Shown here in pieces: positions 1 through 64,000 of a stretch of 64,000 bases of DNA. Positions within the stretch are counted from its first letter, which is position 1. Each line of letters opens with the position of its first letter. This stretch comes from Rhizophagus irregularis (taxonomy: Eukaryota; Glomeromycota; Glomeromycetes; Glomerales; Glomeraceae). The notes below the pieces were generated by a model. It was not told the DNA's origin. It did no database searches and saw only the letters and a program-made list of their open reading frames with translations. A program made the translations under genes and the position numbers. The stretch lies in assembly GCF_026210795.1 (NCBI RefSeq), contig NC_089431.1:1612001-1676000 (forward strand). Direction: 5' to 3'.

Positions 1-5
1 TAATT

Positions 6-2483
6 ATGGAATTGAATTTATTATATAATATTCGTTCAATTTTTGATAATCAATTGCAAGCTAAGGTTAATAATTTTATAATTCAAATTAATGATCAAGG
101 AATTCTAGGAAAAATAATGGAGATTCATTTAGTAGATATTCAAAATAAACTACTTTTACCTTTCAATCCTTTAATTAATTTTCCTTTTTCTAATAAAGAT
201 TTAATCTTTATGGGTCAACATTTGCGAAATAATTTTATTATTAATAATTTATTATTAATGAAAAGTTATAATTTTAGTATAGAATTTAATAAACACAATA
301 TTGGGAAAAATAGTACTGTATTAGGAAGGGGTCGTCATATTATGGAAATTGTTGGAACTGAAAGTTTTTTGAAAAATATAAAAATTTTACGTATGAATAA
401 TTTATACTTTTTGGACCAATTTTTATCTCCTGATAACAAAACTCTTCTGACATGGTGGAATATAAAAAATAAGATATTTGCTCTTAGTAATAATAGAAAT
501 AGTAATGTAGTTAATACGCCAAATATATATAAAAAAATTCAGTCTTTAGTTACAACTAATGGAAAAAATTATAATGTTAAAGAGGAATATATAGATAATA
601 ATGTAGTGACAAATTTGGGTGGTTATGAATTTTTACCAATTAATATTCATATTAATAATATTATAACATCTTTTAATATGTTTCATTTTAAAAATATTTA
701 TGGAAAAATAATTGAAGAAAAGCCCTTTACATATATTTTTGAACATTTTAAAAGAATATCGAACACAAGTGAAATTAATTTGTTTATTAAAGTATGTAAT
801 GGTTGTGAATATAATATTGGTCAAATAGAGGGTAAATGTATAATAGAATCAATGAAAACTGAAATATATGAAGTGAGATATAAAAGACTTATTAAATGGA
901 AGGGATATAAGGCATATCTTCTAAAGGAAGCACAACATAATTATATGGAAAATATTATAAGATATGATCAATTTTTTAAACGAAACCCTTTATATTACTC
1001 TTCATATGATAATTATCAATTACGTTTTGATGAAAATAGTTTAGATATTATTGAAAAATATATAGATTTATCATTAGATAAACAGAAATTATTTGATTCA
1101 AGAAAAATTTTATATGATTCAAATGTTAAAGATTTTGTTTGGTATACAGATGGTTCAATTAAAGATATTACCAAAGAATATGTATCAGCTACTTTTGGAA
1201 CAACTTTTTATAATTTGTCCTTGCAAAAAATTTTGGAATTAATATCATCTTATAATAATTGGATTTCATCAACACGTGCAGAAATTTTTGCTTTATTAAT
1301 TACTTTGCTAATAGCACCTTCTAATAGTAATTTAACAGTTTATACAGATAGTGCTAGCATTATTAGTAATTTTGAAAAATTTAAATTTTATAATTTTACT
1401 TTAGTTACTAGACAAATTTTTAAAATTAGTAATAACAACATTCTTTGGAAAATAATTATGGATATTATTAAAGAAAATAATTTATCTGTTAATATATTTA
1501 AAGTTAATGCTCATACAGATGATGCTTTAAATAATTATGTCGACAATATTGTTTCTTTGGCACATAATGATCAAAATTTAGGAATTAATTTAAATTATAA
1601 TAATTTTTATGATCTTCCTTGGATTCCCAAATGGAATGGCATAGTTATAGAAAAATCTTTAAGAAAGTTAATTACATTAACAACCAATACGAAAAATTTG
1701 GAAAGGTTTTTAAATTTAAATAGAAATGATAAGTATAGAAAATGTGAAATAGATTGGTCAATTTTTTTTAATAATTTTTTGGGAGAAAAACAAAAATTAT
1801 ACACTGATTTCAAAGAATCAAAAATTAGAAGACGCAAAATTCAGTTGATGATTGAAGAACTTCCTTGCATTGAACAAATTAAAAGAACTTTATTTTCATT
1901 ATATAAAGAAAGGTTTTGTCCTATGTGTGAAGAGGATGAAGAAGATTTCAATCATATCTGGTTTTGTGAAGAAAGACGAGAGGATATGGATGATTTAATT
2001 TCAGGAGTACAAAATTGGCTTCTTTTAGAAATTAATAAAATTTTAGATCCTATTAATCATATTACTCTTGAACATATTAAAAATCTCAATGATATTTGGA
2101 AACTTGAAGTATCAGAGGATCACATAACTTTCATAGATTTAATTAAAGGTTTCTTTCCTTGTTCGTTAATTAATTTTTTTAAACAATTATTATCTATGAA
2201 ATCAAAAGTTGAAATTTTGTCATATAATTTTAGGAATGAAATTTTGGATAAATCTATGATTTTTTGGAAAGTGAGGTGTAATAAACTTAATGAAATTGAT
2301 AGAGGTTTGGGAATTGATAAAAATGTTAAAAAACAACATTTTGGTAAAGAGCAGTTTATTGACAAAACGCGTAAATCAAAAAATAAGAAATACTTTAATC
2401 TACAAAGTCTTCAAAGTCATATTTATTTTGGGGGTAATACAATAGATTACTATAATATTGTTGATTACGGTAGTGTTTCGTAG
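6..2483 (+). CDS. LINE (non-LTR retrotransposon) ORF2, C-terminal part with RNase H
   Basis: The 825 residues are the C-terminal part of a LINE polyprotein. An RNase H domain lies around residues 375-530: YTDGS with the first Asp, a STRAE segment with the Glu, YTDSA with the second Asp, and an AHTDDALN segment near the end. RNase H removes the RNA strand during target-primed reverse transcription. A CPMC...H...C cluster near residue 640 resembles the zinc-binding motif found after RNase H in LINE ORF2 proteins. No reverse transcriptase motif is visible, and the reading frame is open up to the window edge. The listed Met is therefore probably internal, and endonuclease and RT should lie upstream. 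No stop interrupts the visible part. Codon use is very AT-rich, like the flanks. Confidence 0.8.
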   Translation: MELNLLYNIRSIFDNQLQAKVNNFIIQINDQGILGKIMEIHLVDIQNKLLLPFNPLINFPFSNKDLIFMGQHLRNNFIINNLLLMKSYNFSIEFNKHNIGKNSTVLGRGRHIMEIVGTESFLKNIKILRMNNLYFLDQFLSPDNKTLLTWWNIKNKIFALSNNRNSNVVNTPNIYKKIQSLVTTNGKNYNVKEEYIDNNVVTNLGGYEFLPINIHINNIITSFNMFHFKNIYGKIIEEKPFTYIFEHFKRISNTSEINLFIKVCNGCEYNIGQIEGKCIIESMKTEIYEVRYKRLIKWKGYKAYLLKEAQHNYMENIIRYDQFFKRNPLYYSSYDNYQLRFDENSLDIIEKYIDLSLDKQKLFDSRKILYDSNVKDFVWYTDGSIKDITKEYVSATFGTTFYNLSLQKILELISSYNNWISSTRAEIFALLITLLIAPSNSNLTVYTDSASIISNFEKFKFYNFTLVTRQIFKISNNNILWKIIMDIIKENNLSVNIFKVNAHTDDALNNYVDNIVSLAHNDQNLGINLNYNNFYDLPWIPKWNGIVIEKSLRKLITLTTNTKNLERFLNLNRNDKYRKCEIDWSIFFNNFLGEKQKLYTDFKESKIRRRKIQLMIEELPCIEQIKRTLFSLYKERFCPMCEEDEEDFNHIWFCEERREDMDDLISGVQNWLLLEINKILDPINHITLEHIKNLNDIWKLEVSEDHITFIDLIKGFFPCSLINFFKQLLSMKSKVEILSYNFRNEILDKSMIFWKVRCNKLNEIDRGLGIDKNVKKQHFGKEQFIDKTRKSKNKKYFNLQSLQSHIYFGGNTIDYYNIVDYGSVS

Positions 2484-2781
2484 TATTATTTTTATTATCT
2501 TTTGATGTTGTAGTAGTAATTAAAGGAGTTGTGGTGAGTTTTTATATAACATTACCGAAGTCCATACGAATAGTAGTAGTTATGCGGATAGTTTAGTGAA
2601 CCTATTTGGGTGAGCAGGATGGTAGATAGTTCTTTTGAACATAAAATCTTAAGTCCCTATAATATTATAGTACTAGTTCGATCGTGTTCTTTACTAAATG
2701 TTATATAATGTAGATCTTTTCCTTTTTTGTAATTTTTCTTATTTCTAAATAAAGTTGACTTCGTTAAAAAAAAAAAAAAAA
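2484..2781 (+). other. LINE 3' UTR with polyadenylation signal and poly(A) tail
   Basis: About 280 bases of non-coding sequence follow the LINE stop. AATAAA lies at 2748-2753 and a run of 16 A at 2766-2781. A genomic poly(A) just after a polyadenylation signal is the expected 3' end of a LINE copied from mRNA, so the element ends at 2781. The matching target duplication would lie at the 5' end, outside the window. Confidence 0.75.
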
Positions 2782-2837
2782 TATCAAAATACGATTTTCA
2801 ATATATATAATACAAACTTATTTTTAAGATGTAATAT

Positions 2838-3029
2838 ATGTATAAACCTGTTAATTTTACCGTAGTACATGATGATAGTAAGGCTTATTGGGTTTCAATC
2901 ACGGATAGAGATTTATATGCATCATCAGAAGCTTGTTTTGCTGCAAGAATAGCACTATATCGAAAAACTTCATATTCCGGAGTGGTGAAAGGTTTTTCTT
3001 TTTTATGTGTGCAAGATAAAAGTTACTGA
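2838..3029 (+). CDS. small ORF, 63 aa, unrecognised
   Basis: The ORF starts at an ATG 57 bases after the LINE poly(A) and encodes 63 residues of fairly normal composition, including Trp and Cys. I recognise no motif, and it could be a remnant of a gene that the LINE landed in. It converges on the spliced minus-strand gene at 3330-5470. Support is weak because an ORF of this length can occur by chance. Confidence 0.2.
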   Translation: MYKPVNFTVVHDDSKAYWVSITDRDLYASSEACFAARIALYRKTSYSGVVKGFSFLCVQDKSY

Positions 3030-3329
3030 ACTAACTGAAGTGCTGTAATAGATAATCGATCAAATTCAATAGTACACAATGATATAATTGATGCCGTATC
3101 AACCAATAACTCTAAGTAACTTGCTTATATTTGTTCTAAATTTATTATGAATTTATTTGGTTAATTACATTGTAATATTTGACTATATTATTTTGATTGT
3201 AAAAAAAATCATAACACAATAAATCATATGATCCTTAAGTTTGAAATTTTATTTGCTTATTTTCATAGAATTTTTGATATCAGGTGTCAATAACGCGTAG
3301 CGCTCTTATAAAAAAACCCTTGTGTAGAG

Positions 3330-5470
3330 CTAATATCTTAAATCATATGGATAATCAACTATTTCTCCTTGTTCATTACAGTAATCAAAGCTAATTTTAT
3401 AATAATCAAATATAACTCCGATTATGAAAACTTCAGTTTTAGACCATATACGTTGATCAATTATAGGTTTTTCATGTCCATGAAAATATGTTGAAGCATG
3501 ATGATAAAGCCCACCCATACTTCTTTGAACATCGTCATACCTAAGAAAATTTTGGTGACATGCTCGCTCTACAGTATCAATAAAAGTTTTATCTTGAGAT
3601 AATAATTTAAGAGCTTTATCATATGGTTCATGAAATGAAATTGATTTACTTTTCGCTAAAATCTATTACAAAAACAAAAAAAAATTCTATTAACGTATAA
3701 AATCAGACAATAATAAATAAATAAATAATATAGAATTCTGTTACCTGAGCTCTTACAAATTCCAGAGTTCCGCGTACGTTAAGTAAATTTTCTTTTTGAG
3801 TAATTAACTTATCTTTATCTTTAATAATACTATTAAGTGTAGCCATTTCATTTGACATCTTTTGGTACTTATTTTCAAATATATCAATAATCTCCTGAAT
3901 TAGAGTTGATAATATTTCTTTCTCCCAATCAGCGAAAATTTCTTTTTTTTCTTTATTCCAGTCGTTCAATTTTTTATCCAACATATCTGAATTTATTAAA
4001 ATTTTATCAAATAATTTGATCATTTTATCATTTTGTGATATAATTAATTGAGCGGCTGTTTGATCTGGTCTTTCAAAATAATTATATAGACCTTTCTCGA
4101 TCGCTTTATAAATTGAGCGTGTTTGCTGAAAGTTCTAAGGATAATAATTTATTATAATTAATATACAGTACAATAACTTTCAGGATTTAAGAATATATAA
4201 AATATGATTAATTAGCTTAATACCAAAATTACAGGTGACTTGAACTTTTGAGATAAAATTGCATTTGATTCTTTAAACGCGTTAAAAGTATATTTTCCAA
4301 TACTTTCAGATATACTAGTGCGTGTTGACTAAAAATTTTACAAATAATTGATTAGTACAATTATTATTAAAAAAAAGTTTCGAATAATATCAGATATATA
4401 ATATAATTAGCTTACTTGACTATATGGCTAAGTATTTTACAAATTATAATTAATACAATTAATATACAAAAATTTCAAGAAATTAAAATATGATTAATTA
4501 AACCTACCAAGATTACAGAAGGTGTCTTCATTTTAATTGCATCAAGTAAGTGATTATTATATACTAGCTAAAATTTTACAAAATATAATTAATATAATTC
4601 ATATAAAAATATATAAAGTATAATTATTAACTTACTTGACTAGATGGAAAATCATTAAATGAACTAAAAGAAATTTTTCCAATACTTTTAAAATTACTGG
4701 TACATTGTGGCTAAAAATTTTACAAATTATAATTAATAAAATTACAATCAATATCTGATATACAAAAATTTCAAGAAATTAAGAATATATAAAATATTGA
4801 TTAGCTCACCAAGATTACAGAAGGCGTCTTGAGCAAATTGGTATGAGAACTAAAGGTCTTTTTAATTGTTTCAAGTAAGTTATCAATTATGTACTAACTA
4901 ATATTTTACAAATTAGAATATATAAAGTATAATTATTAGCTTACTTGACTTGATGGAAAAATATTAAACGAATTAAAAGTATTTTCTCCGATACTTTTAG
5001 TTAATGTAAAATTCCTATTACAATGTGGCTAAAAGTATTACAAATTATAATCAATACAATTAATATACAAAATTTCAAGAAATTAAGAATAAATAAAATA
5101 TAATTAATTAGCTTACCAAAATTACAGAAGGTACCTTGGGTAAAATAGTATGAGGACTAAAGGGCTCCCTTCTAATTGTACCAAATAAGTAATCATTATG
5201 TATTAACTAAAAATTTTACAAATTATAATTAGTACAGTTTATATAACTAATATATAAGATAAAATTTATTAATTAAAATTGCAAAAGATACATTGAATCT
5301 ATGAGATGAAATACTAATGTTATTTCTAGTCAATGGTGAGGGCTAAAATTTAACAAAATATATTTAATATCCTGTATAGAAATTTATATATAATCACTCA
5401 ATCTAGTAGTTACCGAAGTTAATCTTTTTGGAGGAAATCTTGCAACTAGGATTCTTGTAAAAGATGACAT
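3330..5470 (-). CDS. spliced gene with tandemly duplicated exons, unknown function (446 aa predicted)
   Basis: Eleven exons can be joined, all in phase 0 with GT/AG borders: 5470-5414, 5342-5292, 5206-5117, 5028-4945, 4893-4810, 4710-4636, 4567-4508, 4427-4416, 4328-4224, 4134-3745 and 3662-3330. The first exon begins with ATG (MSSFTRILVARF). The middle exons alternate between two types. One begins with Pro, carries a KSIGxxxFxSF core and ends PSSQ; the other ends TPSVIL. They give a Ser/Thr-rich, probably disordered segment. The 4134-3745 exon is charged and likely coiled-coil, around KKLNDWNKEKKEIF. The last exon is globular in composition (VERACHQNFLRYDDVQ) and ends at TAG. I recognise no family. 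The 12-nt exon PYSQ is the least certain part; skipping it would keep the frame. The splice model is inferred from consensus sites and unbroken phase, not from transcripts. Confidence 0.6.
4224..5342 (-). repeat. tandem array of a two-exon, two-intron cassette (~315 bp unit)
   Basis: Exon type A starts at 5342, 5028, 4710 and 4427; type B starts at 5206, 4893 and 4567. Spacing is 314, 318 and 283 bases for A and 313 and 326 for B. Introns are also alike, with recurring TTACAAATTATAAT and TTAGCTTAC stretches. The exon at 4328-4224 begins like type A (SIGKYTFNAF) and ends like type B (FKSPVIL), as if both were joined without the intron. Confidence 0.6.
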
Positions 5471-6818
5471 TATTAAAGAACTTTATCTGTGTGTTGATTG
5501 AGAGGCAAAATTATTTTTAACAAGAATACTTGAAAATATAAAATTAAAAGAAAGGATTTTTATAGTTTTTTTAATAATAAGAATATCATAGTAATAAGAA
5601 ATTATATACTTATTTAATTATATATTTATTTAATAATAAAAAATTCTAATTTTGAATTTTTCTAATAATAAAAACATCCACATATATTTAATAATGTTTC
5701 TTTATATATTTATTCAATAATGAGAATTTCTGAATTGATATTTCTAATAATCATATTTCCCTAAGTAATAGGTCAATCTCTGCATCTGATTTTAATAGTG
5801 AGAATATCTATATATAGTTAATAATAATAATAAAATGTTTATACTTATTTAATAATATATTTATTTAATAATAAAATTTTCTAATTTTAATAGTGAGAAT
5901 ATCTGTATATAGTTAATAATAATAATAAAATATTTATACTTATTTAATGATATATTTATTTGATAATAAAAATTTCTAATTTTACATTTTTCTAATAATA
6001 AAATCATCCCATATATTTAATAATGTTTATTTAGTAATATATTTAATCAATAATGAATCGATATTTCATATTTATTTATAAATATTATTATTATATTTCT
6101 ATAAAAAGGTTTAAATTAATTTTATAATTAAATATACTTATACTAAAAAATTGGAAAATCAAATTTTAAATATCCTTTAAATAAACTGTTATGTCATTCT
6201 TCCGCAATCAATGGATGATGAATACAATTTTTAATCAGTTATCAAACTTGACGTAATTAAGGTATAATAAATATATTTAGATGTTAACTCTGCCAAATTT
6301 TTAAGGATATATATAGTTTTTTTAACAAAAAAAAATGTCTAATGCTAATATTTCCTAAATTATCAATTATGATACTAATAATAGTTTAATTGCCCGCTTA
6401 CCCATGGAATAACAGTATTTAACAGGCAAAGGTTAGATACTCAAGGTTAATATAAAAAAATTTGTAAATAATTATAATAAATTTTATCACAATATAATCA
6501 CAATATACATATTTTATTATAAATTTCGCGATATTAATATCAAAGTCATGTTTATAAACCAACCATACTTATTTATTCTCGTGATAATCTGATTTTATTC
6601 TGACTCTGGCCAGTTTGGCTTGCATTAAGTAAACAGCGTATCACCTGATTAGTTTCGATCATTGATTTTATTGAATTTTTAAATTTTTTTTTTAATTATT
6701 GGTAAGAGAAGTTTTACATAAATATTAAATGCTTCCTTTTTATTATTTTATTATTTTTACGAAAACTTATTCCTAAACTATTTATTAACTTATTCCTTTA
6801 CAAAGCTATTTATTAATA
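5471..6818. other. AT-rich intergenic stretch with short repeats
   Basis: There is no credible gene. The stretch consists of TTTAATAATA-type low-complexity sequence. A unit of about 90 bp, beginning TAGTGAGAATATCT, occurs twice at about 5799 and 5889. The part from 6060 to 6818 shows nothing I can name. Confidence 0.5.
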
Positions 6819-6957
6819 TACCATATTCATCGGAAAATAAGCAACCCCTCGAAAATAAGCAACATGGGCGGAATTATGGCATTTTTTGGCCCGCATTACT
6901 AAATCTTGGCCTGCATTACGTGCAAAAGTTGTTGCTTATTTTCGGATGAATACGGTA
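6819..6957. mobile_element. short MITE with TA-flanked terminal inverted repeats
   Basis: The ends 6821-6845 and 6931-6955 are inverted copies with about two mismatches; the core is CGAAAATAAGCAAC. Each is flanked by TA, the usual target of Tc1/mariner elements. A third copy of CGAAAATAAGCAAC lies inside at about 6850. At about 139 bp there is no room for a transposase, so it is non-autonomous. Confidence 0.55.
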
Positions 6958-7277
6958 CTATTGCTGCAGTCCTGCGATAGGACCGTTTGGTTGTGATACG
7001 GTATGGTGCTATGCGCAATTTTCATGTCAGAATCCATATGAGAAAGTACAAGATTTTCAAAATGTGGTAAATCAATTTTTTGGAAAACAAGATTTTTTTG
7101 TCAGAAATAAATTGATCAAAATTTGAAATCAAATACTATTATTTAAAAAAAAACAACAAAAATACAATAAAGTTTACTTCGCACAAGTTAAACTAACTGA
7201 ATTAAATAAAGTAATTATTTTTTATTATATTAACTAAACCAAAAAAAATAAATTATTTCCAATGATTGGTATATATT
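6958..7277. other. intergenic, nothing recognised
   Basis: AT-rich sequence between the MITE and the hAT-like element. No gene or structured repeat was found. Confidence 0.5.
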
Positions 7278-7984
7278 TAGGGGTGGCAACGGTCGGTCAT
7301 GGTCAGTCATCGGTCGGTCATAACCGGTCAAGAACCTTTGACCGACCGACCGACCGTTGACTAACCGGTTAACCGACCGTTTGACCGACCAGTTAACTGA
7401 TCCTGAAAACGTTTGCGAAATGTATTTAATTGAAATACTTAATAAAAAATGTTTTCGCAACGTTTTCTATTAAAATAATTAAAAAAACGTTTGCGAAACA
7501 TTTTTTTTATTAAACAAGTTAACATTAAACATGGCAGGGAGCTATAGTCATAGTATAATTAGAACTATAATAATTCTGACTTTTTTTTAATTAAGTTGGT
7601 TTATACTACCATACAGTATCATAATTATGATAAATAGTTTTTAAGATTTAAAGAGAATTTCTAAATTTTAACTGGTGGAAAAATTACTGGTAGATCATGT
7701 GATTGTGTATTAAATATCTATGTGATTTATTATGATGATGCAATTTCATTTGGCTCGCTTCGCTCGCCGGGTTTTTCTAGCCAAACCATAACTTTCACTT
7801 TATTTGCAAAATTTTTTATTATATTTAACATATCTATAAAAAAAAATTTGAGAAAATTACTCTTAACTAGCTATTAACATAATTTTTTTCTCATTTGGTA
7901 AAGGATGATCATTTTCGGTTTATTTTGCTTGTTAATCATTTTTGGCTTAGTTATTTCACTTGTTAATCATTTTAAGGTTAATTA

Positions 7985-8640
7985 TCTTGATTGTTGTTTA
8001 TTTTTTGGTTCAAAAATAAAAAAATATATATATCAGAATATGTGATTAACTTTAAATAATAATACAGAAAGATTGTTTATTACTTGATAAAGCATTATTT
8101 AAAATTTACTATCATCATTTTGGAATTATAGCTCTGGAAAAAAAATTTTCATGATTACATTGTAATAAAACAATTCTACTATCCGATTGTTGATCATTTT
8201 TAGTTCTGAAAAAATTACGATAACTGAACATCATAATAATAAGACAATGATAATTAAATTTTACCATTTGGTTGTTGTTTATTGTTTTGTTTCAAAATAA
8301 AAAATTACTTGATATAACATTTATTTAAATTTTATCCATCCAATTGTTGAGAAAAAAAAAATTTTATGATAACATTGTAATAAATCAACAATTATATTAT
8401 CCGATTGTTAATCATTTTTAGAATTACTATCCTGAAAAAATTTTCATGATAGCATTATAACAATAATGAGATGATGATAATGAAAATTTACCATTCGATT
8501 GTTGTTTATTTTTTGGTTTAAAATAAAAAAAATATGTATCTATATTTAAATAAGTAATACAAACAAATTGTTTATTTACATAATATTAAAATTTGTCATC
8601 CGGTTGTTGATCATTTTGATTTGCTAAAAATTTTATCCCA
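7985..8640. repeat. degenerate tandem repeat inside the hAT-like element (unit ~230-280 bp)
   Basis: Blocks starting with a TTGTTGTTTATT phrase near 7990, 8271 and 8502 each continue with runs of A and T and a CCGATTGTTGATCATTTTTAG-like phrase. They look like three diverged copies of one unit. No ORF runs through them. Confidence 0.4.
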
Positions 8641-9042
8641 CAATTTTTAAGCAAGAAAGAACATTCTATAAAAGTGCAATATCACCTTATGGGTGGGTGG
8701 GTGGCACGTCACGTTATTGTAATGACTTGAAATGATTGACATGTCATGATAGGTTAACGTTAACTTAACATTAACATAAGATTAGTTTTTGGGTGATTTC
8801 CATTTTAAGATGCTGATCCCCATCTTTGGTATTGATTTGCTGATTATATAAATACATTTCAAATCAAGCTTTTCTATTTTAGTATGATCGGCAACCAACA
8901 AATCTTTTAGTGTTTTAATTACATTTCGCAAACGTTTTTAGGATCAGTTAAACGGTCGGTCAAATGGTCGGTCAGAGGTCTTTGACCGACTGATATCAGT
9001 CACGGTCATGACCGGTCATAACCGGTTAATGACCGTGACCGT

Positions 9043-9535
9043 TGTTAACAGGTCCGTCTCAGACTCTGTCAACTATAACTAAACGTTAGGGAGTCAATAG
9101 CTATAACGTAGTTTATATCAGCAAGTCACGCAAAAACACAATACGCAAAATATAACACAATCACAGTTCATTTTTAATATAAGAGTTTATTAAATAGTTA
9201 ATACAAGTTAATCCCTAACTTATACTATCTATTTTCTATCTATCTGACACACTGACACACACTTTAATTTAAGAAAAATCAAAAGATATTTATATAAAAA
9301 TAAAATATAAATAAAATAATATAACTAAAATAAATAAAGTAAATAAAATAAATGTAATAAATAAAAGAAATAATAAAAATAATAAAAATAACATAAATAA
9401 TATAAATAACAAAAATAACAATTGTAACGTTAATCAGATCTACAAAATTATTTGATTACATAATGATTGATCTACTAATTAATCATCTGATTTTTGAATC
9501 ACGTGATTTTTACTGCGCCATAATCTTCGTTATCA
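9043..9535 (-). repeat. gypsy-A 3' LTR
   Basis: Same length as the copy at 28013-28505, with two differences seen (9170 A versus 28140 G; 9258 C versus 28228 T). In the element's own sense it starts TGATAACG and ends CCTGTTAACA. The bases just upstream in that sense (GTGAGGGAGATT, near 9536-9547) form the polypurine tract that primes plus-strand synthesis. Confidence 0.9.
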
Positions 9536-9929
9536 AATCTCCCTCACTAAATTTTGAGTTCCCACGAAAAATAATTAAAGCCAAATAAATTTTATCTTGT
9601 CTTTTCACTTCACTCCCAACCCGCTAGTAAATGAAAAAAACTGGTCATCCATGTAATACCAAAACAGTAGGCCCTCGAAAGGGACACGAACCAAAGTCCA
9701 TGTAAAGCTAAGGTATTAGCCTTCTCAAATGTGGCCATCAAATGATCAGGACACGGGTGACATCGATCCTGGGAAGAAATTCATTATCAATTTAAAAGAA
9801 AATCATGAATTATGGGATCGGGATGGGCTGGTAAATCATCAGAAAATTGTTGTAAGTTTTTTTCCATAAATGTTAAAAATCTGGTAACCTAATTAAGATT
9901 TTTCTCGTCTCCTTTCTTTTCTCGTCATC
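9536..9929. other. gypsy-A 3' untranslated region, upstream of the antisense ORF
   Basis: No complete gene is seen. On the plus strand 9752-9850 is open for about 30 codons and ends at a GTAAG, so it could be a first exon of the antisense gene at 9930. This is only a possibility. Confidence 0.3.
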
Positions 9930-10637
9930 ATGGTATACAAGAAATACAATAACCAGAAATCTACGCCAAGAGAACGTATCAGACTAACTAAAAAGAAAAA
10001 TAAATGTAGTTCTCAAAAAACCCATAATAAGCGGTTTTTTGTTCGCAAATCTAAGAAAGAAAAAGAAGAAGGAAAGGAAACGCAAAAATTATCACAAAGG
10101 GCAGTTCGAGTGGCCTCTGAATTTTTTCTTCAAAACAGGGAACTTCGTGAAGAAATAATTCAACTACGTCAAGAAGTTCAAGAACTTCAGGAGGAAGTAC
10201 AAGTCCGAGAAGATTTTTCGATTATAAAATTTTCTCAAGAATCTCAGGTGCGACAAGAACTTCAACAACAAGTTCAACAACTGCAACAACAATTATCGTC
10301 GCTCCAGGAGCAACTCCAAGAAGCTTCGTCACGTGACGAATTAGTTGAACAACAACAAGCTCCTCCTCCTCCTCCTCTTACTAGTTCCGAACAGTATCAA
10401 CTAGTCGTCGAGAATGAAATTATGTTGAATGATATCCAGGAACGTGACGATTTCATTCAACGGCTTAAAAATGAGAGAGTAAATGAACATCTTGCTTTTT
10501 GTCGGCAAATTTCAGCTTTGAAGGAAGATTGCAATAGGTTGCGTCGGGAAAGAAATGCTGCACACCATAGGGCTGAAGGGATGATAGTTTTGCTTAGAAA
10601 TAGAGATAATTCTCGTAATCCTCCTTCTTCCGTATAA
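9930..10637 (+). CDS. antisense coiled-coil ORF inside gypsy-A (235 aa)
   Basis: The ORF lies between the integrase side and the 3' LTR of gypsy-A, on the opposite strand to every other gypsy-A gene. The first 60 residues are rich in Lys and Arg (RLTKKKNKCSSQK) and could bind nucleic acid or act as a nuclear signal. Residues about 65-145 are Glu/Gln/Leu heptads (LREEIIQLRQEVQELQEEV), a clear coiled coil. A Pro run follows, then a second charged helical stretch. It begins with ATG, has no internal stop and ends shortly before a long A/T homopolymer at about 10706-10734. I know no function. It could be a captured host gene or an element-encoded antisense protein. Confidence 0.5.
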   Translation: MVYKKYNNQKSTPRERIRLTKKKNKCSSQKTHNKRFFVRKSKKEKEEGKETQKLSQRAVRVASEFFLQNRELREEIIQLRQEVQELQEEVQVREDFSIIKFSQESQVRQELQQQVQQLQQQLSSLQEQLQEASSRDELVEQQQAPPPPPLTSSEQYQLVVENEIMLNDIQERDDFIQRLKNERVNEHLAFCRQISALKEDCNRLRRERNAAHHRAEGMIVLLRNRDNSRNPPSSV

Positions 10638-10897
10638 TTTTCTTTTCTATTATGTAATCATCTTTTATTATTTTGTTATATAATAAATATAATATATATA
10701 TGATAAAAAAAAATTTTTTTTTTTTTTTTTTTTTCGTATAAAATTTTGTAAATTTTCTGGGGCATTGAGTCACATATTCATGCTGATCATTTTTGATCAG
10801 TTTGTTCAACATAAAAACTAATTTGATTTGTCGATCGTCATTGATTTCTAATTTTGTCAATCATTCACGATTAATTTATCGATTTTAAGGATTATCA

Positions 10898-11299
10898 TTA
10901 ACTAAATTCAGCTCCACATAATAATCGAAATTCTTGTGACTTTAACTTTTTCAACATCATAAAAGTTACTAATTTTGTTCTAAATATTTGTTCTACTCCT
11001 ATATTAAGAAAAATATGATAGGTCCTAATACATCCTTGATAAAAGTGTGTCGTCATTCTAGATCTAAATAAAGTTTTCTGAGCACGTGATAATATTTGAT
11101 TTTCTAATAATTGTCCAAGTTTATAAGCATAAAATAAAGTGTATTGTCTCCTTTTTAGTCGTGAATATCTTTGTAATAATTGATAGTATTGGATAAATTT
11201 TTGGTCTGATGATGATTCGTCATTTACAGGATCTACAGGAAAAATTATTTCTATTGGTTCAATTTCCATTAAATCGTTGAAAATATCTACTGGAGTCAT
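10898..11299 (-). CDS. gypsy-A accessory ORF downstream of integrase (133 aa), unknown
   Basis: The ATG lies 30 bases after the integrase stop, in the same frame class as integrase. The protein has an acidic N-terminus and then a helical, basic part (LLQRYSRLKRRQYTLFYAY). There is no zinc knuckle, signal peptide or clear membrane segment, so it does not look like an envelope protein. The position between integrase and the 3' LTR is where some LTR elements carry an extra gene. Function is unknown. Confidence 0.5.
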   Translation of the reverse strand: MTPVDIFNDLMEIEPIEIIFPVDPVNDESSSDQKFIQYYQLLQRYSRLKRRQYTLFYAYKLGQLLENQILSRAQKTLFRSRMTTHFYQGCIRTYHIFLNIGVEQIFRTKLVTFMMLKKLKSQEFRLLCGAEFS

Positions 11300-11329
11300 T
11301 TTGAAAATTATTTCTTATTTACTGAACGT

Positions 11330-12610
11330 CTAGTCTTTTATATTATTTATAACAACCATAGGTTGCCAATTTTGTCGATCATGATATAATTTAAGTAACG
11401 TTCCATTAACTGGAGTTATTAAAACTCGTCCTTCCAAAGTTCTTAATTTGTATGATCCATTTAATAAAACTTGATGGATGTAAAATGGTCCTTTCCATTT
11501 AGGGTCTAATTTTCCAGACCATTGTTTTTCTTTAGCTGCATTAAAATAAAGAACTTTGTCTCCTATTTGGTAAGAAATATTTTTCTTTAATTTTGCGTCA
11601 TGTCGATCCTTTTGTTTCTGCTGTGATTTATTGATCTGCACACGTGCCTCTTCTCTGATTTGTGGTACATCATCAATTAAATGTTTGACACGTTTTAATA
11701 AAGTATCAGAATTATTACACAAATTATCATCATTATCTATTGGTAATTTTGCTGATCGTCCATATACTAAAAAGAAAGGTTCTATTTTTGTTGAAGAATT
11801 TTTACTGGTTCTATATGCAAATAAAATTGGTGCGATAAATAAATCCCATTCATCAGTATCTGTTGCAGTTTTTGCTAAAGCTTCGCATAGTGTTCTATTA
11901 AATCGTTCCACTAATCCATTTGTTTGTGGATGATAAGGAGTAGAAAAATGATGTTTAATTTGAAATCGCTGGGTAAGACTGTCGATCATTTTATTATTGA
12001 AATGAGATCCTCTATCTGATAAAATTCTTGAAGGACATCCATGTTGACAAATAATATTTTCATAAATAAAGGTAGCAACATTTTCTGCTGTAGCTTCTGA
12101 TAAGGCTTTCGCTTCAGGCCATTTTGTTAAATAATCTATTGCGACTACAATATATCTATTACCTTTTTTAGAGCGTGGTAAAGGTCCTACTATATCTATT
12201 CCAATTTGATAAAAAGGTTCAAAGGCAGGTATTGGGTGTAATGGTTCTGTTCTTTTATACTTTCCCCTTCTTTGACATTGATCACATGCTTGAACATACG
12301 CTCTTATATTTTCATACATTTGAGGCCAGTAATACCTGGAACGTATTTTCTCAAACATTATATCTGTAGCAAAATGTCCAGCTGTTGGATCATTATGCAT
12401 CATAAAAAGAACAGGTTCTGCTTCATAGTTTCTGATTACTCTGAGTAAATTGTTTTGTTGTCTTTTGTCTATTTTGTAGATAAAGTTATTTTTGATGATA
12501 AAATTTTTAGAAAAATTAATAAATTTGCGCTTTTGTTGTGTTGTTAAATTTGGTGGTAGTTGTTGTGATTGTAAATATTGATAAAGGTTTTGGTATTGTT
12601 GTAGTTCCAT
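11330..12610 (-). CDS. gypsy-A integrase (426 aa)
   Basis: The integrase joins element cDNA to host DNA. Residues about 70-115 hold the HHCC zinc-binding module (HNDPTAGHF, then CDQCQ). The catalytic core follows: first Asp in IGIDIVGPL, second Asp in LSDRGSHFNN, Glu in TNGLVERFNRTL, giving D,D-35-E. A C-terminal segment with GDKVLYF and KWKGPFYI resembles the GPY/F region. I see no chromodomain. It is its own ORF, separated from RT-RNase H by about 120 AT-rich bases, and has no internal stop. Confidence 0.9.
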   Translation of the reverse strand: MELQQYQNLYQYLQSQQLPPNLTTQQKRKFINFSKNFIIKNNFIYKIDKRQQNNLLRVIRNYEAEPVLFMMHNDPTAGHFATDIMFEKIRSRYYWPQMYENIRAYVQACDQCQRRGKYKRTEPLHPIPAFEPFYQIGIDIVGPLPRSKKGNRYIVVAIDYLTKWPEAKALSEATAENVATFIYENIICQHGCPSRILSDRGSHFNNKMIDSLTQRFQIKHHFSTPYHPQTNGLVERFNRTLCEALAKTATDTDEWDLFIAPILFAYRTSKNSSTKIEPFFLVYGRSAKLPIDNDDNLCNNSDTLLKRVKHLIDDVPQIREEARVQINKSQQKQKDRHDAKLKKNISYQIGDKVLYFNAAKEKQWSGKLDPKWKGPFYIHQVLLNGSYKLRTLEGRVLITPVNGTLLKLYHDRQNWQPMVVINNIKD

Positions 12611-12731
12611 ATTGTTTTGATTGATTATTATTAAAGGTTTTGTTGTTTTAATTGGTTAATAATTGAATTGGATAATTATATAGATAATAAATAAATAATA
12701 ATAATAAATAATAAAATAAAAAAAAGAAAAT

Positions 12732-14036
12732 TTAATAAAGATGGGAAAAGAAATTAAATCGATATTTCCTTTGAGAGTGTTCCCAAAATGGTTCATTAAT
12801 TAAATATTCAGGTTTAAATTCAGGTTGAATAATGTTGAATTTCTTAGGAATTCTTTGTGGTCTACTATATCCATCATTTTGTACTTCATAAATATTCTTT
12901 TCTTCGCCAATAATTGCTAGAAAACATTCAGCTGAATTAATAGGTTCTTCTGTTGGATTAATTCTTGAGAGAGCATCTGCATTGGCATTGGCTTTTCCAG
13001 CTCTATGCTGAATAGTAAAATCATATTGCTGTAGTTGCATAATCCATCTCGCTCTCCTTCCAGTTGGAATTTTTGAAGTTTGTAACCATTTGAGGGCAGA
13101 ATGGTCAGTAACTACTGAGAAAGGTAATAATCCTAAATAATGCTGAAAATAATTAATTGCCCATACAATAGCCAAACATTCTAGGTCTGTTACAGCATAG
13201 TTTTGTTCATGTTTATTTAAACTTCTACTTGCATAAGCAACTACATATTCTTTTCCTTCTTTATCTTTTTGAGAGAGTACAGCTCCTAATCCTGTTCCAG
13301 AAGCATCAGTATATAAAATAAAAGGTTGTTCAAAGTCGGGATACCTCAAAATAGGTGCTGAGATTAATCTTTCTTTCAGGTGTTCAAATGCTTTCTGTTG
13401 CTTCTCTGTCCATTGAAATGGAGTTTCTTTTTGTAATAACTTAGAGATAGGCTTCGCAATTTTAGAAAAATCCTTGATAAATTTTCTGTAATAGGAGAAT
13501 AATCCTAAAGCCGATCTAATTTCAGTAACAGAGGTGGGTGCAGGAAAATTTCTAATCTTCTCTATTTTTGAAGGATCAACTCTTATACCATCTCTTCCTA
13601 CGATATGTCCAAGGAAAGCAATACTAGGAAGGCAAAAATAACATTTCTTCAGCTTAATTTTTAAATTAGCATTTCTGAGCGCTTGGAAAACTTGAGTAAT
13701 ATTATCCAGATGTTGTTCAAAGGTCTTTGAGTAAATAATTATGTCATCTAAATAAACAGCCACGAATTTTCCCAAAAACTCTTGTAATACATAGTTCATT
13801 AACCTTTGGAAGGTTCCTGGAGCATTCCTCAATCCAAAAGGCATGACGTTAAATTCATATAATCCAAAATCTGTTATAAAAGCTGTTTTTTCCTTGTCTT
13901 TAGGATCCATTTCCACTTGCCAAAAGCCACTAGCAAGGTCTAATGTAGAGAACCAATTAGCAGTTCTGAAGGATTCAAGCAAATCATCGATACGAGGTAA
14001 GGGATATGCGTCAGGTTTTGTAACTTTATTGAGCGG
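12732..14036 (-). CDS. gypsy-A reverse transcriptase/RNase H, downstream part (interrupted by gypsy-B)
   Basis: This part continues the RT whose beginning lies at 26186-24948. RT motifs are visible: FSTLDLASGFWQVEM, MPFGLRNAPGTFQRLM and the catalytic YLDDIIIYS. The thumb follows (LGHIVGRDGI), then RNase H (LYTDASGTGLGAVLSQ with the first Asp, LECLAIVWAI, VVTDHSALKWL). The ORF ends at 12732. The reading frame runs on to 14036, exactly where the gypsy-B LTR starts. Removing gypsy-B and one GCGG restores the VDYRPLNK motif in the same frame, because the insert plus duplication is a multiple of three. As it stands the RT cannot be made as one protein. Confidence 0.88.
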   Translation of the reverse strand, partial: PLNKVTKPDAYPLPRIDDLLESFRTANWFSTLDLASGFWQVEMDPKDKEKTAFITDFGLYEFNVMPFGLRNAPGTFQRLMNYVLQEFLGKFVAVYLDDIIIYSKTFEQHLDNITQVFQALRNANLKIKLKKCYFCLPSIAFLGHIVGRDGIRVDPSKIEKIRNFPAPTSVTEIRSALGLFSYYRKFIKDFSKIAKPISKLLQKETPFQWTEKQQKAFEHLKERLISAPILRYPDFEQPFILYTDASGTGLGAVLSQKDKEGKEYVVAYASRSLNKHEQNYAVTDLECLAIVWAINYFQHYLGLLPFSVVTDHSALKWLQTSKIPTGRRARWIMQLQQYDFTIQHRAGKANANADALSRINPTEEPINSAECFLAIIGEEKNIYEVQNDGYSRPQRIPKKFNIIQPEFKPEYLINEPFWEHSQRKYRFNFFSHLY

Positions 14037-15147
14037 TGAGATCCCCCAATTCCCTCTGTCATCAATTTACAGAGTTGCCACATCGAACGGGCATTCCCAT
14101 GGTCGAACGAACGAATAAACGAACGAACGAACAATTAAACGAGCGAGCAATTAATCAACAACATAATTAACAAACAATATAATCAACAAACAACACACAA
14201 CAACATATAACAGCAACATTCTTGGTTCACAACATAAATAACGTTAGTAATATAAAACGTCGAACGATATAAAATAAAATTTAACTTCTCTAAATTTTCC
14301 CCAAATTATATCCACTTTTACCTTTAATTTCAAACTTCGATAGCTCTCGCTACGAATTATTACTTTTCAAAAACGTATATTTAATTCATCTTAAATTTCC
14401 ATTTTATTCAATTAAAATTAATTAAGCAAACATTAATTAAAGTTTAGGGCGAACCTATTACCTTTAATTAATATTAAACTTCACTAATAAGTAATTAAAT
14501 GAAACTTATATTTTTATTGAGTTCTGTGGATGAGAACTATGGAATTACCTTGAATTCCGCTCTCTATATATACAATTTTTATGCTACTTTCTATTCTATC
14601 TATATACTATCTTTTATGTTCTTTTTACATATTATCTTTGAATTATCTTTCTAATATACTATCTATATTTTAAATACGCTATCTTTTAATATGCTATCTT
14701 TTAATATGCTATCTTTTTATATATGTTCTTTTTAATATATTATCTTTTACGTTCCATCTTTATACTATCTTTTTATATTATCTTTTACATTATTTTGTGT
14801 TCTTTAATCTTTCTGACATTATTTTATATGTTCTTTTAATTCGCTTTATGTGTTTTGCTTATAATCTATCTTTTGTGGCTTATAATTATTCTTTCTTATC
14901 GTTCTTATTGTTAAAGATCGCTAAGCCGCAATTGATCGACTCTATTTATCCTATTGGTTCTTTGTCAATCATTTGATAAATATTACATCATGTAGATCAT
15001 TACTCTTCCTAAATGTTTATCCTTTTCGGCTAATTATTTATCCATCTACGCCAATTCATAATCAATTTGTTCGTTCTTAATATTTGGCAATTACATTTGG
15101 TGATTGGATTTTATCATCTTTTCGTGCTTGATATTCGACCGTTTACA
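14037..15147 (-). repeat. gypsy-B 3' LTR
   Basis: 1111 bp, with no difference found by eye from the copy at 23833-24943. It contains a CGAA microsatellite (about 14103-14135) and long TATCTTTTA-type low-complexity sequence. Next to it (15148-15165) the minus strand reads GAAGAGGGGGATAA, a good polypurine tract. Short ORFs in it are not genes. Confidence 0.92.
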
Positions 15148-15223
15148 TTATCCCCCTCTTCGCTATTTGTGACCTCACAAATAACTTTAATAGAATCGAA
15201 CTCGTGTCTTATCCATAATAATT

Positions 15224-16450
15224 TTAATCGAATCGAACTCGGGTCTTATCGAATACCTCTTTTCCTTTAATTACTATTTTTGGTGTAAATCCCCTTCGAT
15301 CATAAAATTTCTTTAACCATTCTCCATTTTGTGGTGTTTTTAGTATTCTTCCGTCTAATTCTTTGAGTTTATACGCTCCATTTCCAAATTCTTCGTGAAT
15401 TAAATATGGTCCTTTCCATTTGTTCTGCAATTTTCCAGACCATTGTTTTTCTCTCCACGCTTCGTATAATAATACTTTTTCTCCTATTTCAAATTTAGGT
15501 TTCCTAATTCCTCTTTTGTCATGTTGTTGTTTTTGTTTTTCTTGAGCTTCTTCCACGTTCTCTTTCATTTTTCTTCTTATTACTGGTAGCTCCTCAATTA
15601 GTATTTTTACTCTATCAGCTAACGTTATCTTGTTTTCATCTTTGTCTAATGGTAGTTTCGCTCTCCTTCCGTATGTTGCGTAAAAAGGTTTAATTCTTGT
15701 TGATGATTGCTTCTTTGTCCTATATGCAAATAATACGGATGGTATATGCTTATCCCAATTTTCTTTTCCTAATTTGGCTAATCCTTCGCATAAAGTTTTA
15801 TTGAATCTTTCGACTAAGCCATTTGTTTGTGGCCTATATGGTGTACTTAATCTATGATTTATTCCACATCTTTCTACTAATTCTTCCATCATTTTATTGT
15901 TAAAGTGAGTCCCTCTATCGCTAATTATTTTCTTTGGACATCCATGTCTACAAATTATGTCCCTCCAAATAAATTCTACTACCTCTTTTGCTGTAGCTTC
16001 TTTTAGTGGTGCGGCCTCAGGCCATTTTGTAAAATAATCCATTGCTACTACAATGTACTTATTTCCCTTTTCTGTCTCTTTTAATGGTCCAACTATATCT
16101 ATCCCGATCATTTCAAATGGTTCATTTACCTTTATTGGCATCAATTCGTTCTTTCCTCTTGGTTTTCCTCTCATTTGACAATTCCAACACGTTTTTACAT
16201 ATTCTTCTACATCTTCTTTCATATTTTTCCACCAATAATTTTCTTTTATTCTATCTAATGTCGCTTCTACTCCAAAATGTCCTGATAATTCGTTATCATG
16301 CATCATGTACATCAATCCTTCGTATTCATAATCCCTGATTACTCTAAATTTGTTTTGTCCTTTTACTCTATATAGAATTCCTTCTTTCAATTCATATTTA
16401 TTCTCCTTTTCGATATTGTCAATTATTCTCTTGTAATTATTTTCTTCCAT
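15224..16450 (-). CDS. gypsy-B integrase (408 aa)
   Basis: An N-terminal zinc module (HDNELSGHFG then CWNCQ) is followed by the catalytic core, with Asp in IGIDIVGPL, Asp in ISDRGTHFNN and Glu in TNGLVERFNKTL. The C-terminal part has GEKVLLYEA and KWKGPYLI. It is a separate ORF in the same frame as RT-RNase H-kinase, 61 bases below its stop, with two in-frame TAA codons between them. How it is translated is unclear; reinitiation or proteolysis after readthrough are options. It acts with gypsy-B cDNA in the nucleus. Confidence 0.92.
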   Translation of the reverse strand: MEENNYKRIIDNIEKENKYELKEGILYRVKGQNKFRVIRDYEYEGLMYMMHDNELSGHFGVEATLDRIKENYWWKNMKEDVEEYVKTCWNCQMRGKPRGKNELMPIKVNEPFEMIGIDIVGPLKETEKGNKYIVVAMDYFTKWPEAAPLKEATAKEVVEFIWRDIICRHGCPKKIISDRGTHFNNKMMEELVERCGINHRLSTPYRPQTNGLVERFNKTLCEGLAKLGKENWDKHIPSVLFAYRTKKQSSTRIKPFYATYGRRAKLPLDKDENKITLADRVKILIEELPVIRRKMKENVEEAQEKQKQQHDKRGIRKPKFEIGEKVLLYEAWREKQWSGKLQNKWKGPYLIHEEFGNGAYKLKELDGRILKTPQNGEWLKKFYDRRGFTPKIVIKGKEVFDKTRVRFD

Positions 16451-16510
16451 AATACCTCTTTAATTGATTTCGCTTCTAAATTTGTTATTTTCGTTATGTG
16501 TTCTGTATTT

Positions 16511-18592
16511 TTAGTTCTGTGCTCTTCTCCATTTCTCCACCTCTTTAAATACTTTTCTCCAACTACTATTGTCATTTTTAACTTTTACTCGACTGTATCT
16601 TTTAGTATCTTTGTACACGCCCTGATTTTCTTCAAACATTCTAACCATGTCCAAATATTCATCCTTCTTTAATGTCGGATATGATGATTTTTCCGTTTTC
16701 TTTGTTTCTCTTCCAATGTAATTTTTCCAACATACGTCGCCATCTTTTTCTAAAAATATCACTATTGATTTATCTATTGTTTCTTTCAATCTGAATATTT
16801 CTTTTTCCATCTCATGATTTCCATGTGGAGTAATTAATCCTCTGTCAAAACTTTTCGTCTTTTGATAATAATATTCACAATATGGTGATTTGTCTAAAAT
16901 TATTATATCTGTATCTTCGTCATATTCTAGCATTCTTCTGTTTATTTGTTCCACTACTTCTTTTCTGAATTTCCATTCTGTCTCCATCTTTGATTCATAA
17001 AATTCATCTTTATCTTTTCTTCTTCTCTTATAAGTGTTGAATCTTACTTTTAATCCTTGCTTTTCCCATTCTTCAATTAAATTTTGTACTATACTTGTCT
17101 TTCCTAATCCATCTACTCCGTCGATTATTACTATTTCTGGTTGATCCTCTACTATCTTTAATAACCTACTTAATGCGTCGGCGTTCGTATTTTCTTTTCC
17201 CGACCTATGTATTACTTCAAAATTATATTGCTGTAATTCCATCACCCATCTTGCTCTTTTTCCTTTTGGTATCTTTGCATTCATTAATCCTTTTAATGCA
17301 CTGTGATCTGTTATTACTTTAAATTTTCTATCGATTAAATATTTATGAAAATGTTGAATTCCCCAAACTATTCCTAAACATTCCAATTCTGTTATCGGAT
17401 AATTTTCTTCTGCTGGTAATAAACTTCTACTTGCATATGCTATTACTACTTCTTTTCCTTTTTCATCTTTTTGACTTAATACTGCACCTAATCCTTTCCC
17501 TGATGCATCTGTTATTAATAAAAATTCTTTCTTCCAATCTGGATGTTGCAATATTGGATATTGTATTAACTTTTCTTTCAATTTTTCAAACGCTTCTTGT
17601 TGTTCTCTTCTCCAAATGAAAGGTATTCCCTTCTTTCTCAAATCACTTATTGGTCTTGCTATCTTTGAAAAATTCTTCACAAATTTTCTGTAATATGAAC
17701 AAAGTCCCAAAAATGATCTTACTTCTTTCACTGTTGTTGGTGCCTTCATTTCTTTTATCTTTTCTATCTTTTTATCGTCTGGCCTTAATCCATCATTTCC
17801 TACTATATGTCCTAAAAATTCTATATTTCTTTCCAAAAATCTACATTTCTTTAGTTTTATTATTAAATTATTCTCCTGTAACTTCTTTAATACTTTTTCC
17901 ACATGTTCCATATGGTCTTTTAAATTTTCTGAATATATCATAATATCGTCAATATATACTACTACAAAATCGTTTATGTATTCTTCTAATATTTCATCCA
18001 TTAATCTTTGAAATGTTGCTGGTGCATTAGTTAAACCGAACGGCATTACATTATACTCAAATAATCCTTTTGAACATACAAATGCTGTTTTTTCTTTGTC
18101 TTCTTCTTTCATTTCTACTTGATTAAATCCTGCCGCTAAATCTATACTTGAAAACCATTTTGCTTTTCTGTATTTGTCTAACAATTCATCCATTCTTGGT
18201 AAAGGAAAACTATCCATTATAGTTATCTTGTTTAACTTTCTGTAATCAATACAGAATCTATATTTTCCCATTTTCTTTCCTGCTAACGTAACCGGTGAAC
18301 TCCATGGACTTTTTGATTTCCTTATCCTTCCTTGTTTTAACAATTTATCCACTTCTTCGCTTATAAATTTTGCCTTTTCATCTGTTTCTTTGTATCTTCT
18401 TTGCTTTATTGGTTCTACCCCCTCTTTTATTTTTATCTCATGTTGCGCCGCTTTTGTTCTTCCTTCTATCTCTTCGTCATATTCCAAAATATCTTGGTAT
18501 TCTAATAGTAATTTTACCATATTTTCCCAAATTGGTTCTTCTACTTTCCCTATACTTAGTTTTTGCATAAATTTTCCACTTGGTTCGAGCAT
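16511..18592 (-). CDS. gypsy-B reverse transcriptase-RNase H fused to a thymidylate-kinase-like domain (693 aa)
   Basis: Residues about 75-300 are the RT: CIDYRKLNK, FSSIDLAAGFNQVEM, MPFGLTNAPATFQRLM and the active site YIDDIMIYS. Residues about 370-480 are RNase H (ITDASGKGLGAVLSQ, LECLGIVWGI, VITDHSALKGL, NADALSRLL). Residues 486-693 do not belong to any gypsy Pol I know. They start EIVIIDGVDGLGKTS, a Walker A loop of the thymidylate-kinase form. About 75 residues later comes IILDKSPYCEYYYQ, which resembles the DRY...S..AYQ motif of that family. A TPHGN stretch and an Arg-rich C-terminal helical part follow. The fusion is in frame with no stop. The likely role is phosphorylation of a deoxynucleotide for cDNA synthesis, but this is inferred. 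The frame is -1 relative to protease; the ATG is 35 bases after the protease stop. Confidence 0.9.
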   Translation of the reverse strand: MLEPSGKFMQKLSIGKVEEPIWENMVKLLLEYQDILEYDEEIEGRTKAAQHEIKIKEGVEPIKQRRYKETDEKAKFISEEVDKLLKQGRIRKSKSPWSSPVTLAGKKMGKYRFCIDYRKLNKITIMDSFPLPRMDELLDKYRKAKWFSSIDLAAGFNQVEMKEEDKEKTAFVCSKGLFEYNVMPFGLTNAPATFQRLMDEILEEYINDFVVVYIDDIMIYSENLKDHMEHVEKVLKKLQENNLIIKLKKCRFLERNIEFLGHIVGNDGLRPDDKKIEKIKEMKAPTTVKEVRSFLGLCSYYRKFVKNFSKIARPISDLRKKGIPFIWRREQQEAFEKLKEKLIQYPILQHPDWKKEFLLITDASGKGLGAVLSQKDEKGKEVVIAYASRSLLPAEENYPITELECLGIVWGIQHFHKYLIDRKFKVITDHSALKGLMNAKIPKGKRARWVMELQQYNFEVIHRSGKENTNADALSRLLKIVEDQPEIVIIDGVDGLGKTSIVQNLIEEWEKQGLKVRFNTYKRRRKDKDEFYESKMETEWKFRKEVVEQINRRMLEYDEDTDIIILDKSPYCEYYYQKTKSFDRGLITPHGNHEMEKEIFRLKETIDKSIVIFLEKDGDVCWKNYIGRETKKTEKSSYPTLKKDEYLDMVRMFEENQGVYKDTKRYSRVKVKNDNSSWRKVFKEVEKWRRAQN
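16514..17137 (-). other. P-loop nucleotide kinase domain within gypsy-B Pol (thymidylate-kinase-like)
   Basis: Residues 486-693 of the fused protein, about 208 aa, close to the usual length of a whole thymidylate kinase. GVDGLGKT (492-499) fits GxDGxGKT. ILDKSPY (565-571) stands where DRY/DRS is expected, with Lys for Arg. Deoxynucleoside kinases share this fold, so the substrate cannot be fixed from the sequence. Confidence 0.75.
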
Positions 18593-18627
18593 CTTTTCCG
18601 TCTCTCTCTCTTCAGAGCCAAGACTTT

Positions 18628-19131
18628 CTATTTAAAATTCTGGTGCATTTTGAATACCTCTCCTTCATCGTTGCTTTCATATTCTTCGTCATCCTCGCTC
18701 TCCTCACTTTCATATATTGCTTCTCTTTCATATCCTACTGGAATCGTTATTATTTCTCCTTGTTCTTCTATTCTTAAGGTATGATCTTCAAAATTTATTT
18801 TTGCATTATACAGCTTCCATATATCATTTCCCAAAATTAGATCCTCTTCTTCTGAATCGATTACTTCAACTTCTTTTAGTATTTCTAATTCATCTTTGTA
18901 TCTCAAAGTTATATTTGCCTTTCCTAACGCTGCTATCTTTTGCCCATTTGCTATTGTACATCTAAATTTACTTTTTCCAAATATAGGTATATTCAATCTC
19001 CTCCTTAATTTGTCTGTTATCACACTTACTGCTGCTCCAGTATCTATTATTACATTCACTAATTGATCTTTAACTTCTAATTCTGTTCTCATTGCTGTAG
19101 TTCTTTTCTCTTCATTTTTCATAGTTCCCAC
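18628..19131 (-). CDS. gypsy-B aspartic protease (about 167 aa)
   Basis: A retropepsin-type protease that would cut the Gag and Pol precursors. The active site is VIIDTGAAVSVIT; ILGNDIWKLY corresponds to the second conserved Gly-rich region. The frame is the same as gag and is open from the gag stop onward. The listed start is a GTG; the first ATG is at 19122. The protein is therefore most likely made as Gag-protease by readthrough of the gag UGA. An acidic tail (SEESEDDEEYES) ends at TAG. Confidence 0.85.
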   Translation of the reverse strand: MGTMKNEEKRTTAMRTELEVKDQLVNVIIDTGAAVSVITDKLRRRLNIPIFGKSKFRCTIANGQKIAALGKANITLRYKDELEILKEVEVIDSEEEDLILGNDIWKLYNAKINFEDHTLRIEEQGEIITIPVGYEREAIYESEESEDDEEYESNDEGEVFKMHQNFK

Positions 19132-19137
19132 CGAGTG

Positions 19138-19143
19138 TAGTCA
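19138..19143 (-). promoter_or_regulatory. probable stop-codon readthrough site UGA-CUA between gag and protease
   Basis: The gag stop is TGA followed directly by CTA, then C. UGA-CUA is a well-known leaky context in viruses and cellular genes. Protease follows in the same frame with no further stop, which is the arrangement expected for programmed readthrough. Confidence 0.6.
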
Positions 19144-22100
19144 ATTTTTCTCGTTTATGCTTCTTGGTCTATATGTTCCTTCTCTCAATTGTTTATGATA
19201 CTTAGTATTCTCATTTATCATTTGTCCAATTGTTATATTCGCTCTACAATTTTTCACGTCTTCCACAATATCGTAAGGTGGTATTCCATCAGTTAATCTT
19301 GGTCCATATTCTCTGGGCTTTCCTGTCCCTGATGGCTTTGTTCTAACCCAATTTCCAAATTCATCTTGCCGCATTCCAGGGTAAAATGCTTTGCCTTCTT
19401 TTGTGAACATTGGTTTATAAAATCTTCCATCTTTTGTCATGGGTCGCCGACCATAATTATAATCTTCTGGTCCTATTGGATTATCCCAATTTTGACTATC
19501 TTTGTATACATTATTTTGTTCTATCCTTTCGGGCGTATATCTTGGTGTTGTTGTTCCACTTGGTATTTCTCTATCATCCATTCTATTTCCCGCTTCTCTT
19601 AATTCTTCTTGTAAATTTCCTTCTTCACCATTATTTTTATATCCCACTACTGGATTCGTCCTTCTTGTTTGTCTTCTTGTCTTTACTGCGTTATCTTTTG
19701 CGTATAATTCATTATGATAATTTAATTCCCTATCTTCATAATCATCGTAATAACCTTGTGTATAATACATTTCACCGTATTGTGGTTCCTCATCTTCATA
19801 TCCATTATAATCATATTCTTCTTGATCATAATACTCGTCCATCATATTCACTCCTACATTCCTTCTTTTCTCTGGACACTCTCTTGAATAATGACCAGCT
19901 CTACCACATGTATAGCATGTCGGTACTCTTTTTTGGAATGACTGATTTCTTTGAATTGGTTGATTTCTTTGCATTGGTTGGTTTCTTTGCATTGGTTGGT
20001 TTCTTTGTGGCAATCGCCTATAGCTCTGACTCGCTAAATTTCTTAATCTTTCATTCTCATCTTCTAACATCTTAATTTGTAACTTCGCAAAACTGTCTGC
20101 TAATTCATCTACACTTACCCCTTTATTATTCCTTACATTCCCTTGAACAATAGGTTCTTGTCTTCTTTGTTCATCATTAATTCCTTTTGGTTGTACTTTA
20201 TCTGTTAATGCTTCTAAACCTCTTTCTACGTTTTTTGCTATCTGAAATGTTGCATTTAGATCTGCTGGATTTCCCATTACTACGTCTTTAGTAAAGTCCG
20301 GTTTTAATCCTCTAATAAAAATTCTCTTTTGCTGATTTGCTGCTACTGCTGCATCACCTCCCGCTCTCTTTAACATATATTTAAATCTCGTAAGGTATTG
20401 AGTTACATTCTCGTCTCCCTGTCTAATCTTTTCTAATTGTTCTAGCCATCTATCTTTAATTTCATCGCTTGCATACTTTCCAATTATTCTTACTCTTAAT
20501 CTTAAATTATGATCTCCATTAACATTCCAATCGACAATATTTACTCCTTCAGTCTTTAACCAATCTGCTGCTCCTCCCATTAATTTCGCTTTTGCTAATC
20601 TAAATCTCTGTGCGTCATCATTCCCTAAACCATTCGCTGTAAATGTCTCCTCAAATTTATCTGCCCATTCTTCTGGATCTTCTCCACTGGTACCATAAAA
20701 TACTGGTATTTCCACAATAGCTCCCCTATTTGCGTTTAAATTTTCTATTGCATTAGTATTCGCTTGAACTTCTCCTTGTAATCCTGTCAATGTTACTGGT
20801 GGTAATGCTAAATTGTTCCAATCTGCCCCAATATCATGATTATACATAGTATTCATTAGTGCTCTTAGATCCGCTCTGAGTTCATCTCTTGATGCTGCCA
20901 TTGTTATCTTTGGTTTTATTGGTGGTACTGGTATTATTGGTATTATAGGTGTTTTCTTCAATTCTTTGTTTTCCTTTTTGCTTTTTGATTTTTTACTTGA
21001 GCCAATTTCGGGTCCTTTTATATCCTCTTCCACTTCATCTTCATTATCTATTGGATTTTCTTTATCAATATCTTTTTCACATTCTATGCAAGTTTCTTTT
21101 CCAATTTTGAATTCTTTCTTTAATCTTTCAATTTCACATCTTTCACATTCTTTTGTGTTTTCAACTCTCCATTGTAATATTTGTTCATCTAATTCTTCAT
21201 CTTCAAGATTCCATATTGTTAAATATTTCTTCATAAATTCATATGTTGTTATTATCTTTGCGGTTACTCCAAATTTTCTTATTCTTTCAATTTCCGTTAT
21301 TTCTACATCATATCCCATTCTTTTCAAATCCATTCTAATTATTTCTTCGAATATCTTTGTTGTTTCTGTTTCTTCAACATTATTAGATTCAATAGATTCA
21401 TCAGATTCCTCATCTGACATTTCTTCATTTTTACTAATCGGTAAATTTCCTTCTTTCTCATCGTCTGTTTCTGTTATAGTATAGCTTCTTGGTGTATCAT
21501 CACTATCTGTTTCATCTATATTTAATTGTTCAAACCCTCTAATCTTATCATAAACTTTTTCAACTATCTCTTTTCTAATTCCCCAACCATGTTCACGAAC
21601 TCTTATGTGCATTGTGTGCAACATTAATCTAATTTTTTGTTTGAACGCTTCTATCTTTTCTGTTGACTCATCTTCTTTTAATTCAGCTTCTTCATATAAT
21701 ATATTTTTGTATCTTCTAATAGTGCTATCCTTACATTCTATAAAATCTGTTATAGCTTCTTTATACCATTCATAAAATTCCCCAAATCTTATATTCACAT
21801 CCCAATCTTCCAAAATATAACCATATCTTATTAATTCTTCATTCCCTATCAATCTGTCCATTGTTTCATCTTCTTTATCATTTTCTATACAATCTCTCAC
21901 GATTACTATTATTATTATCTTTAATCCTTTCTCTCTTAATACTGGTTGTTTCAAGTATCTTATCGATTCGACCATTACATCTAATGCATCTCTAGTCCTT
22001 CCTTTTGTATAATTATTTCTTTCTTCACTATCTATACTTAATAAATTTAATAACGCTCTTATAGTTTCTGCGTTATAATCTTTTATCGTATATTCAAATT

Positions 22101-22275
22101 TTTGCAATATTTTCCAAAATTTCTTGAAAACTTCTGGTGTATCTCTTATTGGATAACATATTTCACATGTTATATTTTCTCCTCTTAATTCGTCTATATC
22201 TATATTTCCGATATTTTCGTCATGTCTTAATTTGTGGTTCTCATAATCGACCCTCCAAGTTTCATACCATTCCAT
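19141..22275 (-). CDS. gypsy-B Gag (1044 aa)
   Basis: The structural protein of the intracellular particle. Residues 1-110 hold a CEICYP motif and a helical region that recurs in gypsy-A Gag. Residues about 260-460 are long, acidic and low in complexity, with two CxxC-type pairs (CERCEIERL, CIECEKD). The central part from about 540 to 740 is a retrotransposon Gag capsid region (IPVFYGTSGEDPEEWADKF, YLTRFKYMLKRAGG). The CCHC knuckle CYTCGRAGHYSREC lies near residue 810, after RNQPMQRNQPMQ repeats. The C-terminus (GIPPYDIVEDV) matches the sequence that begins gypsy-A Pol. Plus-strand ORFs of 172 and 221 codons opposite it are shadows. Confidence 0.88.
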   Translation of the reverse strand: MEWYETWRVDYENHKLRHDENIGNIDIDELRGENITCEICYPIRDTPEVFKKFWKILQKFEYTIKDYNAETIRALLNLLSIDSEERNNYTKGRTRDALDVMVESIRYLKQPVLREKGLKIIIIVIVRDCIENDKEDETMDRLIGNEELIRYGYILEDWDVNIRFGEFYEWYKEAITDFIECKDSTIRRYKNILYEEAELKEDESTEKIEAFKQKIRLMLHTMHIRVREHGWGIRKEIVEKVYDKIRGFEQLNIDETDSDDTPRSYTITETDDEKEGNLPISKNEEMSDEESDESIESNNVEETETTKIFEEIIRMDLKRMGYDVEITEIERIRKFGVTAKIITTYEFMKKYLTIWNLEDEELDEQILQWRVENTKECERCEIERLKKEFKIGKETCIECEKDIDKENPIDNEDEVEEDIKGPEIGSSKKSKSKKENKELKKTPIIPIIPVPPIKPKITMAASRDELRADLRALMNTMYNHDIGADWNNLALPPVTLTGLQGEVQANTNAIENLNANRGAIVEIPVFYGTSGEDPEEWADKFEETFTANGLGNDDAQRFRLAKAKLMGGAADWLKTEGVNIVDWNVNGDHNLRLRVRIIGKYASDEIKDRWLEQLEKIRQGDENVTQYLTRFKYMLKRAGGDAAVAANQQKRIFIRGLKPDFTKDVVMGNPADLNATFQIAKNVERGLEALTDKVQPKGINDEQRRQEPIVQGNVRNNKGVSVDELADSFAKLQIKMLEDENERLRNLASQSYRRLPQRNQPMQRNQPMQRNQPIQRNQSFQKRVPTCYTCGRAGHYSRECPEKRRNVGVNMMDEYYDQEEYDYNGYEDEEPQYGEMYYTQGYYDDYEDRELNYHNELYAKDNAVKTRRQTRRTNPVVGYKNNGEEGNLQEELREAGNRMDDREIPSGTTTPRYTPERIEQNNVYKDSQNWDNPIGPEDYNYGRRPMTKDGRFYKPMFTKEGKAFYPGMRQDEFGNWVRTKPSGTGKPREYGPRLTDGIPPYDIVEDVKNCRANITIGQMINENTKYHKQLREGTYRPRSINEKN

Positions 22276-23832
22276 CGTTGTAATCGTTCATCCAGAATCT
22301 TAACTAAAATCTCACCTCCTTTTATATATTTATACTTCACTCTTATCGTTTTTATTTTCAATCTTCTATGTTTCTATTTTCAATCTTCTATGTTTCTATT
22401 TTCAATCTTCTAAACATTCTTTCATCTTTAAATAGATTGCTTCTTTCAATCTTTAAATTTCAATTTTATATATTTACTACGCCATATTCTACTATTAATT
22501 TTTACTGCGCCTCAAAATTTCAAAAATTATTCTAAGTCCACAATCTCCTCAGGCTGTGGAGGTTTTTTACTGCGCCATAAAACTTATCTTTTATCACCGA
22601 TATCCATAATTTCACATGTCACAAACTCCAAAATTTTCATAACTTTTAGAGTTCGCGGATTTCCAATCTTTCTTATCGTCCACATAAATCCTTCCTACTA
22701 TATATTCTATATTATATAAATTAATCTATAGTACACATAATGTCGTTCTTTTCAGATAAATGTCCTTCTTTTCAAATAAATGTTCTTTTTCAGATAAATA
22801 TTCTTTTTCAAATAAATGTTCTTCTTTTAAATAAATGTCCTTCTTTTAAATAAACGTCCTTCTTTTCGGATTTTACTCTATTATTAAATACTGCACGTAA
22901 TGTTCATTATACGGCTCGTTAATGTGTAAATATCCTTCTATTTTATCTTCTTTTAACGGAACATTGTAATGAGAGCGTGAACTAGGACACTACACCAGGA
23001 ACCTTCGTCTGAAATGTAGCCTAGGACCTGTAACAATACAACGTATCCATTTTTCCTCCTTCGTTGGTCGACTTGTCTCTTAACGGGTGAATCTAACCTT
23101 CCAAAATCCAGTTTCAAAAGTCATCAGCTATCCATAAAACTCATCTAAACCAACTTATCTTTCCTCAAATTGGTGGACCTATACTGGGCTTATCTCTATC
23201 TTTTTCCCATTGGGTAAAAGCATGATAGTTTACAGGTTTGTCCCATTTTATCCATTCAATGTTTCTTGATAGTAGGTGTCTTTACAATCTTCATTCCCCG
23301 TCCCCAAAGCAATTTGCGCATTATTGAGCTGGGTATCCAGATTTGACGTAACCCATACGTTATAATCCTTAATGTCGAAGAATAAAAATTTTCCAATTTC
23401 GAGCATTTATCCAAAATTCAAACTCAGAGGTAACCCATACCACACAGATGAACCCCAGATAATACATTGGTGTTCTCCCATTATTAATCTTTATTCCAAA
23501 ACTCATCTTTCACTTCCACATCTCCTTATAAAATTTCTCAGGTACTTTATTCCCGAAAGAAATATTCTTGTGCTTTCTATCAATTAGGTGATTACTTGCA
23601 CAACAACAAACTTCAATCTTTCACCTTTTCAAGTTTTTTACTCAATTAAATCCTTATTGATTTATTGGTTCCTTTTGAACTCGTTAAAACCTGAAATCTA
23701 AAAATAAATTCTAAAATAAAATATTGATTAATAATACCTATCAGTGACTTACTAACGAAATTAAATTTTCATATTCATTATAATAATAATCATGTGATGA
23801 TGATCATTTCCTTTCTCGGAGCATGCACCATA
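22276..23832 (-). other. gypsy-B 5' leader and primer-binding site
   Basis: There is no gene in these 1557 bases. In element sense the 5' LTR is followed after two bases by TGGTGCATGCTCCGAG, which begins with TGG as a tRNA primer site should. Short tandem repeats of about 22 bp (CTTTTCAAATAAATGTTCTT type) lie at about 22744-22870. Such a long leader may hold packaging or internal-entry signals, but none is recognisable. Confidence 0.6.
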
Positions 23833-24943
23833 TGAGATCCCCCAATTCCCTCTGTCATCAATTTACAGAGTTGCCACATCGAACGGGCATTCCCATGGTC
23901 GAACGAACGAATAAACGAACGAACGAACAATTAAACGAGCGAGCAATTAATCAACAACATAATTAACAAACAATATAATCAACAAACAACACACAACAAC
24001 ATATAACAGCAACATTCTTGGTTCACAACATAAATAACGTTAGTAATATAAAACGTCGAACGATATAAAATAAAATTTAACTTCTCTAAATTTTCCCCAA
24101 ATTATATCCACTTTTACCTTTAATTTCAAACTTCGATAGCTCTCGCTACGAATTATTACTTTTCAAAAACGTATATTTAATTCATCTTAAATTTCCATTT
24201 TATTCAATTAAAATTAATTAAGCAAACATTAATTAAAGTTTAGGGCGAACCTATTACCTTTAATTAATATTAAACTTCACTAATAAGTAATTAAATGAAA
24301 CTTATATTTTTATTGAGTTCTGTGGATGAGAACTATGGAATTACCTTGAATTCCGCTCTCTATATATACAATTTTTATGCTACTTTCTATTCTATCTATA
24401 TACTATCTTTTATGTTCTTTTTACATATTATCTTTGAATTATCTTTCTAATATACTATCTATATTTTAAATACGCTATCTTTTAATATGCTATCTTTTAA
24501 TATGCTATCTTTTTATATATGTTCTTTTTAATATATTATCTTTTACGTTCCATCTTTATACTATCTTTTTATATTATCTTTTACATTATTTTGTGTTCTT
24601 TAATCTTTCTGACATTATTTTATATGTTCTTTTAATTCGCTTTATGTGTTTTGCTTATAATCTATCTTTTGTGGCTTATAATTATTCTTTCTTATCGTTC
24701 TTATTGTTAAAGATCGCTAAGCCGCAATTGATCGACTCTATTTATCCTATTGGTTCTTTGTCAATCATTTGATAAATATTACATCATGTAGATCATTACT
24801 CTTCCTAAATGTTTATCCTTTTCGGCTAATTATTTATCCATCTACGCCAATTCATAATCAATTTGTTCGTTCTTAATATTTGGCAATTACATTTGGTGAT
24901 TGGATTTTATCATCTTTTCGTGCTTGATATTCGACCGTTTACA
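23833..24943 (-). repeat. gypsy-B 5' LTR
   Basis: The second 1111-bp LTR and, in the element's sense, the promoter-bearing one. It is followed by GCGG (24944-24947), the duplicated target, and then by the broken RT of gypsy-A. Confidence 0.92.
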
Positions 24944-24947
24944 GCGG

Positions 24948-26186
24948 TCTATAATCAACACACATTCGCAGGTCTCCTCCTTTCTTGTCTACTATTACTA
25001 CTGGTGCAGCCCATGGGCTCATGGATTTCTTTATCATTCCTTGTTGTTCCAACTTCTTTATTTCTTCTCTAAGGAATTCTTTCTTCTTAGGGTTAGTTCT
25101 GTAGGGACTTCTTGCTTGAGGTGCAGCGTCTCCAGTGTGGATTTGATGTTTAATTAATCCAGTTCTCCCAATATCAGTCTGGCTCTTTGCACAAATATCT
25201 TCATTGTTGTTCAATATTTGTTGGAATCGTGTCTGTTGATAATCTGTAAGCGGTCCAACATGTAGGTCTTTTTGGATATTCCACTCATTTCCTTTTTCTG
25301 CTTGAGCTAAGAATAGTGCAGGATTATCAGTTTTATCTTCATCATCTTCAGTTAGGTAATCATTTAAAATATCTTCTAATAAATTATATTGGTCAGGAAT
25401 TTCCTCCTTTTCATCCCAAGGGTTATAGTTTAGTGGTTGTTGATACCATTGTTCCCATATTTCTTCATCTTCACTTGATTCACTATTAAGAAGGTGAATC
25501 TCTTTTTCAATTAGGTCATCCTCATACTCATATTCATCAAAAATTTCGTCTATTTCATTGTCAATTTCTTCTTCTTGGAAAGATACATATCTGGGAACTT
25601 CTCCAATATGAATTGAAATAGGTGCAAGAATAGTTTTAGCTAGGAAAGTCAATTGAACTGATTTATTATTGAAATCAAGTACAGCTCTGGTACGCCTAAA
25701 CCAGTCAGTTCCTAAGAGTAGGGTTTCATCCTTTGAGTCAATAACATGGAAAGTGGTAGGGATAAGGAGAGTTTGAATTACTATAGGTACTTTTTCTATT
25801 TGTCCTAAGGCTCTGTTTCTTGTCCCATCCGCAGTGACTACAATAGTGTTGGAGGGTTTAGTGATTTCCAATCTCAACTTTCGAGCAAGAGATTTGGTGA
25901 TAACACAAACAGCAGCTCCTGAATCTAAAATTGCATAAACAGGATCTCCTTTAATTCTCACTGCACATTTCACAGCAGTGGTGTCTCTAGTATCACCTTC
26001 TTCCGAATCAGAGATTCTATCTACATAGTTAGTTTCTTGAGTCTTAGGTGGTCTTCTCAAAATTCTGGCAAAATCTTTCTTTTGGTCGTTATATTTCAAA
26101 AGTTGTCCAATCTTTGCTGAAGATGGCATATTTAATATGTCATCTGAAATGCGATAAGGAGGCATCTGTTCAATAATTGAGGGCAT
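24948..26186 (-). CDS. gypsy-A protease and start of reverse transcriptase (upstream part of split pol)
   Basis: The ORF opens at 26186 (MPSIIEQMPPYRI). A retropepsin follows, with AILDSGAAVCVIT as active site and LLLGTDWF as second conserved region. After a long acidic linker the RT begins (IKKSMSPWAAPVVIVDK, GGDLRMCVDYRPL) and breaks off at the gypsy-B insertion; the rest is at 14036-12732. The frame is -1 relative to gag with 55 bases of overlap. Since gypsy-B Gag contains the matching IPPYDIVEDV segment in its own frame, the frame change here may be a recent single-base indel rather than a programmed frameshift. Confidence 0.85.
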
Positions 26187-27979
26187 TCTTGGGTTCTTTT
26201 AACAGTTCTTTTTGGTGGAACAGCAGGAGTCGCAGTTGTTTCAATAACTTCATCCATTGGAATATTGATATTTTGTCTTGGTTGAGGTCTTCTCAATCTC
26301 TGTTCTTGTTGTGATTCAGATGAAATAATATTTTCTACAGCTCTTGGTTGTTTAGGTTTTGGCCTATAGTTAGTGGTTGGTTGAGATCTAGAACGAGTAG
26401 TGACATAGGCTTCAGCTTCCTCATAATTGTCATCGTAATAATCTTGATAATATTCATCTTCATAATAATTATCATAAGAATCATAAGTTTCTTCATATGT
26501 TTCCAAATAATGAGCATCTCTTCTTTGAGGTCTTCTTGCATTTCTTTCTGACATACAATCTCTAGCGTAATGTCCTTTTTCTCCACATCTGTAGCATTCG
26601 ATATCTCTTATATCAGTTCTGGGTCTATTAGGTCTGAAAGTTTGGGTTAAATTATTTGGTTGAGTATATCTCGCAGGTTGGATTCTTCTAACAGGTTGTG
26701 GTTGAATGGGTTGAGTTTGAGCTAATAAAGCACTAGATAAATTTGCATAGTTAAGTGAAAGTTTCTGCATTTGTTGAGTTAATGCTTCAATTGCTTCCAT
26801 TTGAGGACTTTCAGTTTTTGCAGGTGTGGTTGATACAGTAGCTACTTTAGTAGCAATTCCAGTAACACTTGGTCCTAAATGTGCGTAATTTAATCCGATT
26901 TCAACTTTTCTTGCATTACCAATGACATCAGATAAAGTATTAGCATCTTGTAAATGTACCATAGGAGTGATAGTAGGAGTTAATCCAAAAAGGAACATTC
27001 TAATTTTCTGAGCATCAGGAATAGCATTGGTAGTATCGACTCTCTTTAATAACCTTTGGAATTTAGCGGCATAATCATCTACTGTTTCATTACTACCTTG
27101 TCTTAAGGTGAGTAATTCCTGATACCATTTATTTTTGCGAGTATCATTTGCAAAATATTTTTTAAAAAGGTCTGTAAAATTATTGCCAGTGTTTTGTCCA
27201 GATTCCCAGTGGTTACCTATTGTAGCAGAATTAGTATCATATCAATCAGATGCAGCACCTCTTAAATAAGAAGTTGCAACTGCTAGTTTTCTCTCAGGAG
27301 TAGTCCAACCATTAGTAGCAGCAGCCTTTTCAAAAATAGCTAACCATTCGATAGGATCTTCATCTTCTTTTCCAGAAAAGGGTTCAATTTTTGCAATATT
27401 ACTTCCTCTGCTCAAAAGATTGGCAGCATTATTACCAAAAACAGTTTGCAAAGCATTGGTGATAGCAGCTTCGTCAGCCATATTTTGATTATAAACAAGA
27501 GGGTTATCTATGAGATTATTAGGGTTATTATTTCTTTCAGTTTGGATATCAGTGTTAAGTTGAGCAACTAATTGAGGTGTAACAGGATTATTAAAATAGC
27601 TTGTTCTATGAGTAAGATTGAAGAAGAAAAATACTAGATTTCTGATAGGATCAGGTCTTTGCTGGTATCTAATACTAAAAAGTAGTTTACTAGATAGGAT
27701 TAAAACTTGGAGTCCTTTGATTCTATTGTTATCTAATTGAAATGCTTGACAGAAGATAGGTAAAGCCCTTATAGTGTAGGAGGTATAACTAACTGCAAAG
27801 AAGTAGTTACTAATCCAATTCCAGAAATTTTGAAAGGCAGATGGTAAAACAAGAGGTGGAGGATAACAGATACGACAAGAATGATCTACAGTAGTAGGTG
27901 GATTTATATTTGAAAGATGTTGAGCAGTATGGCGAGTAGTTAATTGTAATTGTTGTTCGAAATGATCTTGTATGGTCAT
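26132..27979 (-). pseudogene. gypsy-A gag with one premature stop
   Basis: The ATG at 27979 opens a Gag reading frame that is interrupted by a single TGA at 27244-27242 and then continues in frame to 26132. The N-terminus has HSCRICYPPP, matching the CEICYP region of gypsy-B Gag. A capsid-like part (IEPFSGKEDEDPIEWLAIFEKA, then WYQELLTLRQ beyond the stop) and a CCHC knuckle CYRCGEKGHYARDC follow. Tyr-Asp-Asn-rich sequence lies after the knuckle. The stop stands where Trp is likely (TGG to TGA). Without suppression no full Gag is made. Confidence 0.8.
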
Positions 27980-27984
27980 AAATC

Positions 27985-28012
27985 TCTTATGACCTGGCAG
28001 GAATCACCACTT
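27985..28012 (-). promoter_or_regulatory. gypsy-A primer-binding site
   Basis: In element sense the 5' LTR end is followed by AAG and then TGGTGATTCCTGCCAGG. The TGG start fits pairing with a tRNA CCA end. The gag ATG follows within about 35 bases, so the leader is very short compared with gypsy-B. Confidence 0.5.
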
Positions 28013-28505
28013 TGTTAACAGGTCCGTCTCAGACTCTGTCAACTATAACTAAACGTTAGGGAGTCAATAGCTATAACGTAGTTTATATCAGCAAGTCACG
28101 CAAAAACACAATACGCAAAATATAACACAATCACAGTTCGTTTTTAATATAAGAGTTTATTAAATAGTTAATACAAGTTAATCCCTAACTTATACTATCT
28201 ATTTTCTATCTATCTGACACACTGACATACACTTTAATTTAAGAAAAATCAAAAGATATTTATATAAAAATAAAATATAAATAAAATAATATAACTAAAA
28301 TAAATAAAGTAAATAAAATAAATGTAATAAATAAAAGAAATAATAAAAATAATAAAAATAACATAAATAATATAAATAACAAAAATAACAATTGTAACGT
28401 TAATCAGATCTACAAAATTATTTGATTACATAATGATTGATCTACTAATTAATCATCTGATTTTTGAATCACGTGATTTTTACTGCGCCATAATCTTCGT
28501 TATCA
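28013..28505 (-). repeat. gypsy-A 5' LTR
   Basis: 493 bp, matching 9043-9535 except at two sites. It is followed by CCGT (28506-28509), the target duplication, which sits inside the right terminal repeat of the hAT-like element. A TACTGCGCC motif near its end also occurs in the gypsy-B leader (22502 and 22568). Confidence 0.9.
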
Positions 28506-28520
28506 CCGTTGCCATCCCTA

Positions 28521-29068
28521 TATATAATTACTTTAATCATGTGACTTACAACGATCAAAATTTTTCATTTTTTTTTTGTTAATAAAAAAAATTTTTTTTA
28601 ATTTTTTTTGCAAACAAATATAGAAATTTTTTTAAATTCTTTTATAATTTATTTAAATATTAAAAAATATATTCGCTGTTTAAAAAGAAAGCATTAACTA
28701 TAAAATTTTTTGCCACATTTAAATCGTAATTATTAATATAAGACTGATGATTGGCTAAATTAATCTTTTTTTTATCGAAATTAAAATAAAAAAAATGATC
28801 TACCTTATGAAAAGAAATGTCTTTAATAATTAATAAGAGTACAATAGAACAGATACTTTTTATTAAATATGACGGATTTTTTTTGCAAAATTAATATTAA
28901 TAAAGATTTTTTTTTTTTTGTCAATAATAACTTTTTATTTCAAAGTTAAACTAAAATAAATGATTTTTTTGAATGATTTATTAAAAAATACAATAGAGTA
29001 TTAATAAATTTAATAAATAAATAATAATCTAAGATTTTTTTTTTACCAAAAGTATAATCATTTGAAAT
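28521..29068. other. AT-rich intergenic stretch
   Basis: Homopolymer-rich A/T sequence. No gene or clear repeat was seen. Confidence 0.5.
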
Positions 29069-29212
29069 TAGGGATGGCAACGGTTATGATCATAACCGTT
29101 TAACCGACCGTTTAACTGACCGTTTAACCAATTTTTAACCAATTTTTAACCAATCATAACTGACCATTTAAATTGCTATAACCGATTATAACTGACCATA
29201 ACTGACCGTTGC
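29069..29212. mobile_element. short foldback relative of the hAT-like element
   Basis: It begins TAGGGATGGCAACGGT, the same end as the element at 7278/28520, and finishes GACCGTTGC, the inverse of that end but lacking the last bases. The inside is made of ACCGACCG-like motifs and TTTTTAACCAA repeats. Confidence 0.45.
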
Positions 29213-29719
29213 GAGATCTTCTTTTCTTTGTTAGAAATAAAACTAAAAATCAACATCATAACAGGTACATAAAACTCAACCATATGCTTGCTACAGTATC
29301 ATTAGATTCACTATTCGCACCTGAAGTCCTGAACAAGCATATGTTACAATTAGTCATGCTAAAACATGGGACTTTTTAACTTTGACTGCACTTATGAAAC
29401 AAGTTATAATAGAATATTAGTGAAATAAATATAATATCGACATTTCTTATTACAATGTATAGTTATTTATTAATATTATTTATAACAATAAATGTTTAGT
29501 TATTCTAATTTCAAGTTATTGCCTCACATATAACAGTTTAGGACACCCTGTCAAGAACTAAGGCAACTAGTTATTATTTATAAATTACATCACTTTACAT
29601 AGGTTCTTACTGATCAAATTTTTAAATGAATCATCTCTATCTAGTCTCCATCCATTCAGGAAAACCTTTATATAAAATTTCAGAATTAAGTTTTAGTAAT
29701 AATAATGGTAAACTTCTTA
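29213..29719. other. intergenic, nothing recognised
   Basis: No ORF or repeat that I can support. Confidence 0.4.
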
Positions 29720-31301
29720 TCATTTACTTTCATCGTCTTCTTCTAATGATTTTTCGTTGTCTTCTTCTAACAAACTAATATTGACGACATAATGTTTAAG
29801 GAATTCTTTTAAACCATTCAGTTCTAAATTGTCATATTTAAGATTTAATGATGTAGAATCCAGTGTCAACCTATCATTAAAAGTTTTCTTTGTTGTCCCG
29901 TTAAAAACATATTTATGCATAATTCCCCATGGCTTGATAGAGCTAACGCCTAAAAATAATTAATGTGTTATAAAGAGTAAATGTCTTTTCTGCAATAATG
30001 TATTAGTATATAATTACCAAATAGAAAGGCGTAAAATGTTAATAGTGCTCCTCCAATAGCCAGAACGTTAGAGATAACGGACAATGCCTAAATAATAAAA
30101 TAGTAAATACTACTGTATTAATAAAAAACCTGCTCGAGGCGGCTGATCGGCAAAAACAACCAATTTGGTTGGTCTGGTCAGATAATTACAAATGTTGTTC
30201 TTTAATTAATAAATTTACTTACATTCTTATTCCGTTGCTCAGTTTGATCTTCAAGTAAGAAGCTACTCGGGTCGAGCATGAAACCTGATGCAGCATCCGC
30301 ATACCATGAGGCGTTTCTCGTGGTTAAATCTAAAAAAAAACATTAATTATCAACGATATATCTTATCAATAATAGACTTTTTTACTTAATTTATTTAACT
30401 TACAAGCAAATGCTGTAATATATGTCAGCATTTTGCGTGTTGGAGGAAATCCGAAATCGTCTTTGGTGGATTCTATAATCGTTCTGGTGGTTTTCCTTGA
30501 CATTCAGACATGGTAGATCTAAAATATAGATATATAATTTTCATTATATTTAAATAACTTTATAACGATCAATGGACCATCACCCATATATCATCGTTAT
30601 TACTTACATAATTTCTCCCCAGAAAATATCTGTTTGTCCGGTAGATTGACGCAGAAAGAGGCGATGAATCGAAATAATATTTGTCATTAACTAGCGCCTT
30701 GTACATGTCCTGAGCCAATGTTTGATTTGTTGAGTCAAACATTTTGATTGTAAACGCAGGAATGTCACCATATATATAAACGTCGTTAGGGACGTTAAAT
30801 TTAAAAAGGATCCTTTTTAGCTAATAAGGCGTTTCATTCCTGGGAAACGCCAAATTATTTATCGGCGAAAATTTTTCGGTCTATTGACCGCTTTCTTCAT
30901 TAAATGTGGGTTAAGTTAAGTACTCCGAACAGTTGCTATGATCATCTATTAAATGGATTATTGAGTGAAATAAATATACAGTAAAGGGTAGCATGAATAT
31001 GATAATATATGGTCTTACCATAATAATCAAAAATCTGGAAATAGCACGTTATTGTAAAGTTGTTCTTAAGCTGAAACCCCACTATCGGGGCAGGAAATTC
31101 AGCCATTTCAGAATATCCATTGGTAACTGTTGACAAGTCATTATGTACACCAATTGAGAGAATGATTAAATAAGCCAGTAAGATAGTGCCAAATATTGCG
31201 ATAATAATCGCTTTACAGAAGTTGAGTGATTTTATCTTGAACATTTTTTTTTTAAAAAACTGTAACATTTTTAACATTTTTATTTTTAAAAACTGTAACA
31301 T
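29720..31301 (-). pseudogene. decayed two-pass membrane-protein gene, six exons
   Basis: Exons fit at 31301-31019 (start perhaps 31244), 30945-30608, 30518-30404, 30329-30223, 30087-30018 and 29949-29720, with matching phases. Exon 1 encodes a membrane helix (IIIAIFGTILLAYLIILSIG) and then an outside-like part. Exon 5 encodes a second helix (LAIGGALLTFYAFLFG). The C-terminus is acidic. The frame is broken by TAA 30913-30911, TAG 30883-30881 and TAG 30823-30821 in exon 2 and TGA 30506-30504 in exon 3. Coding character continues across all four, so I read this as a recently dead copy of a family member. The family is not recognised. Confidence 0.55.
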
Positions 31302-31448
31302 TTTTTTTTTTAATTAGAGATTTTTTTCGATATTATTAAATTGATGCAATTCTTACATGGATAGAACTTCATTGTCGTTTACTTTTTTTTAGACTTCTTT
31401 ATGCTTTCAAAATATTCTGAATTCGAATTTCAAATACATCGGGAAATT

Positions 31449-31720
31449 TTTTGGGGTGCAGAACTGCGGAGATCTGTAAAATTAGCAGATCTCCGCTTTT
31501 TTTTTGTCATTTTTTGTGTATTTCTGCGAAGTTCTGCAAACTTTGCAACTTCGCAGATAATTGAATATTTTTATCTATAAAATCAGTAAAATTCTGCAAT
31601 TTTGCAGAATTTCATTTAACAGAAAATTTAAAACATGCCAGTTTTGCGAAGTTCTGCGAAATAGCAGATCTTCGCTTTTTGTCCTTTTTTTTTGCGAAAC
31701 TCTGCGAAATTCTTTAACTC
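31449..31720. repeat. left subterminal repeats of Plavaka-1
   Basis: Repeated GCGAAGTTCTGCGAA, AGATCTCCGC and TTTTGCAGAA phrases in both orientations. Their counterparts lie at about 37690-37905. They are probably transposase binding sites. Confidence 0.45.
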
Positions 31721-31965
31721 AAAATTGCGGGTTTATAATTGCGTTTAAACTTTGAGTAACTAACTAATTAAACTTTTCGATTTCAATTAGTAATTAAGCT
31801 TAATTAAGCTTTTCGATCATTTCCGTTGACAATTTATTTTCGCTAAAGTTTTTTAATAGTTTTTTTTTAATACTTTCGTTAAAGTTTTTCAACAAATTTA
31901 CAAATTTTATTTTTTAAACTTTCTGACTTTACTTTCGTTAAAGTTTTCCAGTTTTCCAGTAATTT

Positions 31966-34900
31966 TTAAAACATGTATTTATTTAACAAATAACGATTTA
32001 CTTTGCCAAACCTTGGAACTATATGAACTTTTTGGTTAATTGAACCGATTGGTATTGTGTTGTATTCTTTGGTGTAATACAACTGCGGACACCCGTACAG
32101 TTCGGGTTCCTCCGTAATAATATCAAACCAACGAACCAGAGCAAGTTCATATGGCTCTTTGAAAGAACCTCGGAAGAATTTAAATAATAACAACACCTTA
32201 TAAAGAAAATTGATTAATGACATACAACACTTTATCAATCTTAATCATTCACTTACTTTTCCATACCAAGCTCCCTCATCCGAATTGTATTGCTCTTGAT
32301 CTTCCGCAGGAGTTACCACAATATTACCGAACCATTCTTTACCTTGGAATTCTCCTGTCGTTCTTAAAATATGTCTATCTTCCAGGTGTACTGAATCATA
32401 AATTTTAATGTAAAATTCGTCACTTTCGGACTCCTGCGAAGATGTGTCCAGAAAGGTATCTAAAGTTGAAATTAATTGCGATAACCCTTCAATGAAGTTT
32501 GAATGTGGTGGATTTTCAGATTTTTTCAACGATTTTATTTTTTGGTCGATATTATCTAATGTTAGTTCCCAAAGTACTTTTCCAAATCCTTTGGCTTTAC
32601 GATGAATAACTTTTTTAGCAGAAGATGTCAATTCTTTGTGTTTTACCTATAAAAAATATTATTAAATGTATGTATATTTCAAAGAAATTGATTTCAGTCA
32701 TGTCGGATTCAACTAACAGCGTTCACCAATTGTCTCATTACGTCTTTTCTGTTTGATAACCGATATGGGGTTTTGACATATGATTTGTGGAGGGTTTCGT
32801 ACGTTTCCGTTGACAACCCATTCAATGCACCATATTTTCTAATAGCAGGCACTGAAAACAATCAAAATAAATTAGGATAAAATCATATACTGTATGTTTA
32901 CTAGCGTCCTACCTGCGTGATACCGCCAACTGTGTAACTTCGGAAAATTGCAGTCAGTAGTGGACAATGGAGAGAAGATCTTTTTGAAATCAATGCACCA
33001 ATCAATAATTGCTGACTATAATTGATAATCTTTAGTGTGTTGATGATTTCCAATGTGACTTTATGAACTTTGACTTACTTCAAAAATTTTCAGATCTTCT
33101 TCAGTGTACATTTCTTTCCTGCTCATTATGTACATCTTACTAAACTTTGCGTAAAGTTCGCAAAGTTCTTTACAGGTTATTTCGTTCCCTTCAAAAATTT
33201 CATCTAAGGCAAAAAGGGCAATTTTCATTATGTTACGATAGTCTGACGCAGTAAGTACGTTTAAATGTCCTAATTTATGTAAGAGTTTAAGACCCGGGAA
33301 GCGAGGAATCTGACGAAGTCGATCATCAAATTTTTTTTGTAGTTCTGTTCCTCCGACTGCCTTCAAAATATCTTGTGTAAATTCCAATTGGTATTTGAAG
33401 AGTCCAAGATCGATATGGTGCATACGGTCAGGAACGCAGGCTTCGTATATATTCAAATTTCTGAAACAAATTATACGTGCGTAAAAATTTACATCTTTGA
33501 AATTCATTACAGAAATATAAAGATATTTACGGAAATTTCCAGAAGGAATTTTCAACAGAATGCACAGAATACTCCTTTCCTTGGCCATCGTTGATTACTT
33601 GCTTCATATTTTCATGAGTTCTATGAGGTACGTTCTCTAGTTTAAGACTCATATTGTTCAGATCACTTTGCAAAACCATGCAAGTATGGCATGGCATTTT
33701 GCACCGCGCTCCTTTATATGTCGCAGTTATATCATCAGCTTCAAGCATATCTGCGAGAAAAAAGATATCCGTGCAGCGAAAGTAATCACTTGTCCATTAA
33801 TTCCAAAATATAGCGCTTCAGATTTTTCTAATAAAGGTTGGAGCATAATTTTGAAGCATTTATGATATACATCGCGCTGTAAGCTTCGAAAACTTTCTGT
33901 TGTTTTGATTCCTGTATCTTGGACTTTAGGGAGAAATCCTAAAAGAATTTTAGCCTCCGGCAAATTTCAAACACGATTTGGAATGTTACCAAGAGTTAAA
34001 AAAACTGGATGGCCTGATGATTTCCCAAGTCCATCGAAAGTTGTTGCGTCTGAGTATAAGATGATGGACAATAGTCGATTTAATGATGGAAGGTTCTTTT
34101 CGGTTTCTAACCACCAGTTACCTTCGAAAGGTTCGCCAAATATTCTTGTTTCACCTCTATCATCCTGAGAATATAAACAACTAAATAAGCATAAATAATG
34201 TAATTTATCATTGCAGACGGAAATCAAATTATTATACAGACCTTCATTTTATTTTGGATTCCTTTATGGACGAAGTTATTGGCTACTTCCGGTCGTTGCA
34301 GAAGAGCTTGAATAGCACGAAAAAGTGGGCGATAGTAGAGGGTAAAATTAATTTCATTATAGGTCGCAACAACCTTTTTTTTAAAGTCTATCAAAGGTGA
34401 ATTTATTTGATTAAGATAATCCTTGCCATTTTTCGTAGAACTTGGCAATGGTAATTTGTCTAAATTACTATGTTTGTTGAAAAACTTTATTATTTTATCA
34501 CCTATCTTATTAGAGATATTACCCTCTACTATCAACTCCAAAAAGTCGCGATATGCATTATTCGGCCATTTTACTATGCGCTCTGGTGTGGGTTTTCCAT
34601 CAACTACATCTATGGCATCATCTAATGACGCACCCTGAAGGTCTTCAGGATCAATGAATTCAGTATCTTCAAAGTTTACTAATTCTGATTCTGCTTCCGA
34701 TTCTTCAAAATTTGCTTCGACCCTCTCTTCTGACCGTAACCTTTTTTGCAAATGATAACGTGGTTCATCTTCTAACTCATCTGCAATATTTACTAAGTCT
34801 TCATCTTGAGATGAAGGTTCAAATTGCTTCATCTCATCATCATCATCCTGTGATGTAAGCTTTTCTTGCGAAGTAGTTGGGTTTGGCATAATAATTGACG

Positions 34901-35093
34901 TGCTCCAAAGTTCTGCATCATGTTCTGATCTTATCATTTCTCTTAATGGCTGCAACAAAGATCTTTGCTGTACTGGTGACTCATTTAGTTGGGAGGATCT
35001 CATTTTTCCGTGATGTTTAGCATTGGCATGTTGTTTTAAACCGCCGTAAGTTGAAAATTCTCTTTTACAAATTTGGCATTGATATCTAACCAT
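31966..35093 (-). pseudogene. Plavaka-1 transposase, with one nonsense codon and one frameshift
   Basis: Exon 1 (35093-34242) starts with a C2H2 finger, CQICKREF...LKQHANAKH, followed by an acidic linker. Exon 2 starts at 34164 (DDRGETRIFGEPF) and covers LLSIILYSDATTFDGLG and CHTC. Exon 33460-33079 carries VPDRMHHIDLGLF, the conserved Asp/His motif of this family. Later exons encode KLHSWRYH, ETLHKSYVKTPYR and the C-terminus HIVPRFGKVNRYLLNKY. A TGA at 33966-33964 interrupts exon 2; the second copy (60651-60184) has Arg at the aligned place. A run of T near 33758 has lost or gained a base, shifting the frame. Exon order and most splice sites match the copy at 58644-61652. Confidence 0.75.
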
Positions 35094-35699
35094 TTTTATT
35101 TGAAGAACAATTTATGAGGATTTATTTGCGGTATAGTAAATATTTGGTTTTATTTGTTCTTTGCTAATTTTAAGCGAATTTTAGTGATTTTATTAATGAT
35201 TATTTAATTAATGCGAAATTATGAATTTTGTGAATTTGCGAATTTTAATGAAGAATTTGATATTTCTTTCGTTTGTGTGAATTCTCAATTTTTTTTTTAT
35301 TTTTTTTATTTTTTTACATTTTTGGCGCAGGGGTTCAATCATATTAATTTACAGATTTTTAATCATTCTATTTTTAAATTTTAATCATTTTAATTTGCAG
35401 ATTTCTTAATTATTTTATTTAATTTTAATCATTTTAATTTACAGATTTTTAACTATTTCTATTTTTAAATTTTAATCATTTTAATTTACAGATTTTTAAC
35501 TATTTCTATTTTTAAATTTTAATCATTTTAATTTACAGATTTTAATCATTTTAATTAATATTTTTACTGATAATTAAATTATTTAATTTATAGATTTTGG
35601 ATTTTTTTATCGATTTCGGTAATCAATTTTTTATTTAAATTGTTTCGTAAATTTCAAGTATATTTTTTCCTATACAATTTTCTAAATTAGTTGTTAATA
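35094..35699. other. bidirectional spacer between Plavaka-1 genes
   Basis: A very AT-rich spacer with a repeated phrase (TTTTAATCATTTTAATTTACAGATTTTTAA type, about 60 bp unit, 35340-35560). It probably contains both promoters. No gene. Confidence 0.45.
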
Positions 35700-37505
35700 A
35701 TGTCAACGAAAAATACTAAGAAAAAAACTGGAAAAAATGCAAAGAAAAAAACGAAAGTTTCCCATAATAGTCCGGAAAAAAAAGATGAAGCTTCTCAAAA
35801 AACTGGAAATATATTATCTCAAATTTTATCAGGTACAGTCCGTCAAGGAATTGCATTTCTTACATTAATTTAATATTATAATTAATCTTCGCTTGTTCAA
35901 TCGACACCAACAGCTGATGATGTATCATCACAAGATACAGGAAATGTTGATGATAATGCTTCAGCTTCAACATCTTATACTGAAACTCGTACTGGCCCTG
36001 ATTACGATAATATTTTAACTTCAACACCCCATACCGAAGGACCGTTCGTGTTGGTTGTTCCAGATGAAATTCTCAAGTCTTCAACATCCAATAATCCTAC
36101 AAAAAGTATCAAAAGTGGCAAGCCAAAAAAAAATCGGGGTAGATCATTAACGCCCATTGTTGGTAATAATTCAACAAGAAATCTTGAAAATTCTCCAATT
36201 AAACCCGATGATGATTCAAACCGAAGAACTTCCACACCTATCAGAGCACCCACACCTATCAGAGCTTCTACACCTATCACACCTATGCAAATTGATGACG
36301 AATATTGTAACTTCGAAGAACGTGACGAACGTTACCTTACAATCGAGAAATTCAACTATACTATGAAATTATTAGACGAAAAATCACTTCAATATATCGA
36401 TTGTGCCGACGTATTAGTGAGCAACAACGATTAGATTCTCAAACGATACAGAGACTTGTGGTGGTCGACGAGCTTTCAGATGAATTTTGGAACGTAAGTT
36501 ACTTTAATAGATTTAGCAACTTTATTTGATCTCAAGATATTTAAAAATAACTGATTATCTTTACAGAGCGCATATAAAAAGGTGTCCAAAGAACTTATTC
36601 CGAAGATCCTATTTCCCTCAGATACGGAGTACCGTGAAGCTTTAGAGAAATATCTCGCTGAACATGCTAGTCATTATATTGAAAATCTTGGAAGAAATAC
36701 GTGGGTTTCCCTATTCGAATCAAAGTTATTACCGAAGTACGTGAAATCATTAATAATAATCAATAATAATAATAATAATAATAATCTGAAATTATTTGAT
36801 TATTAAGATAAAAAACAAATGCCGAAGCAAGCGAAATGATTTAGCGGCAAATATTCGAAATACTATGTTTTCTAACTTCGGTGAGCAGAAGTTAGAATGT
36901 GTGGATAGCAGTGCGTCCTCTAAAAAGATTGCCGAATGGAAAAAAAGTGCAAAAACGCGAGAAGCATATCGAGAACTTTTCGAAAATCAAGGTATTCTCA
37001 CGAAAATAACCTCTTCTGTTTTCAAATCATACGAAGGCAGTGAGCTTCCTCCAGAACACTGGGTTTATGTACTCACCATCTGCGATATTGTCTTAAATCC
37101 CAGTAGCCCTGGGATTAAATGCAACGACAAGTTAGTTTTAAAGAGAGTTGATTTTCTTATGGTAATAATAACGTTCATCAGTACTTTGAAGTTAAAAATT
37201 TTAAAATATTTCGCAAATATTAATGTATAATCAATTATCAGCAATCGATCAAAAATAAAGTTACTGTAACTCCGCGTTTGTTGCAGGAGTTAGCGGCGAA
37301 AGAAGATTCAGAACAAAGTCCAGAGATTTCGTCTATAATCGAAGAATCGAGCGATGCTGATGATGGTAATAGTAGTAGTTACGAAGAATTAGTAAGTCAA
37401 AGTTATTATCTGGTATATAATGATTTTTACACCGCGTTAATTTATTTTACTAATCTAAATCAAAAAAATTTACAGCTCAAGAGTTTAGATTCGAAATTCT
37501 CTTAA
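35700..37505 (+). pseudogene. Plavaka-1 accessory gene, divergent to the transposase, unknown function
   Basis: Exon 1 (35700-35832) encodes a Lys-rich start (MSTKNTKKKTGKNAKKKT). Exon 2 (35914-36493) is Ser/Thr/Pro-rich with TPIRAPTPIRASTPIT repeats and ends in a helical part; its frame shifts near 36415. Exon 3 (from 36567) encodes KKVSKELIPKILFPSDTEY, and exon 4 EWKKSAKTREAY...VLTICDIVLNP. The last exon is acidic (EESSDADDGNSSSYEEL). The same order and motifs are in the gene at 62805-64000, so this is a conserved partner of the transposase, perhaps comparable to the second gene of CACTA elements. An (AAT)n run lies in intron 3, where the phases do not match, another sign of decay. Confidence 0.6.
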
Positions 37506-37917
37506 CATTCGTCGAATTTCTTCGTATTACATTAATTTTCAGAATTCGGAAATTTGTATTTGAAATTCTTCAATTTTTTTTGAATATATTTTATTAAATA
37601 AATTACATATTAAATAAATTACTATATATAAAATTGTTTGTAATAATTGTGATGATCAGTGAAATTAAATATATTTGAATTATTTCGAATATTTATTTTT
37701 TAAAAATCTTCGCAGAATTTCGTTATTTGTTTTTTTATAATCTTCGCAGAATTTCATTATTTATTTTTTAAAAATTTTCGCAGAATTTTGTTTCTTGAAA
37801 TTCTGCGCAGTTTTTGATGAATTTTTTTTTCCAAAGACTGCCGACAGGGTCGCAGATCTGCGCAAAAATGTCACCTGCAGATCTGCGCAGATCTGCACCC
37901 CAAAAAATTTCCCGATG

Positions 37918-40220
37918 TAACCAATAGATTAAGAAATTGAAAAAACTGGAAAAGTTAAAAAATTCGATTGGATCGATAATTTGTGTACTGTACGACGGTC
38001 ATCTAGTGTGACATAAACCCTAACCTTATTCGCGATAGTATACTTTTAATGTGATAGTTATTGATGATCACTTTCCAAATAAATGTACTTTTTCGCTTAA
38101 TTTGGTATTTGTTGTGTGATCTTCAAGTATTTTTTCAGAAATTTGGAAGTGTGCAACGTGAACTTTAGAGTTCAAATTTATATATATATAATATGCATAT
38201 TGCATATTGCATATGCATATTCGCAATTTCAATAGTAATACATTATTTAATGCTAATATTTCAAAAAATATTGCTATATGCAAATATTGCTTCTTTTGAC
38301 ATCATTAGAATAAAATCATAAATTGGGCACTTCTGTGATACTCTTATTGCTTGTTAAGTTTAATTATCAAATAATAAACTTTTGTAAAAAAAAATTTTGT
38401 TGATCATCTTTTTTCTTTGATCATCGTCAAAGAGATAAATAAAAAAAAAATTAAAAAAAATTAAAAAATGAAAAAACAATTAAATTTAATTAACATTTAA
38501 TTAAATAATGAAGTTTTTACTAAAATTTATTAAATAAAAATAATATATTGTTTTAATTATTTTATCCATTACAATATAATTTTTATATTAAAAATTAAAC
38601 CAATAATACTAGTGCATTGATCATTTCAATGATCAAAACATTGAATAATAAAAAAGCTCCGAACAGTTCCAATTTTCAATTCTTTTTTAATTGGTCAGAA
38701 TTGTTTTCACGTAATAACTCACCATCCAGTGGTCATAGAAAGACGATTAAGAGCTCATTAGAATCCTCTTATCGAGAGCTTTCAAATGATGCCAAAATCA
38801 TCATTTTAGCATCGATAGATGGCGAGTTATTTTGACACATTATCAAAAAAAATAAAAATTGGAACCATTTGGCCAGAAGCTTTAAACAATACGCAAAATA
38901 ATATTATGTACTGATTATTGACATTTACTGAACATTATTCACTCAAGAATTGCTCATTGTATTGTTCAATACTATATTATTTTTTGTAGAATTATTTTAC
39001 TTTTTATTCAATACTTATCAATTTTTAAACTTCACAAAAAATTTAATACATATTTAATCAAAGGTCATCTGATTTAACTTCAAGAAACTTTCAGTTAGTA
39101 AAGTTAATCCAAAATTAAATTTTTCATAAAATTTTATCCATTTAACTTTTATAAATCTAAATTAAATATGTGTTATATGTTCAAATAATCCAAATTTATC
39201 AGAAAATAAAAAAATTTTTTTTATTATATTTAAAAATAAAGATAATAACCAATTTTTTTTTTCAATCACTTTTCAATCACTTTTTTGTTAAAAAAAATTA
39301 ATAAATATGAAAAGTGGTTATTTTAAACAGTAAGTAAAAAAAAAATTATTATTCATAAGAAAAAATTATTTTTTATTTGTTTTAACTTCAGTTCCCTACT
39401 TTTTTTTATATAAAATATTAAAAATATAAGCTATAATATAAGATTTTTTATTTTTTTTAAGTTAATAAGATTCTAAAATTTTTTTTTTGATAAGAAATGA
39501 TAACTTTATGTTAGTTTATGCAATTAACAAGTTCATTAATATCTTGGCATTCACATATACTAATCAAATGATTTTAAACTCATTTGAAAGGTAAGAATGT
39601 ACTTTATTTTAGCATTACTAGGCATGGTGATATCAACAATCAAAGATAAAAATTAAAAAAAAATATATTGAATGCATTTGCTTAGCAACCAGTGAATCAA
39701 TTCATTTGTTTTTGGATTCATTAGATAGGTCTTAATTTTCTCTTTTGGATGAATATAAATTCATCCATTTATCTTACATAGACATCAAGTTATTTGCAAT
39801 TTTGTTCCAAGAATTTTATAATGATTATTTAAATTTTAATAATGGTGTATTAAAAAAAATATGATTAACAATTTTATTCATAGATTATTATTTTGTGCAA
39901 CCGGTAATTTGGTAAAGTTTGTTTTTTAGAATCAAAAAGTGCTAATTCCAAAAATTGGCATATATGAACAAATGATATGCTTGGGGGACGAAGTCCCCCT
40001 TATTTAAGAAATAAATAAAGTTAAAAAAATTAAAAACATATAGATGATCATGCAGATCTTGTGATAATCAATTAAAAAAGTGTTAGACGAAATTTTTTTT
40101 CAAAAATTTAAAATTTTTTCTTTTTTTATAAAAACATCATAAAATTTTTTTTACATTTTTTCTATTTGTAAGATTAAATATTTGGATATTACATAATTAC
40201 AAATTAAAATTATAAGTGTA
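37918..40220. other. AT-rich non-coding stretch with one foldback relative
   Basis: No credible gene. At 38713-38838 a segment (CCATCCAGTGGTCATAGA...GCATCGATAGATGGCGAGTTAT) resembles one arm of the foldback at 44389-44705. A GGGGGACGAAGTCCCCC hairpin lies at about 39984-40000. The remainder is A/T homopolymer-rich. Confidence 0.45.
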
Positions 40221-40268
40221 GCCGTTTATGACTAAATAATATAATTATATTATTTAGTTATAAACGGC
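40221..40268. repeat. 48-bp near-perfect palindrome
   Basis: GCCGTTTATGACTAAATAAT... pairs with its inverse with one mismatch and no spacer. It is followed (about 40300-40410) by two copies of a 40-bp unit (AATCTAAGTATGACTATAAA type). It may be the end of a small element or a cruciform-prone site. Confidence 0.5.
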
Positions 40269-40449
40269 TTAGACTAGGTTATTTAGTAATAAAATAATCT
40301 AACTATAACTAAATAATCTAAGTATGACTATAAATAATCTAAATATAACTAAATAATCTAAGTATGACTATAAATAATCTAAATATAACTAAATAATTTA
40401 AATATATCTAAATAATCTAAAGTTAATAACCTAAATATGATTAAATACT

Positions 40450-41773
40450 CTAACTAAATAACCTGTTTGTGACAATTTTGTATACCTAGTTATTTTTCTT
40501 ACTATATTCCTTCCCTTTGAATCCGCTTTTCTTTAGCTTTTTCCCATTTATTATTTGTGATCATGTGATTAAATAACCTAAATATTACTGTTACTAAATA
40601 ATCGAAATGTACCTATTTTTGTTTGGTTCTCTGCGCCAATAATCATTTTCTAATATAATTTATGTTATTGGGGTTCTATGGTTGATTGGTTATTAAATTC
40701 TATGTTGGAGGTCCAGCCTGTCTGCAATTATTTGGATTCTAAGTTTTATGATGAAGTTTTTGCCATTCTGCGCCTCTTTGGTTGTCTGTTAAGGATTCGA
40801 GGGTGCTTTTCTTTTTTACCTATTTTGTTATCTATCAAAATGCTGAAATATGGTAAAAAAATATCATGTTAGGTGGTGCAGTAGATCTGCGATTAATTTT
40901 GGCCAGCACTATACCATAATTTTGGCCGATCTTTTGGGCATGTGATTCAAGGATCCAGCTTAGTACCATGATGGTGACTTGATAGTGTCCTGGAACTTCT
41001 GTGAAGCTGTCATGGAACTAGTGAGGAACCATCATGGAAGTGTTATGGAATGTCAGCTTGGATGCTGACTTCTTATACCCAAAGTTCTGACCAAAATTGT
41101 GGAATAATGCTGGCCAGTACTGCGCCAGATACGTGATACTGTTCCATCACCAGAACAGCCATTCATAGTTACGGGCTAGTAACGGGAACATTTCTGGAAC
41201 ATTTTTGGAATCCAATATATATGCATTTGTATCACATATTTTTGTATCCATATATTTCTGAAATCTTCCTAGCTCCAGTCTGGCGGATGGTTGGTTAGTA
41301 AAGAATTGGAGGTGCAATATGTAAACATATTTTTGAGATGGATTTCGTTCTAAAAATTCCATCCTAATTGTCTAAGTTATTGGGTCAACTAGGACGGGAA
41401 CTAGGATGGGTTTTGATATAGGAGAAAAGCTTTTTTCTTTGATCTAACTTGTTCTTATATACTATGTCCTAGTTGTCATAGTTGTCCTAGTAAAAAGTAA
41501 AGTTCTAGGAAAAACCGATTTTTTATATCTTATGCATGCTATGTATGTATGTTATATATGTATGCTATATATACCTATATGTAAAAAAATAAAAAAGTCT
41601 GGGATTTTGTGTTTTTTCTAGGACAACTATGACAACTAGGACGGGTATTCAAATTCCCTTTAGTTTGATTTGACAATGCCATTTAGCTATAATTTTCCAT
41701 CCTGGTTTCCGTCCTAACTCGTCCCAGTAAACTTGGACGGATTTTTCTAGTAAATCCCAAAGGGATCGTGTCA
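40450..41773. other. non-coding stretch with inverted repeats
   Basis: TTTTGGCCAGCACTATACC near 40900 has an inverse counterpart near 41095-41120, and phrases like CAACTAGGACGGG recur at 41382, 41635 and 41730. A 64-codon ORF at 40678 has no recognisable content. I see no gene that I can support. Confidence 0.35.
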
Positions 41774-41818
41774 CTAGTGACAAGTCGTATTATTTTTGTT
41801 TATATCTAAATTACCTAC

Positions 41819-42027
41819 CAGTATCTCTGTCGAAGCCAACTTAGCCTGCTTTTTCTGATGATAATGTTCCCTTGATCTATGTTTTTTTGCATGCGTATCG
41901 CAATAGTCATATTTGGATCTTGTATTCTCTTTACACCCGGGTTCTTTGCAAAAAACTTGCCTAGAATTCCGATGGACTTTACATTCCTTTGGATCATAGC
42001 ATCTCCGATTGCACACTTCTCCAGTCC
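41819..42027 (-). CDS. Cys/His-rich exon, probable zinc-binding protein (partial)
   Basis: The frame runs from an acceptor (TTCTTAG, about 42028) to a likely donor GTAGGT near 41818. It encodes CNRRCYDPKECKVH, FCKEPGCKENT and YCDTHAKKH, eight or more spaced Cys/His residues that would bind two or three zinc ions. There is no ATG at the start of the open frame, so it is an internal or last exon of a gene whose first exon I cannot find. It faces away from the primase-helicase pseudogene. Confidence 0.4.
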
Positions 42028-43964
42028 TAAGAATATATGGACAATAATAAAAATTCTAAGGTGTCAGCTTTTTTCTGCCTCCCATTTGTATATATCAATT
42101 AATAATGTTGAGGAATTATTTTCATTTTAAACTTTTTTCTTGCGAATAATATACCTTGAGATTTAGTATAACTATAAATCTTTCGAAAAAAATGGCCGAA
42201 CATTTCGAGCTTTCAGAGTTCCTCTCCTCCGACGCCCCGCCGCCCATACTATTGTGGGTTTAAAGCCTCCGATGTAGGTTAATACCGATATAAAATTCGT
42301 GATGATAGTGTTCAGCCAAGAAATTTCCTTGGCGCAGATAACGAGGACGAAATAGAGGCCATACTTGCAGAACGTGAAGGCCATTCCTTATACGAAATCA
42401 TCGATGGTGATGAACCACTCCGCCCTATTATAGATTTTGACTTACTAGTAGAAGCATTAAATGCTATTACCCCCAAGCTTTCAAGCGGTCAGGCAAAAAA
42501 TTTACTTTGTCGCGCCTTTAGAGATACTTGCCTAGAAATATTTCCAGAATGGGATAAAGAAACTATGTCTATTGCCGAAAGTAGTGATGAGAAAAAAATA
42601 TCTCTACATATCTTAACTTTCGGCATGAGACTTCCAAATATCGCTAAGGTTTCAGCTTTCACCGAACTTGTTCGCAAGAAACTTCCAGCAGGATTACAGA
42701 AAAAAGGGATAATTGATAATATAGCAAATATAGGTTCTTTCAAATCTTTCTCCTTACGGATGCTTGGAACGCCCAAATATGATAAAAAAATAGACAAACA
42801 TATTCGTATAAAAAAAGTTATTCGTCCAAAAGATGGATCTATCTTTGACTTTATAATTCGTCCACCCAATGATGATTCTAGAGTCATTGACAGTCCTCTT
42901 TTGGTTGTTCCAGAGTCAGAAGTTAACAGATGTTCGAAGGAAAATAATGATACAAGTAGCGAAACTACCCAGGCTGATTTCGATTTTGTGGAATCGTTAC
43001 TTGGGGGAAACAGTATCGAAGGGTATACTCTCTCATTCCCCTCAGATAACATTCCAGACTTGTTTCCATTAACTCGCAACTCCCCATCACATTGCCCAAT
43101 ATGTGATCGGGAACATGAAAGTGATAACGGATATATCTTACGAAATAAAAAAATATATAGATTTTATTGTCATCGTGCAAACCACGAAAGAGAACCTGGA
43201 ACTAGAAATCCCTCAGTAAAGCTTACCATTAGTGAAACTGCTTTGCAACGGGAACAAAAGCTTCCGAGTCCTATAAAACAAGACCGAAGCAGAATTTCAA
43301 ACCCAAAAGACCATTTCGTATGGTGGATTTAATACGTATGTGTACTTCGGGTAAGAAATTCTCCCGTGCTGAAGATTATGAAGCAATCCAATCAACCGTT
43401 GCTTATATTCAAAAGAAAATACCAATCTGAATATTAAAACATAAGGATCCAGAAAATGGGCTTTACTTCGATATGGGAGCTGAGCTAAAGCTTGCCAAGT
43501 TTGAGATTAAAATAATCGAATATGGGGGTGAATCGGTAAAGTTAAAATCATTAATAGACCAGGCAGTTATTAAAGGTCTAATTGTTTACGAAGATTATGA
43601 CTTCCTCCCATATCCCATAAGCGTTCCTCAACCAGATTCAGATTTCTTTAACCTTTTCCTAGGATTTTTAGCTAAGCCAGGGACAAAGGTTAATAAAGAA
43701 ATTATGGATCCGATTCTCTGGCATGTAAAGAATATAATTTGCAATGGGGATGAAAAACTCAATAAATATATCTGGAACTGGTGGGCATATTTGGTTCAGA
43801 AGCCAGAAAAGAAGCCTCGAACAATCTTAGTACTAAAATCCACTTTACAACAGTGCGGAAAAAATATTATCACTGATTTTATTGGTGATAAAGTTCTAGG
43901 AGAGCATCTTCATTATGCAGGATCGGATTTGGAAAAAATGCTTGGGCACTTTAATAGCGTCATC

Positions 43965-45126
43965 AGGACCCCGAAGAATACATATAATACTGGGATCCAA
44001 TTTTGTATAAACTTACTATGTAATTTCTTAATAAGTCATATGTTTGAAATTGTATAACCAAATAGCAGTTATGCAAAAAGTCAGATTTTTATTTGTATAA
44101 CAATAATGATTTTTACAATAAGTAAGATTTTCATTTTGTATAACGGATATTAGAATTTTTTTTTATATACGTTTAAAATTTTTTAAAGTTTTTTTTTATT
44201 TTTTGTTTAAGAAATTTTTAAGATATTTTTTAATAAAGAGTTTTTTTATTTGTTTTAAAAAACACTTGAAATATTTTTTAATAGAAATTGTTTTTTGTTT
44301 AAGAAGTTTTTAAGGGTTCGTTTAAAGACATTTTTTTAATAAAAATGAAGAAATTTTTTTAAAATTCATTTACAAAATTAAAAAAAAATACATTTTATTA
44401 TATATCTCAGCATCCAGTGATCATAGAGAAATGAAACACAGCTTATTAGAATCGTCTCAATACGATGAGTCGAATGGTGGTAGCTTCATATTTCTAGGCG
44501 CGATAGATGCCGAGTTATGTGATAAAATGTAAAAATGCACAGTAGACGAAAATACAAAGTGCCGATGTGTGGTATAGCTCATCATCTATCACACCTAGAA
44601 ACACGAAACTACTACCATTCGATTCGTCTTGTCAAGACGAATCCAACGAGCTGTGTTTCATCTTTTTACGATCACTGGGTGGTGAGATATATAACAAAAT
44701 GTATTTTCTTTTATTTTGTAGTATACACCCAAATTTTTGCATAAAACTTACTATATTATACATATTGGGCATCAATATCTATCGGGTATTTAAAATTTTA
44801 ACATGCAATTTTGTTTAAAAATTTTATTTAAGTTATTTTTTAATAATTTTTTTTAATAATTTTTTTTAAAAAAATTTTTTAAGTATTTGTTAGAATTTTT
44901 AAATAGTTTTTAATAATATTTATTAAAATTTTCAATAAAATTTATTTGAAATTTTTCTTTAAAAATTTTTTTTTTATATAAACTCAGATTTATAATTGTA
45001 TAATTTATAATAAAATTTGAACTTATGTGATGATTTTGTATAAAGCTTCTAATAAAATTAGGCATATAAAGTTATATTAAAATTTTGGGTCTGGATCTGA
45101 GTTGTATATGTATTCTTCGGGGTCCT
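43965..45126. mobile_element. non-autonomous inverted-repeat element with 8-bp target duplication
   Basis: The ends AGGACCCCGAAGAATACATA (43965) and its inverse at 45126 match over 22 bp. GCGTCATC is duplicated at 43957-43964 and 45127-45134. Removing the element and one octamer rejoins the helicase reading frame exactly (HFNSVI then QARKLIVMNE). An 8-bp duplication fits the hAT group. The inside is AT-rich with a second, nested foldback and encodes no protein. Confidence 0.8.
44389..44705. mobile_element. foldback element nested in the MITE
   Basis: The arm at 44389-44530 (ATATCTCAGCATCCAGTGATC, GAAACACAGC, CGAATGGTGGTAG, TTTCTAGG) is repeated inverted at about 44570-44705 with scattered mismatches. 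A related single arm lies at 38713-38838. The loop is only about 40 bases, so the transcript would form a long hairpin. Confidence 0.55.
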
Positions 45127-46529
45127 GCGTCATCCAAGCTCGAAAACTTATTGTTATGAATGAGACTGGGATGTCTAGTGGAGAATGGCATAGATTTAAT
45201 GGGCATCTTAAATCTCTTATAACAGAAGGGAAGGTATCCATAGAACGCAAAGGTCTTGAAACTAAGAGATTAAAAGATTTTGCCAGATATATGGTTACAA
45301 GCAATCAGGACGCCCCACTCAAAATAGATATAGGAGATTCCCGTGTAGTTTGTTTTAATGTCTCTACATGCTGTAGAGGAAATACAAAGTATTTCAAAAG
45401 ACTAGGAAATATACTTGACCATTCTGATGCGCCTGGCGTAGTTATGAAATATCTTCTTAGTCTAGATATCTCAGATTTTGATCCACAAGAAATTCCTGCA
45501 ACTAAAATGAAAGTAGATATAATGCGCGACCAGCTTCCTAATCCCATTTGATTTTTAATTGATCATATTACATCTTGGGTTGAGGATAAAGTAGCCAACC
45601 CAAGTCGTACATCATTGTATCAGAATTATCTTGAATGGTGTGGAGAAAACGGTGAAAAGATATTCCCTAACAACATTTTCGGTAAGAAGTTATTAGAGAA
45701 AAATATTATTGAATGCAAGAGAGCAAGTAGTGGAATAAGAGAATGGCAATATATTCTCGACCGCTCCAAGATCGTAGCTAAGCTCCGTGAATCTGGCCTA
45801 GGTGATATGGAAGAATTTTCCGATATACCTCAAGACGACTTGCCCGAAAATGAGACTACAGACATACCCATATTCAATGTGCCAGAAACGGTCCTAGAGG
45901 GACCAACTATTCCACAGAAAATAATCCCACCTCAGCCAGAGCGCCATAACAGAGTAGCCGATAGAAAGAATAAGCCTTCACCTAATACCAGTAAAGATAA
46001 GAAGGCCAGTAATCAGGATGATTCGACTCAGGCACTTTTCGACTATATGGCAGAAGATACACGTGCTCCGGTCGCCCCAACATCTGGTACATCCGAGACT
46101 TCTAAAAGACCTGAACCAGTAATCGATGAACCAGAGACTTGTAAGTCACCCAAATCTATTAAATCTAGTAACGAAGTATTATCTACCATACTTCTGGCTA
46201 GACAAGAGCGAGAAGAGTGCCTCAGGAAATGGGCTATTGATTATGGCCAAGATCCAGACGTATTCGTGACCATCACAGAAAAAGATATCAGACTATCTCA
46301 TGAATATAGGGACAGAATGATGTCGGACGCAGATGCCATCGATTTCGCGAAAGAAGACGGTATGAATGTAAACGATATATTTTATATGTCTAGGAGAGAA
46401 AGGCTAATAAGTGAAGAAATATATCTCTGCAACTTCGAGAATGCATGTAAGCTCCGGACATATGTTTATGATGATGAGGAGTGGCAAAAGGGTATTAGCA
46501 TACTTCAAGAGAACGGTCACCTATGGTAG

Positions 46530-46923
46530 GTTTGATATCGACAAGAAATGACAAAAAATATAAGTATACTCAGCGCAAGCGCAGAGAATGGTATGCTTTG
46601 GTAAAGAGTGAATAGAAGTGGGTTATGAAATATTAGTAGGGATGGGACTTTTGTTCTTTACAATTAGGCAATATAAAATCCCAAATTATTATTATTTTTT
46701 TCGCATATCCTATCTACCCGCAATTTTCAAATATATATAAAAGATATTCTGGCCGGAGCTTGTGACCTCATAGAGAGCCCGCAATAAGTTATAATATTCT
46801 TTTTGCCTACCGACCATGGATGTCAGAATAATTATTTATTTTTTCGAATTGAACTTTCTCCGCATAGTATATACCAAACAACCTAGGTATAATCAAATAT
46901 CTTACATATTACCAAATAATAAC
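46530..46923 (+). promoter_or_regulatory. spacer and probable promoter of the recombinase-like gene
   Basis: Contains TTTTTTCGCATATCC (46695-46709) and a TATA-like ATATATATAAAAG (46729-46741). The first phrase recurs ahead of several genes further right. No ORF of note. Confidence 0.35.
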
Positions 46924-48077
46924 ATGGCTGGCATCGCTACTAGATATGTAACAGAAAACGAGCTCAATATCGAGATAAGTATCGAAGAGCTTAGTAACCA
47001 CGCTCCGGCATTGGATATCCTTTTGACGGATAAAGTTAAGAGGGATCAGGCACGACAACGTCTCCAAAAGGGATATAACTTTAGCAAAGAACAGGTATTT
47101 GCATTAATTCCTAAGCAAACAGCTGGTCGAAAAAAAGGAGGAGCCTTACCCAATGCTCCCAATGCTCCTGAAACTCCCGATATCACCCAAGAAGCAGAAC
47201 CGGACGCAGTGAATACATGTCAAATTTCACCGAAAGAGACTATTAGAGATTTGGCCCAGCGTATCATTCGGGATAATCTTGGTGAAGCAGAAATAAAAGT
47301 TATAGCTAATACCTTAGCTAAATCCGCCTCTAATGCTAGCGCTGGTTCATCACGCCTTACTAGACTTCGAAGAGAGATGAGAGCCCTCGAGGCTTCAGAA
47401 AAAATAGTCTCTGATACAAAGATTCCAGACACAACCCGTTCAGCTAATAAAATTCAAAAGGAGAATAGATTGTTACATGAAAATGAAGGAATCGATTATC
47501 CAGACCACTTCTCATTAGAATCGGTTAAGGAAAGACTGGATTTATATGATGTGTCCAATATACCTGATAAACAAGCCCTAGCCGATGTAATGATAATGCT
47601 TTGTATTCGCCCTGCTAAAATTAAAGACTTACGCATATCTAATGAAAGCGTAACTGAGTATGGAAAAAACCGGGGACAACAAGACATTCCCTGGGTATTC
47701 AGATCACTAGAGAAGAATGAGGAACGGGCGAAGCAATTGCTTATATGGATTCAGGAAGCAATTTCTTCTGGACAGTTAAAAGACCCAGGAAAGCCAGGTG
47801 TATTATGGTTCAATACATTCCTAAAAAAGGATGAATTCCTCCCTAAAGTAGGCAAACCACTACTTCCTAGTTCTTTGCGCAAAATAGGGCAGTATTTGCA
47901 GTTGTAGCTCATGGAGCGAAGAATTTATCGAAAGCTGAGACCATTGCTAGTGAAGCACTTCGCCACAGTCCCGACAACCATGCCTCTCCTGCAAAAAACT
48001 ATACTATAGTAAATTATCGGTTAAGAGGGGAACCATATAATCAGGCAACGGTATTCAAGCTCTCCGGTGAAAACTAA
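46924..48077 (+). pseudogene. tyrosine-recombinase-like protein, one frameshift
   Basis: The likely start is the ATG at 46924 (MAGIATRYVTENELN), with TATA-like sequence upstream. The N-terminal half is helical and charged, with an Ala/Pro hinge. From about residue 220 it resembles the catalytic domain of tyrosine recombinases: MLCIRPAKIKDLRI would hold the first Arg. Behind a frameshift at about 47887 come VVAHGAKN (His, with Lys where Arg is usual) and ALRHSPDN...NYTIVNYRL, like the LGHS...Y box. It closes at TAA 48077. The match is by pattern only and the family call is tentative. It lies 394 bases after the primase-helicase on the same strand, so both may have belonged to one element. Confidence 0.45.
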
Positions 48078-48267
48078 TCACATATAAGGTTAGAAGACCA
48101 GAGTATTCAATAATATTCTTGGTGTTTAGCTTCCAATTTATTTCTCTATAATTCATATGCAGGAATCAGCTATACAATATTTCTTCCACCGATCATGAGC
48201 AGGTCCTAATTGGGAATTTTATTTTTTCTCTCGAGGCAAGATCTAGCATATAGAATATATTACGAAA

Positions 48268-49235
48268 ATGGTAGCTGATCAAAAGTATTCATCTGATCCA
48301 GCGAGCAGGAAGTTATCAGATATACAGAGAAATTAGCCCAGTTATTAGGAACAGATAAGCAGAATGCAGAGGTATATATTACGCTTTCTGACGAAAATAG
48401 GGTGCTAAAGAAACAGTTGGAAGAATATCATTCCCAACATAACACTTTAGAAAGGGGGTAAAAAGGTTAGAAAGGGATGTAAAAGATCTGGACGAATGCG
48501 TGGATAGGGAAACTGTGGTCGACTTAATACAAAAAATAGTCCCCTCGCTGGTTAGAGAAAAAAGCCCAATAAAGAATAATCCTTCTTCCTGGCTCTTCGT
48601 CTGACTATTAATCTGATTCTGATATTGATGAAATAGTAAAAATGATTAAGCATCAAAGGATTCGAATCAGATCCGGGAGCGCCAAGTCCAAAGGAAGGTT
48701 TCAGAAGAAAAATGTATATCATCCAACTAGTCTGGACCAGTTATCACTCCGCGCTATAGCTAACCGATAAATGCCAGTTTGCAGTGATAGAAATTTATTT
48801 TTTATATTTGGATATTATATATGCCATAATAAAAATGATATTCGTGAATTGTGTAATCGAAGAAACCAGCCCAGCCAAGCAGTACTCGATACAGGCGCTG
48901 ATGTAAGTTGTGTTAGCCAAAAACATATTGGTGAATTAGGAATTACATATCACAGTGAAAGCAATAGCATTGTAACTCCGGATGCATTCTATTCCACATT
49001 AGGAAAAGTCAATCTGCATATTGGTTTTGAAGATGGCGAGAAGCATAAAAGCACACCCGTTGAATTCATAGTTTCTGGACCAGATTGGCCTGATTATTTT
49101 CCTGACTTAGTATTGGGAGGGCCATGGTTTTGAGAAAATGGTGCAACTTTGGATATATGCGATTCAAAACTATTATTAGATGATAATTTTGCGATCCCAT
49201 TCAAAGAAGTAAAAAATGAACCTAATGCAAAATAA
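48268..49235 (+). pseudogene. coiled-coil plus retropepsin-like protein, decayed
   Basis: The start is ATG 48268. A helical first part with several stops and a frameshift (VLKKQLEEYHSQHN, RLERDVKDLDECV) runs into a basic segment and SLDQLSLRAIANR. Then, past TAA 48768-48770, comes a retropepsin-like domain: QAVLDTGADVSCVSQ as active site and LVLGGPWF as the second motif. TGA 49131-49133 interrupts it before ENGATLDICDSK and the end at 49235. The frame is constant from about 48610 on. The arrangement recalls a Gag-protease remnant or a domesticated relative, with no RT nearby. Confidence 0.5.
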
Positions 49236-49326
49236 CAATTATCCGAAGCAGTGGTCATCAATATATGTAATTTTGCAAAGCATCTTAACGGCTATTTTTT
49301 TATTAAAGATACAGCATATATTATCC

Positions 49327-50517
49327 ATGGCACATTCTAGCGATATTAATATACCAGAACTATTAGAGCAGATTCTATATTTCCTAGCGGTAGAAAAATC
49401 CCTCTACCCCGCTCTATTTGTTTCCCGATTGTGGTACAGATGTGGTGCCTCTTTTCTATGGGAACGCATTGAGCTAAAGGGGAATGACCTGAAATATGGC
49501 CATCATTTCCCAGACGATTATACTTATCATAAGAGAGACTGTACTCGATGTAAAAGATTTATAAAATTAATAAATGAAAAACATAAGCCAGCTTATGTCT
49601 TGAATACAACCCACCTAGAAATTACTTTTTGCCATTCACTTTCAGATAAAAAAATAAGAAGTATTGTGGAAATGTTCCCAAATATAGTTCATTTAGATTT
49701 CAAAGATAGTATAGGTTTTGGTGATAAATCAGCGGAATCATATCCTAATTTAAGATATCTCAATTTGTGGGATGCTCAAGCAATAACCGATAAAGGCTTA
49801 TGTGCAATCATAGGATCATGCCGTAAATTAGAACATCTAAATATTTCTTACTGCGAAAATATTAGCGATAAATCTTTGTTTGCGATCACAGAAAATTGCC
49901 GTGATTTACAAGAGTTCCATTTTGCCAAAGCGCGTTGGATTACAGATAAATCTATAAGTTGCATCATAAACTCATGCCCAAATTTACGAAATCTTGATAT
50001 TGCATGTAGTAAGGGGGATGTCAAAGATGCTAGTATGTTAATACAGAGATGTCTCAGCATAGAGTATCTTGACTTTAGTGGGGCTATGGCTTTGTGGAAT
50101 GATGAATTGATTATAGCCATCATCAAAGGATCTCCGAATTTAAGACACTTAGAGATCGATGGTAATGATATCACTGATAAGGTTACTGAAGCACTGGCCC
50201 ATTCTTGTCATAAATTAGAATATCTCGATCTGGGTTGCTGTGATTTTGTTAGTGAACCATCAATTTGTAATGTTATACGTTCCTGTCTAAAGCTCCAACA
50301 TCTTAACCTTAGTCACTGTAATATTACCAGTACGACTATCAAAGAAATTGCTCGCTCATGTCTCAGTTTAAAAATTCTAGATTTGGAAGGATGTGAAAAT
50401 ATTAGCAAAAAAGCTATGGACCAGCTAAATCCAAATATTAATATCGAAAATTTTGATGAAGATTACTGTTCCGATTCGGAATCTTCTAGCTCTGAAACCG
50501 AATCAGAGTCTGAATAA
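49327..50517 (+). CDS. F-box and leucine-rich-repeat protein, AMN1-like (396 aa)
   Basis: I choose the ATG at 49327 ([17 protein letters not shown]) because the F-box starts right after it; an in-frame ATG at 49216 would add 37 unlikely residues. The F-box (about residues 7-50) would bind SKP1 and place the protein in an SCF ubiquitin ligase. From about residue 90 come some 11 repeats of the Cys-containing type: [50 protein letters not shown]. These choose the substrate. The tail is Ser/Glu-rich and acidic ([15 protein letters not shown]). Single exon, no breaks, in contrast to its decayed neighbours. Such genes are greatly expanded in some mycorrhizal fungi. Confidence 0.8.
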
Positions 50518-50518
50518 T

Positions 50519-50645
50519 CTAGCTAGTCCGGAGCGGTGATCACTTCGCTCGAAAGAAGAATTTGCTGGGCCACTCCTGTGCGACAGAAAAATAAGTGGAT
50601 CATCAGTCAGGTCATGTGCAACATAATTTTCGCATATACTGAAAA
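50519..50645. repeat. intergenic repeat, copy 1
   Basis: GTCCGGAGCGGTGATCA, GCTCGAAAGAAGAATTTGCTG and GCGACAGAAAAA recur in the same order at 51074-51206. The segment ends in ATTTTCGCATATACT, close to the start of the next ORF. Confidence 0.5.
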
Positions 50646-50710
50646 GAAGCTATGTACGCTACCAGTACTTTATTTTTTATTAAGTATAATTGATCTACAA
50701 TATTAGCAAA

Positions 50711-51094
50711 ATGTTTGATGAGGATATAGATGCTGAGAAGGAGAAAGCCTTCGATGAATTTACCAAAGAATATGGACAGAGAGAAGAGGATTGGACTATT
50801 TATGATGATTGGTATGACTGGGATGACCTTTTTTGTGAAATTAAGACCCATTGGAACACAAAAGCTGTCAAGTATTGGAGAGAGAAAATACTTAAGCGAT
50901 TTGTATATAGTCTACCCAGTGTAAGTAATCCAACGTCATTATTCCATGTACTCTTACAATCCAATGTTATTTATCTCCCACAAATAATAAGTCTAATAGA
51001 ATTGCCATATTATCCACTTGAACTTCGATCAGAAATATGGGGTCCCTCCAGGACCTGGCCGGATGGTATATATTGGTCAGTCCGAGGTCAGTGA
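50711..51094 (+). CDS. small acidic/aromatic ORF (127 aa), unknown
   Basis: The start ATG 50711 (MFDEDIDAEKEKAF) follows a TTTTCGCATATA phrase. The protein is acidic and rich in Trp/Tyr (DWTIYDDWYDWDDLF), then more basic (KYWREKILKRF). A good donor, GTAAGT, lies at 50921, so the coding part may stop there and splice onward; no matching second exon was found. I recognise no family. Confidence 0.4.
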   Translation: MFDEDIDAEKEKAFDEFTKEYGQREEDWTIYDDWYDWDDLFCEIKTHWNTKAVKYWREKILKRFVYSLPSVSNPTSLFHVLLQSNVIYLPQIISLIELPYYPLELRSEIWGPSRTWPDGIYWSVRGQ

Positions 51095-51206
51095 TCTGGT
51101 CCTCTTCAGCTCGAAAGAATTTGCTGAGCCACAGATTGTGTGACAGAAAAAGGCCGATCACCAGGCAGGGTTTGTGCGACATATTAATTTTCACATATAT
51201 ATTCGA
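51074..51206. repeat. intergenic repeat, copy 2
   Basis: The diverged second copy of 50519-50645, ending in ATTTTCACATATATATTCG. It overlaps the last codons of the ORF at 50711, which is one reason to doubt that ORF's 3' end. Confidence 0.45.
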
Positions 51207-51663
51207 AAAAACATATTAACCTTTATTCTTTATTTTTTTCCCGAACAAACATGAGAAAATGTGAAAGAATGTCTACAAGCAACACAGGACCAACTCTAAA
51301 AGTAAATAGCGCCGGCAAAAGCATATGTTATGAAGGGCTGAGGGACTCACAATTTTGAGATCGCCAGGCGTAAAACCAACTATAGTCTCTCCGGTAGATC
51401 TACATGTGAAAAGGTATGAGATTTCCGTTTGCATGCGCTTTCATAGGACTCTTGGCATCAGACGACAGTACTAATTACGCCTCATACCTTCTTAACTCTT
51501 TCCCAGCAAGATATAAAGCATGTAGGAGTATGTAGAAGTTCAGCCAACTTTCCGCAAAAAACTTTCTCGTAAAATAACACAAAATAAGGTATGTATATGC
51601 CCTAAATTATGTATGTATGGGAGCGAGTTTTCTCACTATGGGTCTTATATTTAGGAAAACAAA
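51207..51663. other. intergenic spacer upstream of the Crinkler-like ORF
   Basis: No gene. GGTATGAGATTTCC and similar phrases look like decayed coding sequence, but no frame is convincing. Confidence 0.35.
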
Positions 51664-51954
51664 ATGGACGAAATCACTCTCAATTGTCTTATCGTTCCTA
51701 TAGGAAAACTTATGAATATCCCTTGCGTTAAAGTAATGCAGGCGATTAGAGTTGAAAAAGATGAAAATTATATCATGCTCGAAGCTACAATTCAAAGCAG
51801 ATTGGATGTTGAGATCCCACTCAAATTATGTATAATTCAAGCCGGAAGCAATAGTGAAAAGGTAATGGATAGTAGTACCCCTATTTCCGATTATTTTACT
51901 GAGGAGCCTAAAGCAGAGCACTTTCATATTACTGTATACCCCCGGTCAGAATAA
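51664..51954 (+). CDS. Crinkler-type N-terminal domain alone (96 aa)
   Basis: The protein starts MDEITLNCLIVPI and ends PISDYFTEEPKAEHFHITVYP. The ITLNCLV start and the ISxYF...P..EHIHIIV end are hallmarks of the ubiquitin-like header of Crinkler proteins, which normally precedes a variable effector domain. Here the stop follows at once, so only the header remains, and the middle is diverged. No intron is seen. It may be a truncated paralogue; the next gene (SAM-nuclease) is of the kind that often follows such headers. Known Crinklers act inside cells, often in nuclei. Confidence 0.5.
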   Translation: MDEITLNCLIVPIGKLMNIPCVKVMQAIRVEKDENYIMLEATIQSRLDVEIPLKLCIIQAGSNSEKVMDSSTPISDYFTEEPKAEHFHITVYPRSE

Positions 51955-52230
51955 TCTTCTGTATCATGTAGCGCTATAGTCGCAATTTTATGTATTGTAG
52001 GCCGAGTTCCGGCAACGTTTTTTTTATTTCTTAAATAAAGCATATATTACGTTCTTGTCGTAAATCTTGAAAAATATCACGTGTAATGATGTAATATAAT
52101 CGCCTGACAATTCTGTACTACATCTTAATTGCATATATATTGGGCAAATGCATTATGAATCGATACAAAAAAATCTATCATTTCTCCCGAGCGCTTTTTA
52201 TATCCATAAACAAGCTTTACCTGTAACTGC

Positions 52231-52265
52231 ATATTTTTTCGCAAGCACAAACTCACATATATAAA
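52231..52265 (+). promoter_or_regulatory. probable promoter of the SAM-nuclease gene
   Basis: ATTTTTTCGCAAGC is followed by CACATATATAAAAACC directly before ATG 52270. The distance between TATA and ATG is only about 10 bases, so the start site may be further down or the leader very short. Confidence 0.35.
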
Positions 52266-52269
52266 AACC

Positions 52270-53455
52270 ATGTCTTCACAAGCTTCTTCACCCGCTTCAC
52301 CCGCCTCAATAACGGAAGAAATATCCACTAGAACAATGTCAGACGTGGTTAGGGATTTTAATACAGAGGAGCTTATCGAATATTTGGGGAGGAAAGACTT
52401 GAAGCTCAAGGAGTCTCACTTTAAAATTTTACGCAAGGAAGAAATAACCGGTCGCTCTTTCCTCAAATTAACCGAAGAAAAACTTGAACGTTATGGTATG
52501 AAAGGAGGACCTGCAACAGTTCTTGTAGAATTTATTGAAGGCCTCAGTCAGAAATTACGAAACTATTCCTCGCTTAAAACTCTCGACGACCTGAAGGAAA
52601 TGTTACGTAGAAATAAGGTCAATGGGGAGGATATAACAAACATCAAGCAGTTTACTCCCGGTAGGTAATTAATTATTTTTTCGAAAGTGACTAGATAGCT
52701 ATATTAACTTTATTTTTTCTGTAGTCTTCGAGGAGATTAGTGATGATGATAAGGCATTCAAACACTGTATGGAGGATATTATTTTAAAACTTTCGAACGT
52801 GGAAACCATGACCGATGCTAATGAGGCGACGCGCTGTGAATTTATTTCAGCAATATTACATGCATCTATCGCGATAGCTAAAAATCTCACCTCTCAAGAC
52901 ATATTTATAGTTTTGCAGAAAGACGTTTCCGGTGAAGATGCCACTGGCCGAGTAGACTACGCGATCAAAAGTTTGGAAGACCTACTTTGTATAACTGAGG
53001 GGAAACCACGCAATATCAAGATTGGATATGCGCAGGTAAGACTACTACTCAAATTTATGTTTTTAGAGCACCAAGCCGAAAGAGAATCAATAATATTAAC
53101 GCATTTTATTTCTTAGAATCTGGCGCAACTTGAAAGTGCATTTCAGACAAATAAAAAGAAACGGACTGCGGATCAAGCATTTGGGAACGACTATTTTGAT
53201 TATATATATGGTATTGTGACTACAGGCACAGAGTGGCATTTTATCATATATACTCCTGATGGTATATACTCTACGAGCGGTAGTGAATATCAGATCAATC
53301 TCACGAAGTCCGCAGTTAAAGATAATCCCGAATTACTTCGAAGCAATGTGAAAAGGGTAATCGGCATAATTGTAGGGTTATTGAAGGATCGGGTTAGTGT
53401 AGATAGTTCCCCAACTAGCAAGAGGGCTAGGATCGAAAAAATTATTAAAAAATAA
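52270..53455 (+). CDS. SAM domain plus PD-(D/E)XK nuclease-like protein, Crinkler-type effector (346 aa)
   Basis: Three exons, 52270-52660, 52725-53035 and 53117-53455, join with matching phases and end at TAA. Residues about 20-100 are a SAM domain (VVRDFNTEELIEYL, ITGRSFLKLTEEKLERYGM, ATVLVEFIEGL), a protein-interaction module. Exons 2-3 form a restriction-endonuclease-like fold: Glu in a helix (ANEATRCEFISA), Asp in GRVDYAI, ExK in CITEGKP and a Gln motif in GYAQNLAQLE. The order E, D, ExK, Q is that of PD-(D/E)XK enzymes and all key residues are present, so DNA cleavage is plausible. A basic C-terminus (SKRARIEKIIKK) could be a nuclear signal. This is one of the few intact genes in the block. 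Confidence 0.7.
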
Positions 53456-53624
53456 TATGTATCCTGGGCTACATCCCGAACATTTGTATTTATTTTTCGC
53501 ATATATTAATAAAAAATTTTTCATTTTTTTCTTGGCAAATTTCGCTTACGGGCCGTAAGGGAAAAACATGTGATATATTTTTTTATTTTGAATGCTTATA
53601 TACATTGTATTAGTTATATAGATC

Positions 53625-55208
53625 ATGTCATCCGAGCTTGAATCATTGAAACAGCGTATCACTGAACTTGAGGCTGAGAATGCAGAGCTTAGGAAGGAGA
53701 ATACTGAGATCCGCGATCTTAGAATCAAGCTCTTGGTGTCTGATGCTGAAATAGCTGAACTTAAGCATAGGAATAACGAGTTTCTAAGAGCGAATGCGGA
53801 ATATAATGAGAGGCGTGATGCTGAAAATGCCAAACTCAGGGCCGAGAATGTTGACTTTAGAGATAGACTCACGAAAGTGGAACAGAATCAGACTCTACAA
53901 AACGCCTTAACGGCAAATGATAATTCTTTTAACAACAATTCATCTAACTTTGCTTCAGCGCCTTCGGCCAATTTGGTTGCAGAGCCAACGGTAACACAAC
54001 ATGAGAAACCGTCAGTGGATGAGGAAATGGATACTTCATTACCTGAAGAACCGATACCAGAGGAGTTGACAGAGGTAATCATATCAGCTGTTAATATGTC
54101 TGTTATGGACCAATGTGATCAGAAATCCTTGGAAGATAAGGAGACGGTTGCTTTCTTGGATGAAGAATACAAGAAAAGGGTTAGCGATGAGATCAGACAG
54201 CGCAATAGAGAGAAAAAGCTTCGAGACTTGGGTTTACCTGGTACTTCTGATATCCCTTCGTCAGAATCATCCACAAGTTCGCATCCTATCCCTAATAACC
54301 CAGTCTTATCAGAACAAAATGCTAAAATAAAAGCACCTGAAATAGATATACAGCTTTTGATACAAGAATTGCTTATAGAACCTTCGGAAGAAGATTGTGT
54401 TAAGGTTGTTAATGTGGAGGAGAGTGATCAATCGCCTGCAATCGAATTAGCACATCTATATGAAAAAACGAAATTTGCTGAAATTAGGACTATATGAGCC
54501 AAACAAGATGAAATCATGAGCTGGTATTGCTATAGAAGGTATTTTAAAAAAAGACATAGTGAGATTTTACCTGGAATTCTGGAGAATGGAGTTATTACGA
54601 ACAAAAAAGCCTATGAACTTGCGAGTGGGCAGATTTATGATGAAATGCTACAGTATCTTTCAGGAGTCTCTTGTGTAAACTTGCGCAAAAAAACCCAGCT
54701 AACTAAGCCTATATATATGTTAATTAACGAAATTGGAGAAGATAAGATTATGCGAATCAAATCTTATAGTGCAAACAAACTCTCAAAGTTAACTGACATG
54801 CAAATCGATACTATTAAAAATCATCTTACTACACAGCGTGAAAAAAATTCACGCACTCACGTGACTTCAGAAATAATCACCGGTGATGCAACTGCGCCTG
54901 TTGAATCTATGGTAAGCGTTCCTAATTCTTTAGGTGATTCCAAAGTAATCGGTCCAGATAATTCACCACCTATTCCACCAGCGCCATGCGTAAGCGCCTC
55001 CGGCCAAGATTCACATGTTCCTATCAAGATATCTAAATTCCCTGAAGATAGGAATATCATCTATGAAGCTGTACGTAAACGTTTCCCTTTCTTATCATGG
55101 ACTAAATCAATTACAAAATATCGAGATCATTTCGAATATACCAACTCTGAAGCCAAGTGCCCAGCATGTACGAGCATTCACACACATCGAGGCATATGGG
55201 GTGATTAG
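53625..55208 (+). pseudogene. coiled-coil protein with C-terminal zinc-like motif, broken by stops
   Basis: The ATG at 53625 opens a strong coiled coil (LKQRITELEAENAELRKEN). An acidic, Ser/Pro-rich middle and helical segments follow. TGA at 54495-54497 stops the frame, but coding continues in the same frame (AKQDEIMSWYCYRRYFKKRH) to a motif CPACTSIHTHRGIWGD, where TAG at 55206-55208 cuts in; beyond it TCQSKDNFYYLMC completes a CxxC...H...C pattern. Both stops stand where Trp or Arg is expected. TTTTTCGCATATATTA lies upstream at 53494. The family is unknown to me; a nucleic-acid-binding role is possible. Confidence 0.5.
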
Positions 55209-56169
55209 ACTTGCCAAAGTAAAGATAATTTCTATTATCTTATGTGTCCCTGGGATATTCATTAAAACAAGAAAGTCAAAATTGCTACACAGGTTTGCTA
55301 GATCGATCATCTGGCCGAAGGCACTTAACGCAAATGCGCAGAAGATGATAAAGGACTGAATCATCATCGTATCTTTTTTTCGACTCACGTGGGTGGCTTA
55401 GATATCGTGCACAGTAAAACGTCATCTGCAATAATACGTCACTGGCTCATGCGCAGTAGTGTGGTCGCAGTCGTTATTTTTTAGAGAATCTATTAATAAC
55501 CCCGGCCAAGAGCAATATTTTGCGTTACTATACTTATGAACATTCTCCAAAGTTCCGGTATGTTCTATCTCACTTGTTACGCAGTTCTAAATTACTAATA
55601 AAAAAACAGATCCTGATTTACATTGCGGATCGTAAGACAGGGCGCTGTTAAAAAGAGAATCAAAAATGAAAATAGAGCCGATTAGAATCTATGATTTACA
55701 GATCCTCAGATAAACGGTATATTTTTATTATCCTACTGACGTTTAGCGCATTCAAATTACGTATACAGGTTAATCACATATTAATCCGTTTTTTGAATAG
55801 GAATTAGTTGTACATGTGTGATTCGTCATCTACGGATCTCGATCCATGATGAACAAATATTCCGATTTTTATTCTTACAATTGAAATAGGGGTAGGGTAA
55901 TAATAACTATTCTACATAACGAACTTCCTTTTTTGGGAAGGCTGTGAACTTAAACAAAGATACCCACATGCGATCTTCTGTTTTGCAAGAGATCTTAGAA
56001 GTAAACGGAAAATTTTGAGATACGGCATTGCTCCATTAGTGTTACATTAAGTTGTCGGATTTACTTTTAAGCTGTATTGTTAAATTCAGGGAGGAACATT
56101 TGTTATTATTAGACGAGATCCAGGCCGTTATAATTGCTTTAGCTGAAAAAATATAATTACATCAGGAAA
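55209..56169. other. decayed coding remnant and intergenic sequence
   Basis: 55209-55360 still shows coding-like sequence of the preceding pseudogene, with stops. The rest (55360-56169) has no gene. Confidence 0.4.
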
Positions 56170-56830
56170 TTTTATAGCGCGAAAAATTGCGTAAGTTTAC
56201 GATTTTGTAAGTTTATGAAAGTTTATGGCATAATATTTTGAAAAATTTCAAAATATTACGTAAGTTTACAATTTCGTAAGATTTATGTGATATTACGGTT
56301 AAAATATTACGTAAGTTTACAATATCGTAAGATTTACGCAATATTACGGTCAAAATATTCTGCAAATTTACGAAACTGTAAACCTGCATAATATTACAGT
56401 TGAAATATTTCGAAAATTTACGAAACTGTAAACCTGCGTAATATTACGGTTAAAATATTTCAAAAATTTACGAAACTGTAAACCTGCGTAATATTACGGT
56501 TGAAATATTTCGAAAATTTACGAGACTGTAAACCTGCGTAATATTACGGTTAAAATATTTCGAAAATTTACGAGACTGTAAACCTGCGTAATATTACGGT
56601 TAAAATATTTCGAAAATTTACGAAACTGTAAACCTGCGTAATATTACGGTTGAAATATTTCAAAAATTTACGAGACTGTAAACCTGCGTAATATTACGGT
56701 TAAAATATTTCGAAAATTTACGAAACTGTAAACCTACGTAATATTACGGTTGAAATATTTCGAAAATTTACGAGACTGTAAACCTGCGTAATATTCCGTT
56801 TCGAAAATTTACGAGATTGTAAACTGCGTA
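56170..56830. repeat. 50-bp minisatellite, about 13 copies
   Basis: The unit AAAATTTACGAAACTGTAAA CCTGCGTAATATTACGGTTG AAATATTTCG recurs with an exact 50-base period (AACCTGC at 56381, 56431, 56481, 56531, 56581 and so on). Copies vary mainly at A/G and T/C sites. The first copies are degenerate. Confidence 0.85.
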
Positions 56831-57193
56831 TGCAGTAGAACGTATACAAGGGGCATGTGATACTATTGAATAATCAAAAATAATATAAACACCTTTTCTT
56901 TTATATAAACACCTTTTTTTTTAAGTTTGGGAAAGCAAATTTATTTTTATTTACGAATTTTTTATTATTTACAATTTTTATGTTAAAAATTAAAGTAAAT
57001 TCTAATTTTTATTATAACTTAATAAAAAAATATACATTTGATACTTGTTCGCTACTATTTTATAAAATAGTACCCAGGCTGTACGGCGTGGACATCAGTA
57101 TCAGTCACAGCCCAAAAAAACGTGAGTCTCCAGCCGATATTTGGTACGGACTGGGCCTAGCTACTCACTTAATAAATAAAAAAATAAAAATAA
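56831..57193. other. intergenic, nothing firm
   Basis: 57060-57170 is less AT-rich than the flanks but has no recognisable gene or RNA. An ORF of 77 codons there is not convincing. Confidence 0.35.
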
Positions 57194-57834
57194 TTATCTT
57201 TTACGATACGTAGGTAAGTTTCTCCTTCTCTTACGATCGTCACGCGTATCTAAAATTGATCAAATTTATCAAATTTAAAATGTGAACGTAAAATAGAATG
57301 TAATATTAATTATAAAATTTTATTATAGTATAATTACCCGGCCTCTCACAAAATCTTGTTCTAAATTCGCGATAATATCTTTGGCCGGTACGCGTCCACA
57401 GCCGCCACCCAGGCCGATCAGGGGTACCATTACGATAAAGGACATAGTTCTAAATATCAAAATCAGTTTGAATATTCAGTAAATACATTTAATTTATATG
57501 AATGTAATTTTATTTATTTACTTACATGGTAATCCCTGATGAGGTTCCTCCACTTTTGGCTGCACTGTTGCCCGGAAACCCTCGTTCGAAATATTCTATT
57601 TATTCTGATTCAATTAAATGGATTGGTTAATTTGAATTTAAATTCTTTCTTAAAGAAAATTATAGATATTAGTCATATGAACCTATTGGCAACAGAGTCC
57701 CAAAAATCATGGCGGCTTCTACCATTAATATTATGGTAGGCGCGGTTTCTGTCGCGGCGTATGTCGACAAGTTCGTCCATCATAGCCCAGTTCCAATGGA
57801 CGTTATAGGAACGATGACGTGTTTGGCGAGGCAT
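57194..57834 (-). CDS. Myb/SANT (trihelix-type) DNA-binding protein, four exons, 129 aa
   Basis: Exons 57834-57683, 57595-57526, 57449-57338 and 57249-57194 join in phase, from ATG (MPRQTRHRSYNVHW) to TAA. The spliced protein has one Myb/SANT-like domain: NWAMMDELVDIRRDRNRAYH, GRSRHDFWDSVANR and QCSQKWRNLIRDYH, with the conserved Trp residues of a trihelix. A WTRTGQRYYREFRTRF segment and a basic end (DDRKRRRNLPTYRKR), probably nuclear, follow. Such small proteins act as transcription factors or as partners of Harbinger transposases; no such transposase is in view. No breaks were seen. Confidence 0.65.
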
Positions 57835-58643
57835 TATTAGATTTGATTTGATTTTTATAATTTGATTTTGGGATGAGTAAAAATTTGAAAGAAAGTCGTA
57901 AAATGTCACTTTAAATAAAATTTGAACAATACCTCTTTGGTTTGATTTTATTTCTCGTTTCAATTAAAATTTAATTTATTAGACTTTTCATCATTAAACA
58001 TATTAATTAAATCTCATGCGGATATGGATTATCTAAATATAAATATCATGATTCTAAATATAGATATAAATCACTTAATTTATTTTAATTTTTTTTTAAA
58101 AAAAAATCTTAGTTTGATTTCAATTAAAAATAATTAAAAATCATGTACATGTTTTGGTTATTTAAATATAAATATCAATATATTATATTTAAAAATAAAA
58201 CAATTTATTATTAGCACATTCTATTGAATTTTAAAAAAAAATCATCAATATATCATATTTAAAAATAAAACAATTATATTCTGATTAAATATTTTGCGTA
58301 CATTTCTTAAAAAAATCATAAAAAAAATCTTGTACGTCGTACATGCAATTACTAAATATCATCCCCTTGTGATAAATAAAAAATTACGCAACACAAATTC
58401 AACACAAACTCAACACAAATTTAACAAATTTAACGAAATTTGGCCAAAATTAACAAATTTTTTACTAGAATTATCAACACAAATTGAACACAAATTTCAG
58501 TCACGATTTATTTATATCACGCCCGTGTTGTTAATAATTAAATAAATAAATCTGCATTTTATTTATGATATGGAAAACGTGACCATAAATTCTTTTAAGG
58601 ATATAATTTTATTAAAATAAATCAAAACTCCTATATCAAGTGA
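57835..58643. other. AT-rich intergenic stretch
   Basis: No gene. Short repeats AACACAAATTCAACACAAAC lie at about 58389-58430. The left end of the second Plavaka-like element should be near here, but I could not define it. Confidence 0.35.
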
Positions 58644-61600
58644 CTAAAAAATATATTTATTTACGAAATATTCATTTTGTTTATCAAATCGGGGTACTAT
58701 GTGAACGACACCATGTATAGACTCTATAGCTACAAAGTTATATAATTCTATCAATTTTAAGTGAGGACATCCATATAAATATGGGTTCCTTTTAGATTTA
58801 AAATCGTACCATTGAATTAATGCGAGATTTAGTGGTGGGTCTGTTAATACTTCTGCTAACAATAAGGCCTATAAATAATAAATATTTATTAATACTTTTA
58901 TAATAAATTATTACATAAATTGGAAAAATACCTGTCCATAACAAAGTCCTTTGTCTTATATATAATCATTTGATTCTTCAGAATCCATTGAAATAGCTAT
59001 GTCGCTAAACCATACTTTATTATGATACCTGTTTGTGGCACGCATTATGGCACCATTTTCCAGTGTTACCGATCCGTATATGTTTATTCGGGTTTCACCA
59101 ATAATTGTGAAACCATCAAGTAAATCTAGATATGAATCCAGACAACTTATAAATCTAGCAAAACCAATCTGCATTTTATTGTCTACGGAATCTTTTTTTT
59201 CATTAAAAAATGTATTTGCATCTTGTAAAGAGAATTCAAAGAGTCTTGCAGAAAATTTACAAGTGCGAGGTGTTTTTGCCGGATTCACTGAATGTTGAGA
59301 CATTCTAATAGATATTGCTTGACGTTTTATCTATTAATTTAATTTCCATCTTAAGTTATATAATAAATATATACAATAAATAAAATTTTCAAATACTTAC
59401 AGTTCGTAAAATCTGAGATTCGACATCTTTTTTATTGCTAATTCGGTAGGGTATTTTAATGAAATATTTGTGAAGACTTTCGTAAGTTTCTGTAGTATAG
59501 CCATTTATTGCGCCATAAGATCGTATTGAGTCAATAATATGATAAACCCATGAATGCAATTTAGGTAACTTCAAATTGGAAGGAGAAACAAATTTAAAAG
59601 CCTTGACAAACATCCGGGCCCATCTATGTATTGCATTCTAAAACTTAAATGTTAATTTAATTTATTTAATTTAAATTTTCAATTTTACTAAAATTTTAAT
59701 ACATACATTAAATTTCTCCAAGTCACTTTCACTAAATTCTTCATATCTACTTAAAATATACATTTCATTCCAATATTCGTACAATTTCGTAAGATCATCA
59801 TTATTTACAAAATTATCTACTTCATTGTTATTTTCATCATATAAATTATCAATAACAAATATCATGACTTTCATCAAACTTCGATATTCATTAGCAGTTA
59901 ATCTTGCAATTGACTGCAGTCCATTGGAAAAAATTTTAATGGCGGGAAAACGTGGGATTGCTGCTAGATGGCGATCTACTTCTTCAACTAATTTATTACC
60001 ATTAACATGTTGCAATTTTAAGATATCGCACGTGAAGATAATTTGATAACGAAATAAACCTAAATCTAAATGATGCATTCTGTCAGGAACAGTAGCCAAG
60101 TAGATATTTATATTCCTTGATAATATAAATATTTATAATTAATAGATATATATGTTATTATAATTATTTCTACTTTTGCATACTTACGGTAAATCCCAAA
60201 AAAAATTATGTACAGATTCTATGCAAACAGATCTTTGTGTATCATTTTCAAAATGTTTACGCATTTCATCATGAGTTCTTAGTATTACATCGTTAACCGA
60301 TAAGTCTATATTTGCAAGATTTTTCCTTTTAACTAAACAGGAGTGACATGGAAGGTTTGAATTGGAGGATTTATAAACTAAACAAAAACTTGCGGCTTCC
60401 GGCCAATCTGCAATAATAGTTGAAACTCTAGGATAAAACCAGGTATTTTCATTATTTATAAAAAGGTCTATACCATCTTTTAATAAAATAATAGGTTCTA
60501 ATAAATGACGTAAAGATTTATGAAAGGTATCACGAACCAGATCTTTATTTGCAGCTTCTAAAATTGGTAAATATCCCAAAAGTTGCTTTGCATCCTGTTT
60601 ATTACGACGCCATATTGGGATATTACCTAATGTAATATATATTGGATGCAATTGACTTTTTCCTAATGTATCTGTAGTTGTTGCATCTGAATATAAAATA
60701 ATTGATAATAATTTGGAACCAGTAGGTAAGGATTCTTGCGTAGTTTTCCACCATTTTCCAGTGTTTTGTTCACTGTAAATACTTTCTCTATTATACTATA
60801 AAATAATATAAATAAATTAAAATAAATATTATTTAAATTATTGAATTAACTAATATTTACTATTTACCTTATAGTTTTCGTAAGATAGCACAAAATTTTG
60901 TGTTATGTCAGGAACAGTTAAAATATTTTTGATGCACTGTATTAAGTTTTGATAATAAAGAAAATAATCTTTATCTTTATGTTTTGTTATAAGAACTTTA
61001 CTAAATTCTAAATTAGAAAACTTCATATTATTCATAAATGCTCGTCCCTGTTCGATATTTTTTGGTAATGGTGATTCTGTAAGATTTGAATGTTTATTAA
61101 AAAAACGTATTATTTCATTACCACCTTTATTATTTATTTTATATTTCGTTACTAATAACATTAGATCTTTATAAGCATCATTAGGAAATTCTGTGCAAGT
61201 TTTGGTATTGAGATTTTTGGGTTCTTCAAAAATTTCAGGCTCTTCAGAAATTTCAAGCTCTTCAGATGAATCTAATATATTTTCAAAGTTACTATCTTCA
61301 AGGCTCATCTCTGATATTGCACTTCCAATACTGTCAAATGACATATTTTGTACATCATTATCATCATCCACCTAAAATTATAAACCAAATGAGTTAGTAT
61401 AATTTGAGCTTTTTTCTTAAGAGCTTTAAAAAGAATAATCTGGAATAACATAATTACCTCAACTTTATCATTTTCATATTCACTACTTAGATTACTTCTT
61501 GTATCCATTTCACTGCTATATTTTTCACTATCATTATTATCATCATCTTCTTCTACTTCTAATTCTACATTTTTTAAGCATTTTTGGGCGTGTTGAGTAT

Positions 61601-61652
61601 ATGCAAAGCGTTGACTGAATATTCGCATACAAAGGGGGCATTTGAAACTCAT
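58644..61652 (-). CDS. Plavaka-like transposase, copy 2 (one in-frame stop near the C-terminus)
   Basis: Exon 1 begins at 61652 with a C2H2 finger (CPLCMRIFSQRF...HAQKC). The exon at 61380-60888 is an acidic linker followed by EIIRFFNKHSNL. The exon from 60796 covers LLSIILYSDATTTDTLGKS, NIPIWRRNKQDAK and CHSCLVKRK. The next has VPDRMHHLDLGLFRYQ, and later ones KLPKLHSWVYH, ESLHKYFIKIPYRISN and HIVPRFDKQNEYFVNKY. These match copy 1 exon by exon at moderate identity, so the two are distinct families rather than recent duplicates. One TAA (58958-58956) interrupts the second-last exon shortly before its donor. The protein would cut and paste the element by binding its ends. Confidence 0.75.
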
Positions 61653-62804
61653 GTTGCTAAATTAACGCGTCAAATTTGATGAAAAGTATCAATTCACTAT
61701 TCAATTTATATAAGATTTTGTGTGCTAATAAAATTATATTGCAAATTTATTGTAAAAATTTAATGAATTATTGAATGGATTACAATTGATTGAGTTATTT
61801 GAATAGATACAACTACGCAAATTTACGCATTAATGAACTGTAAGAATCTGATGGCTAATGTCACGGAATAATTCGCAAATTTACGCATTATAGCAAAATT
61901 CAAAATATGCGAAACACTCAGCAATTTTGCTGCCAGTACAACTACGCAAATTTACGCATTAATGAATGGAACTGGCTGTAAGAATCTGGTGGCTAATGTC
62001 GCGGAATAATTCGCAAATTTACGCATTATAGCAAAATTTAAAATATGCGAAACACTTAGCAATTTTGCTGCCAGGAACTTGCCGAGTTCGTGAGCTGGCA
62101 AATTTTGAATTTGCTGTAACGGGCTGTAAGAATCCGGATGGCTAATACGGCTTATTCAATCGGCTAATCATCTGATAATCAGCCACAAATTTATTGGCTT
62201 AACACATTTTACAATAATGGACGGATGATCAGCCACAAATTTATGCGATAATCAGTTATAAGCGTTCAAGATCACTATCAATCTAATCAGCCAAATGAAT
62301 TCACTCGCTGCAACTTTTTTTTGCCATGCATACAAGCCCCAACATGTGTAACATGTTATTTTTTTATAAATGGATGTTGATTAATACTTCAATTGTACTA
62401 TATGCTTTTACGAGAGTTTTTTTAAAAATTCTCTCATGAAAGTGTTACAATTTTTTTTTCATAATATCACAATGCAAAATTTTTGCATTAGTTCATTCAT
62501 TTTTCGTAATATTTCGCATTAGTTCATCCATTTTTCGCAATATTTCGCAAGTTTTTTTTCTTTTTTAGTATAGAATGGCGGAAATGACGTTATGACAACT
62601 TGCCTCCTTTTTCTGAACCTCTGGTTCATGTATTCCCCCTTTTTCGTATTTTTAGTTCCTCATTTTCAAATTTCTGATTCATGTCTTTCCCCTTTTTCTC
62701 ATATTTTTCTCCTTTCGTATTTCTAGTTCCTCTTCAAATTTCTAGTAATATCTTTTTCTCCCTTTCGAGTTTAGTTCATATTTCCTCCCTCACATATTAT
62801 CCCG
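61653..62804. other. bidirectional spacer of Plavaka-2 with a 129-bp direct repeat
   Basis: Two copies of a unit with ACGCAAATTTACGCATT, ATTCGCAAATTTACGCATTA and AATTTTGCTGCCAG start at 61808 and 61937; the second carries a short insertion (GGAACTGGC). The spacer separates the divergent transposase and accessory genes and probably contains their promoters and transposase binding sites. CT-rich sequence precedes the accessory gene. Confidence 0.55.
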
Positions 62805-64000
62805 ATAGCTACAAAACGTGGTGAAAAACGAAATATTGATGATAATGAAAGAATCTCAAGACGTAATACTGAGAAGAGTAGTGAAGCCGAGAAACGAATA
62901 AGATTATCAGACGATAATGTTGAAGGTATATATGACATGATATGTATCATATTTTTTATAAGAAATTATATAATATATAGTAATTATATTTTATTGTTAA
63001 AGTTAATAAAAAAACAATAGAAAAACTATTAAGAACCAATTCGCAGATAATTTCTAAGCTTGAAGTTCTTATTACCAGACAAAAAAATCTTGAAACCCGT
63101 CTCTCGGGTATAGAAAAAAAGCTCAACGATGATAACAAAAATAATAATACAATAGATCCGGAGTATATAAAGGTAATAAAGATGAATATTATTTAATGTA
63201 AACCTGAAATGCTAACCTCATTTGATTAGGAGCTTGTTAAGAAGGTGTCAAAAATTTTATTTGAAAATTTTGTTTATCCTTCGCAAGAAGAGTACAGACT
63301 TGCTACCGAAAAATATTTAAAAGATGAAAATCCAGAATTTATACGCCAGTTCAAAAAAAATCAATGGATTCTTTTTTTCGAAAAAAAAAATTGCCCAACT
63401 GTAAGTTAAAGCAATTATGAATTTTATTAAATTTCATACTAATATTTTTTTTAATAGTTAGTACAACAACATAGGAGTATAAGAGGGACGTTCACGTCCA
63501 GAGTAAAAGATGTAATGTATTCCGTTTATGAAGCAACTGGGCATAAATTACCGTCCATTAACACTCAGGCTAGTCCGTCAAAGATTCAGGAATGGAAGAG
63601 TAAGCCGGAGGTGAAAAGATGTTACAACATCCTATTTAAAAAGGTTAAAGATGGACAACCTACGACATATATGTCGCTGATAATTGATAAGTTGCGAAAA
63701 GATAATAAAAATCCCTCAAAAACACAAATAGCGTATGCGATTAGCATATGTGAAACGTACTTAAATCCTAATAATCAAAACATTCAAATGAGTGAAAGTA
63801 TAATGAAGTCGAAGATAATCAACAACTTAGTAAGTTTTTAATTTACAATTTGCAAAATGTGAATTATTTGAATTACAGTTTATTTATTTATTTGTTGGTT
63901 TTTAGCAAAAGTTGGAAAATAGGGATAAATTTACACATTCGGACGATGATTCTCATGATGGTAATGATGTAGATGATGGTGGTAATGGAGCAGCTGACGA
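62805..64000 (+). CDS. Plavaka-2 accessory gene, partial at the window end
   Basis: Exons 62805-62925, 63003-63172, 63230-63400, 63458-63829 and from 63906 on join in frame. The start is basic (TKRGEKRNIDDNERIS), then a coiled coil (EKLLRTNSQIISKLEV), the shared domain (KKVSKILFENFVYPSQEEY, QWILFFEKKNCPT, SKIQEWKSKPEVKRCY, YAISICETYLNPNNQN) and an acidic tail cut by the window end. The same blocks occur in order at 35700-37505. The frame opens at ATA (62805) where ATG would be expected; either a start was lost or an earlier exon exists. Function is unknown. Confidence 0.6.

Follow-up and report, generated by a model that had tools for sequence, protein, structure and literature searches.

A thymidylate/deoxynucleoside-kinase-like domain at the RNase H/integrase junction of Ty3/gypsy retrotransposons in Rhizophagus irregularis

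The window considered here is a stretch of 64,000 nucleotides of Rhizophagus irregularis (contig NC_089431.1, positions 1,612,001 to 1,676,000), and it contains an LTR retrotransposon that reads on the minus strand (Table 1). The LTR pair with TG...CA ends and the short target-site duplication are those of the Ty3/gypsy group, as is the order gag, protease, RT, RNase H, integrase, and Pfam recognises seven domains of these parts over cut-off (Table 1). The element is like other Ty3/gypsy elements (Metaviridae) in its LTRs, target-site duplication, CCHC-containing gag, aspartic protease and RT-RNase H followed by integrase. It is unlike them in having gag, protease, RT-RNase H and integrase in separate ORFs, in a long N-terminal extension of gag, and in an additional kinase-like domain between RNase H and integrase. 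The gag extension (453 aa, 20917-22275, minus strand) has no Pfam match over cut-off and recurs in the genome at about 79-100% identity in window-type copies and about 36-49% elsewhere, and is possibly a second accessory domain. The integrase lies in the frame of the kinase-containing ORF with two stop codons between them (16462-16513), and an AAATTTA heptamer is found at 16483. The whole element is nested in another, older gypsy element with LTRs at 9042-9535 and 28012-28505 that are 99.6% identical; this enclosing element has its RT-RNase H at 12732-13982 and its integrase at 11330-12610, with no kinase between them.

Table 1. Features of the kinase-carrying element, in window coordinates
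Feature	Position	Strand	Basis or remark
Target-site duplication GCGG, left copy	14033..14036	.	flanks LTR
3' LTR	14037..15147	-	1111/1111 bases identical to 5' LTR; TG...CA ends
Integrase ORF, 408 aa, separate	15224..16450	-	Integrase_H2C2 77 bits, rve 55 bits
Thymidylate/deoxynucleoside-kinase-like domain, residues 484-693 of RT-RNase H ORF	16514..17143	-	profile, copies, fold
LDKSPY, DR-type motif of these kinases	16880..16897	-	residues 566-571 of ORF
P-loop GVDGLGKT	17096..17119	-	residues 492-499 of ORF
RT and RNase H part of ORF	17165..18592	-	RVT_1 153 bits, RT_RNaseH 127 bits (Pfam)
Aspartic protease ORF, 167 aa	18628..19131	-	gag-asp_proteas 37 bits
gag ORF, 1044 aa, capsid and CCHC zinc knuckle	19141..22275	-	Retrotrans_gag 26 bits, zf-CCHC 29 bits
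5' LTR; element reads on minus strand	23833..24943	-	1111/1111 bases identical to 14037-15147; TG...CA ends
Target-site duplication GCGG, right copy	24944..24947	.	flanks LTR

The ORF at 16511-18592 (minus strand) encodes 693 aa. Its RNase H part closes with ALSR at residues 473-476, ending at 17165, and the kinase-like domain forms the tail. An earlier note, made from the letters alone, had proposed that a nucleotide kinase is fused here to the RT-RNase H Pol of a young gypsy element, and the RVT_1 and RT_RNaseH matches, the P-loop and the identical LTRs bear this out. The same note saw in the tail the layout of a thymidylate kinase, and this stands only in part: the type of P-loop and the predicted fold agree with it, but the Pfam scores of 19-21 bits fall short of the cut-off of 27 and a deoxynucleoside kinase fold fits too. 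The Thymidylate_kin match covers residues 490-580 of the ORF at 20.8 bits, and the isolated domain gives 19.6 and 19.4 bits. All 15 members of an alignment of the domain match Thymidylate_kin at E 0.01 or better (best 2.5e-5), and in the genome search a 52-residue piece of a decayed relative (L003, C6:4454486) reaches 27.7 bits. For the window domain the Pfam dNK profile returns no row at E 0.1 or E 0.01, nor a score over its curated cut-off. PHROG 761 (thymidylate kinase) matches residues 3-204 of the isolated domain at E 3e-14; it also matches a true deoxynucleoside kinase (L044, 2.5e-17) and E. coli Tmk (7.3e-38), and so has no power to tell the two families apart.

Searching the genome (146.7 Mb, 32 contigs) with the kinase domain gave at least 151 matches, 150 of 172 candidates being scored. 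The best 150 rows merge to 145 places on 30 of the 32 contigs. The first 56 rows share 94% identity or more, and 53 of these have no internal stop; the other main groups lie at about 85-88%, 59-66% and 53-57% identity. Among the loci fetched the carriers fall into at least five families with differing neighbours and ORF joins. The number of matches, their spread over contigs and families and the variety of neighbours and joins, together with the selection data given below, leave a negligible probability that the domain was inserted by chance or only once, or that it is an artefact of the assembly, and the concern raised in the earlier note, that all other copies might lack the domain, is dispelled.

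In family A, that of the window, RT, RNase H and kinase share an ORF and the integrase follows, and the order is the same in families B (L035, L036), C (L037, L038) and D (L040, L043), L043 being placed in D with an RT close to B. The distance from the RNase H end motif to the P-loop is 89-93 residues in B-D versus 19 in A. In families B, C and D the RNase H and the kinase are separated by a shared, conserved linker of about 70-80 residues (L035:3625-3855; also L036, L037, L038, L040, L043). In family B the kinase frame is open again for about 110-120 codons between the kinase stop and the integrase start (L035:4483-4996). In family E (L041, L042, L047) RT-RNase H is encoded by a separate ORF, and the kinase instead forms the N-terminal part of an ORF that continues into integrase; this kinase-integrase ORF has 593 aa in both L041 and L042, and a shortened form of 459 aa is found in L047. 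The same 593-aa ORF occurs in L039, where the ORFs read next to it, in the direction of the RT, differ in kind and in strand. In L045 a kinase with about 83% identity to that of A lies behind the RNase H end with integrase next, and in L046 the kinase part is damaged. Thus in the loci read the domain is always found between RNase H and integrase or ahead of integrase, while the way in which it is joined to an ORF varies.

To see which gypsy relatives carry the kinase, we used the RT of the enclosing element as a query and scored 100 of 358 candidates, counting a kinase as present if one of the best 150 kinase rows lay within 1.5 kb downstream on the same strand. By this criterion a kinase is near 57 and absent from 43 of these best 100 of 358. 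Relatives 72-100% identical to the enclosing element have no kinase row in any of 24 cases (10 at 99-100%, 14 at 72-79%) within the same best 100. With the integrase of a kinase-less family, F (L054), there were 93 matches under E 1e-150 (102 of 511 candidates scored). Among the matches listed, none of the 23 at 85% identity or more has a kinase row upstream, compared with 69 of the 70 at 57-63%; family E integrases lie outside this list. In an RT tree of 16 rows, midpoint-rooted, families A-F group together (100/99) to the exclusion of the enclosing element, L055 and L056, in which no kinase is seen where read; L057, fetched for family F, was left out of this tree. Family F meets A, E and B-D at a fork with no resolved branching order, and constraining the carriers to be monophyletic gives p-AU 0.296 with RT and 0.206 with integrase, so that such a topology is not rejected. 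The gypsy clade may have acquired the kinase only once.

The trees also place family B differently according to the segment compared. By RT, B clusters with L043 and D; by integrase, for which the tree does not include L043, it clusters with D and C. By kinase, its partners are A and L045 (100/99) and not L043. L035 and L043 are 96-100% identical over the RT, RNase H and linker compared, up to position 3848 of L035, and then only 62-80% identical in the kinase, with the integrase farther on at 88.5% (BLAST). Against A, the identity of L035 starts at 52% (first 100 bases), is 62-84% over the remaining sequence ahead of the kinase and is 81-92% inside it. These jumps in identity indicate that the kinase segment was swapped as a block, in either direction.

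The kinase is under purifying selection in the gypsy copies. Its dN/dS (NG86) is 0.078-0.235 in 11 pairs, eight between types and three within families, all far below 1, and that of RT is 0.034-0.263 in 10 pairs; dS is near or above 1 in most between-family pairs, which makes single NG86 ratios rough. Within families the kinase is under weaker constraint than RT (0.143 vs 0.034, 0.140 vs 0.035 and 0.084 vs 0.043). The claim of the earlier note that the fusion is part of an active element is upheld in this sense, since selection across many copies and several families means that the kinase belongs to a lineage that has been active.

Motifs were compared in an alignment of 15 copies, with families down to 55% identity and many copies near-identical. 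All 15 contain GVDGxGK[ST], a P-loop of the thymidylate kinase type with an acidic residue (GxD/E; compare GLEGAGK in E. coli Tmk), and DKSPY[CS]EY[YF]YQ. An Asp-Arg (DR) motif is typical of thymidylate kinases; here all 15 copies have DK. The domain further differs from thymidylate kinases (PF02223; E. coli Tmk, phage Tmk) in a basic KRRR, invariant in the 15 copies of this one alignment and RRKR in the family E copy L047, and in that no REPG-like motif aligns in it. Identity to the four proteins aligned with it for comparison is 18-23%. The change of DR to DK and the weaker constraint relative to RT are what would be expected if the domain were a pseudokinase, that is an ATP-binding or purely structural spacer in Pol. 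We consider this very improbable, as the P-loop Lys and Ser/Thr, the Asp of the DKS motif and a lid-region Arg (R145) are kept in 15 of 15 copies, many of them near-identical, and dN/dS is 0.08-0.24.

Structure prediction, as proposed in the earlier note, returned a P-loop kinase fold, so that the other refuting outcome named there, no significant match to any P-loop kinase, did not arise. Two models, with moderate pLDDT (77 and 83) and not independent because their alignments (15 and 10 rows) have members in common, fit the folds of both deoxynucleoside kinases and thymidylate kinases at the superfamily level. The best structural matches of the window model are dCK, dGK, dAK and insect dNK, and for the second model dCK and a thymidylate kinase are on a par; human dCK fills most rows in two of these listings, so that the absence of other families there means nothing. 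For the window model Foldseek also gives archaeal adenylate kinases beside thymidylate kinases (1.2e-5, with a lower TM-score). Searches of PDB sequences gave weak matches, mostly to the P-loop part, among them yeast thymidylate kinase (E 0.16, positions 3-96). A chance P-loop in the tail of a retroelement is ruled out by copy number, selection and fold.

These matches raise the alternative of a salvage enzyme in place of a monophosphate kinase, namely a deoxynucleoside kinase that would make dNMPs from scavenged deoxynucleosides. Its DKSPYSEYFY resembles DRTPLSSYFF of the L044 deoxynucleoside kinase, which hhalign aligns to the domain at 96% over 139 columns. Members of the dNK family have a catalytic Glu behind strand 2, a place where the domain has Asn according to a single profile alignment (hhalign, against L044). 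Unlike the deoxynucleoside kinases (PF01712; dCK, dGK, insect dNK, giant-virus dNK) it thus has no Glu at the HET position and has a P-loop of the thymidylate kinase type, and Pfam dNK is touched by only one of the 15 aligned members (E 0.0025). Together with the thymidylate kinase ranking in the second model, this leaves a salvage activity unlikely, but still a reading to be taken seriously. As a matter of family assignment, thymidylate kinase and deoxynucleoside kinase are two near-equal readings of the domain.

The source of the domain was sought in the host and in viruses. GC content is 30.2% in both the kinase part and RT-RNase H, so no recent foreign origin is visible from composition. 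Elsewhere in the genome Thymidylate_kin matches over cut-off occur on C24 and C13 as exon-like pieces. These lie outside the best 150 kinase rows, and a recent capture of a host thymidylate kinase is therefore improbable. A free-standing deoxynucleoside kinase gene was observed at L044:2185-3192 (C28:1221800-1227300; Pfam dNK 110 bits, 22.6% GC), with no gypsy domain seen by eye among the four ORFs listed in 5.5 kb. Searching phages with the window domain (tblastn) found nothing at E 0.1, and tblastn scans of viral_contigs and genome_contigs found no relative; a recent capture from a virus was rejected on the lack of a close phage or viral relative in these searches. The domain of L040 matched 141 phage records at E 10 or better, and the 20 of these that were listed, labelled as thymidylate or polynucleotide kinase, share 25-33% identity with it at a best E of 0.002. 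The polynucleotide kinase annotations, and the invariant KRRR, would suit an enzyme of the same fold that acts on nucleic-acid ends or another acceptor, such as a 5' polynucleotide kinase on cDNA or primer. We find this improbable, as the phage labels are weak, the same phage gene being labelled polynucleotide or thymidylate kinase depending on the record, and kinases of nucleosides and nucleotides head the fold matches.

We think it probable that a Ty3/gypsy clade acquired a P-loop kinase of the thymidylate/deoxynucleoside kinase superfamily at the RNase H/integrase junction and kept it as a working part. Counting against this are the Pfam scores below cut-off, DK in place of DR, a constraint weaker than that on RT and the moderate pLDDT, as well as a related gypsy family in the same genome that does without the domain. 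The kinase would be translated as the C-terminal part of the RT-RNase H protein or, in family E, as the N-terminal part of the integrase protein, and would for this reason be expected to be carried along into the virus-like particle and to work there alongside RT. Its role would be to phosphorylate a precursor of DNA, most likely a deoxynucleoside monophosphate such as dTMP, close to the polymerase that consumes what it makes. If the putative kinase is catalytically active, the element might benefit from a larger dNTP pool. More tentatively, and with somewhat less than even weight, we propose that the LTR retrotransposon clade has a deoxynucleotide-making kinase of its own, encoded by a pol cassette that can be exchanged, and that this kinase feeds reverse transcription inside the particle.

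Retroelements depend on the dNTPs of the host, and some hosts restrict them by draining the pool (SAMHD1-type restriction). A dUTPase, which hydrolyses dUTP, is built into Pol in non-primate lentiviruses and other retroelements, and in the lentiviruses it lies at the RNase H/integrase junction. The domain described here is likewise a candidate nucleotide-pool enzyme in Pol at that junction, but its fold is unrelated and a P-loop kinase would make, not remove, a precursor. We know of no gypsy Pol with a nucleotide kinase. If our reading is correct, an element-encoded kinase would be a pol accessory enzyme of a new kind, to be set alongside the dUTPases already known, and would parallel the lentiviral dUTPase in its position in Pol, the two enzymes being unrelated. 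Should these elements indeed have a dNTP-pathway kinase, retained under purifying selection and exchanged among families, this would point to precursor supply as a limit on transposition, and the domain offers a defined protein for testing such a limitation.
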